From: Campylobacteraceae bacterium
GTDB taxonomy: Bacteria; Campylobacterota; Campylobacteria; Campylobacterales; Sulfurovaceae
Length of the DNA: 64,000 bases
Assembly (NCBI GenBank): GCA_027035765.1
Contig: JALVUD010000044.1
Span: forward strand, 1 to 64,000
Direction: 5' to 3'
Shown: positions 1-64,000 of the stretch, in pieces
Numbering within the stretch: position 1 is the stretch's first letter
Layout of the letters: every line of letters starts with the position of its first letter
The notes under the pieces: generated by a model
The model's input: the letters and a program-made list of their open reading frames with translations, nothing else
Databases searched by the model: none
Told to the model about the DNA's origin: nothing
Translations under genes and position numbers: made by a program

Positions 1-307
1 TCACGGTACTGAGCAGTGCATCCTCTCCCCGGAGCTCCCCGCTGGCCATGGGGACTCCGATCACCGGTTTGGTGGTGGCGGCGGCAACGGCGCCCGCCAG
101 GTGGGCGGCCATTCCGGCGGCGGCGATGAAGGCCTGGGCCCCCTTCTCTTCCGCTTCGGCGATATACTTTTTGGTCCGTTCGGGACTGCGGTGGGCCGAG
201 GAGATGATCAGCTCATAGGGGACGCCGAACTTTTTGAAGGTTTCAGCGCACTCCTTCATCACTTCATAGTCACTCTTGCTTCCGATAATGATCGAAACGA
301 ATTTCAT
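1..307 (-). CDS. purE: N5-carboxyaminoimidazole ribonucleotide mutase PurE (3' end outside window)
   Basis: PurE interconverts N5-CAIR and CAIR in de novo purine synthesis in the cytoplasm. Read on the minus strand from the ATG at 307, the protein begins MKFVSIIIGSKSDYEVM, with the GSxSD phosphate-binding loop, followed by the SAHRSPER motif and the AAGMAAHLAG stretch that carry the substrate-binding residues of class I PurE. About 102 codons are visible; the family is about 160 residues, so the C-terminus lies beyond base 1. The start codon overlaps the stop of the upstream U32 gene by 4 bp (ATGA), so the two are probably translationally coupled. Identity is clear. Confidence 0.93.
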   Translation of the reverse strand, partial: MKFVSIIIGSKSDYEVMKECAETFKKFGVPYELIISSAHRSPERTKKYIAEAEEKGAQAFIAAAGMAAHLAGAVAAATTKPVIGVPMASGELRGEDALLSTV

Positions 308-1650
308 TGATTCTCCTTGGATTTCTCTTCCCGCCGCTGGATCGCCTGAGGCTCGGGGCTGAGGCCCTTTTTGGCACGGGCTTCACGGATATCCCTGCGC
401 AGGATCGTGTAGCCCGGGAATTTTGTGGGGAGTATTATATCATTTAGATCTCCGCTGTGGATACACTCGAACTCTTTCCCGCTTTTGGCCACGATCTTTT
501 TGACCGTCAGCCACCATTTGCCCTCTTCCCCCAGCTCCACTTTGCCGTATTCGTTGTCGATCTCTTCGAGAGTCGCCCCCACCGGCAGGACGATCTCCAG
601 ACGGTCGCCGACACAGGTTTTGTCCTTGCAGCGCCAGGTGGTCCCCTCTTCACCCACCAGCGCGGCGACCTGGTGGGTTCCCTCCCGGATCGTGAAGCCC
701 TGGGACTGGGTATCGGTACGCTCGAAGGGGCGGCTGATGAGATAGGCGTCGGTAAAGCCCCGGTTCTGGGTGGTATGCAGCTCCTTCTGGTACCGCTCCG
801 CCTCGAAAACCCCTCCATACCAGTCGTCGATCGCCTGCCGGTAGGCCCGGGTGACCGTCGCCACGTAGTAGGGGGATTTGGTCCGTCCTTCGATCTTGAG
901 GGAGTCGATGACCCCGCTGGAGAGGATCTCATCGACGTGACTGGCCAGGTTCATGTCCTTGGCGTTCATGATATAGGTGCCGATCTCCGTCTCCTCCTCC
1001 AGCTTGAAGGTGGTGCCGCTCTCGGGATTGTGGGCATAGATCTCGTAGGGGAAGCGGCAGTCGTTGGCGCAGCTGCCCCGGTTGGGGACCCGCCCCGTCT
1101 GCAGGGCGCTGATGAGGCAGCGTCCGCTGTAGGCGAAGCACATGGAGCCGTGTACGAAGATCTCCAGCTCCAGATCGGGGAGCTCTTTTTTGATCGCTTC
1201 ACAGTCTTTGAGACTGATCTCCCTGGCCGCGATGATCCGCCTTACCCCCATGTCGTAATAGACCGCCGCATCCATGGCGTTCATCACATTGGCCTGGGTC
1301 GAGAGGTGGATGGGGATCTCGGGAGCGATTTTGCGTGCCATCCGGATCACCCCGGGACTGGAGACGATGAAGGCGTCGGGGTTCAGCTCCCGCATTTTGG
1401 CGATGTGGTTTTCGTAGAGTTTGAGCTGAGAGTTGAAGGGGAAGCCGTTGATGGTGACATAGACCTTTTTCCCCCGCTCATGGGCATAGTCGATTCCCGC
1501 TTTGAAGGAGTCCGGATCGAACTCCTTGCCGCTGCGGATCCGGAGGCTGAAGGTACTGGTGCCGCCGTAGACGGCGTCGGCACCGTAGTTGATCGCAATT
1601 TTGAGTTTTTCCAGGTTACCGGCAGGGGCTAACAGTTCGACTTTTTTCAT
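304..1650 (-). CDS. U32 family peptidase-like protein, TrhP/YegQ-type tRNA hydroxylation factor
   Basis: A 448-residue U32-family protein. It opens with the family signature LLAPAGNLEKLKIAINYGADAVY and carries the conserved block FVHGSMCFAYSGRC ... GSCANDCRFPYE near residues 165-205, whose cysteines are thought to hold an iron-sulfur cluster. Members once called collagenases (PrtC) are now known in E. coli as TrhP, needed for prephenate-dependent 5-hydroxylation of tRNA wobble uridine. The YegQ-like length and C-terminal beta domain fit that branch better than the shorter UbiU/UbiV proteins, but the substrate is inferred from family. It lies directly upstream of purE with a 4-bp overlap. Confidence 0.85.
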   Translation of the reverse strand: MKKVELLAPAGNLEKLKIAINYGADAVYGGTSTFSLRIRSGKEFDPDSFKAGIDYAHERGKKVYVTINGFPFNSQLKLYENHIAKMRELNPDAFIVSSPGVIRMARKIAPEIPIHLSTQANVMNAMDAAVYYDMGVRRIIAAREISLKDCEAIKKELPDLELEIFVHGSMCFAYSGRCLISALQTGRVPNRGSCANDCRFPYEIYAHNPESGTTFKLEEETEIGTYIMNAKDMNLASHVDEILSSGVIDSLKIEGRTKSPYYVATVTRAYRQAIDDWYGGVFEAERYQKELHTTQNRGFTDAYLISRPFERTDTQSQGFTIREGTHQVAALVGEEGTTWRCKDKTCVGDRLEIVLPVGATLEEIDNEYGKVELGEEGKWWLTVKKIVAKSGKEFECIHSGDLNDIILPTKFPGYTILRRDIREARAKKGLSPEPQAIQRREEKSKENQ

Positions 1651-1730
1651 TGGGCTCTTTTTGAATGGAATATTCAGTGCTGCTGAAGAAATTTCCGTAT
1701 TTTACTACAATACGGGAAAAAGGCGAAAGA

Positions 1731-2633
1731 ATGCGGAGATATCTCCTCTCGCTCCTCCTGCTTGGAATAGGTACGGCTCCGGCAGGAACGGTCCGAGACT
1801 ACCGACCGATCGGAAACGATCGGTGTCTACGGGTCGATAACGAAGAGTGGGCTATGCTGCGCCGCTTCGACATGGAGGGGAAAACCCGCACCCTCGCCGT
1901 CGATACCCGTACCCTCCAGACAAAAATCCTCCCGTTTCCAAAGCGGACAACCTCCTGCCGCAAAGACTCCCGCTACCTCAGCTTCCTGCGCCAGGCCGGC
2001 TTACCCCCCTACCCTCTGCAAAATGACGGGATCACCCACGGCAAAGAGGGGCTCTATCTGACGACCGATCTCTGCCCCTCTTCCAAAAAGGGCTTCGAAA
2101 AGCGCCTCTACGAAGCGATTATGCGCCGCTTCCCTCATCCGGTCCCCGTCACGCTCTTCGTCACCAAACGGTGGATCGAGCGACATCCCACGGCTTTCGA
2201 AACCCTCCGGCAGTGGGACAGAAACGGCTCCCTGGCCGTCACCTGGGGCAACCACACCGCCTGGCACCACTACCATCCCGGCAAGCCGCTCAAAGAAAAC
2301 TTCGTCCTCTCCCCCGAAGAGAACCTCACCGACGACATCCTGACACTGGAAAAAACCCTGCTGGAGCGGGGTGTCACCCCCTCGATCTTCTTCCGCTTCC
2401 CCGGCCTGGTCTCGGATGAAAAGGCCGTGCAGACAGTAACAGGCCTCGGCCTGATCCCCATCGGCACCGACGCTTGGCTCGCCAAAGGGCAGAGGCCCAA
2501 AGAGGGCTCCATCATCCTGGTCCACGGCAACAGAAACGAACCCAAAGGGGTGACGATCTTTTTGATACTTATGGAAGAAGGAAAGATCCGAAAACTCCGG
2601 GCGATCACCGATATCGATACAACCGAACGATAA
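1731..2633 (+). CDS. Secreted polysaccharide deacetylase (NodB-fold) family protein
   Basis: The start at 1731 is chosen over an in-frame ATG at 1665 because it begins a clear signal peptide (MRRYLLSLLLLGIGTAPAG) and follows AGGCGAAAGA; this gives 300 residues. The mature protein has NodB deacetylase motifs: LYLTTDLCPSS (motif 1, single metal Asp as in TFD-type members), GNHTAWHH (motif 2 metal histidines), FFRFPG (motif 3) and ILVHGN (motif 5 His). It is therefore probably a periplasmic metal-dependent deacetylase acting on peptidoglycan or an exopolysaccharide. The substrate cannot be told from sequence. It is a single gene, divergent from U32 and convergent with the giant adhesin. Confidence 0.75.
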   Translation: MRRYLLSLLLLGIGTAPAGTVRDYRPIGNDRCLRVDNEEWAMLRRFDMEGKTRTLAVDTRTLQTKILPFPKRTTSCRKDSRYLSFLRQAGLPPYPLQNDGITHGKEGLYLTTDLCPSSKKGFEKRLYEAIMRRFPHPVPVTLFVTKRWIERHPTAFETLRQWDRNGSLAVTWGNHTAWHHYHPGKPLKENFVLSPEENLTDDILTLEKTLLERGVTPSIFFRFPGLVSDEKAVQTVTGLGLIPIGTDAWLAKGQRPKEGSIILVHGNRNEPKGVTIFLILMEEGKIRKLRAITDIDTTER

Positions 2634-2755
2634 AATCCGAGATTCTTCGGGAATGACGGGGGGTCGTCGACCGTTCGTTTCGGAAACCCGGAGTGCCACA
2701 AACATCCAGGCTGCTTCTCGGATTCTCGGAACCGGGAATTATCCCCGGCACGTAT

Positions 2756-2786
2756 GGCAAGAGTGGTTTTCCACTTCTGTTTTTTG
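2756..2786 (+). terminator. Weak hairpin with T-run after the deacetylase gene
   Basis: AGTGG-TTTT-CCACT (2762-2775) is followed by TCTGTTTTTT. The stem is only 5 bp, extended imperfectly by AAG/TCT. The T-run lies on the plus strand, so it would end the deacetylase transcript before the convergent adhesin gene. Weak evidence. Confidence 0.35.
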
Positions 2787-2808
2787 CGTGGATGAATCGC
2801 TGGGTTTC

Positions 2809-5800
2809 CTATGACACAGTTACCGTGATATCATCATCGATTTTCAAAGTCACCGTTGGATCTGCCCCACCCGTTCCGATATGGAGGTAGGTGGTATAGG
2901 TTCCGTCATCGACCGGATTGGGATCCCATTGCGCACCCGTCAAGGTCACCTTGTCGTTGGCATCGTCCCCCTCGATCGTCAGTGTATCGTTGCCATCGGT
3001 CATATTCACCACATCATTCAGGCTCAGGGTGCCGAGATCATGGTCTCCGCTTTTACTCAAATCAAGTGTTTCAATGTTCTGCAACTTGCTGAAGTCGATC
3101 CCTATTCCATCCAAAGCAACGACTCTATCGTCTCCTGCGCCTGCATCGATGTTCTGTCCGTCAAAGCCGATAACATCATCCCCGCCGGTCGGGGTTGCCC
3201 GCTCGATGCTCACCAGACCTGGATCGTTCACGGTGACTTTGGTTCCGTCTGCAATATTGATGAAGTCATTTCCGTTTTGCAGCCAGATATTGTCGCCCTC
3301 GTCTTTCAGGACCACGGTATCGCCCGTATCGGCATCGATGCCCAGTGCATTTCGTGCATCGGTCATCGCCGTCACCTCCGCCGCACTCATGACGAGATGA
3401 TGGTTGCCATGCTGTGTGAGATCGAACTTCTCGATATTTGCCAAAGCCGAGAGATCGATCGTATGATTCACCCCATCGTAAAAGCCGTCCCAGTCGGTAC
3501 CGAAGATCACCGTATCCTCACCGGCCAGCCCATCGACACCGTGTTTATCGTATAGCAGCGTGTTGTCGCCCGAGGTAGCCTGCTGCTGCGAGATGTTCAT
3601 GGCAAACGATCCGCTCGCGCTTTGTGTCGTGCCGTCGTTCGGTACGGCGTCGTGGACGACGATCTCGACGTCGACCGTTCCCGAAAAATCGTTTTGGGTC
3701 ACTGTCAGTTTGTCGATGCTGTTGTGCTCTATGCCGACAGCCTCGCTGATGGTATAGGTATCGGTACTACGATCGTAAGTGACGCCGGAGGTCAGTTCCG
3801 TCCCCTGGAAATAAAGTACGGCATTCTCTCCGAGACCGGTCAGCTTGACCTCATAGTGCTCGGAACCGTCCACATCCGCCGAAGCGGTGTTGAAGTTCAA
3901 CGGAATCTTCTCCCCTTCTACGCCTCCGGTGGGAGAAGGGTTCATCGTGATAGGGTCGGCAACTGCCAGAACCGATACATTGATCGGAACAGTGGCATAG
4001 ACTTGCTGGCCGCCATCTTCAACGCCGGAGATCAACTGAAATTGTGTTGAAATGCCCCCGACCTGAGCGGGTGCTTTGACATAGATTTCCGGTACCGGAT
4101 TGGCGCCGCTGCCAAGCGGAATGTTCCAATAGTTGTTCGCCCCGCCGTTGGTACCGAGATTTTGTGCCAGTGTTTTGCCCGACCCGTCATCGTAGTAGAC
4201 GAGCCATCCCGGCGGTACATCGCCGAGAATCACTGTTTTGAGTGTTTCCGGTGTCGTGTTGTTCGTGGCGTTATCTATCAGGTCGCCGCTGAAAGGATTA
4301 CCGTTTGCATCGGCCACCTGGATGAACTCATCTTCTTTGCCTTCCGCTTTCGGATTACCGCCGCCGGTGTCCAGCCCATCGGCAACCGGAGCGATGTCGA
4401 TCTCGAGCGACCCGGTGTGCTGGTTGGTATTCTGTGCGTGATCCTCTTTCGAGTAGAGCGTATATTCAAAATAGGCCTTACCTGACTCGTTGGAGTCTGC
4501 TATGAAATCCAGATCGACAGTAGTTCCGGAAACGGTGATGGGTACATCATGGGTTTCACCTGGGTTGAAATGCACTCCGCCAAGTGTCACACCAAACTGT
4601 CCGTTTCCAACATCGGTCGAACCGACATATCTGACAGATATCGTCGTAGCCGGGGTACTGTCGGTATCACTCGTAACCAGATGGGCGAATATATTGTCCG
4701 ACCCGTCTCCATCCGGGTCAAAACTGTTGTCCACCGTATCAAGTCCGAAAGTGATCGTCTTAACGACATCTTCCTGAACATCTACATGATCAGGTGTAAT
4801 ACTTACCGAGTCCGTTACCGGCTCGATGTTGCCGCTGAAGTCGGTCGACACCACATCTTTCACACCACTCTGAGAGTAGGTGGTCAGGGTCGTGGTGAAG
4901 GTGATGTCATCCTGTCCGATGAAGTTGATGTTGTTGTGATTCAAATCCTGCTTCGGTGTGATCTCTAGGGCGTTCAGTGCAGCTTCTATCGCTGCTTTAT
5001 CACCTGATCCCCTGTAGGTCAGGATGTCCGTTCCGTAGACATGTTCATAGCGCCATCCTGTCACGACACCGCTCTGGATGGGCTGCCCTCCGGCACTGAC
5101 ATTGACAATGTTCGGATCGAGCCCCTCCACGGTAATGGAGAAGAGATCCGAATTGATCGTCTCACCCAGCTCCGCATTTGTGCTTCCCTGTGCATCGTTG
5201 ATATCGAGATGGATGATATCGCCCAGCTTCGTTGTCGTGTCTTCTTTGAAGCCGCCCTGATACGGATCAGTCGGATTGGTGTCAAAGTTCGGATCGACCG
5301 TGTAGCCGTCTTTTTCATCGACAACACCATCACCATTGACATCCGTAACCCCGATGATATCCATCGGAGCATCGTTCGTACTGCCGCCAAAGTTCGGATC
5401 CCGGTGGAAGGTAAGCGTAAAATCCCCCGTCTGCGCTGTCGACTGCGGCGTTCCCGCAGTATCATACTCCTGATTGATGAAGGAGATCTTGACGTCCGAA
5501 GTGTCTGATGCAGCATTGAGGTAGTTACCGCTGACTTCAAACTGCAGGTTGTAGGTTTTGGCTGCGGCATCCATCACGATGGGGTTTTGATTCAGATCGA
5601 CAAGCCAGGTATAGTTACCTGTCGGCAGCCCCGTTGCCGGGTCGATGGTATCCCCGACATATTTCCCGCCGACGATCCCGATCCCATCAGGCACCCCTTC
5701 GATGCGGATACTGCGGATCTGCTCGGAGCCGTCGATGTCCAGACCGTTCTCTCCGTTCGCCCCCGTTCCGTTTTCATTTTGGGTATCTACCCCTTGGATA

Positions 5801-8800
5801 GTCACCTTCACATCGATGGTCGTCGGCGCGCTGATAGTGATATCATGCCCGGAGACGGCGATATCTGTCGTGCCGTCTCCATCCGCATCGGTAATGTCTC
5901 CATCTTTCGCATCGGCGGTGATGTCGTCCGTTACCGGAGTGAGGTTGAAGGTATAGTTGGCGCTCTCCTGGAAGCCGCTTTTCGTATCGATCAAGTCGAC
6001 AGTCGTACCGTTTTGCACCGCCTGTGTCTTATCTGAGACATCAAATTTGAAACCGAAATCAGTCTGATGTGCTGTGCCGACATTATTCGGGTCTTCCTTG
6101 CCCCCGATATCGGCATTGTAGAGTACATAAAGATTGTTCCAATCAGCCTGGTCGGCGATCTTGTAAAACCAAACACCGTTATCTTCTACCAGTTCAACCC
6201 TGTGATCATTCGGATCGGCGGCGACATCCTTGATCGTCTGTTTCCCGCTGCCGTTTCCAAGGTAGATGGTAAAGTCCGCATTCTCGATACCTTTGAAACT
6301 TTGCCCGTTGGCTATAGTATAGTCATCTCTGGCGATACCCAAAGCACTGACATATTCATCACTGTCCGGTAAGGTCGTGGTCGTCGAGAATGTCATGTGT
6401 GTCAGCACATCTTCACGTACGTCCGTCGTGGTCTGCAGTACCCCCGCAAGTCCTTCTGCCTCCGGCGTCACAAGCAAAGAGACGTTTTGGGTCGTTGAGC
6501 TATTTGTGTCTCCATCATCTTCCGTGGTGTTGTATCTGAGATCGAAGTTGATCTCTCCGCTGAAGTGTTCGTTCAATGTCCTTATCTTGACGTTGCCTGC
6601 ATCAATATCCGCTGCACTGGTCGCCCAGATACGGCTTGACCCTGTACCGCCCACCAGTGTCGCACCTATCACATCGAAATCGGCACCGAGATTCTCAATG
6701 GTTACCGTCAATGACTCCGATGCGATGTCATCCGGCGCAGTATTCGGATCTGTCACTGTCGTATCGACAGGATTCTGATCGGGATCGTTGGTTTTGAGGT
6801 TGTCATAGGAGTCGATCCTGTCCGGTGTTTTGAAGATACTTTTGAGGTCGAACTCCACAAAAGTGTCCGTGTTGCCGGTTGTGGGTGTCGTACCGGAATC
6901 CTCCTCGGCTACCGCACTGTATTTACCGCTCTTATTAGGGTCTAGCGTCACGGTAAGATCGTGGGTATTGGGATCTACCGAAGTATCGATATCCTGCAGG
7001 TAAATATCGTTGTTGACCGCCTCATCGGCGACCCCTTCAATGAAGACATTGACGTTGTATGGTGCACTTTCTGCACCGGTGTCTGTCCGGCTGCTGCCAT
7101 CGGAAAATGTTGTGGTATCGACAGCATATCCGCTGGCTTTGAGTACGATATCTATATTGCTATTGTGCGGGGGGATGATGATCGGCCTATCGTTTACTTG
7201 TATCTCGTCGTAATTTTGGATCAGTAGTTTCCAGGTATGGTTTGCCGTATCGTACTGTACGACATCGATAGGTCCCGTTTGCCCTTGTGGTGCTTCATTG
7301 ACCTGCCCGAAATCGGAATTTGCGGTGATGATCTCTCTGGTGCCATCTCCGTCGATGTCGTAATAGATCGCCGCATCTTCCGGGATATCATCAATAAAGA
7401 CATTGATATGTTCCGAACTGTCAGGATCGAGAGACGCGACCCTGCTATTCAGCACGATCCCGTTGATAGCGGAACTTGCATCGATCGTACCGTCCGGATT
7501 TCTTCCGGCATCTTCCAGTCCATTGGACTGAGTGATCGCTGCGTTGATGGGATCGGTTACCGGATCGACATCCACTTGCAAGGTACTCGTCAGTGAGTTC
7601 ACCGGGCCGTTCGTGCTGTTCGGATCGTCTTCGTCATGGTCGAGGGTGCCCAGTGTCATATCCACTTTCACCGTACCGGAGTAATTGTCCGGTGCTTTGA
7701 ATTTGACGGTATTGAGATACTCTATTGGTACTTGAACCGGCACATTCAACGTCTTGACAATATCGATCGAACCGTTGTTATACGCTATCTGCGCATCGGC
7801 CAGAATATTGCCGCTGCTGTCGCGTACACTGTGAAACTCCACCCAGGTCTCTTCCGAAGCGTAAGGGGTTCCGCTGTTCTTGTCATCCTCATTGCTTGCA
7901 GAGAGTGCAAATCCCGCATCGGCCGCATTGAGATCGAACCAGGTATCCTCCACGGCATGGGTAGCGTAGGTATGGTCAGGGTTGAGGGTGACATCGGTAT
8001 TGCCATCCTGATTCGTATCGGTGTTCGTTTCAGCAACTGGAGCGACTTCGACCAGTACATCGACCGGTGCGATCGTTCCGGTCGCCGTAGCCTGTCCCCC
8101 GCCGTCGTCGATATCCTGCGTCGTTGCGCTCACTTTCAGAATGAAGTCCGTCGAGCTGTGGCCCGGCGGCAGGATCTTGAGGCCCTCCACATCGCCGATC
8201 GAGGTATTCGCATCGATCGTGATCGTCGTCGAAGCGGTCGATCCGGTATTGTTCTCATACACCAGCGTCGTGCCGTCGGCCTTGTAGATCTTCGCACCGT
8301 CGGGAATGTCGGCGATGGTGACGGAGGTGACGGTCTCGTTCCCGGGTACGGAGAGGGTATCGGAGACGGTGAAGTGGAGGTTAAGTGGTATGAGGTTGTC
8401 CTCGTTCCCGCTCGATGAGTCCGTCGTCAGTGCAATGTCGTTGGCGATGGGGTCGACATCGACATCGATGGTCAGATCTTTGCTATAGGTCGTGATGCTT
8501 CCGCTCGAATCGCCGTCGGTATCGGTGACCGCGACGGTCACTTTGAGCGAATCGATATCGGCACTGTCGTTGTCGGGTGTTTTGATATAGATCTCGGGAA
8601 CCGAAGGTACGCCGCCGCTGTTGGGGATGGTGACCGTAAAGCCACCGCTGGCATCCTGTCCGTCACCGCTCGGGTTGGGGCCGACGAAATAGCGTGTACC
8701 GGCAGGCAGATTGGTACCGTCGAAAGTGACAGTGTAGTGCTCCGATCCATCTTGATCCACCGTCGGGTTGATGGTGAAGGTATCGTCCACACGTATCCAG

Positions 8801-9489
8801 CCGTCTTCGTCACCGTGGGCGTCCTTAACCTTCGTCAGGTCGGGAAGCGGATCGGTCACCGCCTGCACATCGACCGTTACCTGTATCCTCGATTCGGCAC
8901 CGGGGACGGGATCGCCGTTGTGGTCGTTGATGATGTTCCCGCTCCCGTCCACTTCGTAGGAACTCGTTTTCATCGTCACGGTGAAGTCGTCGCCGCTTTG
9001 CGCTACCGGATCGACCCTCAGCGCTTCGAACTCCGCCTTCGTCATCGTAAGGTCTGCCGTGGTGCCGTTGACATGGGGCAGATCGCTGATGAGGATCGTG
9101 ACGGCACTGCCGTTGGATGTCGTCAACGTATTGCCGCTGCCGTCGAGCAGTTTCGCCCCGTTGGGGATACCCTCCAGCGTCACCGCCCCAAGGCGTTCAG
9201 GCCAGTCGCCCGGCGTAGATGAACCGTTCTGATCTGTCGTATCGACAAGCTGCGGCGCATTGAGTCCCAAGGCGACTGCGGTATCTTCATCCGTATTGAC
9301 CGTAGCACTGTCCACGCTCAGTATCGGCGCGTCGGAGACGGGATCGATTGTCACTGTTACATTGGTAACGTGAGCGACCCCATTTGCATCCGTATAGGTG
9401 TATTGCACCGTGTCCTGACCACTGAAGTTTGTATCTTGCGAGTTGGTCCCGTCGAAACTCGGTGTATATTTGAGTCGTCCATTTGCCAA
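2809..9489 (-). CDS. Giant type I-secreted adhesin, C-terminal fragment
   Basis: 2226 codons from the first available start; the same frame reads open upstream to about 9570, so this is a continuation of the gene above, not an independent gene. It is a string of VCBS/cadherin-like beta-sandwich repeats with recurring TITIDPV(S/T)D-type linkers, NEDD/DEDT openings and many Asp/Asn calcium-binding positions, almost without cysteine. The last ~330 residues differ: GLAGEDTVIF, IEKFDLTQ and GGDDVIGFDGQNIDAGAGDDRV resemble the RTX-like module and C-terminal secretion region recognised by type I secretion. It ends KIDDDITVTVS. No type I transporter gene lies in this window. The fragment is separated from the middle part by a frameshift near 9570-9577. 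Confidence 0.8.
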   Translation of the reverse strand: MANGRLKYTPSFDGTNSQDTNFSGQDTVQYTYTDANGVAHVTNVTVTIDPVSDAPILSVDSATVNTDEDTAVALGLNAPQLVDTTDQNGSSTPGDWPERLGAVTLEGIPNGAKLLDGSGNTLTTSNGSAVTILISDLPHVNGTTADLTMTKAEFEALRVDPVAQSGDDFTVTMKTSSYEVDGSGNIINDHNGDPVPGAESRIQVTVDVQAVTDPLPDLTKVKDAHGDEDGWIRVDDTFTINPTVDQDGSEHYTVTFDGTNLPAGTRYFVGPNPSGDGQDASGGFTVTIPNSGGVPSVPEIYIKTPDNDSADIDSLKVTVAVTDTDGDSSGSITTYSKDLTIDVDVDPIANDIALTTDSSSGNEDNLIPLNLHFTVSDTLSVPGNETVTSVTIADIPDGAKIYKADGTTLVYENNTGSTASTTITIDANTSIGDVEGLKILPPGHSSTDFILKVSATTQDIDDGGGQATATGTIAPVDVLVEVAPVAETNTDTNQDGNTDVTLNPDHTYATHAVEDTWFDLNAADAGFALSASNEDDKNSGTPYASEETWVEFHSVRDSSGNILADAQIAYNNGSIDIVKTLNVPVQVPIEYLNTVKFKAPDNYSGTVKVDMTLGTLDHDEDDPNSTNGPVNSLTSTLQVDVDPVTDPINAAITQSNGLEDAGRNPDGTIDASSAINGIVLNSRVASLDPDSSEHINVFIDDIPEDAAIYYDIDGDGTREIITANSDFGQVNEAPQGQTGPIDVVQYDTANHTWKLLIQNYDEIQVNDRPIIIPPHNSNIDIVLKASGYAVDTTTFSDGSSRTDTGAESAPYNVNVFIEGVADEAVNNDIYLQDIDTSVDPNTHDLTVTLDPNKSGKYSAVAEEDSGTTPTTGNTDTFVEFDLKSIFKTPDRIDSYDNLKTNDPDQNPVDTTVTDPNTAPDDIASESLTVTIENLGADFDVIGATLVGGTGSSRIWATSAADIDAGNVKIRTLNEHFSGEINFDLRYNTTEDDGDTNSSTTQNVSLLVTPEAEGLAGVLQTTTDVREDVLTHMTFSTTTTLPDSDEYVSALGIARDDYTIANGQSFKGIENADFTIYLGNGSGKQTIKDVAADPNDHRVELVEDNGVWFYKIADQADWNNLYVLYNADIGGKEDPNNVGTAHQTDFGFKFDVSDKTQAVQNGTTVDLIDTKSGFQESANYTFNLTPVTDDITADAKDGDITDADGDGTTDIAVSGHDITISAPTTIDVKVTIQGVDTQNENGTGANGENGLDIDGSEQIRSIRIEGVPDGIGIVGGKYVGDTIDPATGLPTGNYTWLVDLNQNPIVMDAAAKTYNLQFEVSGNYLNAASDTSDVKISFINQEYDTAGTPQSTAQTGDFTLTFHRDPNFGGSTNDAPMDIIGVTDVNGDGVVDEKDGYTVDPNFDTNPTDPYQGGFKEDTTTKLGDIIHLDINDAQGSTNAELGETINSDLFSITVEGLDPNIVNVSAGGQPIQSGVVTGWRYEHVYGTDILTYRGSGDKAAIEAALNALEITPKQDLNHNNINFIGQDDITFTTTLTTYSQSGVKDVVSTDFSGNIEPVTDSVSITPDHVDVQEDVVKTITFGLDTVDNSFDPDGDGSDNIFAHLVTSDTDSTPATTISVRYVGSTDVGNGQFGVTLGGVHFNPGETHDVPITVSGTTVDLDFIADSNESGKAYFEYTLYSKEDHAQNTNQHTGSLEIDIAPVADGLDTGGGNPKAEGKEDEFIQVADANGNPFSGDLIDNATNNTTPETLKTVILGDVPPGWLVYYDDGSGKTLAQNLGTNGGANNYWNIPLGSGANPVPEIYVKAPAQVGGISTQFQLISGVEDGGQQVYATVPINVSVLAVADPITMNPSPTGGVEGEKIPLNFNTASADVDGSEHYEVKLTGLGENAVLYFQGTELTSGVTYDRSTDTYTISEAVGIEHNSIDKLTVTQNDFSGTVDVEIVVHDAVPNDGTTQSASGSFAMNISQQQATSGDNTLLYDKHGVDGLAGEDTVIFGTDWDGFYDGVNHTIDLSALANIEKFDLTQHGNHHLVMSAAEVTAMTDARNALGIDADTGDTVVLKDEGDNIWLQNGNDFINIADGTKVTVNDPGLVSIERATPTGGDDVIGFDGQNIDAGAGDDRVVALDGIGIDFSKLQNIETLDLSKSGDHDLGTLSLNDVVNMTDGNDTLTIEGDDANDKVTLTGAQWDPNPVDDGTYTTYLHIGTGGADPTVTLKIDDDITVTVS

Positions 9490-12400
9490 TATTTCCGCAT
9501 ATCCATAGGTTCCCTGCGTTGTGATGACTGTGTTGGCAGGTGTGGCATTGGCATTGGTATTGATGTATCGTGCGCTCCCGTCACCCCCTCTTCGTTCACT
9601 ACCAACGTGTCCGTTGTTGGCACATTTGAATCATCGACGATGGAGACCTTAAAGGTCGATGGGCTTTTGTCGCCGTCATCATCGGTAAGGGTGATGCTGA
9701 AGTCAAACTCGAGATTACCGTTTTCAAGCAGTGCCGTTTCGTGGTCGAGATCGTGGTAGAGCGTTGCCACATAGCCAGGACCCGTCCCCAGGGTACCATC
9801 AGGATCAGTGATCTGCACATCGAAGATAACGGTTTCACTGGCAGTACCTTTGTCGGTTACCGCCTGAAGGGTATGCCCATTATTGACGACTTGATACTCC
9901 ACCGTTTTTCCATTGGAGGAGAGGCCAGGAGTATTGGTCCCATCTGTTGCTGTCCATGTATTGTCAGTCTGTGTGGTATCGAATTGGATGTCATAGCTTC
10001 CGCCAAGTTTCGATGCATCGACTGTTATCGTACCGGTTTGTGTCGTTAGTGCCGGATCAGGATCCGTACCTGTCGGCAGGTTTTTCTCATCAAGTGTTAC
10101 ATCTGTCGTGCTGTCGATCGTCGCAAAGGTATCATCGACCTGGATGGTCTGTGAACCTGTCACTGCCGCAGTATCGTTATCAATATCTTCAACCTTGTAG
10201 GTAAAGGTTGTCTGGAAGTTGTTGACATCGAAACCCGGCGGTGTCGGCGGATTGGGATGGATGTAGGCATCCGGAGAGGTATATTCCCATCTTCCGTCAT
10301 AATAAACTTTCAAAATCCCCTTGTTTGTAGCATCCCCTGTTGTATCGATGATAATAAAATCACTGGCAGTTGCTGTGTCTTTGTTTAATGTTTGGGTATG
10401 CCCTTCCCATGTCACCTCGGTAATACCGGCGCTGTCACTGCCCAGACTGAAGTCCAATTTATGCGTCAAAGTCGGCGTAGAGGTCATTTGGTCGTTACCA
10501 GGATCAGCATCGTCGTTGATGTCGTCCGCCCTGTCGTAGTTGGAAGTACCGTCAAAAGTTGAGTGAACGCCGCCTTCATAGACTTTGACAAGAACATTGT
10601 TGCTGTTATCTATGGTCGGTGCAGCACCATCGGTCACATCGATGGCCTGATGTCCAAGAGAGGTATCGCCATCGAAATCTTTGAGTATATAGCTGAAACT
10701 GCCGTTCGTCGCACTGTCTGAAGCGTCACCAGAAAGATGGTCATCATGGTCAAATGAGGCAACCGGTGTAAACGACCATGTGCCGTCTGCATTCACAGTC
10801 AACGTTCCGGTCGGTGTTGTGATCGTATGATCGTTCCCATCACTTATATCAATATCATTGGTAGTACCATCCAGACGGATAGAAGCGATTTTCGCACCAT
10901 CAGCACCTTTGATATCCGGTGTAGTCGCATCGGTAATGAGATTGCCTCCAAGTGTTCCGATACTGCCCTCGACAATGCTTTGGTCTGCATCGTTCACTGC
11001 CGTCGGTACATCATCCGTTACTTTCACCAAAACATTGCCGTCGATCACATCGTCTGTTTCGATGACACTGAACGGTACATTGACATCAAGCTGATTTTCA
11101 TCCCGCGCCGTTCCACCTGGTGGAGCGTCATGATCCAGCACACCTTTGAGCTCGAAAGTATAGGTGCTGTTTTCGTTGTAATGCCCACTGCCGTCATCGT
11201 TGATGGTTACCACAAAAATATCATTACCTGCATGATCTTTCGCGATGAGCTGATGATCACCGTTCAGGCTGAAAGTGAGCACCTGTCCGTCAGATTTGAG
11301 TGCCTGCATCCCCGCATCGTTCTGCACTTTCGTCAAATCAAACTTTACATCGGTAATACTGTCTTTTCCCGCAGTGATCGCCAGTGATGTTGCCGGTGTT
11401 ATGAGCGATTCTTTACTTGTATCGCTACCCTGCGGCAAGTCATCCTCATCTACTGTGTTGGCAACAGCGGGATTGACCGTCGCAATCGTATCTCCCACAT
11501 TCACAGTCAAAGTCGTCGAAGCCGTATCGCTGTTGCCGTCTGTTACGACATAGGTGATGATGTCGGCGAAGCTGGCAGCAGCTGTATTACCGTCACCTGG
11601 ATGGTTGAGCTGAGTTGCCGGCAGGTAGTCGTAGTTACCATCTGAATGCATCGTCAGCGTTCCGTACTGCGTCGTGACCTGCACGCTTCCGCCTGCTGGC
11701 ACAGTAGCGGTCTGATTCACACCGTTAGTGTCGATATATTGGAAACTCGTTACTGTCCCTGTCGGTGTCCCAGCATCATCGTTGGCCAATACATTGTCCG
11801 TAACCGTGGAGTCACCTTCCTTCAGATCTTTTGTATCAGGCTGGAGATCCGGTGTAGCATCGACTTTGACGGTCACCGTCGCCGTATCGTGAGCGCCGTG
11901 GCTGTCTTCGATGGTGTAGTCGAACTTGGCGATACCATTGAAGTCAGGATCGGGCGTATAGGTGATCTGACCGGTATTGCTGTCGTAACTTACCGTACCG
12001 TGAGTATCCGCCGTAGCCGCAACCGAGACGACATGGATCGGGTCGAGGTCGACATCGCTGTCGTTGATGAGAAGCTTGGCGGCATCGAAGGTCAGCGGCG
12101 TGTCTTCGTCCGTTTCTATATCGTGCAGGTTTCCGCCGAAGTTCTGCACCAGCGTCGCACCGTTTTGCAAGGTGGCGTCGTTACCGTTACCCGATTTGTC
12201 GTCGAGCGGATTGGCGCCTTCGAAATCGTACTTGCCGAGGATACCGTTCGCCACATCGCCGCCCGAAGCGATGGTCGCAACTTCCGCATCGCTCAATGCC
12301 GTTTTGTAGACGAGGATATTGTCGAACGTCCCTTCGATTGGCTGATTGTTGCTCCCTCGCTCACCAAAGAGCAGATCGTTGCCGCTATAGTAGGTGGTCA

Positions 12401-14240
12401 GTGCACTGCCTACATTCGCCGTGCTTGTCACTACACGCGTTCCGTCGACATAAAAGCGCAACTCCTGCGCCGATCCGTCATAGACGACGGTCAGGTTCAC
12501 ATCGGTATTGAGCGGCAGGTCGTAACCCGTATCGTTCCAGACCCAGCCTTGGCCGCTGGCATCACGCATCGCGTAACGCAGAGAACCATCGCTTTCAACC
12601 GCCACTTCATAGGTGTTCTCTTTGTTGAAGACGATCCCCGAACCGGTCACTTTGATATCCTGCGAAATGGTGAAGGCATCGGTAATATCGTTCATCTTGC
12701 CCACATTGACGGCAGCATGAGCGGGTGTCACATCCACGACGGTGTTGAGATCGCCGATTTGACTATCATCCACCGCATCGGGCGCATCGTTGTCTCCGGT
12801 GATGGTAATAGTAAGCTTCTTACCCACCGAAAGTGCTCCGTTGGGGTCTTTGACCTGATACTCGATGGTACCGACCGCCACGTCATCCTGCGGCATCTTG
12901 TTGATGTCGGTCTGGTCGATGGTATAGCTGCCGTCGGCATTGATGGTGACATTGGCTTTGACGAAATCCTCTTGACCCGTATTGGAGTTGTGGAAATTGA
13001 ACGTTACATAGTAAGGATGTCCCACCCGTGCCGTACTCCCTTCCACCGCGCCGATCTCGAAGGGACCGGAGGGATCGTCCACATCCGTCACACCCGTCAG
13101 CAGATTGATGCTGCCCTGGATCTTTCCGTCGACTGTACCGTCACTGTTGTCCAGTACAATGTTGTCTTCGTGGAAGGCATCCGCATGATCCACCGCCACC
13201 GGTGCATCGTTGACCGGATCGATGGTGAAGTTGACCGTGGCCGTCGCTTTGTCCGAGCTCGCATCACCGCTGTTGTCCTGGATTGTGTAGGTAAAAGAGG
13301 CGGGACCGCTGTAGTCCTTTTCGGGGACGAAATAGACATTGCCGTCGCTGTCGAGCGATACCGTTCCATGGGTGGCACCCTGTACCGAGATAAGATCGAA
13401 GTGGTTACTGTCGATATCGCTGTCGTTGGCGAGAATATCGGTCGCTTTGATGGTAAAGGGAACATCTTCAGTCGGATTACCCGTATGCTCGACGACCGTC
13501 GCGCCGTTTTGCAGTGTGGCGGTATGTCCGTTACCGGAGAGATCCGCCAAAGGCGTACTGGTCTCGAAGGTGTAGCAGGCGACCAGATCGTGCCCTACCG
13601 TTTTCCCATCGGCGATATCGGCTATCTCCGAAGCGCTCAACGCTTGACTATAGATCTGAATATCATCGAACGTCCCTTCGATCGGCTGATTATTGCTACC
13701 GCGCTCTCCGAAAAGCAGGTCGTTACCCGGCTGCTGTCTCAGTGATGTCGGGACATTCCGGGAACCGGAGAAGACCTCCTGTCCGTCGACATAGATGGCA
13801 AAATTTTGATTGGGTCCGTCATAGGCCGCGGTCAGAACATGGGTTTCGTTGAAAGGAAGCTTATAGCCGGTATCGTTCCAAACCCATCCGCTATGAGGTC
13901 CTTGCAGTGCATAGCGTACCGAACCGTCACCGAAAACCGCCACTTCATAGGAGTTTTCCTTGTTGAAGACGATGCCGGCACCGGTGACATTGACCTTCTG
14001 GGAAATAGTAAAGCCGGTACTCAGATCGAAATCGCTGTCGTTACCGAGATTGATCGCCGCATGTGCGGGTGTCACATCGACATCATGGGTGATCACTTGT
14101 GTGATCGTATCGTCCACCGCATCAGGGGCGTCGTTGTCTCCGGAGATCTTCAGTGTCAACGTTTGCTCATTCGAGGTACCGCCGTGCGGGTCGACTACGG
14201 TAAACTGCAGCTGCGCCATCGCCTCCTCGTTGATCGGCAT
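9357..14240 (-). CDS. Giant type I-secreted adhesin, middle fragment with two LamG-like domains
   Basis: 1627 codons; the frame is open upstream of the listed start to about 14330. It holds VCBS/cadherin-like repeats (GDNDAPDAVDD, DPVNDAPVAVDH) and two near-identical laminin-G/ConA-like lectin domains at about 14084-13491 and 12740-12140, marked by DVTPAHAA, GIVFNKEN(S/T)YEVAV, GWVWNDTGY, GNDLLFGERGSNNQPIEGTF and LSGNGH / KSGNGNDATLQNGAT. After VVNEEGVTGA the frame goes wrong: the tail HDTSIPMPMP...TLPM is out-of-frame translation, while the other frame continues ARYINTNANATPAN into the C-terminal fragment. The real junction with the next fragment is near 9575. Confidence 0.8.
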   Translation of the reverse strand: MPINEEAMAQLQFTVVDPHGGTSNEQTLTLKISGDNDAPDAVDDTITQVITHDVDVTPAHAAINLGNDSDFDLSTGFTISQKVNVTGAGIVFNKENSYEVAVFGDGSVRYALQGPHSGWVWNDTGYKLPFNETHVLTAAYDGPNQNFAIYVDGQEVFSGSRNVPTSLRQQPGNDLLFGERGSNNQPIEGTFDDIQIYSQALSASEIADIADGKTVGHDLVACYTFETSTPLADLSGNGHTATLQNGATVVEHTGNPTEDVPFTIKATDILANDSDIDSNHFDLISVQGATHGTVSLDSDGNVYFVPEKDYSGPASFTYTIQDNSGDASSDKATATVNFTIDPVNDAPVAVDHADAFHEDNIVLDNSDGTVDGKIQGSINLLTGVTDVDDPSGPFEIGAVEGSTARVGHPYYVTFNFHNSNTGQEDFVKANVTINADGSYTIDQTDINKMPQDDVAVGTIEYQVKDPNGALSVGKKLTITITGDNDAPDAVDDSQIGDLNTVVDVTPAHAAVNVGKMNDITDAFTISQDIKVTGSGIVFNKENTYEVAVESDGSLRYAMRDASGQGWVWNDTGYDLPLNTDVNLTVVYDGSAQELRFYVDGTRVVTSTANVGSALTTYYSGNDLLFGERGSNNQPIEGTFDNILVYKTALSDAEVATIASGGDVANGILGKYDFEGANPLDDKSGNGNDATLQNGATLVQNFGGNLHDIETDEDTPLTFDAAKLLINDSDVDLDPIHVVSVAATADTHGTVSYDSNTGQITYTPDPDFNGIAKFDYTIEDSHGAHDTATVTVKVDATPDLQPDTKDLKEGDSTVTDNVLANDDAGTPTGTVTSFQYIDTNGVNQTATVPAGGSVQVTTQYGTLTMHSDGNYDYLPATQLNHPGDGNTAAASFADIITYVVTDGNSDTASTTLTVNVGDTIATVNPAVANTVDEDDLPQGSDTSKESLITPATSLAITAGKDSITDVKFDLTKVQNDAGMQALKSDGQVLTFSLNGDHQLIAKDHAGNDIFVVTINDDGSGHYNENSTYTFELKGVLDHDAPPGGTARDENQLDVNVPFSVIETDDVIDGNVLVKVTDDVPTAVNDADQSIVEGSIGTLGGNLITDATTPDIKGADGAKIASIRLDGTTNDIDISDGNDHTITTPTGTLTVNADGTWSFTPVASFDHDDHLSGDASDSATNGSFSYILKDFDGDTSLGHQAIDVTDGAAPTIDNSNNVLVKVYEGGVHSTFDGTSNYDRADDINDDADPGNDQMTSTPTLTHKLDFSLGSDSAGITEVTWEGHTQTLNKDTATASDFIIIDTTGDATNKGILKVYYDGRWEYTSPDAYIHPNPPTPPGFDVNNFQTTFTYKVEDIDNDTAAVTGSQTIQVDDTFATIDSTTDVTLDEKNLPTGTDPDPALTTQTGTITVDASKLGGSYDIQFDTTQTDNTWTATDGTNTPGLSSNGKTVEYQVVNNGHTLQAVTDKGTASETVIFDVQITDPDGTLGTGPGYVATLYHDLDHETALLENGNLEFDFSITLTDDDGDKSPSTFKVSIVDDSNVPTTDTLVVNEEGVTGAHDTSIPMPMPHLPTQSSQRREPMDMRKYWQMDDSNIHRVSTGPTRKIQTSVVRTRCNTPIRMQMGSLTLPM

Positions 14241-14308
14241 AGGGTTCAGGTTGGTCTGATCGATACTATACGTACCGTCGGCATTGATCGTTACCGGTAC
14301 TGTCTGCG

Positions 14309-16204
14309 TTACTGAGTTTCCGTTCTTGTCTGTATAGGTTCTGTATAGGTAAAGTCAACATTTATCGGCTGTCCAAGCGTCTCAGTACTGCCATTATATT
14401 TCACAGAACCAATTTGCAACGTATTGTGAGCATCATCCACATCTGTTGCACTGTCAAGGAGATTGGTCGTACCAGTCACATTGCCAGCGACGATAGGGTC
14501 TTCATGATAGTCGTCGCTGACATCCTGTGCTACCGGTGCGTCGTTTGTGCCCGTGATGGTGATCGTCAATTTTGCCGTAGAAGTATCGCCGTCCGCATCG
14601 GTGATCGTGTAGGTATAGGTCTCGGTCAGTGTCTCACCGTCGGTAAGCCCCTGCACATCGAGGTTCGTGTTATCGAGCGTATAGCTGTAGGTGCCGTCAC
14701 TGTTGAGCGTGAGTGTTCCATACTCCCCCGCCAATGCACTGCCTACCGTCCCGTCAGTGTTTGTGTTGTCACTGTGGATTGCCGTCACCGGTGTGGTGGT
14801 CTGGTCGGCGCCGAGAGTATCGTTGGTGACGACATTGCCGCTGATCGGATTGGGTGCCGTGTCCTCCTGGACGCTTCCTGTGTCGGCAGAAGCAGTGGGG
14901 ACGTCATCGACAATCATGATATCGATATTTCCTGTCGCTTCACTCCCGTCACGCTCCACAACTTTCAGAGATATATGGTCTATGACACTGTCTTTTCCCT
15001 GGGTTGAATGATCCGTCGTATTAGTCAGGATGGTGTAGGTGTAGTCGATGGTGCCGTTACCCTCCTGATGGGTCGGGTCGGTCGGGGTGAAGTTGGTAAT
15101 GGTCAACTGCCCATATGTCGTCGTGATGATTACCGGAGTCGTCGAGCTGTTCAAAAGTTGGGCTTCCGACACATCGGTCCCGGCGATCGTAATATGATCG
15201 AGACCGTCTTTTGCGACAATGACGATCTGTCCCGTCGTACTCTCTTCGTTGGATCCCGGATTGCTCCCGTGGGCGTCGAGAGCCTCCTCTTTGACGGTCT
15301 TGTCCCCGTCCGGCGTGATGAAAGGCACATCTCCCGTCCCATGGATGGTGATGGTCAGGGTCGTACTGGAACTGTCTCCGTCGATATCGGTGATGGTATA
15401 ACGAAACGTCTCCGTCAAGCTCTCCCCGGTTGAAATGCGCTGTACGGCGGGATTGTTATTGTCCAGGATATAGCGATAGCTCCCATCCGGTTGGAGGATC
15501 AGCTCCCCATAGGATCCGGCTAGAGGAGAACCGAAACTCCCCACACTTCCCGTGCTTTCACTTCTGAACGAAGAGAGGACCACCGGTAGATCGGCACCGA
15601 AACTGTCGTTGAGGAGTACGTTTCCGGTGACAATGGTAGTGTCGGGATCACCGTCATCGTATCCCATTTCATCCGGATCGTCTTCGGTGACATCATTGAT
15701 ATCCGTACGGGCAACAGGTATATCGTTTGATGGGGAAAGCGGGGGGAAGAGATCAGACGGGTTCTCATCACCCGGGTTCGCAAAATAGTTCTCTTCCAAC
15801 GGAGCGTTGATATTCACTTCACCCGGATAGATCCGACGCGGAATCCCTCCGTTCTGTGTGAGCCACGAATCGATATCGAGTGGCGCCTGTACATCGATCT
15901 CGGCATAATTGCTTTCCAAATGATCGGTCGAAGTGGTGGATCGGACTTTGTATCCAAAATGGTAAGGGGCTTCTTCATTGCCGGGAGTCTCGGTTTCGTG
16001 AGCTTGTTCCTGGGATCCGATCTCTTCCTCGGTATGGCCTTTTGCAGGTCTTAAAACGTCCTGGACAACCAGGCCTTTGGCATCGACGACGATCTCCCCG
16101 ACAAACACCGGATCCCCGGGATGCAGTTCACGTCTATGCCCTTCCGCGTCCTGAGCGAAAAACGTCCCCGCCACCGCTTTCAAATATCCAAGAATCTTTT
16201 TCAT
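14309..16204 (-). CDS. Giant type I-secreted adhesin, N-terminal fragment with retention-module-like head
   Basis: The ATG at 16204 starts the locus. There is no Sec signal; the first ~50 residues (MKKILGYLKAVAGTFFAQDAEG ... LHPGDPVFVGEIVVDAKG) match the N-terminal retention module of LapA-type adhesins, which parks the protein in the outer-membrane pore during type I secretion. VCBS repeats follow (NVLLNDSFGAD, YGELILQPDGSYRYILDN, TLTITITGTNDAPVAQD). I see no di-alanine LapG-type protease site in the first ~120 residues. The frame ends prematurely: after VDFTYT it reads EPIQTRTETQ-stop because of an 11-bp tandem duplication at 14329-14350. Removing one copy gives FTYTDKNGNSVTQTVP and joins the middle fragment. 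Confidence 0.82.
   Translation of the reverse strand: MKKILGYLKAVAGTFFAQDAEGHRRELHPGDPVFVGEIVVDAKGLVVQDVLRPAKGHTEEEIGSQEQAHETETPGNEEAPYHFGYKVRSTTSTDHLESNYAEIDVQAPLDIDSWLTQNGGIPRRIYPGEVNINAPLEENYFANPGDENPSDLFPPLSPSNDIPVARTDINDVTEDDPDEMGYDDGDPDTTIVTGNVLLNDSFGADLPVVLSSFRSESTGSVGSFGSPLAGSYGELILQPDGSYRYILDNNNPAVQRISTGESLTETFRYTITDIDGDSSSTTLTITIHGTGDVPFITPDGDKTVKEEALDAHGSNPGSNEESTTGQIVIVAKDGLDHITIAGTDVSEAQLLNSSTTPVIITTTYGQLTITNFTPTDPTHQEGNGTIDYTYTILTNTTDHSTQGKDSVIDHISLKVVERDGSEATGNIDIMIVDDVPTASADTGSVQEDTAPNPISGNVVTNDTLGADQTTTPVTAIHSDNTNTDGTVGSALAGEYGTLTLNSDGTYSYTLDNTNLDVQGLTDGETLTETYTYTITDADGDTSTAKLTITITGTNDAPVAQDVSDDYHEDPIVAGNVTGTTNLLDSATDVDDAHNTLQIGSVKYNGSTETLGQPINVDFTYTEPIQTRTETQ
14329..14350. 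repeat. 11-bp tandem duplication that breaks the adhesin frame
   Basis: Two perfect adjacent copies of TCTGTATAGGT (14329-14339 and 14340-14350; ACCTATACAGA on the coding strand). Eleven bases shift the frame and lead to a stop about 10 codons later. One copy alone keeps the reading frame open across the junction, and its translation matches the repeat style on both sides. Confidence 0.9.
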
Positions 16205-16245
16205 AATATCTTTAACCTTTTTAATGGAGAGCCTACAATTGACCT

Positions 16246-16253
16246 ATTATACA
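16246..16253 (-). promoter_or_regulatory. Candidate -10 element for the adhesin gene
   Basis: The minus strand reads TGTATAAT 42 bases upstream of the adhesin ATG. No good -35 box stands 17 bp further up; the upstream DNA is instead A/T-tract rich, which is the usual look of sigma-70 promoters in Campylobacterota. A modest AAAAAGG precedes the start codon. Confidence 0.5.
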
Positions 16254-16371
16254 TTACAAAAAAATTGTAAATAGTTTTTTTCACTGGCGATTCATCAAAA
16301 ATCTAAGAAATTAAATTTGCGGATTGAGTGAAACAGGTTTATTTATTTGGAAAAGTTACAAAAATATCAGT

Positions 16372-17169
16372 TTAGAGAGTGAAACTCTCCCGCATTGCAC
16401 TCTCGATCTCACCCCGATCGAAGCGCCCGCCGGTAAAGAGATCGAAAGCGATCACTCCCTGGTAGAGGAGCATATCGCTGCCGTCTTTGGTGGGCAGACC
16501 CAGACTTTCTGCCAAACGGAGAAAGGGGGTCTTTTTGCCGTAGATCACATCCACCGCTCCTTTGCCCCCGGAGAGTACGGAGCGCAGAAGCTCTTCCGGG
16601 GCCGGGAGGCTCTCATCGGTCAGGCCTGCGGAGCTCATGTTGACCACCAGGTCATACTCTCTCGGCTCGAAGCTCTCCCAGGTGGCCGTCTCGAAGCCCT
16701 GCTCTCGGAAATGCTCCAGCCGCCCCGCACTGCGGTTGAGGATGCCCACCTCGTATCCCGCTTCCCTGAGGATCACGGCGCTGGAAGCCGCTGTCCCACC
16801 GGCCCCCAGGAAAAGAACCCGTTTGCCGCTGCCGAACTCCTCCATCACCCTCAGGAAACCCGGAGCGTCCGTGTTGTAGCCGTGAAGCTTTCCCTCTCTC
16901 AATACAATGGTATTGACCGCCTCCACCTTCTGTGCGAAAGGATCCAACACATCACAGGCCTCAAAGGCGTGCTCCTTGTGGGGCACGGTGATATTGATCC
17001 CCTGAAGCCCCAGCTCCAGAAAACGCTCCCGCAGCTGCGTCCCATCCTCCAGACGATACCGGCCATAGCATCCGGGATAACCCAGCTTTTGGAAGGCCCG
17101 GTTGTGCATCAGGGGAGATCGGGAATGGGAGACCGGATCGCCGAAGATGGCGAAGAGTTCTTTTGGCAT
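16372..17169 (-). CDS. aroE: Shikimate dehydrogenase AroE
   Basis: AroE reduces 3-dehydroshikimate to shikimate with NADPH in aromatic amino acid synthesis. The ATG at 17169 is preferred over one 13 codons upstream because GGAGATTTCCC stands before it and MPKELFAIFGDPVSHSRSP is the canonical AroE N-terminus (shikimate-binding SxS). Other motifs: NITVPHKEHAF (catalytic Lys), the NADP Rossmann loop FLGAGGTAASSA, and DVIYGKKTPFL near the C-terminus. The 265-residue length is normal. Most of the AroE motifs are intact, so it should be active. It is a lone minus-strand gene between the adhesin promoter and a palindrome-rich gap. Confidence 0.95.
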   Translation of the reverse strand: MPKELFAIFGDPVSHSRSPLMHNRAFQKLGYPGCYGRYRLEDGTQLRERFLELGLQGINITVPHKEHAFEACDVLDPFAQKVEAVNTIVLREGKLHGYNTDAPGFLRVMEEFGSGKRVLFLGAGGTAASSAVILREAGYEVGILNRSAGRLEHFREQGFETATWESFEPREYDLVVNMSSAGLTDESLPAPEELLRSVLSGGKGAVDVIYGKKTPFLRLAESLGLPTKDGSDMLLYQGVIAFDLFTGGRFDRGEIESAMRESFTL

Positions 17170-17208
17170 AGGGAAATCTCCTTTTATTGAGTCGCAAGTC
17201 GCAAGCAC

Positions 17209-17343
17209 GGCGGCTATACCGCCTCACGTCGCAGGTGTGGTTTTCGTCGTTTGTCGTTTGAACGGGGCTTCGCCCCTCTTTCTCATTTGAAAAGGCGTTG
17301 CCTGGCAACGCTTACCGACATCATTCATCATTCATCATTCACC
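17209..17343. repeat. Cluster of short palindromes and a 7-bp tandem repeat
   Basis: The 248-bp gap between the divergent genes aroE and the phosphatase holds three perfect short palindromes: GGCGG...CCGCC (17209-17223), GGGGCTTCGCCCC (17264-17276) and GCGTTGCCTGGCAACGC (17295-17311). A short direct repeat based on ATTCATC follows (about 17323-17341). The last palindrome has a relative at 59252-59268 (GCGTTGCCAAGCAACGC). The function is unknown. Confidence 0.7.
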
Positions 17344-17417
17344 ATCACCGGGTATTATACCGCTACACCCATTTTGGCTACAATCGCTTTCAGAAGCGAG
17401 AATGAAAAGGAATCTCC

Positions 17418-18197
17418 ATGACCATCGATCTGCACAACCACACTCCCCGCTGTAACCACGCCGAGGGAAGCCTCGACGATTATATCCGGGCAGCCATCGA
17501 CCAGGGTATCGACATCTTCGGTTTCGCCGATCACGCACCGATGGATTTCGACGAGCGGTATCGCATGGGCTTTGAGGAGATGGGGGAGTATGAGGCGGAG
17601 GTACGGGAAGCCGCCGATCGGTATAAAGACCGAATCACAATACGCCTGGGCTACGAGGTGGACTACCTGCCGGGCCATATGGACGAAAGAGTCCTGAAGG
17701 CTCCCGTGGACTATCTCATCGGTTCGGTCCATTTCATCGACGAGTGGGGCTTCGACAATCCCGAATTTATCGGCCACTATGAAAACGCCGATCTGGAGAA
17801 GATCTGGAGGGAGTATTTCGACGCCGTGGAAGCCATGGCGAGATCCGGACTCTTCGACATTGTGGGGCACCTGGATCTGATCAAAGTCTTCAACTACCGC
17901 CCCGAAGGGGACATCCGCCCCCTGGCCGAAGGGGCCCTGGATGCCATCGCTGCGGCAGAGATGACCCTGGAGCTCAATGCAGCCGGCTGGCGCAAACCGG
18001 TGGGCGAGGCCTACCCCTCCCTGGATCTCCTGCGTATGGCCCACGATCGGGGCGTCACCATCACCTTCGCCTCCGACGCCCACAAACCCGAACAGGTGGG
18101 CTACCGCAAAGAGGCCCTACACGCCCTGGCGCGGGAAGCAGGGTACACCGAAGCTGCCGACTTCCGTAACAGAGAACGGCGACTGCTCAAATTTTAA
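17418..18197 (+). CDS. PHP-type histidinol-phosphatase
   Basis: A 259-residue PHP-domain phosphoesterase. The metal ligands of the family are all visible: the HxH pair at the start (IDLHNHT), FADHAP, LGYEVDYL, GSVHFID, VGHLDL and the final SDAHKPEQVG. This pattern and length are those of HisJ/HisK histidinol-phosphatases, which dephosphorylate L-histidinol phosphate in the penultimate step of histidine synthesis. Other PHP hydrolases share the fold, so the substrate is inferred. A purine-rich AAAAGGAATCTCC precedes the ATG. It lies upstream of glnA, which has its own promoter. Confidence 0.82.
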   Translation: MTIDLHNHTPRCNHAEGSLDDYIRAAIDQGIDIFGFADHAPMDFDERYRMGFEEMGEYEAEVREAADRYKDRITIRLGYEVDYLPGHMDERVLKAPVDYLIGSVHFIDEWGFDNPEFIGHYENADLEKIWREYFDAVEAMARSGLFDIVGHLDLIKVFNYRPEGDIRPLAEGALDAIAAAEMTLELNAAGWRKPVGEAYPSLDLLRMAHDRGVTITFASDAHKPEQVGYRKEALHALAREAGYTEAADFRNRERRLLKF

Positions 18198-18232
18198 ACA
18201 GTTCTCTCTTCTTTTTTCAAAGGGAGGGGGAG

Positions 18233-18238
18233 TATAAT
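18233..18238 (+). promoter_or_regulatory. Candidate -10 box of glnA
   Basis: A perfect TATAAT lies 30 bases before the glnA ATG, in a short gap after the phosphatase gene, and is followed by the strong Shine-Dalgarno AGGAGG at about 18256-18261. Nothing like a sigma-54 (GG-N10-GC) site was noticed. Confidence 0.5.
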
Positions 18239-18268
18239 GAAGCTACCAATTTTTCAGGAGGATAATCC

Positions 18269-19702
18269 ATGGGCAAATTTGTCAACAATATCGAAGAGTT
18301 CTTTGCGTTCTGCAAAGAGAATGAAGTAGAGTTCGTCGACTTCCGTTTCACCGACATCAAGGGAGCCTGGCACCATATCACCTACTGCCTCGACGCCATC
18401 AGCGCCGAGACACTGGAGAACGGTATCCCCTTCGACGGAAGCTCCATCGAGGCCTGGCAGCCCATCAACCAGTCGGACATGATCCTCAAGCCCGACGTTC
18501 CCACCGCCTTCCTCGATCCCTTTACCGCCGATCCCACCATCGTCGTCTTCTGTGATGTCTTCGACATCTACAAGGGTGATCTCTATGAGAAGTGCCCCCG
18601 TTCCATCGCCAAAAAGGCACTCAAGCATCTGGCCGAGACCGGTATCGGCGATGTCGCCTACTTCGGTCCCGAAAACGAATTTTTCATTTTTGACAACGTG
18701 GTCATCAAGGATGAGATCAACGAGTCTTATTACCGTCTCGACAGCGACGAAGGTGAGTGGAGCGACGACGCCCAGTACGAAGATGTGATCAACACCGGTC
18801 ACCGCCCCCGGACCAAGGGAGGCTACTTCCCCGTCATGCCCACCGACTCCACTGTCGATCTACGGGCCGAGATGGTCCAGATCATGCAGGAGATCGGTCT
18901 CGAGGTCGTTCTGCACCACCACGAAGTGGCTCAGGCCCAGGCAGAAATCGGTGTCAAGTTCGGTGACTTGATCGAAGCAGCCGACAATGTCCAGAAGTAC
19001 AAGTATGTCGTCAAGATGGTTGCCCACCTCAACGGCAAAACCGCCACCTTCATGCCCAAACCCCTCTACAACGACAACGGTAACGGTATGCACGTTCACC
19101 AGTCCATCTGGAAAGAGGGTAAAAACCTCTTCTTCCAGTCCGGCGAATATGCCAACCTGAGCAAGACTGCCCTGGATTACCTCAGCGGTATCTTCAAGCA
19201 CTCTGCCGCCGTCGCCGCTATCACCAACGCCACCACCAACAGCTATCGCCGTCTGCTCCCCGGTTTCGAAGCGCCCCGGATCCTGACCTACTCCAGCCAG
19301 AACCGCTCCGCCGCCTGCCGGATCCCCTACGGTGCCGGTGAAGCTGCCACCCGCCTGGAGACCCGCTTCCCCGACAGCAGCGCCAACCCCTATCTCTGCT
19401 TCGCGGCCCTGATGATGGCAGGCCTCGACGGTATCAAAGCCGGCGGTTACGAGCTGGTCGGACCCGTCAACGAGGACCTCTTCGAACTCACCCGCGACGA
19501 CCTCAAAGAGCGCAAGATCCCCGAGCTTCCCGACACCCTGCGTGATGCCCTGCAGGCTCTCGAGGTCGATCACGACTTCCTGGCTCCCGTCTTCAGCAAA
19601 GAGTTCATCGAGACCTACATCGACTACAAGTTCGAAACCCAGGTCATCCCCGTCGAAGGACGCCCCACGCCCTTCGAAGTCAAGAGCACCTTCAGCTGCT
19701 AA
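18269..19702 (+). CDS. glnA: Type I glutamine synthetase, adenylylation Tyr replaced by Phe
   Basis: GlnA makes glutamine from glutamate, ammonia and ATP in the cytoplasm and is the main ammonia-assimilating enzyme. The 477-residue protein has the GSI landmarks: [10 protein letters not shown] (~55), [11 protein letters not shown] (metal Glu, ~132), [12 protein letters not shown] (~271) and [31 protein letters not shown] (~345-375, substrate Arg and Glu). At the adenylylation loop, where enterobacterial GS has NLYDLP, this protein has EDLFEL with Phe at 405, so control by GlnE-type adenylylation is not possible at that site. H. pylori GS is known for the same substitution. A strong AGGAGG site precedes the start and a good terminator follows. 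Confidence 0.97.
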
Positions 19703-19710
19703 GGCTTTTT

Positions 19711-19736
19711 CTCCGGATCTCGTCCGGAGGATTTTT
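19711..19736 (+). terminator. Rho-independent terminator of glnA
   Basis: A perfect 7-bp stem CTCCGGA / TCCGGAG (19711-19717 and 19723-19729) with a 5-base loop is followed by GATTTTT. It begins 9 bases after the glnA stop codon. Confidence 0.8.
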
Positions 19737-20067
19737 CAAACTATTTTATCACTCTGATCCAAAATAGTCTTTCCATAGAGCCTCAACTTGTAAAGACAAT
19801 GATCCTTCTATATCTTCAGATAGTCCTATCACTTTCAATAACAATATCAATTGTTTGATGGAAATTTACTTTCAATGCTTTGAAAATGCATACGGCCATT
19901 TTTTTTGTTATTTTTTCTCAATTTTATATACTCGATGCGCAAATCCTGTCTGATAAATTTCAAGTTAAATTTTTATGTTGATATGTTTCTTATTTTAGGT
20001 GTTTTTTTATTATAATGATTCGTTGGATTTTAGAAAATCCGATAAAAAAAAATCAAAAGGGAACGGA
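19737..20067. other. AT-rich gap without a recognisable gene
   Basis: About 330 bases between the glnA terminator and the lipoprotein start. It is much richer in A and T than the surrounding genes and full of stop codons in all frames. Besides a TATAAT at 20011 I see no ORF, RNA gene or repeat. Confidence 0.6.
20011..20016 (+). promoter_or_regulatory. Candidate -10 box of the lipoprotein gene
   Basis: A TATAAT sits 51 bases upstream of the lipoprotein ATG, just after a T-tract (GTTTTTTTAT), which is the typical upstream context of promoters in this phylum. Confidence 0.5.
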
Positions 20068-20619
20068 ATGAAATATATGTTTCACGGTTTCATCGTGCTT
20101 ATCGCTATGATAGGATTAAGCGGTTGCGCCAACAAAGTACAGGCATATGCTGTGTCAACAGAGAATCTGCTCACACTCAAAGGACTGGCAAATAAAGCAA
20201 ACAAGATTAATGTAGGTGAGTTTACGGATTCGGGTAAAAACGAAAAAATGGTGATGTGCCGTCTGGCTACGCCGGTTGGTACACCGAGGGGTGAAACTTT
20301 TGCGTCTTATATCCAAAATGCATTCAAAAAAGAGCTGATTATTTCCAATATGTATGATCCGCATGCCAAAAATACCATTACCGTTAATCTCAATAAAATT
20401 TATGGAAGTACGATGCTGGGCAATGCGTTCTGGTCGTTTGATGTTACGGTCAAATCCAGTAACGGAAAAAGCTACAATATAAAGTCGAAATATGACTATG
20501 AGTCAAGCTTCTCTGCCATGTCCGCATGTAGCGAAATGCAAAGATCTTTCCCTCTGGCGGTTCAGAAACTTATAGGCGATATTATCCATCATCCCAAATT
20601 TGTCGAACTGACAAAATAA
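20068..20619 (+). CDS. Lipoprotein of unknown function, AT-rich gene
   Basis: The ATG at 20068 is chosen because AAAAGGGAACGG precedes it and it begins a lipoprotein signal peptide: MKYMFHGFIVLIAMIGLSGCANK, with LSGC as lipobox and Cys20 as the lipidated residue. The mature ~164 residues are not recognised. They contain a GEFTDSGKNEKMVMCRLATPV segment and a plausible beta-rich C-terminal part (FWSFDVTVKSSNGKSYNIKS), faintly like small lipoproteins that assemble in the outer membrane. The gene is visibly more AT-rich than its neighbours, which hints at transfer or relaxed constraint. It stands alone, with its own promoter-like sequence and a hairpin after the stop. Confidence 0.75.
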   Translation: MKYMFHGFIVLIAMIGLSGCANKVQAYAVSTENLLTLKGLANKANKINVGEFTDSGKNEKMVMCRLATPVGTPRGETFASYIQNAFKKELIISNMYDPHAKNTITVNLNKIYGSTMLGNAFWSFDVTVKSSNGKSYNIKSKYDYESSFSAMSACSEMQRSFPLAVQKLIGDIIHHPKFVELTK

Positions 20620-20628
20620 CAAGTTTTT

Positions 20629-20657
20629 TGAGGCGAACCTTTTCTCCATTCGCCTCA
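20629..20657. other. 9-bp perfect hairpin after the lipoprotein gene
   Basis: TGAGGCGAA / TTCGCCTCA with an 11-base loop begins 9 bases after the stop codon. It has no downstream T-run on the plus strand, so it is either a stability hairpin or an atypical terminator. Confidence 0.5.
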
Positions 20658-20808
20658 CTACCTTCCTGCATTATCCCTGAACACAGAAAGTAAATTTTTC
20701 TTATATTCGGATGCTGCCCATTCTTGAAAGTATCATTCGCTTTGCAAGTTCACGGTATTGTTCGCTATCAGATTGGAACAATAACTGTCGATACTTGGGT
20801 TCAGGAGT

Positions 20809-21129
20809 TTAAAACAACTGCACCATCGCCATATAGGCCGCCGTCCCACCGAAGATCGAGATAAGATAATTGCCGAAAAGGCGGTGCAGCGGCATCGTCA
20901 CGGCGATCCCTCCCAGCTCTTTGAGCCCATAAGGAGCAGTGGTAAAATCCACCGAGGCCAGCGTATAGAAGATCAGGATCGTCAGAATAATCGGCGGAAA
21001 ATTCTCTTCGACGAAGATCACCGCCCGTGGCGGCCGACGGCGGGAAAAGAAGAGGAAGGGCGCTATCCGGGTCAGTAGGTTGGCCAGAGCCATCACCGCC
21101 ACGGCTTCCCAGATCCAGAGTTCATTCAT
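20809..21129 (-). CDS. azlD: AzlD-family branched-chain amino acid exporter small subunit
   Basis: A 106-residue protein with four hydrophobic segments and the AzlD signature NLLTRIAPFLFFSRRRPP after the first one. AzlD is the small partner of AzlC (as in YgaH/YgaZ), together exporting branched-chain amino acids such as valine across the inner membrane. The ATG overlaps the 3' end of azlC by 8 bp, the usual arrangement of this pair. Identity rests on family features and context; the exported substrate is inferred. Confidence 0.85.
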   Translation of the reverse strand: MNELWIWEAVAVMALANLLTRIAPFLFFSRRRPPRAVIFVEENFPPIILTILIFYTLASVDFTTAPYGLKELGGIAVTMPLHRLFGNYLISIFGGTAAYMAMVQLF

Positions 21130-21823
21130 GGCTCTCCTCCCCTTTTTCCAGCTTTTGCCGCAGAGCGAACATTCCCAGCAGCGCCAGACCGATGGCGGTG
21201 ATCAGCATCCGATCTTTGCTGACCAGTGCCAGCGCGATCAACGAAGCCCCCGCTCCGATAAAGAAAGGGAGAAGATCCCGGCGCCTTTTGTACTGTTCCA
21301 TCGCCAAAACCACAAAAAGCGCCGTCAGGGAAAAGTCGAGCCCCCGGGTGTCGAAACGGACCATCCCGCCGAAAAGCGCCCCCGCCAGCGTCCCTCCGAC
21401 CCAGTAGCTCTGATTCAAAGCCGCCAAGAAGAAGAGATACCAGCGCCGCTTGAGCTGCGGATCCTCCGGCAGCGTGGTCATCAGCGCATAGGTTTCGTCT
21501 GTCAAAGCAAAGATAAGATAAGGGCGAAGTTTCCCCGCTTTTTTGAACTTTTTCAACAGGGAGAGGCCGTAAAAGGCCTGGCGGATGTTGACGAAAATCG
21601 AAGCGACAAAGATCTCTCCCATTCCCGCTTTGGCCTGGAAAAACCCCAGAGCCAGGAACTGCAGAGCACCCGCATAGATCACCAACGACATCGCCACCGG
21701 CACTATCCAGGGATACCCCTGACTGGTCATCAGCAATCCGAAAGCGAAGCCCAGGACGCTGTAGCCCATCATCACCGGTATCGAGGCTTTGAAAGCGGCA
21801 CGAAATTCCCGATGGTATCTCAT
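21122..21823 (-). CDS. azlC: AzlC-family branched-chain amino acid exporter large subunit
   Basis: A 233-residue polytopic membrane protein that opens with FRAAFKASIPVMMGYSVLGFAFGLL, the AzlC family signature, and has LQFLALGFFQA and SIFVNIRQAFYGLSL further on. The start at 21823 has AAAAGG 6 bases upstream; an in-frame start 14 codons earlier is possible but lacks a good site. With AzlD it forms an exporter for branched-chain amino acids. The azlCD pair is a two-gene unit with no regulator next to it. Confidence 0.87.
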   Translation of the reverse strand: MRYHREFRAAFKASIPVMMGYSVLGFAFGLLMTSQGYPWIVPVAMSLVIYAGALQFLALGFFQAKAGMGEIFVASIFVNIRQAFYGLSLLKKFKKAGKLRPYLIFALTDETYALMTTLPEDPQLKRRWYLFFLAALNQSYWVGGTLAGALFGGMVRFDTRGLDFSLTALFVVLAMEQYKRRRDLLPFFIGAGASLIALALVSKDRMLITAIGLALLGMFALRQKLEKGEESHE

Positions 21824-22042
21824 CCTGGCCTTTTCTGTAGGAAATTTGAAGTACCATATTAGCAAAAATCACCATAAAATGGAATCTGTAATAGAGGAAT
21901 AGGGTTTTGTTCTCCTCTCCCCAAAAACACATTTTCGAGTATCAGAGCGTCCCGTGACAATATCTGTGCGGGCACCGGAGGATCATTACAGACATCCTGC
22001 ATTCAAAACCTTGTGATAGAATTGAAAGAAAAGGGAGTTGTC

Positions 22043-23146
22043 GTGGCCGGCCATTGCGATCTTTCGATCTTTCATCCCGATGATCCCTGGACCCTGGGGG
22101 TCGAATTGGAGGTACGCCTCATCGATGCGGAGACTATGAAACCGGCCAACCGCTCCCCCTACATCTTCGAACATCTTCCTGAACAGCTGCGGCCCCATGT
22201 CCACCAGGAGCTTCTGCAGTCGATGGTGGAGATTGTTACTCCGGTCTGCGGCACTCCGACTGAAGCGACCGATTTTGTCATGAAAACCCTGGCGGAACTG
22301 ACCCGGATCGGTGCGGCGGAAAATATCGCTCTGGCCGCCCTGGCCACCCATCCCTTCGAACGCAAAGAGGACAACAAACGTTTCGAGGATCCCCGTTACG
22401 AGGCCTTTGCCCGGGAACTTCAGGTGGTCCTGCGCAATTTTCTCATCAGTGGATTACACATCCATGTGGCCATGCCCAATGACGAAACCGCCATCCGGGC
22501 CTACAATGCCACTATCAACTATCTTCCGATCTTTCTTGCCCTCTCCGCCAATTCCCCTTTTCATCTGGGAGAGGATACCGGCCTGCAATCCTACCGCAGC
22601 AAAATCTTCGAGCGGCTTCCGCGGGCGGGAATCCCCGAATATTTCGGTAGTTACCGTGAGTACTGCAGCCTGATGGGGCAGCTCTACGCCACGGGGACGA
22701 TCCAGAGCGCCAAGGATGTCTGGTGGGATGTACGCATCCATCAGGGCTTCGGCACGGTAGAGCTGCGGGTCTGCGATGCTTTCTACGACCAAGAGAGGGT
22801 GCGGCTCATCGTGGCTTTCTACCAGGCCCTGCTGCACCACATCACCCAGTACCCCGTGGGACGGGTCTATACCCAGATCAGCAAACAGAACAAATGGAAC
22901 GCCGTCCGCCACGGGATGAAGGCGAATTTCATCGAAGGGGACCGGGTCCTGCCCCTGCGGGAGAAAGCCCACGAACTGGTCAACGATCTGGAGCACTCCG
23001 GCAGTTTCGAGGCCCTGGGAACGGCTGCGGAGGTCGAGGCGCTCCATGAATTGATCGAGCGGGAGACTATCGCCCGGAAACTACGCCGGATCTACGAAGA
23101 GACCGGGGATTTCAAAGCGGTGATCCGCGAAGAGCTGATTGGATAA
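22043..23146 (+). CDS. YbdK-type carboxylate-amine ligase (GCS2 family)
   Basis: A 367-residue member of the GCS2 glutamate-cysteine-ligase-like family. Motifs: TLGVELEVRLID, HQELLQSMVEIVTPVC, ISGLHIHVAMP, LALSANSPF and WWDVRIHQGFGTVELRVCD, which line the ATP/Mg and amino acid site. E. coli YbdK has weak glutamate-cysteine ligase activity, and its true role is uncertain; the same caution applies here. I prefer the GTG at 22043 because AAGGGAG lies 5 bases upstream; another in-frame GTG at 22013 has no ribosome site. It stands just upstream of gamma-glutamyltransferase, so a link to gamma-glutamyl peptides is tempting but unproven. Confidence 0.87.
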   Translation: MAGHCDLSIFHPDDPWTLGVELEVRLIDAETMKPANRSPYIFEHLPEQLRPHVHQELLQSMVEIVTPVCGTPTEATDFVMKTLAELTRIGAAENIALAALATHPFERKEDNKRFEDPRYEAFARELQVVLRNFLISGLHIHVAMPNDETAIRAYNATINYLPIFLALSANSPFHLGEDTGLQSYRSKIFERLPRAGIPEYFGSYREYCSLMGQLYATGTIQSAKDVWWDVRIHQGFGTVELRVCDAFYDQERVRLIVAFYQALLHHITQYPVGRVYTQISKQNKWNAVRHGMKANFIEGDRVLPLREKAHELVNDLEHSGSFEALGTAAEVEALHELIERETIARKLRRIYEETGDFKAVIREELIG

Positions 23147-23252
23147 GAGTCGCAAGTGCAGGTGCAGATCAAATGCGCCACCAGGCAAACGCATCCGAAG
23201 CACTTTCGACCGCATAAAATGAGATAAAATGAAGAGTTTGGAAAGCTCCGTC

Positions 23253-23323
23253 ATTCCGGGCTTGACCCGGAATCCAGGGCTTAAATACCTATCACACCGT
23301 GGATCCCGAATCGAGTTCGGGAT
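23253..23323. repeat. Paired inverted repeats, ATTCCGGGTC/ATCCCGAA type
   Basis: Two palindromes within 71 bp: ATTCCGGGCTTGACCCGGAAT (23253-23273) and ATCCCGAATCGAGTTCGGGAT (23303-23323), flanked by CGTC and GACG. A relative stands at 37858-37878. This CGTCATTCCGGG ... CCCGAATGACG type is a familiar dispersed intergenic repeat in many proteobacteria; its job is unknown. Confidence 0.85.
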
Positions 23324-23420
23324 GACGATGACTGATAGATCGTTTCGGTTTTCCAGAGCACACAAATAGAAAGAAACGTAACACGTAACACCTAACACTC
23401 AGCACAAAAAAAGGAGCACA

Positions 23421-24974
23421 ATGACCCAAGGAGTGATCGCTGCCGGAGACCGGCTCACCGCCCGGGCGGGGGCTCGGATCCTCGAAGAGGGAGGCAACGC
23501 CTTCGACGCCGCCTGTGCTGCGATGCTGGCGGCTCCCCTGTGCGAGCCCATGCTCACCAGTCTGGGGGGCGGAGGATTCATGCTGACCCATCGAACCGGG
23601 GAAGATCCGCGGCTTTACGACTTTTTCGTGGATGTTCCCCCTAAGCGGGTGGAGGAGCCGGACTTTTTCCCTATCTATGTCGATTTCGGCACAGCAGTCC
23701 AGGAGTTTCATATCGGTGCCGGTGCCACGGCGGTCCCGGGGATGATCGCCGGGATCGACCGGATCCACCGGGAACTGGGACGGCTGCCTATGGAGCAAAT
23801 CGTCGCTCCCGCTGTGGAATATGCCAGAGAGGGGATTCGGCTAACAAGCCTGCAGGCGAGTTTCGTCAAGCTGCTGGAGCCCATTCTGCGCTCTACCGAA
23901 GGTTCTCGGGCTCTCTACGTACCCGGCGATGAACTCCTGGATGATTCCCGGCCCGTCACCAACCCCGACTATGCCGATTTTCTGGAAGCCTTTGCCCGGG
24001 AGGGGGCCAATCTCTTCTACCGGGGTGAGATCGCCCAGCGTCTTGACCGGCTCTACCGGGAACACGGAGGTCTGCTGCGGCGGGAGGATCTGGAGAACTA
24101 CCGGGTGGAAGTGCGAAAGCATGTCGAGTTCGACTACCGGGGATACCGCATCGCCACCAACCCGCCCCCCTCGGCGGGAGGCATCCTCATCGCCTTTACC
24201 CTGAAGATGCTGGAGAATTCCACAGCCGAGAGCTCCTACAGCCTGGAGTATGTCCGGGAGCTGATCGAATCGATGGCGGTAACGGCGGAGTTTCGCCAAA
24301 CCCATGTCGATCCCCATCTCCACGATGAAGGGCTGCGGGAGATTCTGGAAAACGGCGAACTGCTTTCCCATTATCTGCTGAGCCTCCAGAGCCGCCTCAA
24401 CCTCTGGGGCAACACCACTCACCTGAGCGTCATCGACGCTGAGGGCAACGCCGCCAGCGTCACCTCCACCAACGGCGAGGGTAGCGGTGTCGTCGCCCCC
24501 GGTACTGGGATCATGATGAATAATATGCTGGGAGAGGAGGATCTCAATCCTCACGGCTTCTTCCGCTGGCCCGCCGGAGTGCGCCTCCCTTCCATGATGG
24601 CGCCGACGATGGCCTTCGACCGTGACGGAGCCCCCGCACTCATCCTGGGCAGCGCCGGCTCCAACCGGATCCGCAGTGCCATTGTGGAGGTGACGGAGCG
24701 TTATCTACGCTTCGGCAAGAGTATCCAGGCAGCGATCGACGCTCCCCGCATCCATTTTGAAAGGGGAGAGGTCTTCGTCGAGCCCGGCTACGATCCTTTG
24801 ATTCTCGAAGCGGTTCGGGAACGCTACCCCATCACCCTCTTCGACGAGCCGAGCCTCTTCTTCGGCGGGGTCAACGCCGTCACAGGGGATTTTCAGGGCG
24901 GATCCGATTCACGTCGCGGCGGCGCGGTGATCCGTGTGAGTGAAGAGGTGACAACTCTCAAGAGTATAGAGTAA
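23421..24974 (+). CDS. ggt: Gamma-glutamyltransferase, apparently without signal peptide
   Basis: GGT is an Ntn-hydrolase that cuts itself into two chains and transfers or hydrolyses gamma-glutamyl groups of glutamine, glutathione and similar compounds. The self-cleavage site is NTTHLSVID with catalytic Thr at 332, followed by the small-chain motifs TSTNGEGSG, APGTGIMMNNML and GSAGSNRIRSAI. The 517-residue protein starts directly with the catalytic-fold segment (MTQGVIAAGDRLTARAG). There is no signal peptide, unlike E. coli and H. pylori GGT, which are periplasmic, so this enzyme is probably cytoplasmic. AAAAAAAGGAGC precedes the ATG. It follows the YbdK-like gene by 274 bp of repeat-bearing DNA. 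Confidence 0.92.
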   Translation: MTQGVIAAGDRLTARAGARILEEGGNAFDAACAAMLAAPLCEPMLTSLGGGGFMLTHRTGEDPRLYDFFVDVPPKRVEEPDFFPIYVDFGTAVQEFHIGAGATAVPGMIAGIDRIHRELGRLPMEQIVAPAVEYAREGIRLTSLQASFVKLLEPILRSTEGSRALYVPGDELLDDSRPVTNPDYADFLEAFAREGANLFYRGEIAQRLDRLYREHGGLLRREDLENYRVEVRKHVEFDYRGYRIATNPPPSAGGILIAFTLKMLENSTAESSYSLEYVRELIESMAVTAEFRQTHVDPHLHDEGLREILENGELLSHYLLSLQSRLNLWGNTTHLSVIDAEGNAASVTSTNGEGSGVVAPGTGIMMNNMLGEEDLNPHGFFRWPAGVRLPSMMAPTMAFDRDGAPALILGSAGSNRIRSAIVEVTERYLRFGKSIQAAIDAPRIHFERGEVFVEPGYDPLILEAVRERYPITLFDEPSLFFGGVNAVTGDFQGGSDSRRGGAVIRVSEEVTTLKSIE

Positions 24975-25025
24975 AATCCCGATACCCAATACACCAATCC
25001 ATCAATAACGTCACCCAGAGTGACT

Positions 25026-26354
25026 ATGATTACCAAAGGAATTTTTGTGCATCACTTCGCCCCCGAAATCCTCCTCATCACCATCCTGAGCCTGGTGGTC
25101 CTCTCCGACGCCCTGGCGGCACGGCTCCGGATCCCCTCGGTCTTTCTGCTGCTTCTGGGTTCCTTCGCCGTCTATACCTGGTTCCGGGTCGCGGTCCCCA
25201 TCGACCTGAAGGAGCATTTCGATACGGTGATACTCTTCTGTATCCCGCTGATCTTCATGGGGGATGCTCTGCATCTGCATTTCTCCGATATCCGCAGACA
25301 CGCCTGGGGGATCTTCTACCTGGCGGTGGTGGCAGTGGCCCTCTCGATCGTTGCCGGAGCGAGTCTGGCAGCCTTTGATCTTTTCCCGCAGATCACGCTG
25401 GGGGGCTATGTGGCACTCTTCGCCATCAATATGGCCACCGATGCGGTGAGTGTCCAGTCGGTCCTTTCGCGTTTTTCGGGAGTCAATCATGATGTTAAGG
25501 TCCTCATCGAGGGAGAGTCACTGGGTAACGACGCGACGGCGGTCATCGCCTTTTTCTTCATCGGACTTCCCTGGATGATGCAGGGGCAGATCGATGCCGG
25601 CGGGGCGGCGCTGGATGCGCTGCGGGTCTTCGTTTTCAGTACAGTGATCGGCCTGGGGTTGGGGTATGGATTCCATCTCATGATGAAACTCTACTCCGAC
25701 AAGCGGGGGGAGCTCTTCACCTTTGTCATCGAAGCCTATGCCGCCTATCTGCTGGGGGAGCATTTCCACCTCAGCGGTATCCTGACCCTTATCGTGGCCA
25801 TCGTCTCCACCAAAGCCTGGATCGACCGGGACATCGAGGCGGAGGAGCGCCAGCTCGAACGGAAAAAACGCAGTTTTCTACAGCGGATGAGGCTGTCGGG
25901 CATACTGGCGACGACCAGGGAGCGGCTGGAATATATCTATGAGATGGCCAGCGAGTTCGGCTATATCGCGGCAGTTGTGATCTTTTTCGTCCTGGCGGAG
26001 ATGGTGGACCCGGCCAAGCTCTGGGAGTATCGCCGGGAGATTCTGATCATGTTCGGAGTCACCACGCTGATCCGCGCCCTCAGTATGGCAAAATTCGCCT
26101 GGTTCGGCAATCGTTTCAAAGCGATAAAACCTGTGGGATTCGAGGGATGGTTCATCCTCACCTTCTCGGGAATGAAAGGGGCATTGTCGATCATCCTAGT
26201 CCACATGATCCCCGCCGACTACCCCTACCGGGAACTCTTCGAAACAGTCACTGTGGGGGTGGTGATCCTCTCCATCTTTGTCTACGGGACAGTGCTCTGG
26301 GCCTGGTTTACCTTCCGTCCCAAAGAGAAGGTTCGACTCTTTGAAAAGTCTTGA
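25026..26354 (+). CDS. CPA1-family cation:proton antiporter
   Basis: A roughly 442-residue inner-membrane protein with about 12 hydrophobic segments. It carries the CPA1 ion-binding motifs NMATDAVSVQSVL (the usual ATDPVSV Asp) and the downstream EGESLGNDATAVIAFF, whose Glu and ND pair bind Na+ or K+. It is therefore probably a Na+(K+)/H+ antiporter for pH and ion balance. The cytoplasmic tail is short. The start is uncertain: ATG at 25026 or an in-frame GTG two codons earlier, and neither has a clear ribosome site. It is downstream of ggt on the same strand with a 51-bp gap. Confidence 0.88.
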   Translation: MITKGIFVHHFAPEILLITILSLVVLSDALAARLRIPSVFLLLLGSFAVYTWFRVAVPIDLKEHFDTVILFCIPLIFMGDALHLHFSDIRRHAWGIFYLAVVAVALSIVAGASLAAFDLFPQITLGGYVALFAINMATDAVSVQSVLSRFSGVNHDVKVLIEGESLGNDATAVIAFFFIGLPWMMQGQIDAGGAALDALRVFVFSTVIGLGLGYGFHLMMKLYSDKRGELFTFVIEAYAAYLLGEHFHLSGILTLIVAIVSTKAWIDRDIEAEERQLERKKRSFLQRMRLSGILATTRERLEYIYEMASEFGYIAAVVIFFVLAEMVDPAKLWEYRREILIMFGVTTLIRALSMAKFAWFGNRFKAIKPVGFEGWFILTFSGMKGALSIILVHMIPADYPYRELFETVTVGVVILSIFVYGTVLWAWFTFRPKEKVRLFEKS

Positions 26355-26410
26355 ACAACCGGCCAACTGAATCTCAAATTACTCCAGTGGATATCATCCT
26401 GACATTGGAG

Positions 26411-26449
26411 GCAGGGCTTTAGCCCTGCATTGCGGGACTGAAGTCCCGC
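26411..26449. repeat. Two adjacent perfect palindromes
   Basis: GCAGGGCTTTAGCCCTGC (26411-26428) and GCGGGACTGAAGTCCCGC (26432-26449) lie 3 bases apart in the convergent gap after the antiporter gene. Almost the same pair occurs at 59198-59236, so this is a dispersed composite element and not a gene-specific terminator. Confidence 0.88.
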
Positions 26450-26579
26450 CACAATATAGAAAGAACCACGCCGGGTCGATATGAGCTTTCTACATCATCT
26501 TGAACATGTTTCCGGTTCCAGGAGGTTGTGGGTAAAATGAGCCCTGAATTCCGGATCAAGGCAGAAATGACGAGAGGAT

Positions 26580-26942
26580 CTACGATACAGATTCAGTGTC
26601 CCTCTTGCGGCGCCATTCGTAAAAGATCCATCCCAGCAGCGCAATCCCGATGCCCAGATTGACCCAGCTGCCTCCCTCTTCGAAGAGCTTCTCAAGCAGC
26701 CAATAAACTTTTCGGCCGATCGCTTCCGGTTCCTGCAGCATCCGGGCATGGGCCCAGGCGGCAATCTCCTTCCCCCGCCAAAAGCCGAGTATCTCCGGCA
26801 GGATGAAAAAGAACAGTACACCGAGAATTCCCCAGAGATTGGGAGTGGGTTTGAGGGAACGGGCGCTTTGGCGGATCACCGGATTGGCAGCAGTACGACG
26901 GGCGGCCTCGCTGAGTCTCTTTTTCATAGGCATTTTCCGCAC
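26580..26942 (-). CDS. Small two-helix membrane protein, unknown
   Basis: 120 codons with two clear membrane segments, WGILGVLFFFILPEILGFW and WVNLGIGIALLGWIFYEWRR, joined by a soluble loop of about 45 residues, with a basic N-terminus and a charged tail. I do not recognise the family. The start could also be the second ATG (26933). It lies on the minus strand just downstream of the universal stress gene cluster, so co-transcription is possible although the gap is 111 bp. It is supported mainly by membrane-protein composition and the lack of a better ORF on either strand. Confidence 0.6.
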   Translation of the reverse strand: MRKMPMKKRLSEAARRTAANPVIRQSARSLKPTPNLWGILGVLFFFILPEILGFWRGKEIAAWAHARMLQEPEAIGRKVYWLLEKLFEEGGSWVNLGIGIALLGWIFYEWRRKRDTESVS

Positions 26943-27053
26943 AGGGCAGCGGTCACAAAAAAGAGGGGGATGCGCATGAAGCTCTCTCGTTCTGTCATCG
27001 CTTTATCGACTCGACACGGGAATAGCCGGGAGAATCTGCCGGGACATGTTCTC

Positions 27054-27872
27054 TCAGGGATTGTCGAAGCAGACCAGCGTATCCACCGGAGCACTGAGGA
27101 TCAGGGCTTTGGCTCCCTCACCCAGGATCGTCTCCGGATCCTCGGCGGCGATGACGAGCAGATCGCTGCCTTCGCGTTCCAGTCGCTCCAGCACGTCCTC
27201 TTCCACTCCGTGCTCTCCGACCTCAAAGACCCCTTCGATCCCCTCTTCCCGACAGAAGTTTTCGAAATTTCTTCGGTAGGTCTGCATGATATCCGACTGC
27301 TCTTCGATCAATATCTCCGGAGTCATGGCTCCCACCACGGGGTCGATCCCGCCATCGGCCACAGAGGGAAAGAACTGATAATCCATATAAGCCCGCCACT
27401 CGACCTGGGGCTCGGCCTGCCGGGCCAGACGAAGACAGTGGCGTCCCACTCCGGCCACATCCAGAACAATCAGTCCCCGTGCCGGAGTATGTGAACCTCC
27501 CGGAACCAGAACATAGAGCGGTCGCTTCGCCTTGTTCAGAAGCTCCGGCAGCTCCTCATGGCGATCGGCAACTATCAGGAGTGACGACTCCCGTTGGGCT
27601 TCCAGCGCCGCCTGATCCGGCAGATCGTTCTCCCGAACCAGCAGAGCCCACCCTTCGATTCCCCGGCTTCGCAGCAAGGATTCCAGGTGCTCCCGGGCCG
27701 CTTCCATCGTGGCCTCTCTGCCCTCATAGATCGGAAGTTCGAAGAGTCCCTCCTCTTTGACATAGAGCAGGGTCACCCCTCCCTCCAGGCGCCCGGCAAG
27801 CTCCCGGCACTTGTCGATCAGCTCCTCCGCCGCCTCCAGACGGCTGCAGACTCCCAGGATTCTCTTTTGCAT
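27054..27872 (-). CDS. Universal stress protein with two tandem Usp domains
   Basis: The ATG at 27872 has AAAGGAGA 6 bases upstream, giving 272 residues. Two UspA-like domains follow each other: residues 1-140 (KRILGVCSRLEAAEELIDKC ... SSLLIVADRHEEL) and 141-272 (GLIVLDVAGVGRHCLRLA ... SDLLVIAAEDPETILGEG ... PVDTLVCF). The ATP-binding loop G-x2-G-x9-GS is not clear in either half, so this resembles the non-nucleotide-binding UspE-like tandem type. The role is probably in stress survival; no partner is known. It is the last gene of a four-gene minus-strand set with two membrane proteins and a coiled-coil protein. Confidence 0.82.
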   Translation of the reverse strand: MQKRILGVCSRLEAAEELIDKCRELAGRLEGGVTLLYVKEEGLFELPIYEGREATMEAAREHLESLLRSRGIEGWALLVRENDLPDQAALEAQRESSLLIVADRHEELPELLNKAKRPLYVLVPGGSHTPARGLIVLDVAGVGRHCLRLARQAEPQVEWRAYMDYQFFPSVADGGIDPVVGAMTPEILIEEQSDIMQTYRRNFENFCREEGIEGVFEVGEHGVEEDVLERLEREGSDLLVIAAEDPETILGEGAKALILSAPVDTLVCFDNP

Positions 27873-27891
27873 CGAATGTCTCCTTTGAGAT

Positions 27892-28083
27892 TCAGACACC
27901 GGAGAACGGTGCCATCAGGTTGGCGACCCCTCCGAAGAGCAGGCCCAAAAGCATAATAAAAACATAGATGATCAGCATCGCCGGAATCGAAGCCAGGGCC
28001 AGCTTGACCATGAACCAGACCAGATCCCAGAAGGGAATCTCGAGCCCCGAAACGACTACTCTCTCTTTTTCACTCTTCTCCAT
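27892..28083 (-). CDS. 63-residue membrane protein, unknown
   Basis: MEKSEKERVVVSGLEIPFWDLV begins a small protein whose remaining ~40 residues are almost wholly hydrophobic, enough for two membrane passes. Its start lies inside the 3' end of the EI24-family gene (14-bp overlap) behind a GAGAAC-type site, and its stop is 19 bp before the universal stress gene. The tight packing supports it as a real gene of this operon. The function is unknown. Confidence 0.72.
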   Translation of the reverse strand: MEKSEKERVVVSGLEIPFWDLVWFMVKLALASIPAMLIIYVFIMLLGLLFGGVANLMAPFSGV

Positions 28084-29041
28084 CGTAGTTCTCCTTTTCT
28101 ATGCTTGCTTCCGTCGCCCCCCGGATTCCTTTTTCCGCCATGATCCAATGGAAGGCGACCAACTGGGCAAAAAAGGGCGTGAACATATTGATAATGGGAA
28201 TGAAGTTGAGCAGGGAGGCAAAAAAGGCAATGCTCCAGATGATAAACCGGTGTTGTTTGAGCCGTTTGAAATCCTCGGTCGTACAGTAGAGCCGGCAGGT
28301 GCCGCGGAAATTGGCATCCCGGTAGAGCCAGGCCCAGAGAAAGAGCTGAATCAGGACGTTGACAATGGGCACCAGCAGGAGCGGGAAAAGGACAACGGTC
28401 AGCAGCACAAAAAGCCCGGCATCCCGCAAGGCGATAAATCCGTGCCCTGTCTTGATCTTCGTTTCATTGATCGAAACATCCGGATAGTCGATCTCCCGAA
28501 CCGTTTCGAGAAAATCACTCCGATACAAAGAGAGGATCAGAAAGAGACTGAGGATGTAAAACCCGTAGAGGATATAGAAGTTCAGTAGTACGGCACTCCC
28601 CTCCGCCACGGTTTGAAAAGGGAGCCAAACCAGAAGTTTGTCGGCGATAGCACTCTTGAAGGTTCCCCAGTTGGCCATGATGTACCAGGCCCAGCCGGCG
28701 GCAAAGAGCAGCAATGTCGAAAAAGAGTAGTAGTAATAGCCCCGCTTCATCTTTCGGAAAAATATCGGCGCCAGAATCGCCGTGACGAAAGCATAGGAGA
28801 CCAGAACCGCCAAAGCCCAGACCAGAAAGAGGATCAGCAATGCCCCGTTGGCCTTGACCACACTGAAAGGGACCCAGCTGATGATCCAGGTGGTCAGGTG
28901 TAGCAGCGGATTCCAGACCACCCAGCCGATCCCCGCCCAGATCAGCAGCATCGGCAGACCGGTGATCAGCACCTCCCGCAGAACGGGCCAGCGGACCAGA
29001 TCTCTCAGACTACGGAGGAAAATACCGTACGTGTGTGTCAT
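28070..29041 (-). CDS. EI24-domain (CysZ/DUF-type) inner-membrane protein
   Basis: A 323-residue membrane protein starting MTHTYGIFLRSLRDL. GGAGAGGAGGG precedes the ATG, whose ATGA overlaps the stop of the upstream coiled-coil gene. The family marks are the pattern LRSL.DL...P.L, several long hydrophobic segments, and the C-terminal RHRFIIWSIAFFASLLNFIPIINM block typical of EI24/CysZ-like proteins. Bacterial CysZ takes up sulfate, but most epsilonproteobacterial members have no tested function, so I do not transfer that role. The operon order is coiled-coil, EI24, 63-residue protein, universal stress protein. Confidence 0.78.
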   Translation of the reverse strand: MTHTYGIFLRSLRDLVRWPVLREVLITGLPMLLIWAGIGWVVWNPLLHLTTWIISWVPFSVVKANGALLILFLVWALAVLVSYAFVTAILAPIFFRKMKRGYYYYSFSTLLLFAAGWAWYIMANWGTFKSAIADKLLVWLPFQTVAEGSAVLLNFYILYGFYILSLFLILSLYRSDFLETVREIDYPDVSINETKIKTGHGFIALRDAGLFVLLTVVLFPLLLVPIVNVLIQLFLWAWLYRDANFRGTCRLYCTTEDFKRLKQHRFIIWSIAFFASLLNFIPIINMFTPFFAQLVAFHWIMAEKGIRGATEASIEKENYDGEE

Positions 29042-29289
29042 CCCTCCTCTCCTTTCCCTTCCTGAGAATTCCGGCATTTGAGTGATTCAGCCTGGATCCA
29101 TTTGAGCCGGGTCAGGATATGCTCCAGTTCTTTCTGATTCTCCTCGCACTCCCGTTCGAGCTGCTCCTTTTTTTCCTGAACCTTGGCGATCTGTTTAGCC
29201 AGTGCTTCCGGATCGACGGCGCATTTCTGAGCCAGGTCTGCCTCTTTCTCCAGCATCCATTCGGTCATCTTTTTGAAAAATTCCACCAT
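29038..29289 (-). CDS. Small coiled-coil protein at the head of the EI24 operon
   Basis: The ATG at 29289 follows GGAGTGTGCA and gives 83 residues, starting MVEFFKKMTEWMLEKEADLA. Residues ~25-65 are a charged heptad-like helix (KQIAKVQEKKEQLERECEEN), ending in a Glu/Lys-rich tail. It is a cytoplasmic, mostly helical protein with no recognised domain. Its TGA overlaps the ATG of the EI24 gene. An in-frame ATG 18 codons upstream is less likely because it lacks a ribosome site. Confidence 0.68.
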   Translation of the reverse strand: MVEFFKKMTEWMLEKEADLAQKCAVDPEALAKQIAKVQEKKEQLERECEENQKELEHILTRLKWIQAESLKCRNSQEGKGEEG

Positions 29290-29382
29290 TGCACACTCCA
29301 TTTTCTGTGATCTGAACTTATTATACTCTCCTAAATCGGACAAATGCTAAACAGATCTTTGAAAAGTATTTTCTTTTCATAT

Positions 29383-29398
29383 TGCTACCTATGTAGCA
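29383..29398. promoter_or_regulatory. Palindrome between divergent stress operons, possible operator
   Basis: TGCTAC-CTAT-GTAGCA, a perfect 6-bp dyad, lies centrally in the 180-bp AT-rich gap between the minus-strand EI24 operon and the plus-strand YfdX gene. Its place and half-site size suit a dimeric regulator controlling one or both directions. No regulator gene is nearby; this is only positional inference. Confidence 0.35.
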
Positions 29399-29469
29399 TT
29401 ATTGTTTAGCTGCATCAACTAAACTTTCAGAGTGGAACATCAAAAATTTACAACCCCAAGGAGGTTCAA

Positions 29470-30384
29470 ATGAAAAAGGTTCTTCTCTCGTCACTCACGG
29501 CAGCGCTGCTGCTGGGTAACGGACTCTATGCCGCAGAGGCCAAAGCTCCCAAGCAGGAGCTCAAGCAAACGGCAAGCAGCAAAAGCGTCAGCGCCAAAGC
29601 CGTCACAGATGCCAAGGCTACTGCCAATGCCCAAAAAGCCGAAGTCAAAGTGGTCAAAGAGGCGGTCGATGCCGTCGCGCTGACCCAGGAGGTGCTCGTC
29701 GCACTCAGTCAGAATAAAAAGGATGAGGCGATCAAAAAGCTGGAGAAAGCCATCGGCAAGCTGGAGGTGGTCATGAGCCACCCCAAGGCTCCGGCGCTCA
29801 TCCCGCTGGAGGCTTCGGTCGTCGTCAGTGAATTTGCCGGCACTGCCCACGATGCGGAAAACGCTGTCATCACCTCCATCGCTCTGCTGGAGAAGAAACG
29901 GGTCCAGGATGCCCGACTCATCGTCCAGACCCTCAAGGACGAAGTCGATCTGATCACCGTCAACATGCCCCTGGCCTCCTATCCCGCCGCGCTGAAATTG
30001 GCGGCGAAGTTCCTGCATGAGGGCAAAGTGAACGAAGCACGCCGAGTCCTGGCCACCGCCCTCAACACCTTTGTGGAAGTCGATGTAGTCACTCCGCTGG
30101 GTATCGTCGAGGCCCAGGAGCTCATCGCAGCCGCCAGCAAAGTCTCCAAAACCGACAAGCAGCTGGCCCTGGCCCATCTCGATGCGGCCAGAGCGGCTCT
30201 GAAAAAAGCAGAGGCACTGGGATACACCAGCAGCTCCGACACCACCTACAAGATGCTCAATGAAGCCATCGACAAGATCCAGAAAGAGATCCGCGGCAAG
30301 AACAAAGCGGAAAAACTCTTCGAAGACCTGATCGCCAAGCTCAAAGAGTTCAAGGAAAAAGCGGTCAAGACCTTCCGGAAATAA
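29470..30384 (+). CDS. YfdX-family periplasmic protein
   Basis: A 304-residue exported protein. Signal peptide MKKVLLSSLTAALLLGNGLYAAEA is followed by an Ala/Lys-rich linker, then a helical YfdX domain (about residues 60-275) with the family's ALxxxKKDEAIKKLEKAIGKLEVV opening, PLEASVVVSEFAGT and the RRVLATALNTFVEVDVVTPL block. YfdX is acid-responsive in enteric bacteria and has been tied to antibiotic and stress tolerance, but no biochemical role is settled. AAGGAGG precedes the start. The terminator directly after it separates it from the histone-fold gene, though read-through may link the stress genes. Confidence 0.8.
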   Translation: MKKVLLSSLTAALLLGNGLYAAEAKAPKQELKQTASSKSVSAKAVTDAKATANAQKAEVKVVKEAVDAVALTQEVLVALSQNKKDEAIKKLEKAIGKLEVVMSHPKAPALIPLEASVVVSEFAGTAHDAENAVITSIALLEKKRVQDARLIVQTLKDEVDLITVNMPLASYPAALKLAAKFLHEGKVNEARRVLATALNTFVEVDVVTPLGIVEAQELIAAASKVSKTDKQLALAHLDAARAALKKAEALGYTSSSDTTYKMLNEAIDKIQKEIRGKNKAEKLFEDLIAKLKEFKEKAVKTFRK

Positions 30385-30390
30385 GCGGTG

Positions 30391-30413
30391 ACGGGCTCTT
30401 AAGGCCCGTTTTT
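30391..30413 (+). terminator. Rho-independent terminator after yfdX-like gene
   Basis: A perfect 6-bp stem ACGGGC / GCCCGT with a 7-base loop is followed by TTTTTA. It stands 7 bases after the stop codon. Confidence 0.75.
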
Positions 30414-30449
30414 ACGTTATAGTACAAGTTCAAAACAAAAGGAGCCATC

Positions 30450-30899
30450 ATGGCAATTCTCGGATACACCAAACTCGAAACCCTCTTTCGCAAAGCGGCC
30501 TCTCTCGATATCGACAAAGGCCATGCCAAAGAGATCACCGACATCATCGAAAAGAAACTGGTCGATCTGCTCATCGCCGGAGAGCGCAACGCCAACCTCA
30601 ACGGCCGTGACGTGATCTGGGAGGGGGATCTCCCCATCACCAAAGGGATGCAGGAGACCATCATCGAGTTTAAAAAACTCGAAGAGGCCATCGACCTGCA
30701 GGACGTTCTCAACTACCTGACCACCATTCCGCCTCTCAAATACCCTCTGGCGGCGGAACTGGAGGCCAAGCTCCCCGAGATCACCGGCGCGATCCTGGTG
30801 GTCATGGCACGGATCATGAAGGAGATCGACGAAGAGAAGCGTCGCGTCAATCATGAGCTGATCGAAAAAGCCGCCCGGATCATGGATCTCACCCTCTGA
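30450..30899 (+). CDS. DUF1931-family double histone-fold protein (bacterial histone-like)
   Basis: A 149-residue protein that I recognise as DUF1931. Its relative Aq_328 of Aquifex aeolicus was found by crystallography to contain two histone folds in one chain. Fold 1 (about 1-70) has GYTKLETLFRKAASLDID, the long central helix, and the loop GRDVIWEGDLPITKGMQE, where RDVI matches the second L2 strand of histones. Fold 2 (about 80-149) has the helix KLPEITGAILVVMARIMKEI. Recent surveys include this group among bacterial histones, but DNA binding by this branch has not been shown as far as I know. AAAAGGAGCC precedes the ATG. It is followed 31 bp later by an HdeD gene. Confidence 0.8.
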   Translation: MAILGYTKLETLFRKAASLDIDKGHAKEITDIIEKKLVDLLIAGERNANLNGRDVIWEGDLPITKGMQETIIEFKKLEEAIDLQDVLNYLTTIPPLKYPLAAELEAKLPEITGAILVVMARIMKEIDEEKRRVNHELIEKAARIMDLTL

Positions 30900-30930
30900 T
30901 CCCGGTGGGCAAAACACTCAAGGAAACAGA

Positions 30931-31488
30931 ATGCTCGACTTCAAACAACTGACACAAGACCCCGAGCTGCTGGAGAAGTTCAGCAAATACACCAAGATCT
31001 ACGGCGTGATCTTCATCATCCTGGGACTGGTGGGGATCTTCTTTCCCGGACTGATGTCCATCACCACCGCCTTCTTCTTCGGATGGCTGCTGCTCTTCAG
31101 CGGCTTTCTGGTGGCGATGCAGACCTGGCAGTTCAACAAGAAGGACTGGATCGGCTGGCTCAAAGCTACCCTCTTCACCGTCACCGGTGCTCTGATCCTC
31201 TTCAACCCTCTGCCGGGAGTCATCGCGTTGGGAATCATCTTCACGGCCTATTTCTTCGTGGATTCCTTCACCAACTTCGCCCTGGCCTTCAAACTGCGCC
31301 CGGCGGCCAACTGGTGGATCGCACTGCTCAACAGCGTTCTCTCCCTGGCCCTGGGGATCATCTTTTTCATGGCCATCGGCAATCCCCTCAAGACCCTCTG
31401 GCTGGTGGGACTGCTGGTGGGAATCAGTCTCTTCTTTGACGGTGTGATGCTTCTGAGCCTCTCGGGTGCCGCCAAGAAAGAGAAGTGA
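30931..31488 (+). CDS. HdeD-family (DUF308) membrane protein
   Basis: A 185-residue protein with six hydrophobic segments in three similar pairs, the HdeD layout: IYGVIFIILGLVGIFFPGLM, then ALILFNPLPGVIALGIIF, then LNSVLSLALGIIFFMAIG. The repeated pattern G-x5-P-x(2)-(S/T/A) after each odd segment is typical. HdeD helps E. coli survive acid at high cell density by an unknown mechanism. It lies 31 bp after the histone-fold gene and probably shares its transcript. Confidence 0.83.
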   Translation: MLDFKQLTQDPELLEKFSKYTKIYGVIFIILGLVGIFFPGLMSITTAFFFGWLLLFSGFLVAMQTWQFNKKDWIGWLKATLFTVTGALILFNPLPGVIALGIIFTAYFFVDSFTNFALAFKLRPAANWWIALLNSVLSLALGIIFFMAIGNPLKTLWLVGLLVGISLFFDGVMLLSLSGAAKKEK

Positions 31489-31847
31489 CTCTTCTTAGCC
31501 CCCTCTCCTTAACAGAGGGGAGGATCCCTCTGCAAAAAATTTCAGAGAGGTTTCATTCGATGGCGACAAAGGAGCGCTCAAGCCGTGAAACGGGCGTTCC
31601 TTCGCGGCTTCGTTACACTCCGACCGCTACGGTTCCGAAGCGGCAAAGGACAAGCAGTTGTCCTTCGCTGACGCTTCTCATGTTCACGACTGCCAGAGCT
31701 GTCGAGTGAAACCGGTTTTTTCCCAGAAAATTCAATTATATGGTCAATTTTTTCACTCTCCCCGACCTTTGCAACTCCGGTAGCAAAATTTCCCTCTGAC
31801 ACTTCACTACAATTCACTCAACAAAACATCCAAAAGGAGCATCAACC
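31489..31847. other. Non-coding stretch rich in inverted repeats before the DUF505-like gene
   Basis: About 360 bases with no convincing ORF. Two overlapping, mutually exclusive hairpins share an arm: CCCCTCT/AGAGGGG (31500-31520) and CAGAGGG/CCCTCTG (31513-31532). Further on stand CCGCT...AGCGG (about 31624-31643) and AAGGACAA-GCAG-TTGTCCTT (31646-31665). It may be a decayed repeat element or a structured leader. AAAAGGAGC before 31848 is the ribosome site of the next gene. Confidence 0.5.
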
Positions 31848-33797
31848 ATGCTGATCAAAAAAGAACATGCCATCGCCCTCTACAACGTTCTGGGCGAAGA
31901 GAACAAAGGCGCCCATTGCCAAATCTCCGTCGCCGCGGAGCGCGAGCCCTACAACGAACTCAACCTGGCCAACCTGCTGGAGATCGGCAGCAGCCGGGTG
32001 GAGTTTCGCCTCTCCTACTGGGGACGCAACCTGATCCATCTGCTGGATCAGATGGTCAAAGAGGGCAAACTCGACATCCCCGCCAACTGGAAAGAGGGAT
32101 ACCGCTGGGTCGGCAGCGAAGTGATCGCCATGATCGAAGCGGCCATGAAAAACGGCGGCTACGTCGGCCCGGCCGCCGAAGCGGCTCTCAAAGAGCGGGG
32201 CTTTGCCGAAACGGTCCGTGACGAGCACTGCGGTGAGTGCGTCAAACTGACCGAAGAGGCGGAAGCCCTCTACGAGATCTATCTCCACAGCCACCCCAAG
32301 CTAGAGATCACCAAAGAGCTGGCCAACTTCATCGTCTCCATCCCCGAAGGCCCCGCCGAAAAGAACGCCCTGGACTACGAGGGACGTGAAGCGGAGCTGC
32401 TGGAGTCGATGCGGCTGTTGAGCTACAGCGTGCCCGGTACCGACATCTTCACCCTCAACCGCCTGGGCAAAGCGGTCAAAGAGGCCATCACCCATATGGC
32501 CTACCCCTACGATGCGGTCATCAGCGAGGATTATCTCCATGTCCTCTCCCTCTATCTGGACGAAGGCTTCGATGCCCTGGGCGACAAAGAGAAGGAGTTC
32601 ATGGAGACCTTGGCCCTTATCGACGCCGACGGCAATCTCCTCAAAGGGGGCGAAGCCCTTGAAGAGGTGCTGCACATCCTGAGAGAAGGAGCCTACTGGC
32701 CCGCGCGCACCTTCGATCTGGAGGCCCTGGATGTGGAGATTCTCAAAGGGATCGACGCGGTAATGAAGCGTCACGAATCCAACCCCGAGGTGCTCCCCAC
32801 GCCCGAAGCGATCCGCCACTACCTGCTGGATCTGCCGCTGAAGGAGTACAAAGCCCTCAAAGAGCACTACGGACGCCGGCTCAATCAGGAGTTGGGGTAT
32901 CAGAAAAAAGAGGAGCTCAAGAAGAAGTTCGCCGAGGCCCTGAGCGTCGAAGAGCTCTTCAAGAGCTTCTACGAAAAGGGCAACCATTGGCAGCAGAAAC
33001 TGATGGACGTCATCGAAGAGTCCCTCATGACCCTCAAGAGCTTCAGCCTCGTCGAGGCCAAGGTAAGCGACGATGGCAAACTCTATTATGAGATGACACC
33101 CGAGGGACGCATGGTCTTCGAGGAGCAAAAGGAAAAAGGCACCCGGGAGATCAGCGCTCCCGCCGTCAAAGCGATCACCATCCGCGAGAGCGAATTCGGC
33201 GCTCCCAACGTGGAGTGGTACGAAGCGGCCAAGGCCGAGCATCTGGTCGGCGGCGGCGCCCCGACCCATTCGGGCAAGCTCTATGCCGATCTGGCCTACA
33301 ACGTGGAGCGCAAGCCCCACATCACCCGCTTCGAGCTTGAGATCCTCCACAAGCTCCCGGAGACCGGCTATATGGTCGAAAAGGTCTATGGTGATTTCGA
33401 TGAGACTCTCAAAGAGGAAGTCACCTACGGGCTCAACAAACTGGAGGCCAGAGGCTTCGTGGAGCTTCTGCCCGACGGCGGCATCGTGGTCACCGAAGCG
33501 GGGCATCTGATCAAGCGGGCCCTCTCGGGCACTCCCGAGAGCTTCGGCAACGCCCTCAACCCCCTGGTGGTGAGAGTCCTCGAGGCGCTGCACGAGGTGG
33601 GCAACCTCTATGTCAAGGAGCGCAAAGTGCGCATCCTGCCCAAAAACATCAAAGAAGCCATCGAGATCTCCGGGCTGGATCCCGCAACCTTCGACAAGGC
33701 CCTCACCGTCGCCCGCAACGCCCACTTCGTCGGCCACACCAGCATCAACGAGGCCGGCCTGGATATCCTGGAGGCCTACGAGCTGCTCAACAGCTAA
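31848..33797 (+). CDS. DUF505-like cytoplasmic protein, unknown function
   Basis: A 649-residue soluble, charged protein beginning MLIKKEHAIALYNVLGEENKGA. I take it to be DUF505, a family known from Aquificota, some archaea and Campylobacterota, but this is recognition by style, not by search. It seems built of several winged-helix-like units, for example GYMVEKVYGDFDETLKEEVTYGLNKLEARGFVELLPDGGIVVTEAG, which reads like a marR-type wHTH with a beta wing, and residues ~395-425 with LVEAKVSDDGKLYYEMTPEGRMV. Two Cys (CGEC, ~126) could bind metal. No signal peptide or membrane span. A role in DNA or protein binding is inference only. Confidence 0.65.
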   Translation: MLIKKEHAIALYNVLGEENKGAHCQISVAAEREPYNELNLANLLEIGSSRVEFRLSYWGRNLIHLLDQMVKEGKLDIPANWKEGYRWVGSEVIAMIEAAMKNGGYVGPAAEAALKERGFAETVRDEHCGECVKLTEEAEALYEIYLHSHPKLEITKELANFIVSIPEGPAEKNALDYEGREAELLESMRLLSYSVPGTDIFTLNRLGKAVKEAITHMAYPYDAVISEDYLHVLSLYLDEGFDALGDKEKEFMETLALIDADGNLLKGGEALEEVLHILREGAYWPARTFDLEALDVEILKGIDAVMKRHESNPEVLPTPEAIRHYLLDLPLKEYKALKEHYGRRLNQELGYQKKEELKKKFAEALSVEELFKSFYEKGNHWQQKLMDVIEESLMTLKSFSLVEAKVSDDGKLYYEMTPEGRMVFEEQKEKGTREISAPAVKAITIRESEFGAPNVEWYEAAKAEHLVGGGAPTHSGKLYADLAYNVERKPHITRFELEILHKLPETGYMVEKVYGDFDETLKEEVTYGLNKLEARGFVELLPDGGIVVTEAGHLIKRALSGTPESFGNALNPLVVRVLEALHEVGNLYVKERKVRILPKNIKEAIEISGLDPATFDKALTVARNAHFVGHTSINEAGLDILEAYELLNS

Positions 33798-34022
33798 GCG
33801 CTGTTAAACTATGGGGGATACAATAACCCCATCATTTCAACCCAAATTATGCAATAGAGAGTGCTTCAGATGCGTCGATGCTCGGTGTGTAAGGGTGCAC
33901 GACCAAAACGTAGGCGCACCCGGAAGGTGCGTCGAGGCTTTGGATGTGTTGCCCATGCCGCCGATGATCGATGCAGATGATGTACTGGCTAATGCATATT
34001 TTGGGTTTAACAAGGAGAACCG

Positions 34023-34247
34023 ATGCCCCAAGAGATCATGGACCCCGTCCGCAAAGAGATCGAAAGCCGGCGCAAAGAGATCGCCGCCGAGCTGAAACTG
34101 CTCTTCAAAGCCAATATGAAGATCACCGACTGGGACGTCCCCGAAGCCGACGACCGTGAAGCGGCCGAGCTGGTACTGCAGGTGATGCAGGAGGAGCTGG
34201 ACAAGCTCAAAGAAGACGTCCGCTCCGGGAAGTATGACAACTACTAA
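34023..34247 (+). CDS. Small helical protein after the DUF505-like gene
   Basis: 74 residues, MPQEIMDPVRKEIESRRKEIA onward, behind a good AAGGAGAACC site. It is highly charged and mostly helical, with two helices around the short segment KITDWDVPEADD. No known domain. It follows the DUF505-like gene by 225 bp and its codon use matches the stress genes around it, so it is likely a real member of that set. The 225-bp gap before it holds a GGTGCAC/GTGCG-type repeat but no ORF I trust. Confidence 0.68.
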   Translation: MPQEIMDPVRKEIESRRKEIAAELKLLFKANMKITDWDVPEADDREAAELVLQVMQEELDKLKEDVRSGKYDNY

Positions 34248-34514
34248 CAAGCCTCTCTTTCCCATTCTGGGTGCTGAATGATGAAGAGTTCCGAGTACTT
34301 TTTCTTGTCATTAAAAAACTAAGCGGTTCTCTTCTCATTCTCTTAAACACTTCTTAGAACCACTCTCACGAAAAGCTAAAATATGGTATTGTTCTTTCTA
34401 ATCCCTCTCCTCGGGTGGGAACAATGCAGCCGGAGTTCGATCAAAAGTATTTGAAATACTAATAGCTTTTAAAGTATTGCGTCGAAACGGAATCGATATA
34501 AAAGGGAGATACCG

Positions 34515-35612
34515 ATGGCAAAATATGTTGAAAATGTAGTATTTTTTATGGGTTATCTCAAAAATACAATCCCTAAACAAAACTATAAAGGCTTGGATAT
34601 CTTTCAGGGAAAAAATATCAATTATCTTATAGAGATAAATGACAAAAAACTTCTAAGAGATATTGAAAGAAAGTTGGAAATTATTTCACAGAAAGATACA
34701 AAAAATACTATCAATATCTATAAATTACTTTTAACATTATCAATTTACGGGATTTGTAATCTTAGAATATATTGCTCCTCGGAAAAAGAGATAGACCCAG
34801 ACACATTCAGTTTTGACGATATTCATGGAGAAATATACAAATTTATCAATGACTATTTAAAGAAAAAAAATCTTATAGAGTACCGCAGAAATATAAATAG
34901 CTTTGTCGAGGAAATCAATGGAGACTATAGATATCTGTATCATCAACATCTTACGAGCAACGATAGTAATACCAAAGTAGAGTGGTCTATATATAGATAT
35001 AATAACAATACCATTCCAGAAGATTGTTTAGATGTAGATACCCTTCTTTTGGAGCGGCACTTAATGTATTATTTCTTTTCGCGCTGCTACGTGAATCTTT
35101 TAGAAGATAAAAAGCAGACAACTCTCCTTCCCCATATACGTTTGTTACTGAATACCAACCGTAAATTGATCGCAAATCACCATCTACTCCTACAAGAGTT
35201 GGATTCTAAGCACTACATCATTTTCAAAAAATACATACCGAAACATCATATAAACGACACGGGCAAAACATATGATCGCTTAGAAAACAATATTGAACAC
35301 TTGTCGGAACAAATAGAGGATGAGAGAAGATACAAAGAGTCACAGACAATGGAGAAAATTTTTCTTATTTTATCGTTAATCGGATTATTGTCATTCATAA
35401 CAGGATTACTTGCCTTGATACCGGAAAATAGTTTAATTGCTTGTGATACAAATGCCACAAACACTTATCTATTGAATTCATATACTTTTGCGCTAGGAAC
35501 GCCAGGTTTAATTATTGTTTTGTTTAGCTTTTTCTTGTTTCTTGTTTTGATCTTTTGGTTAGCAAAGAAATCGATAGAAAACAATCTATCGAATTTTAGA
35601 GAAAGAAAATAG
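34515..35612 (+). CDS. AT-rich gene for a CorA-shaped membrane protein, probably acquired
   Basis: A 365-residue protein. GGGAG (34504-34508) precedes the ATG. Residues 1-255 are soluble and rich in Lys, Asn, Ile and Tyr; 255-285 form a long charged helix (YDRLENNIEHLSEQIEDERRYKES) that runs into two membrane segments (IFLILSLIGLLSFITGLLALI and TPGLIIVLFSFFLFLVLIFWL), ending in a short basic tail. This is the layout of CorA transporters, but the CorA signature GMN is absent and the N-domain is unfamiliar. On lines I counted, G+C is about one third, far below the flanking genes. Origin by transfer is likely. CorA-shaped proteins occur as effectors in some phage-defence loci; no other defence gene is here. 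Confidence 0.75.
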   Translation: MAKYVENVVFFMGYLKNTIPKQNYKGLDIFQGKNINYLIEINDKKLLRDIERKLEIISQKDTKNTINIYKLLLTLSIYGICNLRIYCSSEKEIDPDTFSFDDIHGEIYKFINDYLKKKNLIEYRRNINSFVEEINGDYRYLYHQHLTSNDSNTKVEWSIYRYNNNTIPEDCLDVDTLLLERHLMYYFFSRCYVNLLEDKKQTTLLPHIRLLLNTNRKLIANHHLLLQELDSKHYIIFKKYIPKHHINDTGKTYDRLENNIEHLSEQIEDERRYKESQTMEKIFLILSLIGLLSFITGLLALIPENSLIACDTNATNTYLLNSYTFALGTPGLIIVLFSFFLFLVLIFWLAKKSIENNLSNFRERK

Positions 35613-35629
35613 AATTTCGAAAATCAACC

Positions 35630-37045
35630 ATGAAAATCCGGTCCATTTTTACCAACAGCGGCGGTATCCTCTTCTCCCGGATCTTTGGGTTCGTGCGGGA
35701 TCTAATGATGGCGTCGATCCTGGGGGCCAATATCTACAGTGACATCTTCTTCGTCGCTTTCAAGCTCCCCAATCTCTTTCGCCGGATCTTCGGAGAAGGG
35801 GCCTTCGCCCAAAGTTTTCTGCCCTCCTTCATCGCCAGCCGCTACAAGACGATCTTTGCCGCCCGGATTCTGCTGACGTTTCTGGGGGTCATCGTCGTGT
35901 TGGCGCTGCTGGTGGACCTCTTCGCCGCACCCGTCACCCGTCTCATCGCCCCGGGCTTTGATCCCGCCGCTACGCTCCTGGCCGCCAAATATGTGGCGAT
36001 CCAGTTCTGGTATCTGCCGCTGATCTTCGTCGTCACCTTTTTCGGTGCGCTCCTGCAGTGGAAAGAGCACTTCGCCACCACCGCCTTCGCCACGGTGCTT
36101 CTGAATATCGCCATCATCGGCGGACTGCTGCTGAGCCGGGGAATGGAGAAGGAGCGGATCCTACTGATTCTCAGCTATAGCGTCCTGGTCGGCGGGGCGC
36201 TTCAGGTACTGGTCCATCTGATCATGGCCCGCCGCTTTCGGCTGTTGCGGATGCTGGGAATCGGCTTCGCCGCCCTGGGTACCCACAGCCGCAAAGTCGC
36301 CGAAGACACCCGCCGCTTCTACAAAAACTTCTTCCCCGCCATCTGGGGCAACTCCACGGCCCAGGTGATGGCCTTTCTCGATACCTGGCTCGCCTCCTTT
36401 CTCGTCAGCGGCTCCATCAGCTACCTCTACTACGCCAACCGGATCTTTCAGCTCCCTCTGGCCCTCTTCGCCATTGCGCTGAGCACCGCCCTCTTCCCCT
36501 CCGTGGCCAAACGGATCCGCCACAAGGATGAAACCGGTGCTTTGCGGGAGATGAAGCGGGGCTTCTGGATCCTGCTCTTTCTCCTCTCCCTGGCGACGCT
36601 GGGAGGGATGATCTTCAGCACCGAGATCATCTGGCTCCTTTTCGAGCGGGGAGCCTTCAGCCGCGCCGACACCCTGGCCACCGCCTCGGTGCTGCGGATG
36701 TATCTGCTGGGGTTGCTGCCTTTCGGCCTGGGCAAGCTTTTCAGTCTCTGGCTCTACTCGCGCCACGAACAGATGGCGGCGGCCAGGATCGCCACCTGGT
36801 CCCTGGCCGGTTACGCGGCCGCCGCCTTCGCCCTCTTTCAGCCCCTGGGAGCCACGGGGCTGGCTCTCGCCAGTACCTTCTCGGGCTTTGTGAGCTTCGG
36901 TCTGCTGGTGCGGGCTTTCGGCCGGGAAAAGCTGCGGGAGTTTTGGGACAGGAAACGCGTGCTGCTTCTGCTTCTGAGCCTCTTGGTCGCCGCCGCTCTG
37001 ATGTGGGAGGTCCACTTCCTTGCCATCCGTTATCTGGGAGTCTGA
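35630..37045 (+). CDS. murJ: Lipid II flippase MurJ
   Basis: MurJ (MviN) flips undecaprenyl-linked peptidoglycan precursor lipid II to the outer face of the inner membrane. The 471-residue protein has about 13-14 hydrophobic segments and the family signature near the start: SRIFGFVRDLMMASILGA, then FKLPNLFRRIFGEGAFAQSFLP, which carries the essential Arg and Asp/Glu of the central cavity. ISYLYYANRIFQLPLALFAIALSTALFP is the second strong motif. The length is slightly short (about 510 in E. coli). It starts 17 bp after the AT-rich gene, and the sirtuin gene begins 1 bp after its stop. Confidence 0.94.
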   Translation: MKIRSIFTNSGGILFSRIFGFVRDLMMASILGANIYSDIFFVAFKLPNLFRRIFGEGAFAQSFLPSFIASRYKTIFAARILLTFLGVIVVLALLVDLFAAPVTRLIAPGFDPAATLLAAKYVAIQFWYLPLIFVVTFFGALLQWKEHFATTAFATVLLNIAIIGGLLLSRGMEKERILLILSYSVLVGGALQVLVHLIMARRFRLLRMLGIGFAALGTHSRKVAEDTRRFYKNFFPAIWGNSTAQVMAFLDTWLASFLVSGSISYLYYANRIFQLPLALFAIALSTALFPSVAKRIRHKDETGALREMKRGFWILLFLLSLATLGGMIFSTEIIWLLFERGAFSRADTLATASVLRMYLLGLLPFGLGKLFSLWLYSRHEQMAAARIATWSLAGYAAAAFALFQPLGATGLALASTFSGFVSFGLLVRAFGREKLREFWDRKRVLLLLLSLLVAAALMWEVHFLAIRYLGV

Positions 37046-37046
37046 G

Positions 37047-37790
37047 ATGAACGATTACGACACCGCCGCCCGCTGGATCGCCGAGAGCCGAAAGGCCGCC
37101 GCCTTTACCGGAGCCGGGATCTCCGTGGAGAGCGGGATCCCCACTTTCCGAGGCCCTGAAGGCCTCTGGAGCCGCTACGACCCCCAAGTGCTTGATCTCG
37201 GCTACTTTTATGAACATCCCCGAGAGTCATGGGAAGTAATCCGGGAGATCTTTTACGACTACATGGGAGCCAAAGCCCGCCCCAACGCCGCCCACAAACT
37301 CCTGGCCGAGCTGGAGAGACGGGGAAAACTGCAAGGCGTCATCACCCAGAACATCGACAATCTTCACCAGGAGGCCGGCAGCCGCTACGTGGTGGAGTTC
37401 CACGGCACCGCCCAGACTCTGCTCTGTACCGAATGCGGAGATCGAACGCCATTTACGGAGCACGATCTGGATACCCTCCCTCCTCTATGCAAAAAGTGCG
37501 GCGGCCTGCTCAAACCCGACTTCATCTTCTTCGGCGAAGGGATCCCTCCCCAGGCTTATCAGGCATCTATGGCCCTGGCCGAAACGGCCGATCTGCTCCT
37601 GGTCATCGGCACCACCGGCGAAGTGATGCCCGCCTCCATGATCCCCTACGAAGCCAGGCAGGCCAGGGTCATCGAGATCAACGTCCAACCCTCCGCCTAC
37701 ACCGAACACCGCACCGACCTCTTCCTGCAGGCCAAAGCGACCGAAGCGGCGAAGGAACTGGCGGAGCGGTTGGGAGTTGAGCTGCAGTAG
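37047..37790 (+). CDS. cobB: NAD-dependent protein deacylase, sirtuin (CobB type)
   Basis: A 247-residue sirtuin. It removes acyl groups from lysines, using NAD+. Motifs in order: AAFTGAGISVESGIPTFRG (NAD pocket), QNIDNLHQEAG, the catalytic His in VEFHGT, a zinc-binding CTEC ... CKKC, LKPDFIFFGE, and VIGTTGEVMPAS / EINVQ. The MPASMIPYEAR region in place of GTSL...P AAxl fits a prokaryotic class II/III branch; substrates such as acetyl- or succinyl-lysine are not decidable. The ATG at 37047 is just after the murJ stop; earlier in-frame starts lie inside murJ. Confidence 0.92.
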   Translation: MNDYDTAARWIAESRKAAAFTGAGISVESGIPTFRGPEGLWSRYDPQVLDLGYFYEHPRESWEVIREIFYDYMGAKARPNAAHKLLAELERRGKLQGVITQNIDNLHQEAGSRYVVEFHGTAQTLLCTECGDRTPFTEHDLDTLPPLCKKCGGLLKPDFIFFGEGIPPQAYQASMALAETADLLLVIGTTGEVMPASMIPYEARQARVIEINVQPSAYTEHRTDLFLQAKATEAAKELAERLGVELQ

Positions 37791-37857
37791 TTGTTATTGG
37801 TCTATTAGTGTATTGGTATATTGGGAGGCTCTAACTCAGAGGTTCTGAAATGCCGTC

Positions 37858-37938
37858 ATTCCGGGCTCGACCCGGAATCCACACCCTCAAACTGCCGATA
37901 AAGCTCTGGATTCTGAAACAGGTTCAGGATGACGATAT
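37858..37938. repeat. ATTCCGGGTC-type inverted repeat pair
   Basis: ATTCCGGGCTCGACCCGGAAT (37858-37878), a single-base relative of the element at 23253, followed by an imperfect second arm pair GGATTCTGAAACAGGTTCAGGATGACG. It lies between the convergent sirtuin and hydrolase genes. Confidence 0.82.
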
Positions 37939-37961
37939 CCAAAATCCAAAATCCAAAATTC

Positions 37962-38621
37962 TCAATCCTCCCCCAGGTATTTCACAAACCAATCCCGTGC
38001 CAGCTCGGCCACCCTCTCCAACGTTCCCGGCTCTTCGAAAAGATGGGTCGCCCCGGGGACGATCTCGAAGGCCTTCTCGCAGCGCAGGGCCCGGTAGGCC
38101 GCTTCGTTGAGTTCGATAACCCCGTAGTCGTTGCCCCCGACGATGATCAGGGTGGGTGCCGTCACCCGGTCCAGAACCTCCGCCGCCATGTCGGGCCGGC
38201 CGCCCCGGGAGACGATGGCCCGGATGGGAACCGGTGACGCCACCGAAGCTTTAAGCGCCGCCGCCGAACCGGTGCTGGCACCGAAGTAGCCCATCGCCAG
38301 AGATTTCAGTGCGGGCTGGAGACTCACCCAGCGAGTCGCTAGCAGCAGTCGGGAGGCCAGAAGGTCGATATCGAAGACATTGCGCCGATCCAGCGCCTCG
38401 GCTTCCATCAGCAGATCGAAAAGCAGCGTCGCAATCCCTGCCTCGTGCAGTACCGAAGCGACATAGTTGTTGCGCCGGCTCAGACGGCTGCTGCCGCTGC
38501 CGTGGGCAAAGAGCACGATCCCTTTGGCCCCCTCAGGGACCGCCAGCCGCCCCGGCAGAACAACCCCGTCGTAACGGATGAGAATCTCATCCTGTCCCTG
38601 CATAAACGCTTCCAGATCCAT
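37962..38621 (-). CDS. Dienelactone hydrolase-like alpha/beta hydrolase
   Basis: A 219-residue alpha/beta hydrolase. It has the oxyanion segment LFAHGSGSSRLSRRNNYV (HGSGSS), the nucleophile elbow GYFGASTGSAAA (Ser in GAST-G), the acid in VGGNDYGVIELN and the catalytic His in GATHLFEEPG. This is the DUF/dienelactone-hydrolase group often found as a stand-alone or fused to phosphoribosyltransferases; the substrate is unknown. GAGGAACTG precedes the ATG. It is the last of three minus-strand genes after the antiporter-ATPase fusion and the DUF4010 protein, but 81 bp and a palindrome lie between it and its upstream neighbour. Confidence 0.82.
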   Translation of the reverse strand: MDLEAFMQGQDEILIRYDGVVLPGRLAVPEGAKGIVLFAHGSGSSRLSRRNNYVASVLHEAGIATLLFDLLMEAEALDRRNVFDIDLLASRLLLATRWVSLQPALKSLAMGYFGASTGSAAALKASVASPVPIRAIVSRGGRPDMAAEVLDRVTAPTLIIVGGNDYGVIELNEAAYRALRCEKAFEIVPGATHLFEEPGTLERVAELARDWFVKYLGED

Positions 38622-38648
38622 CAGTTCCTCCTTTTTCTACAGGTAAAC

Positions 38649-38668
38649 CGTGGGATGGCAATCCCACG
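38649..38668. repeat. GTGGGAT-type palindrome
   Basis: CGTGGGATGGCAATCCCACG is a perfect palindrome apart from its loop, in the gap between the hydrolase and DUF4010 genes. Its twin CGTGGGATAACAATCCCACG stands at 59109-59128; both are followed by CTAC. Confidence 0.88.
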
Positions 38669-38702
38669 CTACATAGCTCCTTCCTCCATCTTCCATCTTC
38701 CA

Positions 38703-39968
38703 TCATCCTATATTCTCCATCACAACAAGTCCTGCCCCCATCAATCCCAGGGTCACCAGGAAAAAGAGGGTCAGCCTCCAGCCCAGCTTTACACCCCCCA
38801 GCCAATAGACGATCCCCAGCTTGACGATGGAGTTGGTCACCGAGGCGATGACGATCCCGTTCATGGCCGCTGTCTCCACCAGTTTGCCGTCTTTGGCCAT
38901 TTCGCTGAGCGAAAGGGTGATGGCATCCACGTCGGTAAGGCCGGAGAAAAGCGCCACCAGGTAGACCCCCAGGTTGCCGTAGCGGGTCTGCACCAGGGCG
39001 ATGGCGCCGTAGATGATCCCGAAGAGGATGCCGAACTTGATCGCCTCGCTCAGCTGGAGGGGGTTTTTGGTGATGGCACTGTTTTCCAGGTTGATCTCGG
39101 CCGCTTTGGCATGGCGGTAGAACCACCAGCTGTAGAGCAGCCCGCTGCCGGCCGCCAACAGGTAGGCAGGGGTCAGTCGCCAGGCCAGCTCGGGATGGAT
39201 GACGAAGGCTTCGAAAAGCACCCGCAGATACATGAAGGTACAGGCGATGGCGATCCCTCCGGCATAGTTGTTGATCAGATCGTACTGCTTCTGGAACATC
39301 TGGGAGAGGGAGATGGAGACCGCGGTGGAGGAGATCAGCCCCCCGGCGGCTCCGGTGAGGAAGACGCCGTGCTTCTGCCCCAGAACCTTGATCGCCACAT
39401 AGCCCACGAAGGAGATGGCGGCGATGATCACCGCCATCATCCAGGTCTTGTAGGGATTGAAAAGATGTCCGGGGCCGATCATTCGATCGGGCAGAATCGG
39501 GAGGATCACAAAGCTCATGGCCAGCAGCAGGATCACCGCATTGACATCGGTGGGGCCGATATGGCGCTCCAGGGCCTGGAGCCTGGGCTTGATCTCCAGC
39601 AGAATGATCACCAGCACTCCGATAAAGACGGCCCAGAGGATCTCCCCCCGATAGGCCAGAACCCCCAGCAGGTAGGTTACCAGCGCCGCAACCTGAGTCG
39701 TCATCCCCCAACGCTGCGTCTTGCTGACCTTGAGATAGTAGGCGGCCAGAAGCAGAAGACCCAGTACCGCGGTAACGACGAGGACTGTCCCCGTATAGTG
39801 TTTGTCGAGCCACGCGGCCAAAAAACCGCTCAGGGAGATAAGAGCGAAGGTTCGGCTGCCTCCGAAGGTGTGCTCACCGGAACGCATATAGGTCAGGGTC
39901 CGCTGCATTCCGATGGCAAAACCGAGCATGATGACGATCGCCAGTGATTGGATCAGACTGTAGTCCAT
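38703..39968 (-). CDS. MgtC/DUF4010-type polytopic membrane protein
   Basis: A 421-residue inner-membrane protein with about 12 hydrophobic segments. The N-terminal third resembles the MgtC/SapB domain (LAIVIMLGFAIGMQRT and GGSRTFALISLSGFLAAW); the rest is a DUF4010 region with TGAAGGLISSTAVSISLSQM and ALFSGLTDVDAITLSLSEMAK. Such proteins are often annotated as MgtC/SapB family, but transport has not been shown. The gene begins 1 bp after the stop of the antiporter-ATPase fusion, so the two are surely co-transcribed and probably work together in ion balance. Confidence 0.83.
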   Translation of the reverse strand: MDYSLIQSLAIVIMLGFAIGMQRTLTYMRSGEHTFGGSRTFALISLSGFLAAWLDKHYTGTVLVVTAVLGLLLLAAYYLKVSKTQRWGMTTQVAALVTYLLGVLAYRGEILWAVFIGVLVIILLEIKPRLQALERHIGPTDVNAVILLLAMSFVILPILPDRMIGPGHLFNPYKTWMMAVIIAAISFVGYVAIKVLGQKHGVFLTGAAGGLISSTAVSISLSQMFQKQYDLINNYAGGIAIACTFMYLRVLFEAFVIHPELAWRLTPAYLLAAGSGLLYSWWFYRHAKAAEINLENSAITKNPLQLSEAIKFGILFGIIYGAIALVQTRYGNLGVYLVALFSGLTDVDAITLSLSEMAKDGKLVETAAMNGIVIASVTNSIVKLGIVYWLGGVKLGWRLTLFFLVTLGLMGAGLVVMENIG

Positions 39969-39969
39969 C

Positions 39970-42900
39970 TTACGCTCCTCGCTTTTTCATCACCCACCAT
40001 TCGAACCATTTGTACAATTCTACCACTACAAAGAGCGGCACGGCCACGGCGAAGATCATTCCCCAGTCCTCGAGCCGCAGGGGAACGGTATGGAGTGCCT
40101 TCTGGAGGAAGGGCACATAGACCGCCGCCACCTGCAGCCCCACTGTCACCGTCCAGGCCCCCAGCACCCAGGGGTTGGAGAAGAAGCCGATCACCGGCAT
40201 CGGGGCCCGGAGGCTCCGGTAGTTGAAGACGTTCATCTTCTCCAGAATGATGATGCCGGTGAACGCCACCGTCTGGGCCAGGGCCACCGCCTGCGCCTGG
40301 GGCAGTCCCGACGCGAGATAGTGGTGGAAGAGCCACAGCGTTCCGCCCCCGATCCAGCTCCCCAGCAGGATGATCATGATGATCCCCCGCAGCTGGAGGA
40401 AAGGAGCGTTGACCGAACGGGGCGGGCGCTCCATGATCCCCTTCTCCGCCGGTTCGAGCCCCAGGGCCACCGCCGTCATCCCGTCGGTCACCAGGTTCAT
40501 CCACAGGATCTGCACCGGCAGCAGGATCAGCGGTCCCCCCAGAAGAATGTTGACGAAGATGGCGATCACCTCCCCGGTGTTGGAGGAGAGGAGATAGGTG
40601 ACGAACTTTTTGATGTTGTCGTACTGACGCCGCCCTTCCCGTACCGCACCGATGATGGAGGCGAAATTGTCGTCCAGGAGGATCATGTCGGCGGCCCCTT
40701 TGGCCACGTCGGTTCCCCGCTGCCCCATGGCGATCCCGATATCGGCCCGTTTCAGCGCCGGGGCATCGTTGACTCCGTCTCCGGTCATGGCGGTCACGAG
40801 CCCTTCGTCCTGCAGGGCCTTGACGATCCGCAGTTTGTCCCGCGGGGTGGTCCGGGCGAAGATCACCCCCTCTTTGAGGGCGGTCCGCAGCGCCTCGTCG
40901 TCCATCCCCGCCAGTTCGTTACCGGTCACCGCCCGGGGGGCGTCCAGCCCCACTTGCCGGGCGATGGCTAATGCGGTCAGTGGCGCGTCGCCGGTGATCA
41001 TGATCACCTGGATGCCGGCCCGGCGTGCCGTGGCGATCGCTTCGGGGACTTCGGGGCGCGGCGGATCGATGATCCCTACGACCCCGAGCAGCGTCAGGTC
41101 TTTCTCCACATCGTCCGGATCGAGCTTCGTCTCCTCGGGCAGGATCCGCTTGGCCAGGGCCAAAGTCCGCAGCCCCGACTTGGCCAGTGAAACATAGGCT
41201 GCTTCGAAGCGTTTGCGGGCCGCATCGTCCAGCGGCTTCTTCTCGGTTCCCTCCAAGTACCAGGCAGCCCGCTCCAGGAGTACTTCGGGCGCTCCCTTGA
41301 CGTAGGCGACCTTCTGACCGTTCTCCTCTACCACCACGGTCATGCGCTTGCGCTGGGAGTTGAAAGAAAATTCGCTGATCACCTTCGGTTCTCCCGGGCT
41401 GAGCCACGCCTTGTACGCTGCGACGATCAACGCCGCCTCGGTGGGCTCGCCGGTGATCTTCCACCCTGCTTCCTCTTTGCTCAAAGAAGCGTGGTTGCAC
41501 ACCAGACCGGTTTTGAGCAGGAGCTGCAGATCTTTGCGGGCTTTGTAGTTGACCCGCTTTCCGTCCGCTTCGAAATGTCCCGCCGGATCGTAGCCGCTGC
41601 CGGTGACATCCACCGCTCCGCCGAAGAGCCAGATCTTCTGAACCGTCATCTGGTTCTGGGTCAGGGTCCCGGTCTTGTCGGTGCAAATGACGTTGGCGCT
41701 ACCCAGATTCTCCGCCGCCTGGAGCCGCCGCAGCAGGGCGTGCTGGCGTACCATCGCCTTGACCCCCAGGGCCAGGGTGATCGTCACCACCGCCGGCAGC
41801 CCCTCGGGGACCACCGCCACCGCCAGAGAGATACCGGTCAGGAACATCTCCATCAGATCTTTGCCGAAGAGATAGCCCACGATCGCCACCAGTGCCGAGA
41901 TGGCGATGGAGAGGATCCCCAGTTTCTTGCCCAGAACGGCTAGCTTTTTCTGCAGGGGGGTACGCGTCTGTTTCACTTCGCTGGTGAGGCGGGCGATCTT
42001 GCCGAACTCGGTCGCCATCCCCGTGGCCACCACCACGCCACGGGCGTAGCCGTTGGTGACGCTCGTTCCCATCCAGACCATGTCGCTCCGCTCCGCCAGC
42101 GGCGCCTCTTCGGGGACCGCCTTGAGACTCTTGGCCACCGGAACCGATTCGCCGGTGAGAGGCGATTCGTCCACTTTGAGGTTGACCGCCTGCACGAGCC
42201 GCAGATCGGCCGGCACCCGGTCGCCGATCTCCAGCAGGACGATATCCCCAGGGACCAGCTGCGTCGCCTCGATCTGGCGCTCCTTCCCTTCCCTGAGGAC
42301 CCGGCACTGGGGAGAGAGCATCCGCTGGAGCGCCTCGATCGCCTTTTCGGCCTTGAACTCCTGAACGAAGCCCAGGATTCCGTTGAGGATGACGATGGCC
42401 AGGATCGTGAGGGCATCCCCCATCTCCCCGATGGCGAAGGAGATCCCCGCCGCCACCAGCAAAATCAGGATCAATACGTCGGTGAACTGCCGCAGCAGGA
42501 TCCAGTACCACTTCTCCTTGTGGACCGCTTCGATCCGGTTGGGACCGTAGATCCCCAGCCGTTTCCGCGCCTCCTCGTCGTCGAGACTCTTTTTCGGATC
42601 GGTGTGCAGCAGTTCCAGCACCGCCTGGAGGGGTTTGGCGTGCCAGGGAATCTCCGCCTCTTCGGGTGTCTGCGGAGCGGCACCGGAGGCCGGAAACGCC
42701 ACCGGTGCGGAGCGCATGAGATCTTCCCGCCACCGGACCACCAGAACCGAGAAAAGGAGCGGCACGACAATCGTGGAGACCGACGAGGCGGCCACCAGGG
42801 CGGTGAAAAGCTGGGTATCGATGAGCTTGGCATCCAGCAGAAGCTTGGCGACGATGATCTCGGTAGTGAGCCGGGCGTTGAGGCCGATCCCGATGGTCCA

Positions 42901-43920
42901 GGCCTCTTTGATGGTAAGCTTTTTCATGGGGACCATCAGGAAGATCCCGACCAGTTTCCCCACGAAGGCGGCCAGAAAGAGGAGGATCGCCAGCTCGGGT
43001 GCCTTGAGCATCCCCTCCAGATCGACGCTCATCCCCACCCAGAGGAAAAAGATCACCCCGAAAAAGCCGTAGGCCACTGCCCGGGTGGCCCGGTCGGCTC
43101 GCTCACCCGGCTCTCCCGCGGCGTCAAAGACCGGACGCATCAAAATCCCCGCCACGATGGCTCCCACCACGAGGCCCAGATCGGCATACTCGGCAAAGCC
43201 GCCGAAGAGGAAAAGGACCAGGATCATCATCATCACCAGGTTGGAGACTTTGACCTGGGTCCAGTGGGAGAGAGGCACCAGGACGAAGCGCCGGACAAAC
43301 CAGGCAACGACGATGAAGATCGCCACATTCATGGCCACGGTCCATATCTCCCGGGTGTCGCTGGTGACCAGGCCGCTCTTTTCGCTGATCCAGATGGAGA
43401 CGAAGGCGACCAGGAAAACTTCGATCACATCGTCGAGCACCCCGGCCCCGACGATGTAGTTGCCCACCTTGGTCCGCAGCAGCTTGAACTCGTCGAGGAT
43501 CGGGACGATCACCGCTTCGGCCGTGGGCATACGGGTCACTCCAATGACGAAAGCCAGGGTCCAGCCGTACCCCAGCCAGAGCATCACTCCCATCCCCATC
43601 AAAAAAGGAACCGCCGTATTGAGCACCGTCGCCAGGACGATCTCGCCGCTTTGGGCGCGCATCTCCTTCATGTCGATCTGCAGGCCGATGAAAAAGAGGA
43701 GAAAAAGAACCCCCAGGTCGGCCAGCACTGTAAAGATCTCACCGTCGATCCCCCGGGTGAGCAGAGTACCCAGCGGCGTGTAGTGGACCCCCATCGCCAC
43801 GAAGAGCGCCGCAAGGATTCCCGGGATTTTAAGCCGCTCCAGGAACCCGGCCAGAAAATAGCTCAGACCGAACATCAGTGAAAGCAGCAGCAGAAATTCA
43901 CCCAATACCTGATCGTTCAT
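39970..43920 (-). CDS. Fusion of CPA2 Na+/H+ antiporter and SERCA-like P-type ATPase
   Basis: A single uninterrupted 1316-codon frame. Residues 1-398 are a CPA2 antiporter with about 12 membrane spans and the GVLDDV ion site (Asp163-Asp164), as in electrogenic NapA-type exchangers. A linker of about 25 residues (Pro/Ala/Glu-rich) leads at ~425 to a full type II P-type ATPase: N-domain start PWHAKPLQAV, TGES at 589, M4 PEGL at 705, CTDKTGT with Asp748 phosphorylated, KGAPE 875, GDGVNDAP 1047. The metal residues of SERCA are present: Glu706 (M4), Asn1114 and Glu1117 (M5), Asn1142, Thr1145 and Asp1146 (M6). Calcium is the likely ATPase substrate. It starts an operon with the DUF4010 gene. Confidence 0.9.
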   Translation of the reverse strand: MNDQVLGEFLLLLSLMFGLSYFLAGFLERLKIPGILAALFVAMGVHYTPLGTLLTRGIDGEIFTVLADLGVLFLLFFIGLQIDMKEMRAQSGEIVLATVLNTAVPFLMGMGVMLWLGYGWTLAFVIGVTRMPTAEAVIVPILDEFKLLRTKVGNYIVGAGVLDDVIEVFLVAFVSIWISEKSGLVTSDTREIWTVAMNVAIFIVVAWFVRRFVLVPLSHWTQVKVSNLVMMMILVLFLFGGFAEYADLGLVVGAIVAGILMRPVFDAAGEPGERADRATRAVAYGFFGVIFFLWVGMSVDLEGMLKAPELAILLFLAAFVGKLVGIFLMVPMKKLTIKEAWTIGIGLNARLTTEIIVAKLLLDAKLIDTQLFTALVAASSVSTIVVPLLFSVLVVRWREDLMRSAPVAFPASGAAPQTPEEAEIPWHAKPLQAVLELLHTDPKKSLDDEEARKRLGIYGPNRIEAVHKEKWYWILLRQFTDVLILILLVAAGISFAIGEMGDALTILAIVILNGILGFVQEFKAEKAIEALQRMLSPQCRVLREGKERQIEATQLVPGDIVLLEIGDRVPADLRLVQAVNLKVDESPLTGESVPVAKSLKAVPEEAPLAERSDMVWMGTSVTNGYARGVVVATGMATEFGKIARLTSEVKQTRTPLQKKLAVLGKKLGILSIAISALVAIVGYLFGKDLMEMFLTGISLAVAVVPEGLPAVVTITLALGVKAMVRQHALLRRLQAAENLGSANVICTDKTGTLTQNQMTVQKIWLFGGAVDVTGSGYDPAGHFEADGKRVNYKARKDLQLLLKTGLVCNHASLSKEEAGWKITGEPTEAALIVAAYKAWLSPGEPKVISEFSFNSQRKRMTVVVEENGQKVAYVKGAPEVLLERAAWYLEGTEKKPLDDAARKRFEAAYVSLAKSGLRTLALAKRILPEETKLDPDDVEKDLTLLGVVGIIDPPRPEVPEAIATARRAGIQVIMITGDAPLTALAIARQVGLDAPRAVTGNELAGMDDEALRTALKEGVIFARTTPRDKLRIVKALQDEGLVTAMTGDGVNDAPALKRADIGIAMGQRGTDVAKGAADMILLDDNFASIIGAVREGRRQYDNIKKFVTYLLSSNTGEVIAIFVNILLGGPLILLPVQILWMNLVTDGMTAVALGLEPAEKGIMERPPRSVNAPFLQLRGIIMIILLGSWIGGGTLWLFHHYLASGLPQAQAVALAQTVAFTGIIILEKMNVFNYRSLRAPMPVIGFFSNPWVLGAWTVTVGLQVAAVYVPFLQKALHTVPLRLEDWGMIFAVAVPLFVVVELYKWFEWWVMKKRGA

Positions 43921-44118
43921 CTTTTGGCTCCTTGCTCAATTATACTATTTGTCGCCAAATCCGGACCGAAGGAGCATTTCAAACGGACTTTTCGATTATT
44001 CTTCGATATTCCTGATGGAAAATGCAATGTTTTTTGAATTTTATTAAATAATTTAATCTTATTTTTATTTATATTCGGTTATCCTTCCGTACACTTAAAT
44101 ATATTTCAAGGAGAAAGA

Positions 44119-45336
44119 ATGAAATTGAAGCAGCATTTCATGAAAAGCACCGTGATCCTCTCGATGGTCGCCTCGACAGCCCTCTACGCCACCAACGGCG
44201 ACACCCTCATCGGCGTCGGTGCCAAAACCCGCTCTATGGGTGGCGCCGGTATCGCCTTCAGCCACGGAGCCGAATCCACCCTGGTCAACCCGGCCCTCAT
44301 CACCCATGTTCAGGATACGGAGATCAGCTTCGGCGGTACGATCTTTATGCCGGATGTCAAAACAGACATCGGTCCTACCGGATCTTACGGAAAGAGTGAT
44401 GCCGATATCAGTATGATCCCCGCCGTAGCTATCGTCAGCCATTTTGATAACGATATTTATATCGGTGCCGGTATGTACGGAACTGCCGGTATGGGAACCG
44501 ATTTCCGTGGCAACCCTGGTCTCATGAATATGGAAACCACACTGCAGCTGATGCAGTTCGTCGTTCCTGTCGCCTACAAAACCGGTGGATTGAGTATCGG
44601 TATCGCGCCGATTCTGCAGTACGGCTCTCTGGATATCAACTATCTTCTGCCTCCGGCCTTTGGCGGTCCGAGAACTATAGGTGACGGTCAACATCAGGAC
44701 TTCGGTTTCGGAGCCAATGTCGGTCTGACCTACGATTTCGGGAGCGGGATCACCGTCGGTGCCATGTACAAAAGCAAAATCAAAATGGATTACAAGGGTG
44801 CACTTACCACTGCCGTACAACCCTTCCTCGGACTCCCCGGCTTCCCCCAGGATATCGGAAGCCATCTCGATCAACCGGCTGAGTTCGGCATCGGTTTGGG
44901 ATGGAGAAGCGGACCGCACGGCATCGCTATTGACTGGAAACGTATTCAGTGGAGCAATGCGGCAGGGTATAAACAGTTCGGTTGGGATGATCAGAATGTC
45001 TTTTCTGTAGGTTATCAGTATGATGCCGGTACCTGGTCTGCCAGAATCGGTTTCAACCATGCAAGCAACCCTATCAAAGAAGGCAATGGAGCAATCCCGG
45101 GTGAAGCAGCTCTGAATATGTTCAATCTTCTGGGCTTCCCCGCGACGGTCGAGAACCATATCACTGCCGGTGCCAGTTATCAGTTCAGCAAAAATTTCTC
45201 CGGTGACTTTACCGTTACCTATGCAACACAGAAAAAAACAAGCGGTGATATCTCCGCGCTGTTTGGACCTGGAGCACAAATCAAGAACAAACATAACCAG
45301 CTTGGTCTGACCGTCCAGCTCAACTACAAATTCTAA
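44119..45336 (+). CDS. FadL/OmpP1-family outer-membrane transport protein
   Basis: A 405-residue outer-membrane beta-barrel. A signal peptide (to about residue 25, ...ASTALYA) is followed by the FadL hallmark GVGAKTRSMGGAGIAFSHGAESTLVNPALI, where the NPA segment forms the plug/hatch, then alternating hydrophobic strands ending in the barrel-terminal Phe (LTVQLNYKF). FadL-type porins let hydrophobic molecules (fatty acids, aromatics, hydrocarbons) cross the outer membrane; the substrate here is unknown. AAGGAGAAAGA precedes the ATG, in an AT-rich promoter region divergent from the fusion gene. Confidence 0.9.
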   Translation: MKLKQHFMKSTVILSMVASTALYATNGDTLIGVGAKTRSMGGAGIAFSHGAESTLVNPALITHVQDTEISFGGTIFMPDVKTDIGPTGSYGKSDADISMIPAVAIVSHFDNDIYIGAGMYGTAGMGTDFRGNPGLMNMETTLQLMQFVVPVAYKTGGLSIGIAPILQYGSLDINYLLPPAFGGPRTIGDGQHQDFGFGANVGLTYDFGSGITVGAMYKSKIKMDYKGALTTAVQPFLGLPGFPQDIGSHLDQPAEFGIGLGWRSGPHGIAIDWKRIQWSNAAGYKQFGWDDQNVFSVGYQYDAGTWSARIGFNHASNPIKEGNGAIPGEAALNMFNLLGFPATVENHITAGASYQFSKNFSGDFTVTYATQKKTSGDISALFGPGAQIKNKHNQLGLTVQLNYKF

Positions 45337-45689
45337 AATCCTTTTTGGCAGGTCGGGCTCACGCCCGACAACTTCCATCCCACCTCCATAATATAGCTCT
45401 TACAAAAACTCTCGCTATTTTCATTCCTCTCAACGTACCACAACCTCATCAGCGATAACTAGACGAACTTCCCCTGGAAATAAGCTGGAGTGAGAACGAC
45501 CGGGAGAAGAAGATCCTGTAAAAGCCATGTTGATGATCAAACGCGGTTGCTATGCCTCTTGGGCAGAAAACACGACTTGCAGAGTAACGAGAAGTGTAGT
45601 ATAGCTTTCGAATAAATCGAGCTCCGGCCTTTGACTCCGGTCCGTTATGGCGTAAAAGTGCGAGTCGGCCTCTCCGAAAATGCCGTCAC
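45337..45689. other. Convergent gap with one palindrome and no gene
   Basis: 353 bases between the FadL and amidase genes. GTCGGGC-TCAC-GCCCGAC (45352-45369) lies 16 bases after the FadL stop; it is preceded by TTTTT rather than followed by it, so it is more like the dispersed palindromes than a terminator. I see no ORF or RNA gene in the rest. Confidence 0.6.
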
Positions 45690-46982
45690 CTACTCCAGCT
45701 CCCGTTCACGGTTCAGCAGATAGCGGGCGATCCCCTCGGCGATCCCTTTGGCCTCCAGGTCCTGATAGCGGGGATTGAAGAGACGCTTTTTCTCCCAGGG
45801 ATGGGTGATGTAGCCTGTCTCCACCAGGATCGCCGGCATTTCGGCCCCCACCAGGACCCAGAAAGGTGCCGGCCGCACTCCGCCGTCCTCCACACCGCGA
45901 TAGCGGCTTCGGAGATTGGCCAGAATGCTGCGCTGGACATCCAGGGCCAGCTTGTTGGAGAGAATGATCTTGGAGCGGGTCAGGGTCTTGAGGAAGGTGT
46001 TCATGCTGTTGCGGTAGTACCTGGTAAACCCGACGCTGTTCTCCTTGGCGGCGACGCGGCGGGCCCTGGCGCTACGGGCCGGCGAGAGGAAGTAGGTTTC
46101 GACCCCGTGGGCGACGCCGGCTCGGCTGAGATGCCCCACGGCATTGGCATGAACAGAAACGAAAATATCTCCATGCTTGATATTGGCATAGCGTGTGCGG
46201 CGATGGAGCTTGATGAAACGATCCGAACTTCGGGTCATCACCACATCGAAGCCCATCCGTTTGAGATGTTTGCGCAGTCGCAGGGCGATCTGCAGAACCG
46301 CATCCTTCTCCCGGTAGCGATGGGTAGGATCCAGTGCCCCGGTATCGTGACCGCCATGCCCCGGATCGACAATGATCCGATAGCGCCGGTGGGGAGAGAG
46401 AGGACGGTCCTTCATCAGGCGGCTCTTGGCAGGCTTTCGGGCGTCACTCTTGTGTTTGCCTCTTTTTTTATTGTGTTTGACGCTCCTGTGCTTCGGAGCT
46501 TTGTCCGTCTTGGAAGTGCTCTTCGAACCGATGGAAGCAAAAAGACCATGAATGCTCCCGTGGCCGCCGCCTGAACCTTTGGGCAGAACGATCAGGTAGG
46601 TATCGCTTTTGAGGGGATAGTGGGCGACAGCATAGGCCTCCGGAGTTTCGATGACCAGACGCACCGTATCACGACGATACTGGGCAATACGGATGGAACG
46701 GATCTGAGGGCCGTAGTGAAGATTTTTCGCAATACCTCGCGAGCCCAGACGTGTCTTTTTCAGATCGAAGACGTAGCGGAAGGATCCCTTGCCTTCGAGC
46801 ACGAAATGGTGGACATTGCTTCGATCAAAAGGATGGTTGAAATGAAGCAGGAGACGGTCGTATCCCATCTCCAGGGATTGGAGCGTCACCGGAGAAGCCG
46901 CCGCGGCCGGCAGAAGGGCTCCGGCGATCAGCAGCAACCCGGCCACAAGCGGCCGCAGGAACGAAAGAGTTCTACTCTCCAT
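45690..46982 (-). CDS. amiC: N-acetylmuramoyl-L-alanine amidase (AmiC type)
   Basis: This exported amidase cuts the bond between MurNAc and the stem peptide and splits septal peptidoglycan at division. The 430 residues comprise a signal peptide (1-29, LLIAGALLPAAAA), an AMIN targeting domain (~30-130), a Lys/Ser-rich basic linker (~145-200) and an Amidase_3 domain (~205-425). Zinc and catalytic residues are in IVDPGHGGHDTG (His), YREKDAVLQIA (Glu), FVSVHANA (His) and LVETGYI (Glu). The start overlaps the NMO gene by 11 bp. The EnvC-like activator and FtsEX lie upstream in the same long gene set. Confidence 0.94.
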   Translation of the reverse strand: MESRTLSFLRPLVAGLLLIAGALLPAAAASPVTLQSLEMGYDRLLLHFNHPFDRSNVHHFVLEGKGSFRYVFDLKKTRLGSRGIAKNLHYGPQIRSIRIAQYRRDTVRLVIETPEAYAVAHYPLKSDTYLIVLPKGSGGGHGSIHGLFASIGSKSTSKTDKAPKHRSVKHNKKRGKHKSDARKPAKSRLMKDRPLSPHRRYRIIVDPGHGGHDTGALDPTHRYREKDAVLQIALRLRKHLKRMGFDVVMTRSSDRFIKLHRRTRYANIKHGDIFVSVHANAVGHLSRAGVAHGVETYFLSPARSARARRVAAKENSVGFTRYYRNSMNTFLKTLTRSKIILSNKLALDVQRSILANLRSRYRGVEDGGVRPAPFWVLVGAEMPAILVETGYITHPWEKKRLFNPRYQDLEAKGIAEGIARYLLNRERELE

Positions 46983-48066
46983 GGATCAGCTTGTCCATCA
47001 GTTCCCGGACAGTAATGATCTCCTTGAGACGATAGCCGTTGGCACCGGTGAAGAAGAGACCCGTCTCCTTCTTGCCGTCGTAGGCGTCGCTGAGGCGGTC
47101 GGCGATACAGTATCCCACCGCTTTGGCCTCCTCGCCCCGGTGACAGGGAGCGACACAGTTGGAGATGCAGGCGATCTTGGGGGCGGTCCCCTCTTCGATT
47201 TTCCGGTGAAGCTCGGTCTTGACCCCTCGGGCGGGATAGCCGACCGGGGATTTGAAGAGTTTGATATCCTCCTCTTTCGCCTCGATGATGGTCCGCTTGA
47301 AGGTCTCGCTGGCGTCACACTCCTGCGTGCCGATGAAGCGGGTCCCCATCTGGACACCGTCAGCCCCCAGTTCCATCATCCGAACGATATCATCGTGATC
47401 CCAGACTCCGCCGGCGGCGATCACCGGAATCTCTCCCCACTTTTTGGCCTCCTCCACCACCGGGGGCAGGATCGCCTCCAGCTGGTTTTCGGGCTTGAAG
47501 CAGTCTTCGTACTTGAATCCCTGATGCCCGCCGCTGAGCGGTCCCTCGACGATCACCGCGTCCGGCAGCCGCCCGTGGGCCTTCTCCCAGCGGCGGCAGA
47601 GGATCCGCAGTGCCTTGGCCGTGGAGACAATAGGCACCAGGGCCACGTCGGGATAGTTTTTGGCCGCCTCGGGCATGGTCAGGGGCAGCCCGGCTCCGGT
47701 GATGATAATATCGGCCCCCGCTTCGCAGGAGTCACGGACTACCCGGTCGTAGTCGTTGATGGCATAGAGCACGTTGCTGGCCAGGGGCTTGTCACCGCAG
47801 AGTTTGCGGGCGTTCTCGAAGATCTTGAAGAGCGCCCGGCGGGAGTAGAAGTTCTCCACCTGATAGGGTCGTCCGTCAGCCATCAGCTTGTCGGCATAGG
47901 CCCGATTCTCGTAGATCCCGGTTCCGACGGAGCTGATGACCCCCAGGCCGCCTTCGCGGCTGACGCTGCCGGCCAGCCGGTCCCAGGAGATTCCGACCCC
48001 CATTCCCCCCTGGATGATGGGTTTTTCGATGAGATGCTTTCCGATCTTGAGAGGTTTGAATTCCAT
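46972..48066 (-). CDS. Nitronate monooxygenase / FabK-like FMN enzyme
   Basis: A 364-residue TIM-barrel flavoenzyme of the 2-nitropropane dioxygenase family. Motifs: PIIQGGMGVGISWDRLAGSVSREGGLGVIS (FMN site), GAGLPLTMPEAAK, VEGPLSGGHQG and PVIAAGGVWDHDDIVRMMELGADGVQMGTRFIGTQEC. Relatives include class I nitronate monooxygenases, which oxidise the toxin propionate 3-nitronate, and FabK enoyl-ACP reductases; the ISNCVAPCHRGEEA cysteine-rich insert near the C-terminus is common in the epsilonproteobacterial form. The exact reaction is uncertain. It lies 2 bp after tyrS. Confidence 0.86.
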   Translation of the reverse strand: MEFKPLKIGKHLIEKPIIQGGMGVGISWDRLAGSVSREGGLGVISSVGTGIYENRAYADKLMADGRPYQVENFYSRRALFKIFENARKLCGDKPLASNVLYAINDYDRVVRDSCEAGADIIITGAGLPLTMPEAAKNYPDVALVPIVSTAKALRILCRRWEKAHGRLPDAVIVEGPLSGGHQGFKYEDCFKPENQLEAILPPVVEEAKKWGEIPVIAAGGVWDHDDIVRMMELGADGVQMGTRFIGTQECDASETFKRTIIEAKEEDIKLFKSPVGYPARGVKTELHRKIEEGTAPKIACISNCVAPCHRGEEAKAVGYCIADRLSDAYDGKKETGLFFTGANGYRLKEIITVRELMDKLIHGE

Positions 48067-48068
48067 GA

Positions 48069-49271
48069 TTATCCTACCTTAGCCCGTGCAAATTTCCGTT
48101 TGCCCACCTGGAGAATATACTCTCCGGGCTCCAGCGTGAGCTGATCGTCCTCGACTTTCTCCTGGTCGATCCGGACCGCCCCCTGCTTGATGTCCCGGCG
48201 CGCCTGGGAGTTGGAGGGCTCGAGTCCCGCCTCCACCAGCGCTTTGCAGATCCAGATCTCCGGTTCCAGATCCACCTCCGGAATATCCTCGGGGATCTGC
48301 CGCGCTTTGAAGAGGCTGTCAAAAGCCTCTTTGGCCTGCTGCGCCGCCGCTTCATCATGGAAGCGGGCCGTGATCTCCAACGCCAGCATCTCTTTGGCCC
48401 GTTTGGGGTGCAGCTCTCCGCTTTCGACCTGCCGTTTCATCTCGGTTATCTCTTCCAGGGAGAGGGTGCTGAGCAGCTCATAATAGCGCCACATCAGTTC
48501 GTCGGAGATCGACATCAGCTTGGCATAAATCTCCCTGGCAGGTTCGGAGATACCCACATAGTTGCCCAGGCTTTTGGACATCTTCTGTACGCCGTCGAGT
48601 CCTTCCAGGATTGGCATCATCAGCACCGCCTGCTCTTTGCCCACGTTGTAGGCCCGCTGCAGATGGCGTCCCATCAGGAGGTTGAACTTCTGGTCAGTCC
48701 CCCCCAATTCGATGTCACACTCCATGGCCACACTGTCGTACCCCTGCAGCAGCGGATAGAGAAACTCGCTGATAGCGATGCTCTGGCCGCTTTTGTAGCG
48801 TTTTTCGAAATCATCCCGCTCCAGCATCCGCGCTACGTTGTACTGAGTCGTCAGCTGGATCAGTCCGTCGGCCCCCAGGGCATCGAGCCAGGTGGAGTTG
48901 AACATCAATTCCGTCTTTTCGGGGTCGAGGATTTTGAAAGCCTGGTCCTGATAGGTCTGGGCATTTTTTCTGACGGTTTCCCGATCCAGAACCTTGCGGG
49001 TCTCGCTCTTGCCGGTGGGATCACCGATCATGGCGGTGAAATCCCCGATCAGAAGCTGCACGATGGCTCCGTGCTGCTGAAAGGCCGCCAGTTTCTGAAG
49101 GATGACGGTGTGACCGAGATGGAGATCGGGAGCGGTGGGGTCCAGCCCCAGCTTCACCCGGTAGGGCTCTCCCTTTTCGTAGTAGTTGCGCACCAGGGTT
49201 TCGATGCGCTCCCGATCGATGATCTCGGCAGTTCCCCGCTCGATCTCTCGCATGGCCTTGATAACGGGCAT
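48069..49271 (-). CDS. tyrS: Tyrosyl-tRNA synthetase
   Basis: TyrS charges tRNA-Tyr. The 400-residue class I enzyme has the HIGH-type motif PDLHLGHTV (~48-56), the tyrosine-binding [13 protein letters not shown] and [23 protein letters not shown], the KMSKS motif (~232) and an S4-like RNA-binding domain at the end ([25 protein letters not shown]). It is the short TyrS of the TyrZ-like branch used in H. pylori. The gap to spoT is 18 bp. Confidence 0.96.
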
Positions 49272-49289
49272 TCCTTCTCCTCGCAGAGT

Positions 49290-51458
49290 TTATTTGTGGT
49301 TGTAGGCATCGTCCAGTGCCGCGATCTCCACCAGTTTGAACTGGCGGGAGACCGCCTGGGCAATCGCTTTTTTGTCGGCCTGTTCCGATTCCACTTCGAT
49401 CTGGCAGTACTCGGCGCTGTCACTGCTGTAGATCCCCAGCTCGATGCTGGTGACGTTGAGGCCGATCTGGGAGAGCTTTGTCAGGAGCTTCGCCAGGATT
49501 CCTTTCTGGTTCTGCAGCGCCACGATGAGCCGGTAGCGTGCCAGTTTGCTCCCCCGCCAGCGGACGAAGAGCATCGGTTCGCCAGCCTGGATCATTCCGT
49601 AGGCCTTACGGCAGAGTTTATGGTGAATAATAGCCCGGTTTTCCTTATAGAAGGCTACGATATCATCCCCCGCTTTGGGATGGCAGCAGAAGTCGAACTC
49701 CACCCGGTCCAGGGGCTTGTTGAGGAAAAAGCTCAAATGATCGATCTCCTTGATGAAGGGCTTCTTGTAGCCTCGTTTCAGAACCTCCCAGAAGCGCACC
49801 TCCCGGATCCTTGCCTGCCGGGAGATCCGATGGATCTTTTCCCTCAGCACATCCAGCTGCAGCGGAACCCGCTGGATCCCTCCCGCGGCATTGTCCTCCT
49901 CCAGGATCCGGCGGATCTCTTTCGGGGTCCGGTCGAAGATCGTCGCCAGAATGTTGTAGCCGGTCAGTTCGTTGACCTCCCGGGTCCGGGCACGGCATTT
50001 GGAGCGGATCCCCTCCTTGGCTTTGGAGGTCTTGACCGTATCGATCCAGGAGCAGTGCAGGATCGGCTCCTCCTGGGTAACGATGCGGACGATATCCCCG
50101 TTTTTGAGGATCGTCAGCAACGACGCCCGCTCTTTGTTGATGATGGCGGTGGTCGCCCGGTCCCCGATCTCCGAATGGACGGCATAGGCAAAGTCCAGCG
50201 CCACCGAATCTTTGGGGAGGGTGAAGTAGTCCCCTTTGGGGGAGAAGACCACGATATCCTCACTGAAGAGGTCGTTTTTGGCCAGTTCGTAGAACTCTTC
50301 GATGGAGTCGTCCTGATAGGGAAGGCTCTTGAGCCACTCCAGTTTCACACCGATCTCTTCAGTCGCCTCCTCTCCCTCTTTGTATTTCCAGTGAGCCGCA
50401 ATCCCGTACTCTGCCAGATGATGCATCCGCTCGGTCCGGATCTGGGCTTCGACGATATTCTCGTCATCGAACAGGGTGGTATGGATCGTCTGGTAGCCGT
50501 TGTCCTTGGGGAGGGCGATATAGTCTTTGAAGCGGGAGATCAGCGGTGTGAAACTCAGGTGCAGGGCTCCCAGGGCCTTGTAGCATTCGATGGGCTGTTT
50601 CACGATCACCCGCACGGCCAACAGGTCCAGCACCTCATCGATGCCGATCCCTTTGCGATGCATCTTGAGGTAGATGGAGTAGTAGTGTTTGACCCGTCCG
50701 ATCACCTCGAAATCATCCCGGTGGAACCCCTGCATACAGAGGGCGTTTTTGACCTTGCCGATGAAGGAGTTGAGCCGGATATGGAGGCTCTGATGGTTGG
50801 CTTTGATGTACTCGTCGATCCGTTGGTAATCTTTGGGGTAGATATAGCGGAAGCTCAGATCCTCCAGGAGGTTCTTGATCCGGGAGATCCCGAGTCGGTG
50901 GGCGATGGGGGCGTAAACTACCAGAGTCTCTTCGGAGATCCGCAGCTGCTTGGCCGGCGGAAGGGCATCGAGGGTGAGCATATTGTGGAGCCGGTCACAG
51001 AGCTTGATGATCAGCACCCGCACATCCTCGATGGAGGCGATCAGCATCTTGCGGAAAGTCAGGGCGGAGGTGATGAGCTTTTCATTGGAGTCGGAGGGGA
51101 CCAGCTTCTCGTCCCGTATGGCGACGATCTTGGTCAGTCCCTCGACGATGTGGCGCACATCGGGGCCGAAGCGTTCGCCGATCTCTTCGATGGTGTGGGG
51201 GGTATCCTCCACCACATCGTGAAGGAGCGCGGAAATCACCATCGTTTCGTCACTGCTGATGGAGGCGGTGATGGCCGCCACAAGAATAGGATGGATCACA
51301 TAGGGTTCGCCGCTTTTTCGCGTCTGCCCCTCATGGGCCCTGATCGCGAAGGCCAGAGCATCCCGGATCCGGTCGTTGAGCTCGATCTGTCGGCCAAGGA
51401 GTTCAGTGGCATCTTCGACAGACTTGAGTTTCTTGACCAGCTCCAGGAAATCGTTCAA
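49290..51458 (-). CDS. spoT: Bifunctional (p)ppGpp synthetase/hydrolase SpoT
   Basis: SpoT makes and degrades (p)ppGpp in the stringent response and is the only such long enzyme in most Campylobacterota. Domains: HD hydrolase with SALLHDVVEDTPHT, RelA/SpoT synthetase (YYSIYLKM ... NGYQTIHTTL ... EAQIRTERMHHLAEYGIAAHWKY), TGS (VVFSPKGDYFTLPKDSVALDFAY) and a C-terminal ACT (RLIVALQNQKGILAKLL). The start is uncertain. The longest frame (51596) would overlap rpoZ by 125 bp; I choose the TTG at 51458 (MNDFLELVKKLKS), 13 bp after the rpoZ stop, giving 722 residues, but it has only a weak ribosome site. Confidence 0.9.
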   Translation of the reverse strand: MNDFLELVKKLKSVEDATELLGRQIELNDRIRDALAFAIRAHEGQTRKSGEPYVIHPILVAAITASISSDETMVISALLHDVVEDTPHTIEEIGERFGPDVRHIVEGLTKIVAIRDEKLVPSDSNEKLITSALTFRKMLIASIEDVRVLIIKLCDRLHNMLTLDALPPAKQLRISEETLVVYAPIAHRLGISRIKNLLEDLSFRYIYPKDYQRIDEYIKANHQSLHIRLNSFIGKVKNALCMQGFHRDDFEVIGRVKHYYSIYLKMHRKGIGIDEVLDLLAVRVIVKQPIECYKALGALHLSFTPLISRFKDYIALPKDNGYQTIHTTLFDDENIVEAQIRTERMHHLAEYGIAAHWKYKEGEEATEEIGVKLEWLKSLPYQDDSIEEFYELAKNDLFSEDIVVFSPKGDYFTLPKDSVALDFAYAVHSEIGDRATTAIINKERASLLTILKNGDIVRIVTQEEPILHCSWIDTVKTSKAKEGIRSKCRARTREVNELTGYNILATIFDRTPKEIRRILEEDNAAGGIQRVPLQLDVLREKIHRISRQARIREVRFWEVLKRGYKKPFIKEIDHLSFFLNKPLDRVEFDFCCHPKAGDDIVAFYKENRAIIHHKLCRKAYGMIQAGEPMLFVRWRGSKLARYRLIVALQNQKGILAKLLTKLSQIGLNVTSIELGIYSSDSAEYCQIEVESEQADKKAIAQAVSRQFKLVEIAALDDAYNHK

Positions 51459-51471
51459 AAGAGGCTCGCTT

Positions 51472-51681
51472 TCAAGCCTCTTTTTCGATGTGGAGCTTGC
51501 CCTCGGCGATCTCGTGGAGGGCGATATCGGTGGCTTTGTGCTTTTTGATATCCATGTCCACCAGCGGCGCCGCTCCTCGGCTGAGCTCTTCGGCACGTTT
51601 GCCGACAGCTTTGGTCAGAAGGTAGCGGTCGTGGTTGAGACGCTCCAGGGCTTTGGCGGTGATCTGTTCCAGTCTTTTCAT
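51472..51681 (-). CDS. rpoZ: RNA polymerase omega subunit RpoZ
   Basis: The omega subunit helps assemble RNA polymerase and forms part of a ppGpp-binding site. The 69-residue protein has the family core: MKRLEQITAKALERLNHDRYLLTKAVGKRAEEL and KATDIALHEIAEGKLHI. A GGAAC-type site precedes the ATG (51681). It is placed between pyrH and spoT, as in other Campylobacterota and many bacteria. Confidence 0.92.
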   Translation of the reverse strand: MKRLEQITAKALERLNHDRYLLTKAVGKRAEELSRGAAPLVDMDIKKHKATDIALHEIAEGKLHIEKEA

Positions 51682-51707
51682 ACTATGGGTTCCTTTACTT
51701 GAGTTTG

Positions 51708-52466
<759 letters not shown>

Positions 52467-52496
52467 TCAGGACGTTATCGGGAGCCCTCCGGCACC

Positions 52497-53810
52497 CTAA
52501 ATGCGGATGAGCTGCACCGGATTGATCAGCTTCGAATGCTGGGTCGCCTGGAAGATCAGTTTGCGGCGGACCTTGCCTACGGCGGTTCCCCGGCGGATCC
52601 GGGTCCCGGTGCGGATGATCGGCGAGATTTTGGAGAGCCCGGCATAGACCGTATGCAGCCCGTTGCCGTGCTGGACGATCACCACCTTACCCAGAATGCT
52701 GTTCTCACCCACATAGACCACTTTGCCGTTGAGGACATTGCGAACGGGCGCATCGCTCTGGGGAGCTTTGAGGGTGATAGAGTCGTTGAAGATCTTGATC
52801 TTGTAGATGGGATCGACATAGTTGCCGAAGCGCTTCACCAGGCGGGCACCCCGGATCGGGGAGATGGTCCGCGGCCCCCGGTAGCGGGCTACCCGCTCCC
52901 GCTGATAGGAGCTGCCGTACTGCTTGACCTTGACATTCTCCTCTTCCGGAAGGCTGACAGCAGAGTAGTCCACCTCCCGTCCCTCGGCACGGGCCTGCTC
53001 ACGCTCCTGCCTTTTTCGGGCCCGCATCGCCTCCAGTTCCCTGGCCCGACGCTCCAGCTGGGCTTTGCGCTCCGCCTCCCGCCGCTTCGCCTCTTCGATC
53101 TCCTCTTTTCTCAGAATGTTGAGTTTGGCCAGAGTCTGGCGCAGCGCGTTCTGACGGCTGATAATGGTGCGAAGTTTCTGACGGTAGAGTTTCTCTTCCG
53201 CCGCCAGTTTTTTCAGAAGCTTCTGGGATTTCTCTTTTTTGATCCTGTAGAGGTTTCGCAGCGCATCCAGTTTGGCGATGCTGCGCTTGAGTTTGGCCCG
53301 GGAGAGCATCAGCACCTGTTTCGATTTCCGGCTGCGGTCGATACTCTCCTTGAGACGTTTGAGCTCCCGATCGGTCGCCGCTTTGTAGCGTTGGAAGTAC
53401 TCGTCGAGAATCACCCCCCGCTCACTGCGGCGGTTCATTTGACGCATGGCGACGATGGTGGCGAACTGATCGCTGAGCAGCCGCAGGAAGCGGTCGTGGC
53501 GGGTTTTGATGTCCCGATCGAGCTGTGCGATCTGTTTGTCGAGCCCTTTAATCCGCTCAAGCGCGTCGGCGTATCGGGCTTCTCCCTCTTGTTTCTGCCG
53601 GGCCAGGCGATCCAGCTTTTTCTGCACGGCCGCCAGCTCTTTTTCAGTACTTTTGATGGAGGCGGCCAGTTTGGAGAGCTGGCGGCTGGCCGCTTTTTTC
53701 TGGGCTTCGGTGCTGCGAAGGTTCTGTTGGGAGTCCTGGATCTTTTCGACAATCTTCGAGGCGTGCAGCCCCATCACCCCGATCAGGAGCAGCCACCAGA
53801 ACTTTCGCAT
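52497..53810 (-). CDS. EnvC-like murein hydrolase activator with degenerate M23 domain
   Basis: A 437-residue exported protein: signal peptide (MRKFWWLLLIGVMGLHAS), a very long charged coiled coil (~20-265) and a C-terminal LytM/M23-like domain (~315-437). The zinc ligands of active M23 peptidases are missing: the usual HxxxD reads NYVDPIYKIKI and the HxH reads GNGLHTVYAGL. As with EnvC and NlpD, it is therefore probably an activator of an amidase (amiC-like gene in this cluster), not an enzyme. Its ATG overlaps the ftsX stop by 1 base (ATGA), so the ABC complex FtsEX likely controls it across the membrane. The coiled coil is the FtsX-binding part in E. coli EnvC. Confidence 0.88.
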   Translation of the reverse strand: MRKFWWLLLIGVMGLHASKIVEKIQDSQQNLRSTEAQKKAASRQLSKLAASIKSTEKELAAVQKKLDRLARQKQEGEARYADALERIKGLDKQIAQLDRDIKTRHDRFLRLLSDQFATIVAMRQMNRRSERGVILDEYFQRYKAATDRELKRLKESIDRSRKSKQVLMLSRAKLKRSIAKLDALRNLYRIKKEKSQKLLKKLAAEEKLYRQKLRTIISRQNALRQTLAKLNILRKEEIEEAKRREAERKAQLERRARELEAMRARKRQEREQARAEGREVDYSAVSLPEEENVKVKQYGSSYQRERVARYRGPRTISPIRGARLVKRFGNYVDPIYKIKIFNDSITLKAPQSDAPVRNVLNGKVVYVGENSILGKVVIVQHGNGLHTVYAGLSKISPIIRTGTRIRRGTAVGKVRRKLIFQATQHSKLINPVQLIRI

Positions 53811-54625
53811 CACTCTCGGGGCCCCCGGCTCTTGACGGCGACGGTCAGCACCGCCGAAATCACGATGAACAGGGCGATCCCTCCCAGAATCGCTATATCC
53901 TTGAGTTCAAAAAGCAGTGCCTGACGATCGACCAGGATCTCGATCCCGCTGATGGGCGCATAGTAGTATCGCAGCAAAGCGAAAATACCCGCTGTAATCA
54001 CCGTGGCCAGCAGTGCATCCACGATCCCCATACGGAAGAGCACGCCGCTGCGCAGCAACATCGGGGCTCCGAAGATCTCCATGATCTGCATCCGCTCCCG
54101 GTGGGCCATCTGCCACACCTCCATCTGCTTGACCACCAGGAAGATACTCACCAGTCCCATGAGCCCGACAAAGCTCCAGAAAATGATCTTGAGGAAGAGG
54201 AATAGGTTGTATTTGGCCCGGTGGTTCTCACCGAAGGTCTCCACTTTTTTGATTCCCTTCGCAGCCAGGAGCTTCTGCCGGATCTTCTCCACATCCTTCC
54301 GACTCAGATACCGGTCGAGATGGAGGTTGTAGAAATGCGGCAGTGCGGCCAGGATCTCCCGATCCGGGGTATTTTTCATTCCCCGGGCGATCTCTTTGGC
54401 GATCCTCGCTTTGGGGATGGGAGCCGCCTCGGCGATATGGGGATCGATCCGCCGGAAATCCTTCAGACTCATCGCTTTTTTGGAGACGACAAGGATCGAA
54501 TAGGACTCGCGGAGCTTCTCCTCGGAGCTCTGTGTGACCCGGTTGAAGACCAGGAAAAACTCGACTCCCAGCAGGATCGCCAGGAGCGGCAGCAGGAACA
54601 TCAGATGATCTCTAACGGACTTCAT
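53810..54625 (-). CDS. ftsX: FtsX-type cell-division permease
   Basis: A 271-residue four-span inner-membrane protein. TM1 (MFLLPLLAILLGVEFFLVF), a ~125-residue periplasmic extracellular loop, then FLKIIFWSFVGLMGLVSIFLVVKQ and two more spans separated by ERMQIMEIFGAPM, the FtsX coupling motif. It is the membrane half of the FtsE/FtsX complex that drives EnvC-type amidase activation. Genes ftsE and ftsX overlap by 14 bp; ftsX and envC overlap by one base. Confidence 0.9.
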   Translation of the reverse strand: MKSVRDHLMFLLPLLAILLGVEFFLVFNRVTQSSEEKLRESYSILVVSKKAMSLKDFRRIDPHIAEAAPIPKARIAKEIARGMKNTPDREILAALPHFYNLHLDRYLSRKDVEKIRQKLLAAKGIKKVETFGENHRAKYNLFLFLKIIFWSFVGLMGLVSIFLVVKQMEVWQMAHRERMQIMEIFGAPMLLRSGVLFRMGIVDALLATVITAGIFALLRYYYAPISGIEILVDRQALLFELKDIAILGGIALFIVISAVLTVAVKSRGPRE

Positions 54626-55286
54626 AGATCCCCTTGTTCTCGATGATGAAGTGGCGGTAGGGTATGTTGAAGATCGTCGGAATCCGGTGGGTTACCACCA
54701 CCACGGTGGAGCCCAGCTGATCGCAGGCGTTCTCCATCAGATCCCAGATGACGTTGGAGGAGTATTCGTCCAGGTTTCCGGTGGGTTCGTCGGCCAGGAT
54801 CAGGAAGGGGTTTTTCGACAGGGCCCGCGCCACCCCCACACGCTGCTGCTCTCCCCCACTGAGCTCCAGGGGGTAGCGGTCAGCCTGCTCGGTGAGTTTG
54901 ACATGCCGCAGCAGCTTCTTGGCCTGGGTCTGCTGGATATCGGTGCTGTAGCCGGCGATGATCAACGGCAGAACCACATTCTTCTCCACCGTCCACTCGT
55001 TGATCAGTTTGTAATCCTGAAAAACGATCCCCAGATGGGTCCGCAGTTCCAGGAGCTTGCTCTGGCCGATTCGGCTCATATCGAGACCCCCGACAGTGAG
55101 TTTGCCCTCTTTGGGGCGCAGGGCCCCGTAGAAGGATTTCAGCAGCGTCGATTTGCCGCTTCCGCTGGGCCCGGTGATGAAGACGAACTCCCCTTTGCGG
55201 ACCGAAAAGCTGGCATGCTTGATGATCTCTTTGCGTCCGCCGTCGTAGGCGAGAGTCAGCTTGGATGCGGTGATGACGTTAGCCAT
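54612..55286 (-). CDS. ftsE: FtsE-type ATP-binding protein
   Basis: A 224-residue ABC ATPase with Walker [10 protein letters not shown] (~39-47), Q-loop FQDYKL, the ABC signature [15 protein letters not shown], Walker B FLILADEP and the H-loop VVVTHR. It partners FtsX to form FtsEX, which links ATP hydrolysis to septal amidase control by EnvC. The GTG/ATG choice is clear: ATG at 55286 with AGGAGC upstream. It overlaps the end of trmB by 8 bp. Confidence 0.92.
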
Positions 55287-56451
55287 GGATCATTGCTCCT
55301 ATCAATCGGTGTGCCCGGGCATTGGCGGCAGTCCGGACGGGCGAGTCGGGAAAATACTCTACCTTCCCCCACTCGTCGTAGCGCAGGTATTTGTGCTCCG
55401 GCCGGTCAAAACTGCCGAAGGAGCACTCGATCACGCCGCCCAGCCCGTCCGCCCGGCGATAGCGGGGGCCGAAATGGACGAAACACTCCTCGTCCACCAC
55501 CGCCTTGCGCGGCAACTGTTCCACTCTTTCCGGATCCAGCGGTTTTTCGAATGTAAAATTATAGTCGTTTTTTCTTTCGGGGGAAAGCGCTTCGGCGGTG
55601 ACCGTCAGGGTGTAGATATCTTTCTCCATCCGGCGCCATCTGGCCTCGTATTTGCTCACCACCGGCAGCTCCCGGTTCTTCTCCACCCGAAAGTCGATCT
55701 TGGGGGGCGAGCTGAAGACCTCCAGGGCATAACGGTAGTAGTTGTCACTGTCGGTACGCAGCTCCAGGATCCCTCCGGGACGCAGGGCCCGCAGCGACTC
55801 TTCCAGAAAGCGCTCGCTGATGACCCGGCGATGGGGCTTTTTGTCCCAGGGGACCGGGAAGTGGACATAGATCGCCTCCAGGCGGTTGGAAGGAAGCATC
55901 TCCAGCAGCAGCCGGGCGTCGTAGTTGACCACCCAGATATTCGTGAGCCCCTGGAGCTCGATCTGTTTGAGGACCTGCTGGGCCGAAGGGGTGTGGATCT
56001 CGATCCCGATGAAGAGGGTATCGGGATGGGCTTTGGCCTGCCAGAGCAGGTGCCGCCCGCTGCCGAATCCCACCTCCAGCGCCACCTTCTCCAGAGGAAA
56101 GTCCGGCGACTCGAAATCCCGGATCTTCTTGTCGTACTCGGCGGCGATGGGAGGTTTGGTGGGAGAGAGGGCGATGTTGGAATGGCGGATTGTCAGATCG
56201 GCGGCTTCCGCCAGCCGTTTCAATGCTCGTTTGATCCGGTTGCTGTCCAGGGGACGGGTGATCTTGTCGGCCCGGATGAGACAATCCTCTCCCCGGTCTT
56301 TGATCTCCAGGAAAAACTCCCCCTCTTCCCGAATCCCCAGCAGCTCAATGGGGCGATCTTCGGCCACGGCACGCAGGGTACAGAGCTCTCCCTCTTCTAC
56401 CAGCTGATCGAGCCGTCCGCGGTCAAAGGGATCGACAATCAGATGAGGCAT
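55279..56451 (-). CDS. trmB: tRNA (guanine(46)-N7)-methyltransferase TrmB, long epsilonproteobacterial form
   Basis: TrmB methylates G46 of tRNA with SAM. The Rossmann motif VALEVGFGSGRHLL (~150), NIWVVNYDARLLLEM and the substrate motif YVHFPVPWDKKPHRRVISERF (the PFPDPWxKxRH signature with Val for Asp) are visible. At 390 residues it is much longer than the usual ~240: it has an extra N-terminal domain of about 140 residues and a C-terminal extension, as in H. pylori. The ATG at 56451 has GGAG 7 bases upstream. Identity is clear; the function of the extra domains is not. Confidence 0.92.
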   Translation of the reverse strand: MPHLIVDPFDRGRLDQLVEEGELCTLRAVAEDRPIELLGIREEGEFFLEIKDRGEDCLIRADKITRPLDSNRIKRALKRLAEAADLTIRHSNIALSPTKPPIAAEYDKKIRDFESPDFPLEKVALEVGFGSGRHLLWQAKAHPDTLFIGIEIHTPSAQQVLKQIELQGLTNIWVVNYDARLLLEMLPSNRLEAIYVHFPVPWDKKPHRRVISERFLEESLRALRPGGILELRTDSDNYYRYALEVFSSPPKIDFRVEKNRELPVVSKYEARWRRMEKDIYTLTVTAEALSPERKNDYNFTFEKPLDPERVEQLPRKAVVDEECFVHFGPRYRRADGLGGVIECSFGSFDRPEHKYLRYDEWGKVEYFPDSPVRTAANARAHRLIGAMIHG

Positions 56452-56461
56452 CCGGGCTCTC

Positions 56462-57157
56462 CTAGCGGATCGTGACGCTCAAAGCCCGGCTGGGGAGCGC
56501 CCGGATCTTGTCGGCACTGCGGGCGATCACCCGGTAGGCATAGGTGTGGCCTTTGGCCGGAGACATATCGATATATTCGGGGTTCAGACGCCCCTTGACG
56601 GTATCGAGATATTTCCACTCCTTGCCGTCCAGACGGCGCTGAACGAGATAGTCGACGATCCGTGGATCGCTGTGGGGGGTCCACAGAAGCTTCACCACCC
56701 CGGCATCGGGCTGATAGGCTTTGACCAGGTTGACTGCGGGAAGCGGCGGGGCGGTCTTGACCCGGATGATCTGGCCGGGCGCGGAACCGAAGAGCACTCC
56801 GAAAGTCTTGAAGGTATAGTCGTAAGTGGTGGCGGGGCGGATGGTGGTATCGACGAAATGGGTGGCGTAGCGGTTGGGGATCGTGGCGATCTTGAGATAC
56901 TTCTCCTCTTTGCCGTCGGTGGCGAAGGCACGGTAGACATCGATCCCCTCGACCCGCTTATCGGTCACAGGCTTCCACTCGAAGCCCACACTGGTCCGGT
57001 CGACGATAGTCTTGACCCCTTCGATCTTCGGCATGGAGAGATCGGTCTTGACCGCGGTCAGGCTGGCGACATCGCCGATGGCTTTGCTGCAGCCGTCAAG
57101 TGCCAGGGAAGCGGCGAGCAAACTCGTCAGGCAGGCAATTCGGTAGATTCGTTTCAT
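56462..57157 (-). CDS. Fibronectin type III lipoprotein
   Basis: A 231-residue lipoprotein: MKRIYRIACLTSLLAASLALDGCSK with lipobox LDGC (Cys23). Two FN3-like domains follow: residues ~40-130 (SVGFEWKPVTDKRVEGIDVYRA ... YDYTFKTFGV) and ~135-231 (AGVVKLLWTPHSDPRIVDYLVQRR ... YAYRVIARSAD). The family (as HP0746 in H. pylori) is conserved between rluD and trmB in Campylobacterota; its role is unknown. GAGGAGC precedes the start. The first 62 bp overlap the 3' end of rluD in another frame. Confidence 0.85.
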   Translation of the reverse strand: MKRIYRIACLTSLLAASLALDGCSKAIGDVASLTAVKTDLSMPKIEGVKTIVDRTSVGFEWKPVTDKRVEGIDVYRAFATDGKEEKYLKIATIPNRYATHFVDTTIRPATTYDYTFKTFGVLFGSAPGQIIRVKTAPPLPAVNLVKAYQPDAGVVKLLWTPHSDPRIVDYLVQRRLDGKEWKYLDTVKGRLNPEYIDMSPAKGHTYAYRVIARSADKIRALPSRALSVTIR

Positions 57158-58076
57158 CGATGGTGCTCCTCGTATAGTGTTTGTGCAGATACTCCCGCAT
57201 ATCTTCCGGCAGCGGGGCGGCGATCTCCAGGCGCTCTTTGCGGACCGGATGGGTCAGATAGAGCAGCGCGGCATGGAGAAAGACCCGCGGGATCTTCCCC
57301 CGTTTCTGCTCCCGGTAGCCGTAGAGCGTGTCCCCCAGGATGTGGCGCCCAAGACTTGCCAGATGGACCCGGATCTGATGGGTCCGACCGGTATGGAGCC
57401 GCGCGGCGATCAGCTCACTCCCCTCTCTCCCCGTCTCGAGTTTGAGAAAATCGGTCCGGGCGTTGCGTCCCCCCTCCACGACCGCCATCTTGAGCCGGTT
57501 GGCGGGATTGCGGGCGATAGGGGCATCGACGCTGATATCCTCCCGCAGGGGATGGTCGATGAGCGCCAGGTAGTAGCGTCCCATCTCCCGACTCTTGAGC
57601 TCTTCGCTCAACGCCTGATGAACCGCGTTGGTCTTGGCGATGACCAGGGCGCCGCTGGTCTCCTTGTCCAGACGGTGGACAATGCCGTGGCGCTCCTCCC
57701 CCGCCAGAGTCGAGAGGGAGATGCCCCGGGAGATCAGCCAATCCACCAGGGTCGGCTCCCGTACCGAGGGAGCGGGATGGACAACTACTCCGGCGGGCTT
57801 GTTCAGCACCAGCAGATGCTCATCCTCGTAGAGCACCTCCACGTCAAATTCCACCGGCAGGCTCTCCCTTTTGGGCGCTTCCAGGATCCGGTAGCTGATC
57901 TCCTCGCCCGCTTCGACTTTGAAGCTGGGACGGGTGACGGGGGAACCTTCCACCGCGACGGCCCCGGCTTCGATGAGCTTGGCCACCTGATTGCGGCTGC
58001 GGTCCATCGCTGCAGCGAGCACCCGGTCCAGACGACCCGATTCCGGTGCTTTCACATGATGGATTTCCCCTGTCAC
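57096..58076 (-). CDS. rluD: RluA/RluD-family pseudouridine synthase
   Basis: The 326-residue enzyme has an S4 domain (~15-80: RLDRVLAAAMDRSRNQVAKLIEAGAVAVEG) and the RluA catalytic core with the active-site Asp in GIVHRLDKETSGALV (~140), the AGVVVHPAP segment and the LHTGRTHQIRVHLASLGRHILGD motif. It likely converts uridines in helix 69 of 23S rRNA (RluD-like), inferred from context and family. The GTG start is used. The C-terminal tail (~21 residues) overlaps the lipoprotein gene. Confidence 0.93.
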   Translation of the reverse strand: MTGEIHHVKAPESGRLDRVLAAAMDRSRNQVAKLIEAGAVAVEGSPVTRPSFKVEAGEEISYRILEAPKRESLPVEFDVEVLYEDEHLLVLNKPAGVVVHPAPSVREPTLVDWLISRGISLSTLAGEERHGIVHRLDKETSGALVIAKTNAVHQALSEELKSREMGRYYLALIDHPLREDISVDAPIARNPANRLKMAVVEGGRNARTDFLKLETGREGSELIAARLHTGRTHQIRVHLASLGRHILGDTLYGYREQKRGKIPRVFLHAALLYLTHPVRKERLEIAAPLPEDMREYLHKHYTRSTIDETNLPNCLPDEFARRFPGT

Positions 58077-58152
58077 CGCCGACTCCGCCTTTTACGATAA
58101 TTTGACTCTAAAGATACCGAAAAAAGTTTAGAAGGATATTAAAAAATATAAT

Positions 58153-59046
58153 TCAGGCGTTTTTTCCTCCACCCTGCTGAACCCACAAGCCCCCCAGGAT
58201 CAAGGCCAGAGCGACCATCGTCGAGGTGTAGATCGGCTCTCCGACGAGGAGATGAATCAAAATCATCGAGAGAAAGGGGGAGAGATAGATTAGATTGGAG
58301 ACGGTCGCGGTGCGAGGAGCGAGTTTGAGGGCTTTGAGCCAGAGGAGAAAGGTGATCCCCATCTCGAAAAGGCCGACATAGAGAGCCCCGGTCAATCCGG
58401 CCGGACCGGGAAATTCCACTCCCTCTTTGAAGACGAAGAGATAGAAACTCAACAGCAGCGTCCCGACCAAAAAGTTGAGAAAGAGCAGCGGCAGGGGCTC
58501 CGCTTTGATCCGGGTATTGTAGAGCCAGTAGAGTGCCCAGAGCAGCGTGCTGGCCAGGGCGTAGAGCACCCCGGAGAGGCTGTGGAAATGGAGCGAGAGC
58601 AGATCCCCCCGGGTGGCGATCACCAGCACTCCGGTATAACAGAACAGACCCCCCAACAGATCCCGGCGGCGCAGCTTCTGCCCCAGGATCGGCACCGAGA
58701 GCAGTGCCAGAAGGACCCCCCAGCTGTAGTTGATCGCCTGGGCCTCCTGGGCCGGAAGAAGATCGTAAGCGTGGAAAAGGGTCAGATAGTAGATGAACGG
58801 ATTGATCGTCCCCAGGAGCAGAATACGCCCCGGATACCGGCGAAAGTGTTCCCAGACTTCGGCCAGTCTCCCCTGCCGCCACAGCAGCCATCCGAAGAGC
58901 GTCAGGGAGCTCAACGCGGCATAGAAGAGGAGTGATTCGGGCGAGAGATAACGCAAAGAGATCTTGAAAGCGGAGGCGACGGTGGACCAGAGCCCTACCG
59001 CCGCCAGGGCATAAAAAATCGCCTCTCTTTGACGGCTGTTTCGCAT
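58153..59046 (-). CDS. EamA-family (DMT) inner-membrane transporter
   Basis: A 297-residue protein with ten hydrophobic segments in two EamA repeats: residues ~10-140 (AIFYALAAVGLWSTVASAFKISL) and ~150-295 (GVLYALASTLLWALYWL ... YLSPFLSMILIHLLVGEPIY). Such DMT-family carriers export amino acids or other metabolites; the substrate is unknown. The ATG at 59046 is preferred over a TTG one codon earlier, with GAGGGGA upstream. It is the first gene after the conserved rluD block, downstream of a palindrome-bearing gap. Confidence 0.85.
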   Translation of the reverse strand: MRNSRQREAIFYALAAVGLWSTVASAFKISLRYLSPESLLFYAALSSLTLFGWLLWRQGRLAEVWEHFRRYPGRILLLGTINPFIYYLTLFHAYDLLPAQEAQAINYSWGVLLALLSVPILGQKLRRRDLLGGLFCYTGVLVIATRGDLLSLHFHSLSGVLYALASTLLWALYWLYNTRIKAEPLPLLFLNFLVGTLLLSFYLFVFKEGVEFPGPAGLTGALYVGLFEMGITFLLWLKALKLAPRTATVSNLIYLSPFLSMILIHLLVGEPIYTSTMVALALILGGLWVQQGGGKNA

Positions 59047-59108
59047 CAAAAAATCCCCTCTTCCCTCTGATGATTCCGCCGGAATGACGAGTATCTCAGC
59101 TCAGGTTT

Positions 59109-59268
59109 CGTGGGATAACAATCCCACGCTACGCCGTTTCGTACCCCTGCACAGCGAACCCTCAAATATCATTCAAACGACATCGTGCCCAATGGAGGCA
59201 GGGCTTCAGCCCTGCACTGCGGGACTAAAGTCCCGCCTCCCTTCATAGAAAGCGTTGCCAAGCAACGC
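59109..59268. repeat. Four dispersed palindromes in one gap
   Basis: CGTGGGATAACAATCCCACG (59109-59128), GCAGGGCTTCAGCCCTGC (59198-59215), GCGGGACTAAAGTCCCGC (59219-59236) and GCGTTGCCAAGCAACGC (59252-59268). The same types are found at 38649, 26411, 26432 and 17295. All the arms are perfect. Confidence 0.9.
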
Positions 59269-59295
59269 CAACCAAAATTCCTAACTCCTAATTCC

Positions 59296-60180
59296 TCACT
59301 TTTCATTCCCCAGCACCCTCACCAGTTCCGCCTTGAGCTCGGCGGGGATCCGGTCGGCCTTGTCCCGCATCCACTCCAGGTAGTTCCGGTCTTCACCGAC
59401 CACCTCTTCGGGGGTTCGGCCCTTGTGCTTGCCGAAACCGATGGTGACCCGCACCCGGTCCCGGGTCTGCTCCAGCCAATACTCGAAGGAGTATTTCAGG
59501 TCCATATCCAGATCGAAATTCTCCAGCATATAGAAGAGATCGTTGCGGTGCTCCAGGGCCACGGTTTCGATCCGCTTGCCCCGGTGACGTCCCATGGGCA
59601 TGATCTCCAGGAGCATCGGTGCACTGCAGAGCTTGGCCATCTCTTCGGCGCTGTAGGACTCCAACAGATAGTCGTAGAGGTGCTTCAGCACGATCACATC
59701 CCCCAGGGCGTCATGGGCCCGCACCTGAACCCCCAGCTTTTCGATCAGCGCCGGTTCGTGCCGGTAGAGCCCCAGAGAGTAGCGTAGATACTGCTGACCG
59801 TGCTGCTTCTGCTCCGTCAGGAATTTACGGACGATCCGAAAGGTATCGACTAGCCGCATTCGGCTCTCGAAGCCCTCTTTGGCCAGCATCGCCAGATCGA
59901 AGGGGGCATTCTGGATCACCAGGAGATTCTCGGGAGTGTTGAGTTCCTGCAGACGGCGGAAGGCCTCGGTCTCGGTACAGGCGGGTTTGCCCTCCAGCAT
60001 CTCGGGGGTGATGTGGTGGATGGCCATGGCGTCATATTTGACTGGCAGCGGCGGCGTGCAGAGTGCATCGTAGTGCTCCACCACCTCCCCCGATTCGTCC
60101 AGGACGAGATAGGCGAGCTGGCAGATCCGGTCTTCGGCCTCCGTGCCGGTAGTTTCAGTGTCGAGAATGATCGTGTACAT
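59296..60180 (-). CDS. DEDDh 3'-5' exonuclease with DUF3820-like C-terminus
   Basis: A 294-residue protein. The N-terminal ~185 residues are a DnaQ/RNase T-type exonuclease with all DEDDh residues: ILDTETTG (D7, E9), QNAPFDLAML (Asp), and VRAHDALGDV (His and Asp). The C-terminal part has two DUF3820-like units, MPMGRHRGKRIETV and IGFGKHKGRTPEEVV, each with the G+H+G core, found in exodeoxyribonuclease X-like proteins and thought to bind nucleic acid. AAAAAAGGTATCT precedes the start. A single gene; DNA or RNA substrate not decidable. Confidence 0.85.
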   Translation of the reverse strand: MYTIILDTETTGTEAEDRICQLAYLVLDESGEVVEHYDALCTPPLPVKYDAMAIHHITPEMLEGKPACTETEAFRRLQELNTPENLLVIQNAPFDLAMLAKEGFESRMRLVDTFRIVRKFLTEQKQHGQQYLRYSLGLYRHEPALIEKLGVQVRAHDALGDVIVLKHLYDYLLESYSAEEMAKLCSAPMLLEIMPMGRHRGKRIETVALEHRNDLFYMLENFDLDMDLKYSFEYWLEQTRDRVRVTIGFGKHKGRTPEEVVGEDRNYLEWMRDKADRIPAELKAELVRVLGNEK

Positions 60181-60281
60181 AGATACCTTTTTTGAAAGAT
60201 TGTAGCAGATTGGTCATCAGCCATTGGTCATTTTGTAAATCGAGTGCCACACCTCAAGTCAGCCTCACAATCCAAACAACC

Positions 60282-61097
60282 TTATCCACTCCCGATATTG
60301 AGGATGTGATAACGCCCGTCAGCCCCTTTGGCCACTTCGACGAAAAAGGTGGCTCTCCCTGTCGGGCCTACCCAATGGCCGGGCACAACCTCGAGTGACA
60401 GCGTGACACTGAATTCCCGGATTCCCAGGATGGTATGGGGATCACACCCTCTTTTCCGCGGGGGGATTTCCCGTACACTCAGGACCCGGACCCGGCGGAT
60501 AGCGGAAGCCGTCATGCGTTTCCAGCGGGAAAAGTCGTCCCGAAGGCCGTATGCTTCTATCGCATTGCCCCGTCTTATGGAAAATCTGCAATGGGCCCAC
60601 ATTTCGTAGGCTTGCCGATATCGTTTCTGATCGATCAGACGGTAATAGCGGCGGATGAAAGCTTCGGCGGAACTCTTTTGGGGAAGGGAGGATGAAGGTC
60701 CATGACTGGGTGGCTTAAGTTGACCGGCACCCTTTCGTACAATCGTAAATTCGGGAGAGCGCACGAAACGGTCCGGCGCATCCGCCGGAGCAAATGCGAG
60801 CCAGGCATTTTCGGCCCTGTCGATGCCGAATTCGCTGACATATCCTTTCGGAATATGCCACAGGAAATGTCCGGACTGTGCATCGATATTGCAATCGTCA
60901 AGCCTGCCTCTTTCATGTCCCCCCAGCAACCCGGTAATGCAGAGTTTGCCTTTGAGATCCGTTTTCCAGCGGATACTATAGCTTTTCCCCTCTTCCAGAA
61001 CGGAACCGGGTCGGGGAAAAACCACCTGCAGCATGTAGGCCGAAACCGTTTGCAGAATCACCAGAAGCAAAAACGATGACAAAAGATAACGCTTCAT
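60282..61097 (-). CDS. Exported protein with Ig-like head and NTF2-like tail
   Basis: The ATG at 61097 follows AAAAAAGGAG and begins a signal peptide (MKRYLLSSFLLLVILQTVSA), giving 271 residues. Residues ~22-130 look like a beta domain of the Kre9/KNH Ser-Thr-rich type (VVFPRPGSVLEEGKSYSIRWKTDL ... AFAPAD); residues ~155-271 resemble an NTF2/SnoaL-like cone (SSAEAFIRRYYRLIDQKRYRQAYEMWA ... FFVEVAKGADGRYHI). The two-part layout suggests a periplasmic binding protein, but neither assignment is firm and the function is unknown. Confidence 0.72.
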   Translation of the reverse strand: MKRYLLSSFLLLVILQTVSAYMLQVVFPRPGSVLEEGKSYSIRWKTDLKGKLCITGLLGGHERGRLDDCNIDAQSGHFLWHIPKGYVSEFGIDRAENAWLAFAPADAPDRFVRSPEFTIVRKGAGQLKPPSHGPSSSLPQKSSAEAFIRRYYRLIDQKRYRQAYEMWAHCRFSIRRGNAIEAYGLRDDFSRWKRMTASAIRRVRVLSVREIPPRKRGCDPHTILGIREFSVTLSLEVVPGHWVGPTGRATFFVEVAKGADGRYHILNIGSG

Positions 61098-61246
61098 TCC
61101 CACTCCTTTTTTATTGTGTCTACGTTTACATTTTATTATAACCCATTGAAATAATCTTTTTTTCTCCGAAAAATCACTTTTTCTTTGAAGAGAGAAAAAA
61201 AAGAGAAACATCAAGATAGCCATTCTGCGCGGCAGCTGATATAAAA

Positions 61247-62629
61247 TCAGAGGTTTTGTGCCCTCCACAGAGCCGCCACCTCCGCCACTCCGTCATCGAT
61301 CGCCTCTTCGTCCAACCCCCCGAACCCCATCCGCAGCGCCTCCCACTCCTCTCCGTAGAAATCACTGGCCAGATAGAGGCGGATCCCCCGCTTTGCCGCG
61401 TCCTGGCGCAGATGCTTCAGGTCACATCCGTCGGTAGGCCGTACGAGGATCGCCAAGCCGCCGCCTTGAGTGAGAATCTCGATCCGATCCCCCAGCTCCC
61501 GCTTCAGCGCCGCGAGCATCCGGTCGTGTCGGCGGCGGTTGAGCGTCCGCACACGGCGAAGGTGCCGCTCCCAGTGCCCCTCGGCCATGAAAAGCTCCAG
61601 CGTCCGCTGGATCGGCAACGACACCCGGGCGAAATGGGCGTGGCTGCTGCGCCGGTAGCGCTCCATCATCGGCTCAGGTAGCACCAGATAGGCGACCCGG
61701 ATCGCCGGAGAGAGGGATTTGGAGAAGGTTCCCAGATAGAGCACCCGCTCTCCCCCTTCCAGCCCCTGCATTGCCGGGATGGGGCGGTGGGTGTAATTGA
61801 GTTCGCTGTCGTAGTCGTCCTCGATGATCCAGCTCTTTTGGTGCCTGCCCCACTCCAGCAGCGCCTGGCGCCGGGTCACCGGGAGGGTCGCGCCGGTGGG
61901 ATACTGGTGGGAGGGGGTCAGGTAGAGGCTCCCGGCCTCGGTCGCCGCCAGACGCTGCGGATCGACCCCCTGGGAATCCACGGGAAGATGGAGGGTCCGA
62001 TAGCCGTGTTCCTCCATCACCCGCTCGGCCAGCCGGTATCCGGGCCACTCCATCGCAAAAGGGCGATCCCGCGCCTCCATCAGCTCCGCCGCCAGCCCCA
62101 TCGCGTCGATGAAACCGGAGCAGACCACGATCCGATCCGCATGGCAGCGGGTCCCGCGGATCCGGTTGAGATAGGAGGCGATCTGCTCACGAAACCCCGC
62201 CTCCCCCTGCCCGTCGGGATAGGCGCCGAAGTCCAGATCCTCCTGCAGCACCCGCGCGCTGAGACGCCGCCAGGTTTTGACGGGGAAAATTTCGGGGCTC
62301 AGACGCGCCGGATAGAAGTCGTAGCGTACCCGCTCTGCCCCGATAAGACTTTTTTGGGCGTCGGGCTCTTTGTCGGGGATGTGGTCGACCGCCAGGAGAT
62401 CCTCGGCGACGAAATAGCCCGACCGTGGGCGGCTCTCGATGTACCCTTCGGCATAAAGTTGGGAATAGGCGGCCTCCACCGTAGTGCGGCTGATGCGGTT
62501 TTCGGCTGCCAGCGCCCGGATGGAAGGGAGCCTGGCCCCCGGTTTCGCCTCGTGAAGGATCCACTCTTTCAAAGTGAGGTAGAGGCGTTCGGTGAGGGTC
62601 CCGCTCCCCTCCGGCAGTTTCAATATCAC
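61247..62629 (-). CDS. MocR/PdxR-type regulator (GntR wHTH fused to aminotransferase fold)
   Basis: About 460 residues. An N-terminal GntR winged helix (LTERLYLTLKEWILHEAKPGARLPSIRALA ... RTTVEAAYSQLYAEGYIESRPRSGYFV) is fused to a class I aminotransferase fold with the PLP site YLGTFSKSLSPAIRVAYLVLP (Lys in FSKSL) and WIIEDDYDSEL. Such regulators sense PLP or substrates and usually control a divergent gene. The start is uncertain: an ATG at 62722 overlaps the start codon of the divergent gene; the GTG near 62629, preceded by AGAGGGGG, is preferred. Confidence 0.85.
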   Translation of the reverse strand: MILKLPEGSGTLTERLYLTLKEWILHEAKPGARLPSIRALAAENRISRTTVEAAYSQLYAEGYIESRPRSGYFVAEDLLAVDHIPDKEPDAQKSLIGAERVRYDFYPARLSPEIFPVKTWRRLSARVLQEDLDFGAYPDGQGEAGFREQIASYLNRIRGTRCHADRIVVCSGFIDAMGLAAELMEARDRPFAMEWPGYRLAERVMEEHGYRTLHLPVDSQGVDPQRLAATEAGSLYLTPSHQYPTGATLPVTRRQALLEWGRHQKSWIIEDDYDSELNYTHRPIPAMQGLEGGERVLYLGTFSKSLSPAIRVAYLVLPEPMMERYRRSSHAHFARVSLPIQRTLELFMAEGHWERHLRRVRTLNRRRHDRMLAALKRELGDRIEILTQGGGLAILVRPTDGCDLKHLRQDAAKRGIRLYLASDFYGEEWEALRMGFGGLDEEAIDDGVAEVAALWRAQNL

Positions 62630-62720
62630 AACTGTCCCCCTCTTTTTTTCATTATTTGGCCCTTTTACTAAGGTCAGATCGGCGCTATCATAGCGTATCC
62701 ACTTGAGAGGAAGCAGGATC

Positions 62721-63323
62721 ATGAATGCGGAAACGATACAGAGAATTCTGGAGACGTCCCCCTACGCCAGTCTGGCATTGAGAGAAAAAGAGGGGGTGTC
62801 GGTCGTCCCCGTCAGTTTCGCCGGAGACAGGGAAGCGATCTATTTTCACGGCAAAAAGGGCGGCAGAAAAATGGAGGCGATCCGTCAAAGCTCACATGTC
62901 TTTGTCAGTATCGTCGAACTGGGGAGTCTGATCCCCTCCTACTTCAGCTCCGAGGAGGGGCTGGCCTGTCCGGCGACGCAGTTTTTTGCCTCTCTGGAGA
63001 TCGAGGGATCTGCCCGGGAGCTCCACTCCTCAAATGAGAAGGCCCGGGCGCTGGAAAAACTGATGCGAAAATACCAACCGGAAGGCAATTACCTCCCTCT
63101 GGACAATGAACCCCGCTATGCCAAAGCCCTGGAGGCCACGGCGGTGGTGGAAATCGCCGTCGAGCAGATCCATACCAAAGTCAAATACGGGCAGAAGCTC
63201 CCTGCCGAACGTTGGGAGAGGATCCATCGTTTTCTCGCGGAGAGGGGGACAGCTCTGGATCTGGAGACTCTACGACGGATGGAACACTATCGCAAAAAGG
63301 AGAAGAGCAATGGAAATTCGTAA
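62721..63323 (+). CDS. Flavin-binding pyridoxamine oxidase-fold protein (Nim-like)
   Basis: A 200-residue member of the pyridoxamine 5'-phosphate oxidase fold, Pyridox_ox_2/NimA branch. Signs are YASLALREKEGVSVVPVSFA, YFHGKKGGRKMEAIRQ (FMN phosphate) and VSIVELGS. Relatives bind FMN, and some reduce nitroimidazoles. AGGAAGCAGG precedes the ATG (62721). It faces a MocR-type PLP regulator, which probably controls it; this pairing is common. The stop overlaps the GNAT gene by 14 bp, so the two are co-transcribed. Confidence 0.82.
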   Translation: MNAETIQRILETSPYASLALREKEGVSVVPVSFAGDREAIYFHGKKGGRKMEAIRQSSHVFVSIVELGSLIPSYFSSEEGLACPATQFFASLEIEGSARELHSSNEKARALEKLMRKYQPEGNYLPLDNEPRYAKALEATAVVEIAVEQIHTKVKYGQKLPAERWERIHRFLAERGTALDLETLRRMEHYRKKEKSNGNS

Positions 63324-63921
63324 CGCTACACCGGAAGATATCGACGCGATTTTGCGTCTGCACCGCTGCTATCAGGTCGATACGATCGCCGACGAGGATC
63401 GCTCCGACGGCTTCGTCACCACCGACTTCACCCCCGAGCTGCTGCGGGAGCTCATCGAGAGCGATGAGGGCTTTTTCATCGCCGCCCGTGAAGATGGAGA
63501 GATCGCCGGCTACGTGATGGCCGCTTCGTGGGGGTTCTGCTCCCGCTGGCCCATTTTCGCCCGGATGATCGAAGATCTGCCGACGCTGAGCTACCGGGGA
63601 ATCCCACTCTCGACGGAAAACTCCTATCAGTACGGCCCCGTCTGCATCGACAAACCCTCCCGAGGGAGCGGACTGCTGGAAGAGATTTTCGAATTCGCCC
63701 GGGAAGCGATGCAGCCCAGCTATCCGGTGCTGGTGACCTTCGTCAACAAACAAAACCCCCGCTCCTACGCGGCCCACAGCCGAAAACTGGGGCTCGATAC
63801 GATCACGGAGTTCGCTTTCAACGGCAACGAATACTACGAAATGGCCTGTTTGACCGGGGAGGATCTGGAAAGACGGCTGGAGAACCAAACTTTGGCAACG
63901 CGAATTCATTCGCGTCTATAG
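63310..63921 (+). CDS. GNAT-family N-acetyltransferase
   Basis: A 203-residue GNAT acyltransferase. MEIRNATPEDIDAILRLHRCYQ opens the fold, GFFIAAREDGEIAGYVMAA is the beta3-beta4 region, and YGPVCIDKPSRGSGLLEEIFEF carries the acetyl-CoA-binding loop (R-G-S-G for the usual RxxGxG/A). The substrate is unknown. The C-terminal residues (TLATRIHSRL) are encoded by a dispersed palindrome (63898-63915), so the last part of the reading frame may have been added when that repeat inserted. The gene starts within the 3' end of the flavoprotein gene. Confidence 0.84.
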   Translation: MEIRNATPEDIDAILRLHRCYQVDTIADEDRSDGFVTTDFTPELLRELIESDEGFFIAAREDGEIAGYVMAASWGFCSRWPIFARMIEDLPTLSYRGIPLSTENSYQYGPVCIDKPSRGSGLLEEIFEFAREAMQPSYPVLVTFVNKQNPRSYAAHSRKLGLDTITEFAFNGNEYYEMACLTGEDLERRLENQTLATRIHSRL

Positions 63922-63971
63922 AGGAGGGAAGCCTTTTTGTGTCAACCCCTTTTCCGGGAATAAATTCCCGG
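63898..63971. repeat. Two palindromes at the end of the window
   Basis: ACGCGAATTCATTCGCGT (63898-63915), overlapping the 3' end of the GNAT gene, and CCGGGAATAAATTCCCGG (63954-63971). Both have perfect arms and belong to the same dispersed type as those at 17209, 26411, 38649 and 59109. Confidence 0.85.
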
Positions 63972-64000
63972 TTCCGTAAAACGACATTGCGAAGCTACCC

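Follow-up and report, generated by a model that had tools for sequence, protein, structure and literature searches.

Positions 39970-43920 of the window, the 64,000-nucleotide stretch of DNA analysed here, encode on the minus strand a genuine fusion of two transporters, an antiporter followed by a P2A-type ATPase. The gene starts with ATG and runs for 1316 codons as one frame without an internal stop, exactly the frame in which the initial annotation had recognized an antiporter and a P-type ATPase (Table 1). Six Pfam domains are distributed along the protein, all of them scoring above their cut-offs: Na_H_Exchanger at residues 19-394, followed by Cation_ATPase_N (426-494), E1-E2_ATPase (534-725), Hydrolase (744-1060), Cation_ATPase (807-885) and Cation_ATPase_C (1130-1306). 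We rate the fusion as a new combination built from two known kinds of transporter. No paper describing an antiporter-ATPase fusion was found in the open literature, in line with the initial annotation, to which this exact fusion was not known among characterised proteins; neither "fused" nor "fusion" occurs in a recent review of P-type ATPases. The proteins themselves are surely present in automatic annotation. With a primary pump and a secondary antiporter combined in a single chain in five families, and with adjacent gene pairs echoing that arrangement in other phyla, nature offers an experiment on the ways in which cells connect ion export powered by ATP to that powered by protons. The question of pump-antiporter coupling becomes testable in a single purified protein, and DUF4010, a domain of unknown function, gains a concrete partner.

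Table 1. Features of the fusion gene and its downstream neighbour in the window
Feature	Residues	Position	Strand	Basis or remarks
Fusion gene, antiporter + P2A ATPase	1316 aa	39970..43920	minus	full-length homologues
Antiporter half, 13 helices, NapA-like	~1-403	42712..43920	minus	Pfam, predicted structure, alignment
Linker	~404-425	42646..42711	minus	variable sequence, low model confidence
P2A-type ATPase half	426-1316	39973..42645	minus	Pfam, curated models, motifs
ATPase motifs	TGES 589-592; PEGLP at 705 (M4); D748 phosphorylation site; KGAP 875; GDGVNDAP 1047			
ATPase ion ligands	M4 E706; M5 N1114/E1117; M6 N1142/T1145/D1146			
DUF4010 + MgtC membrane protein	421 aa	38703..39968	minus	1 bp past fusion stop codon

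A search of 399 genomes of the window's order yielded the intact full-length fusion in 26 genomes, the window's included, which belong to nine genera of five families (f1, f4, f6, f16, f18); the fusion is thus conserved well beyond one genus. The copies are 58-87% identical to that of the window, and both halves occur in named relatives, among them Nitratifractor, Hydrogenimonas and Campylobacterales MAGs. Eight of the 26 genomes are single contigs, and in these the frame runs open through the linker, where a stop or a frameshift had been envisaged as refuting the fusion. Chance read-through, an assembly error or a frameshift joining two genes could find some backing in two copies carrying 1-nt deletions, one at codon 844 in a Nitratifractor MAG (L025) and the other at codon 438, just past the linker, in a MAG of the window's own genus with 3.2x contig coverage (L031/G314). 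The latter copy, however, carries 39-nt and 9-nt deletions besides, and is therefore a damaged or misassembled one; against the 26 intact homologues, with linkers of some 16-24 residues in those compared, an artefactual origin has a negligible probability and was rejected. Two further copies (G051 and G272) are broken at several places. In these damaged copies decay cannot be told from sequencing error.

Both halves are under purifying selection, with dN/dS values of 0.041-0.123 for the antiporter half and 0.057-0.118 for the ATPase half in seven pairs. In all 26 intact fusions the residues D163, D164, K322, R350 and E354 of the antiporter are invariant, as are E591, E706, D748, K875, N1114, E1117, N1142, T1145 and D1146 of the ATPase, so that the catalytic residues are kept in both halves, as had been noticed from the window's copy. 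The distribution of the fusion is patchy, since three genomes of the window's genus (G005, G055, G251) are devoid of it. The window protein is nearer to those of family f4 (up to 86%) than to those of genus g5 (about 73%), which belongs to the same family as the window's genome, a hint of horizontal transfer. A plasmid or phage origin was also considered and rejected, as no plasmid or phage record covers both halves.

The antiporter half scores 152.5 bits against PF00999 (gathering score 26.2) and 108 bits against the curated CPA2 model TIGR00932, under its cut-off of 238.3. Its AlphaFold model (pLDDT 81.8, pTM 0.78) displays 13 helices, and the best fold match in the PDB is NapA (4bwz; E 6.9e-13, TM 0.74/0.82), which is the best solved relative of this half both by sequence and by fold. 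D163/D164, the ion site correctly placed by the initial annotation, and K322 align with the DD site and the TM10 lysine of NapA, and the three residues are invariant in 36/36 antiporter rows, whether fused, split or solo. With the Asp-Asp ion site and the TM10 lysine, the half carries the site typical of electrogenic DD-type antiporters, and electrogenicity is predicted. Near the DD site, two further acidic residues (E135 and E167) are also invariant in the 36 rows, while the aligned positions of NapA are not acidic; a divalent substrate for the antiporter is possible on these grounds. The Thermus NapA-type Na+/H+ antiporter (4bwz, 5bz2) thus shares with the fusion the 13-helix fold, the DD site and the TM10 lysine, and differs from it in lacking both the additional glutamates and an attached ATPase.

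The ATPase half scores 339 bits against the P-type superfamily model TIGR01494 (HAD-IC; cut-off 62.3). It lies under the equivalog cut-offs of both the PMR1-type model TIGR01522 (771.1 bits versus 798.3) and the SERCA-type model TIGR01116 (675.3 versus 703.4), hence Ca2+ is not certain as its substrate. Domain set and order are in full those of SPCA1/PMR1 (8iww), LMCA1 (6zhf) and SERCA1a, and the DKTGT, located at 748 as first read, the TGES and the PEGLP motifs are common to the P2A Ca2+-ATPases, from which the fusion differs by its N-terminal antiporter. The early proposal of SERCA-like ion ligands holds for M4, M5 and M6, whose site ligands are all present. In M8, near the place of Glu908, there appears to be no glutamate but a conserved arginine, Arg1235, in a match to SERCA M8 made by eye. 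LMCA1 and SPCA1 likewise have a conserved arginine near that place, although they lack the M5 glutamate that the fusion keeps (E1117). Transport of either one or two Ca2+ per cycle would be compatible with the apparent loss of the M8 glutamate together with the retained M5 glutamate.

The two halves are joined by a fast-changing stretch with a pLDDT below 50 at residues 405-423 of the antiporter model. A linker of about 25 residues had been proposed; the linker is indeed present, although its length is rather about 22 residues, since the model places the end of helix 13 at residue 403 and Pfam the start of Cation_ATPase_N at 426. Lysines and arginines of the antiporter number 13 on the C-terminal side versus 5 on the other, which places its C-terminus in the cytoplasm. 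As the N-terminus of the ATPase is cytoplasmic too, the join is topologically simple and needs no extra helix.

A pairing of this kind has a precedent. In the K+ uptake complex KdpFABC a P-type ATPase cooperates with a membrane protein that belongs to a different transporter superfamily; KdpA is channel-like and separately encoded, whereas the partner in the fusion is an antiporter in the same chain. The K+/H+ antiporter KefC (8bxg) resembles the fusion in having a CPA2 fold with a large C-terminal extension. In the fusion the extension consists of a P-type ATPase, and Pfam finds no nucleotide-binding domain of the regulatory kind. Many bacterial CPA2 proteins, those of the KefC type among them, carry a cytosolic regulatory domain at the very spot occupied here by the ATPase, and CPA antiporters such as KefC and NapA are dimers. 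One half could accordingly act mainly as regulator or scaffold, for instance with the antiporter giving the pump dimerisation and pH sensing; nevertheless, the invariance of ion-site and catalytic residues in both halves and their similar purifying selection make such a role very unlikely.

The same two genes are neighbours in other bacteria, unfused homologues existing alongside the fused ones. In three genomes of Aquificota type, G412, G431 and G399 (the last being the Hydrogenothermaceae MAG of L033), antiporter and ATPase are separate genes on the same strand with a 1-nt overlap, and overlapping separate genes are found as well in a Sulfurimonas MAG (L032) and in L050 (G126). Two genomes from the phylum to which the Deltaproteobacteria MAG L034 belongs also have both genes, one as an overlapping pair (G584; antiporter 49%, ATPase 54%) and the other in the order antiporter, UspA, ATPase (G466; 60% and 69%). 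Since the two genes adjoin in these bacteria also, both transporters very probably act together, the repeated neighbourhood plus the fusion being the strongest evidence for it. Trees of both halves divide into two corresponding groups: one comprises 22 fusions, and in the other the fusions of G042, G142, G175 and G197 are mixed with split pairs. Counting by hand on the ATPase tree gives at least three switches between fused and split, whichever of the two is taken as ancestral, and the tree does not decide for or against a single origin of the fusion.

The gene that follows the fusion, at the 1-bp spacing already noticed in the initial annotation, scores above the cut-offs for both MgtC (54.4 bits) and DUF4010 (214.8 bits). 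A DUF4010/MgtC gene is the next one in 24/26 intact fusions, and in G270 and G294 (L045, L046) it is placed about 1.8 kb further on. The split pairs L033 and L050 have no DUF4010 neighbour, but antiporters without an ATPase (L049, L062, L063, L064) are also followed by DUF4010. Its position after the fusions and after these antiporters agrees with its suggested place as third part of the module, and the link between antiporter and DUF4010 is at least as strong as that between antiporter and ATPase, given its presence after ATPase-less antiporters. In one of the latter (L049:6781-8064, G064) antiporter and DUF4010 keep the gene order of relatives with the full fusion while the ATPase half is missing, which looks like loss of the pump. 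The AlphaFold model of the DUF4010 protein is weak (pLDDT 72.2, pTM 0.55) and gave neither a PDB fold match at E up to 0.001 nor a sequence match, so its fold offers no functional clue; nothing of useful content on DUF4010 was found in the open literature.

We propose, as the probable mode of action, that the fusion comprises two tethered but separately energised exporters made at a fixed 1:1 ratio and joined in the membrane by the DUF4010/MgtC protein as a third partner, serving cation and pH homeostasis. In the model, one inner-membrane protein would contain two working transporters. The N-terminal half, a 13-helix NapA-type antiporter, would exchange a cation for H+ at the expense of the proton-motive force, and the C-terminal half would be an ATP-driven P2A pump exporting a divalent cation, Ca2+ or one like it. 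The end of the antiporter and the start of the ATPase would both lie at the cytoplasmic face, a disposition that the short linker could bridge, and both activities would be co-located. We infer the ions, the directions of transport and a tethering that would serve co-expression and proximity rather than direct energetic coupling. Against the model of separately energised exporters stand the antiporters accompanied by DUF4010 without an ATPase, which indicate that the ATPase is not always needed, and the damaged copies in some close relatives.

The pump and antiporter cycles might instead be directly coupled through a shared local ion pool or a handover path, with DUF4010 as a working subunit. 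ATP hydrolysis would then drive a net exchange beyond what either half performs by itself, but nothing in the sequence speaks for such coupling and we consider it unlikely. A particular form of linkage, recycling of the counter-ion, had been suggested at the outset. Export of Ca2+ by P2A pumps is accompanied by H+ uptake, and the antiporter, physically joined to the pump and always at 1:1, would return that H+ in the opposite direction. However, a DD-type antiporter under normal proton-motive force takes H+ in and would add to the proton load, and the DD motif is characteristic of those electrogenic antiporters that are powered by incoming H+. Since both halves usually bring H+ in, recycling would need an antiporter running backwards; the suggestion is left unsupported and appears quite improbable.

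A doubtful, though less remote, reading is that a single divalent cation, whether Ca2+, Mn2+ or Mg2+, is exported through both halves, the ATPase being a high-affinity pump and the antiporter a high-capacity, proton-driven exporter, so that one chain would make a two-range exporter. E135 and E167 of the antiporters, non-acidic in NapA, are consistent with it, as are the DUF4010/MgtC neighbours in Campylobacterota and a NRAMP-family gene adjoining the unfused pair in three Aquificota-type genomes. Conversely, Na+ or K+ is the ion moved by the nearest antiporters of solved structure, MgtC and DUF4010 are only putative in the transport of such ions, and the NRAMP linkage is confined to three related genomes.

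The NRAMP-family genes in question (L089:8763-9983, L087:11654-12874, L088:6524-7744) read GDDPAGI in the first helix, where classical NRAMP presumably has DPGN, and may handle Mg2+ rather than Fe or Mn. The first of these clusters also contains a P3A-type proton-pump ATPase (L089:6093-8762; 958 bits to TIGR01647), and a similar-looking candidate lies at L089:963-3617. In several genomes unrelated to one another, UspA-type genes adjoin either the antiporter or an ATPase related to that of the fusion (L082:1053-1466, L034:6816-7241, L035:8723-9568). Genes of the amino-acid-permease family recur beside the antiporter, both in the Aquificota-type genomes (L089:13995-15587, L087:10057-11649, L088:11779-13377) and in G252 (L061:5812-7167).
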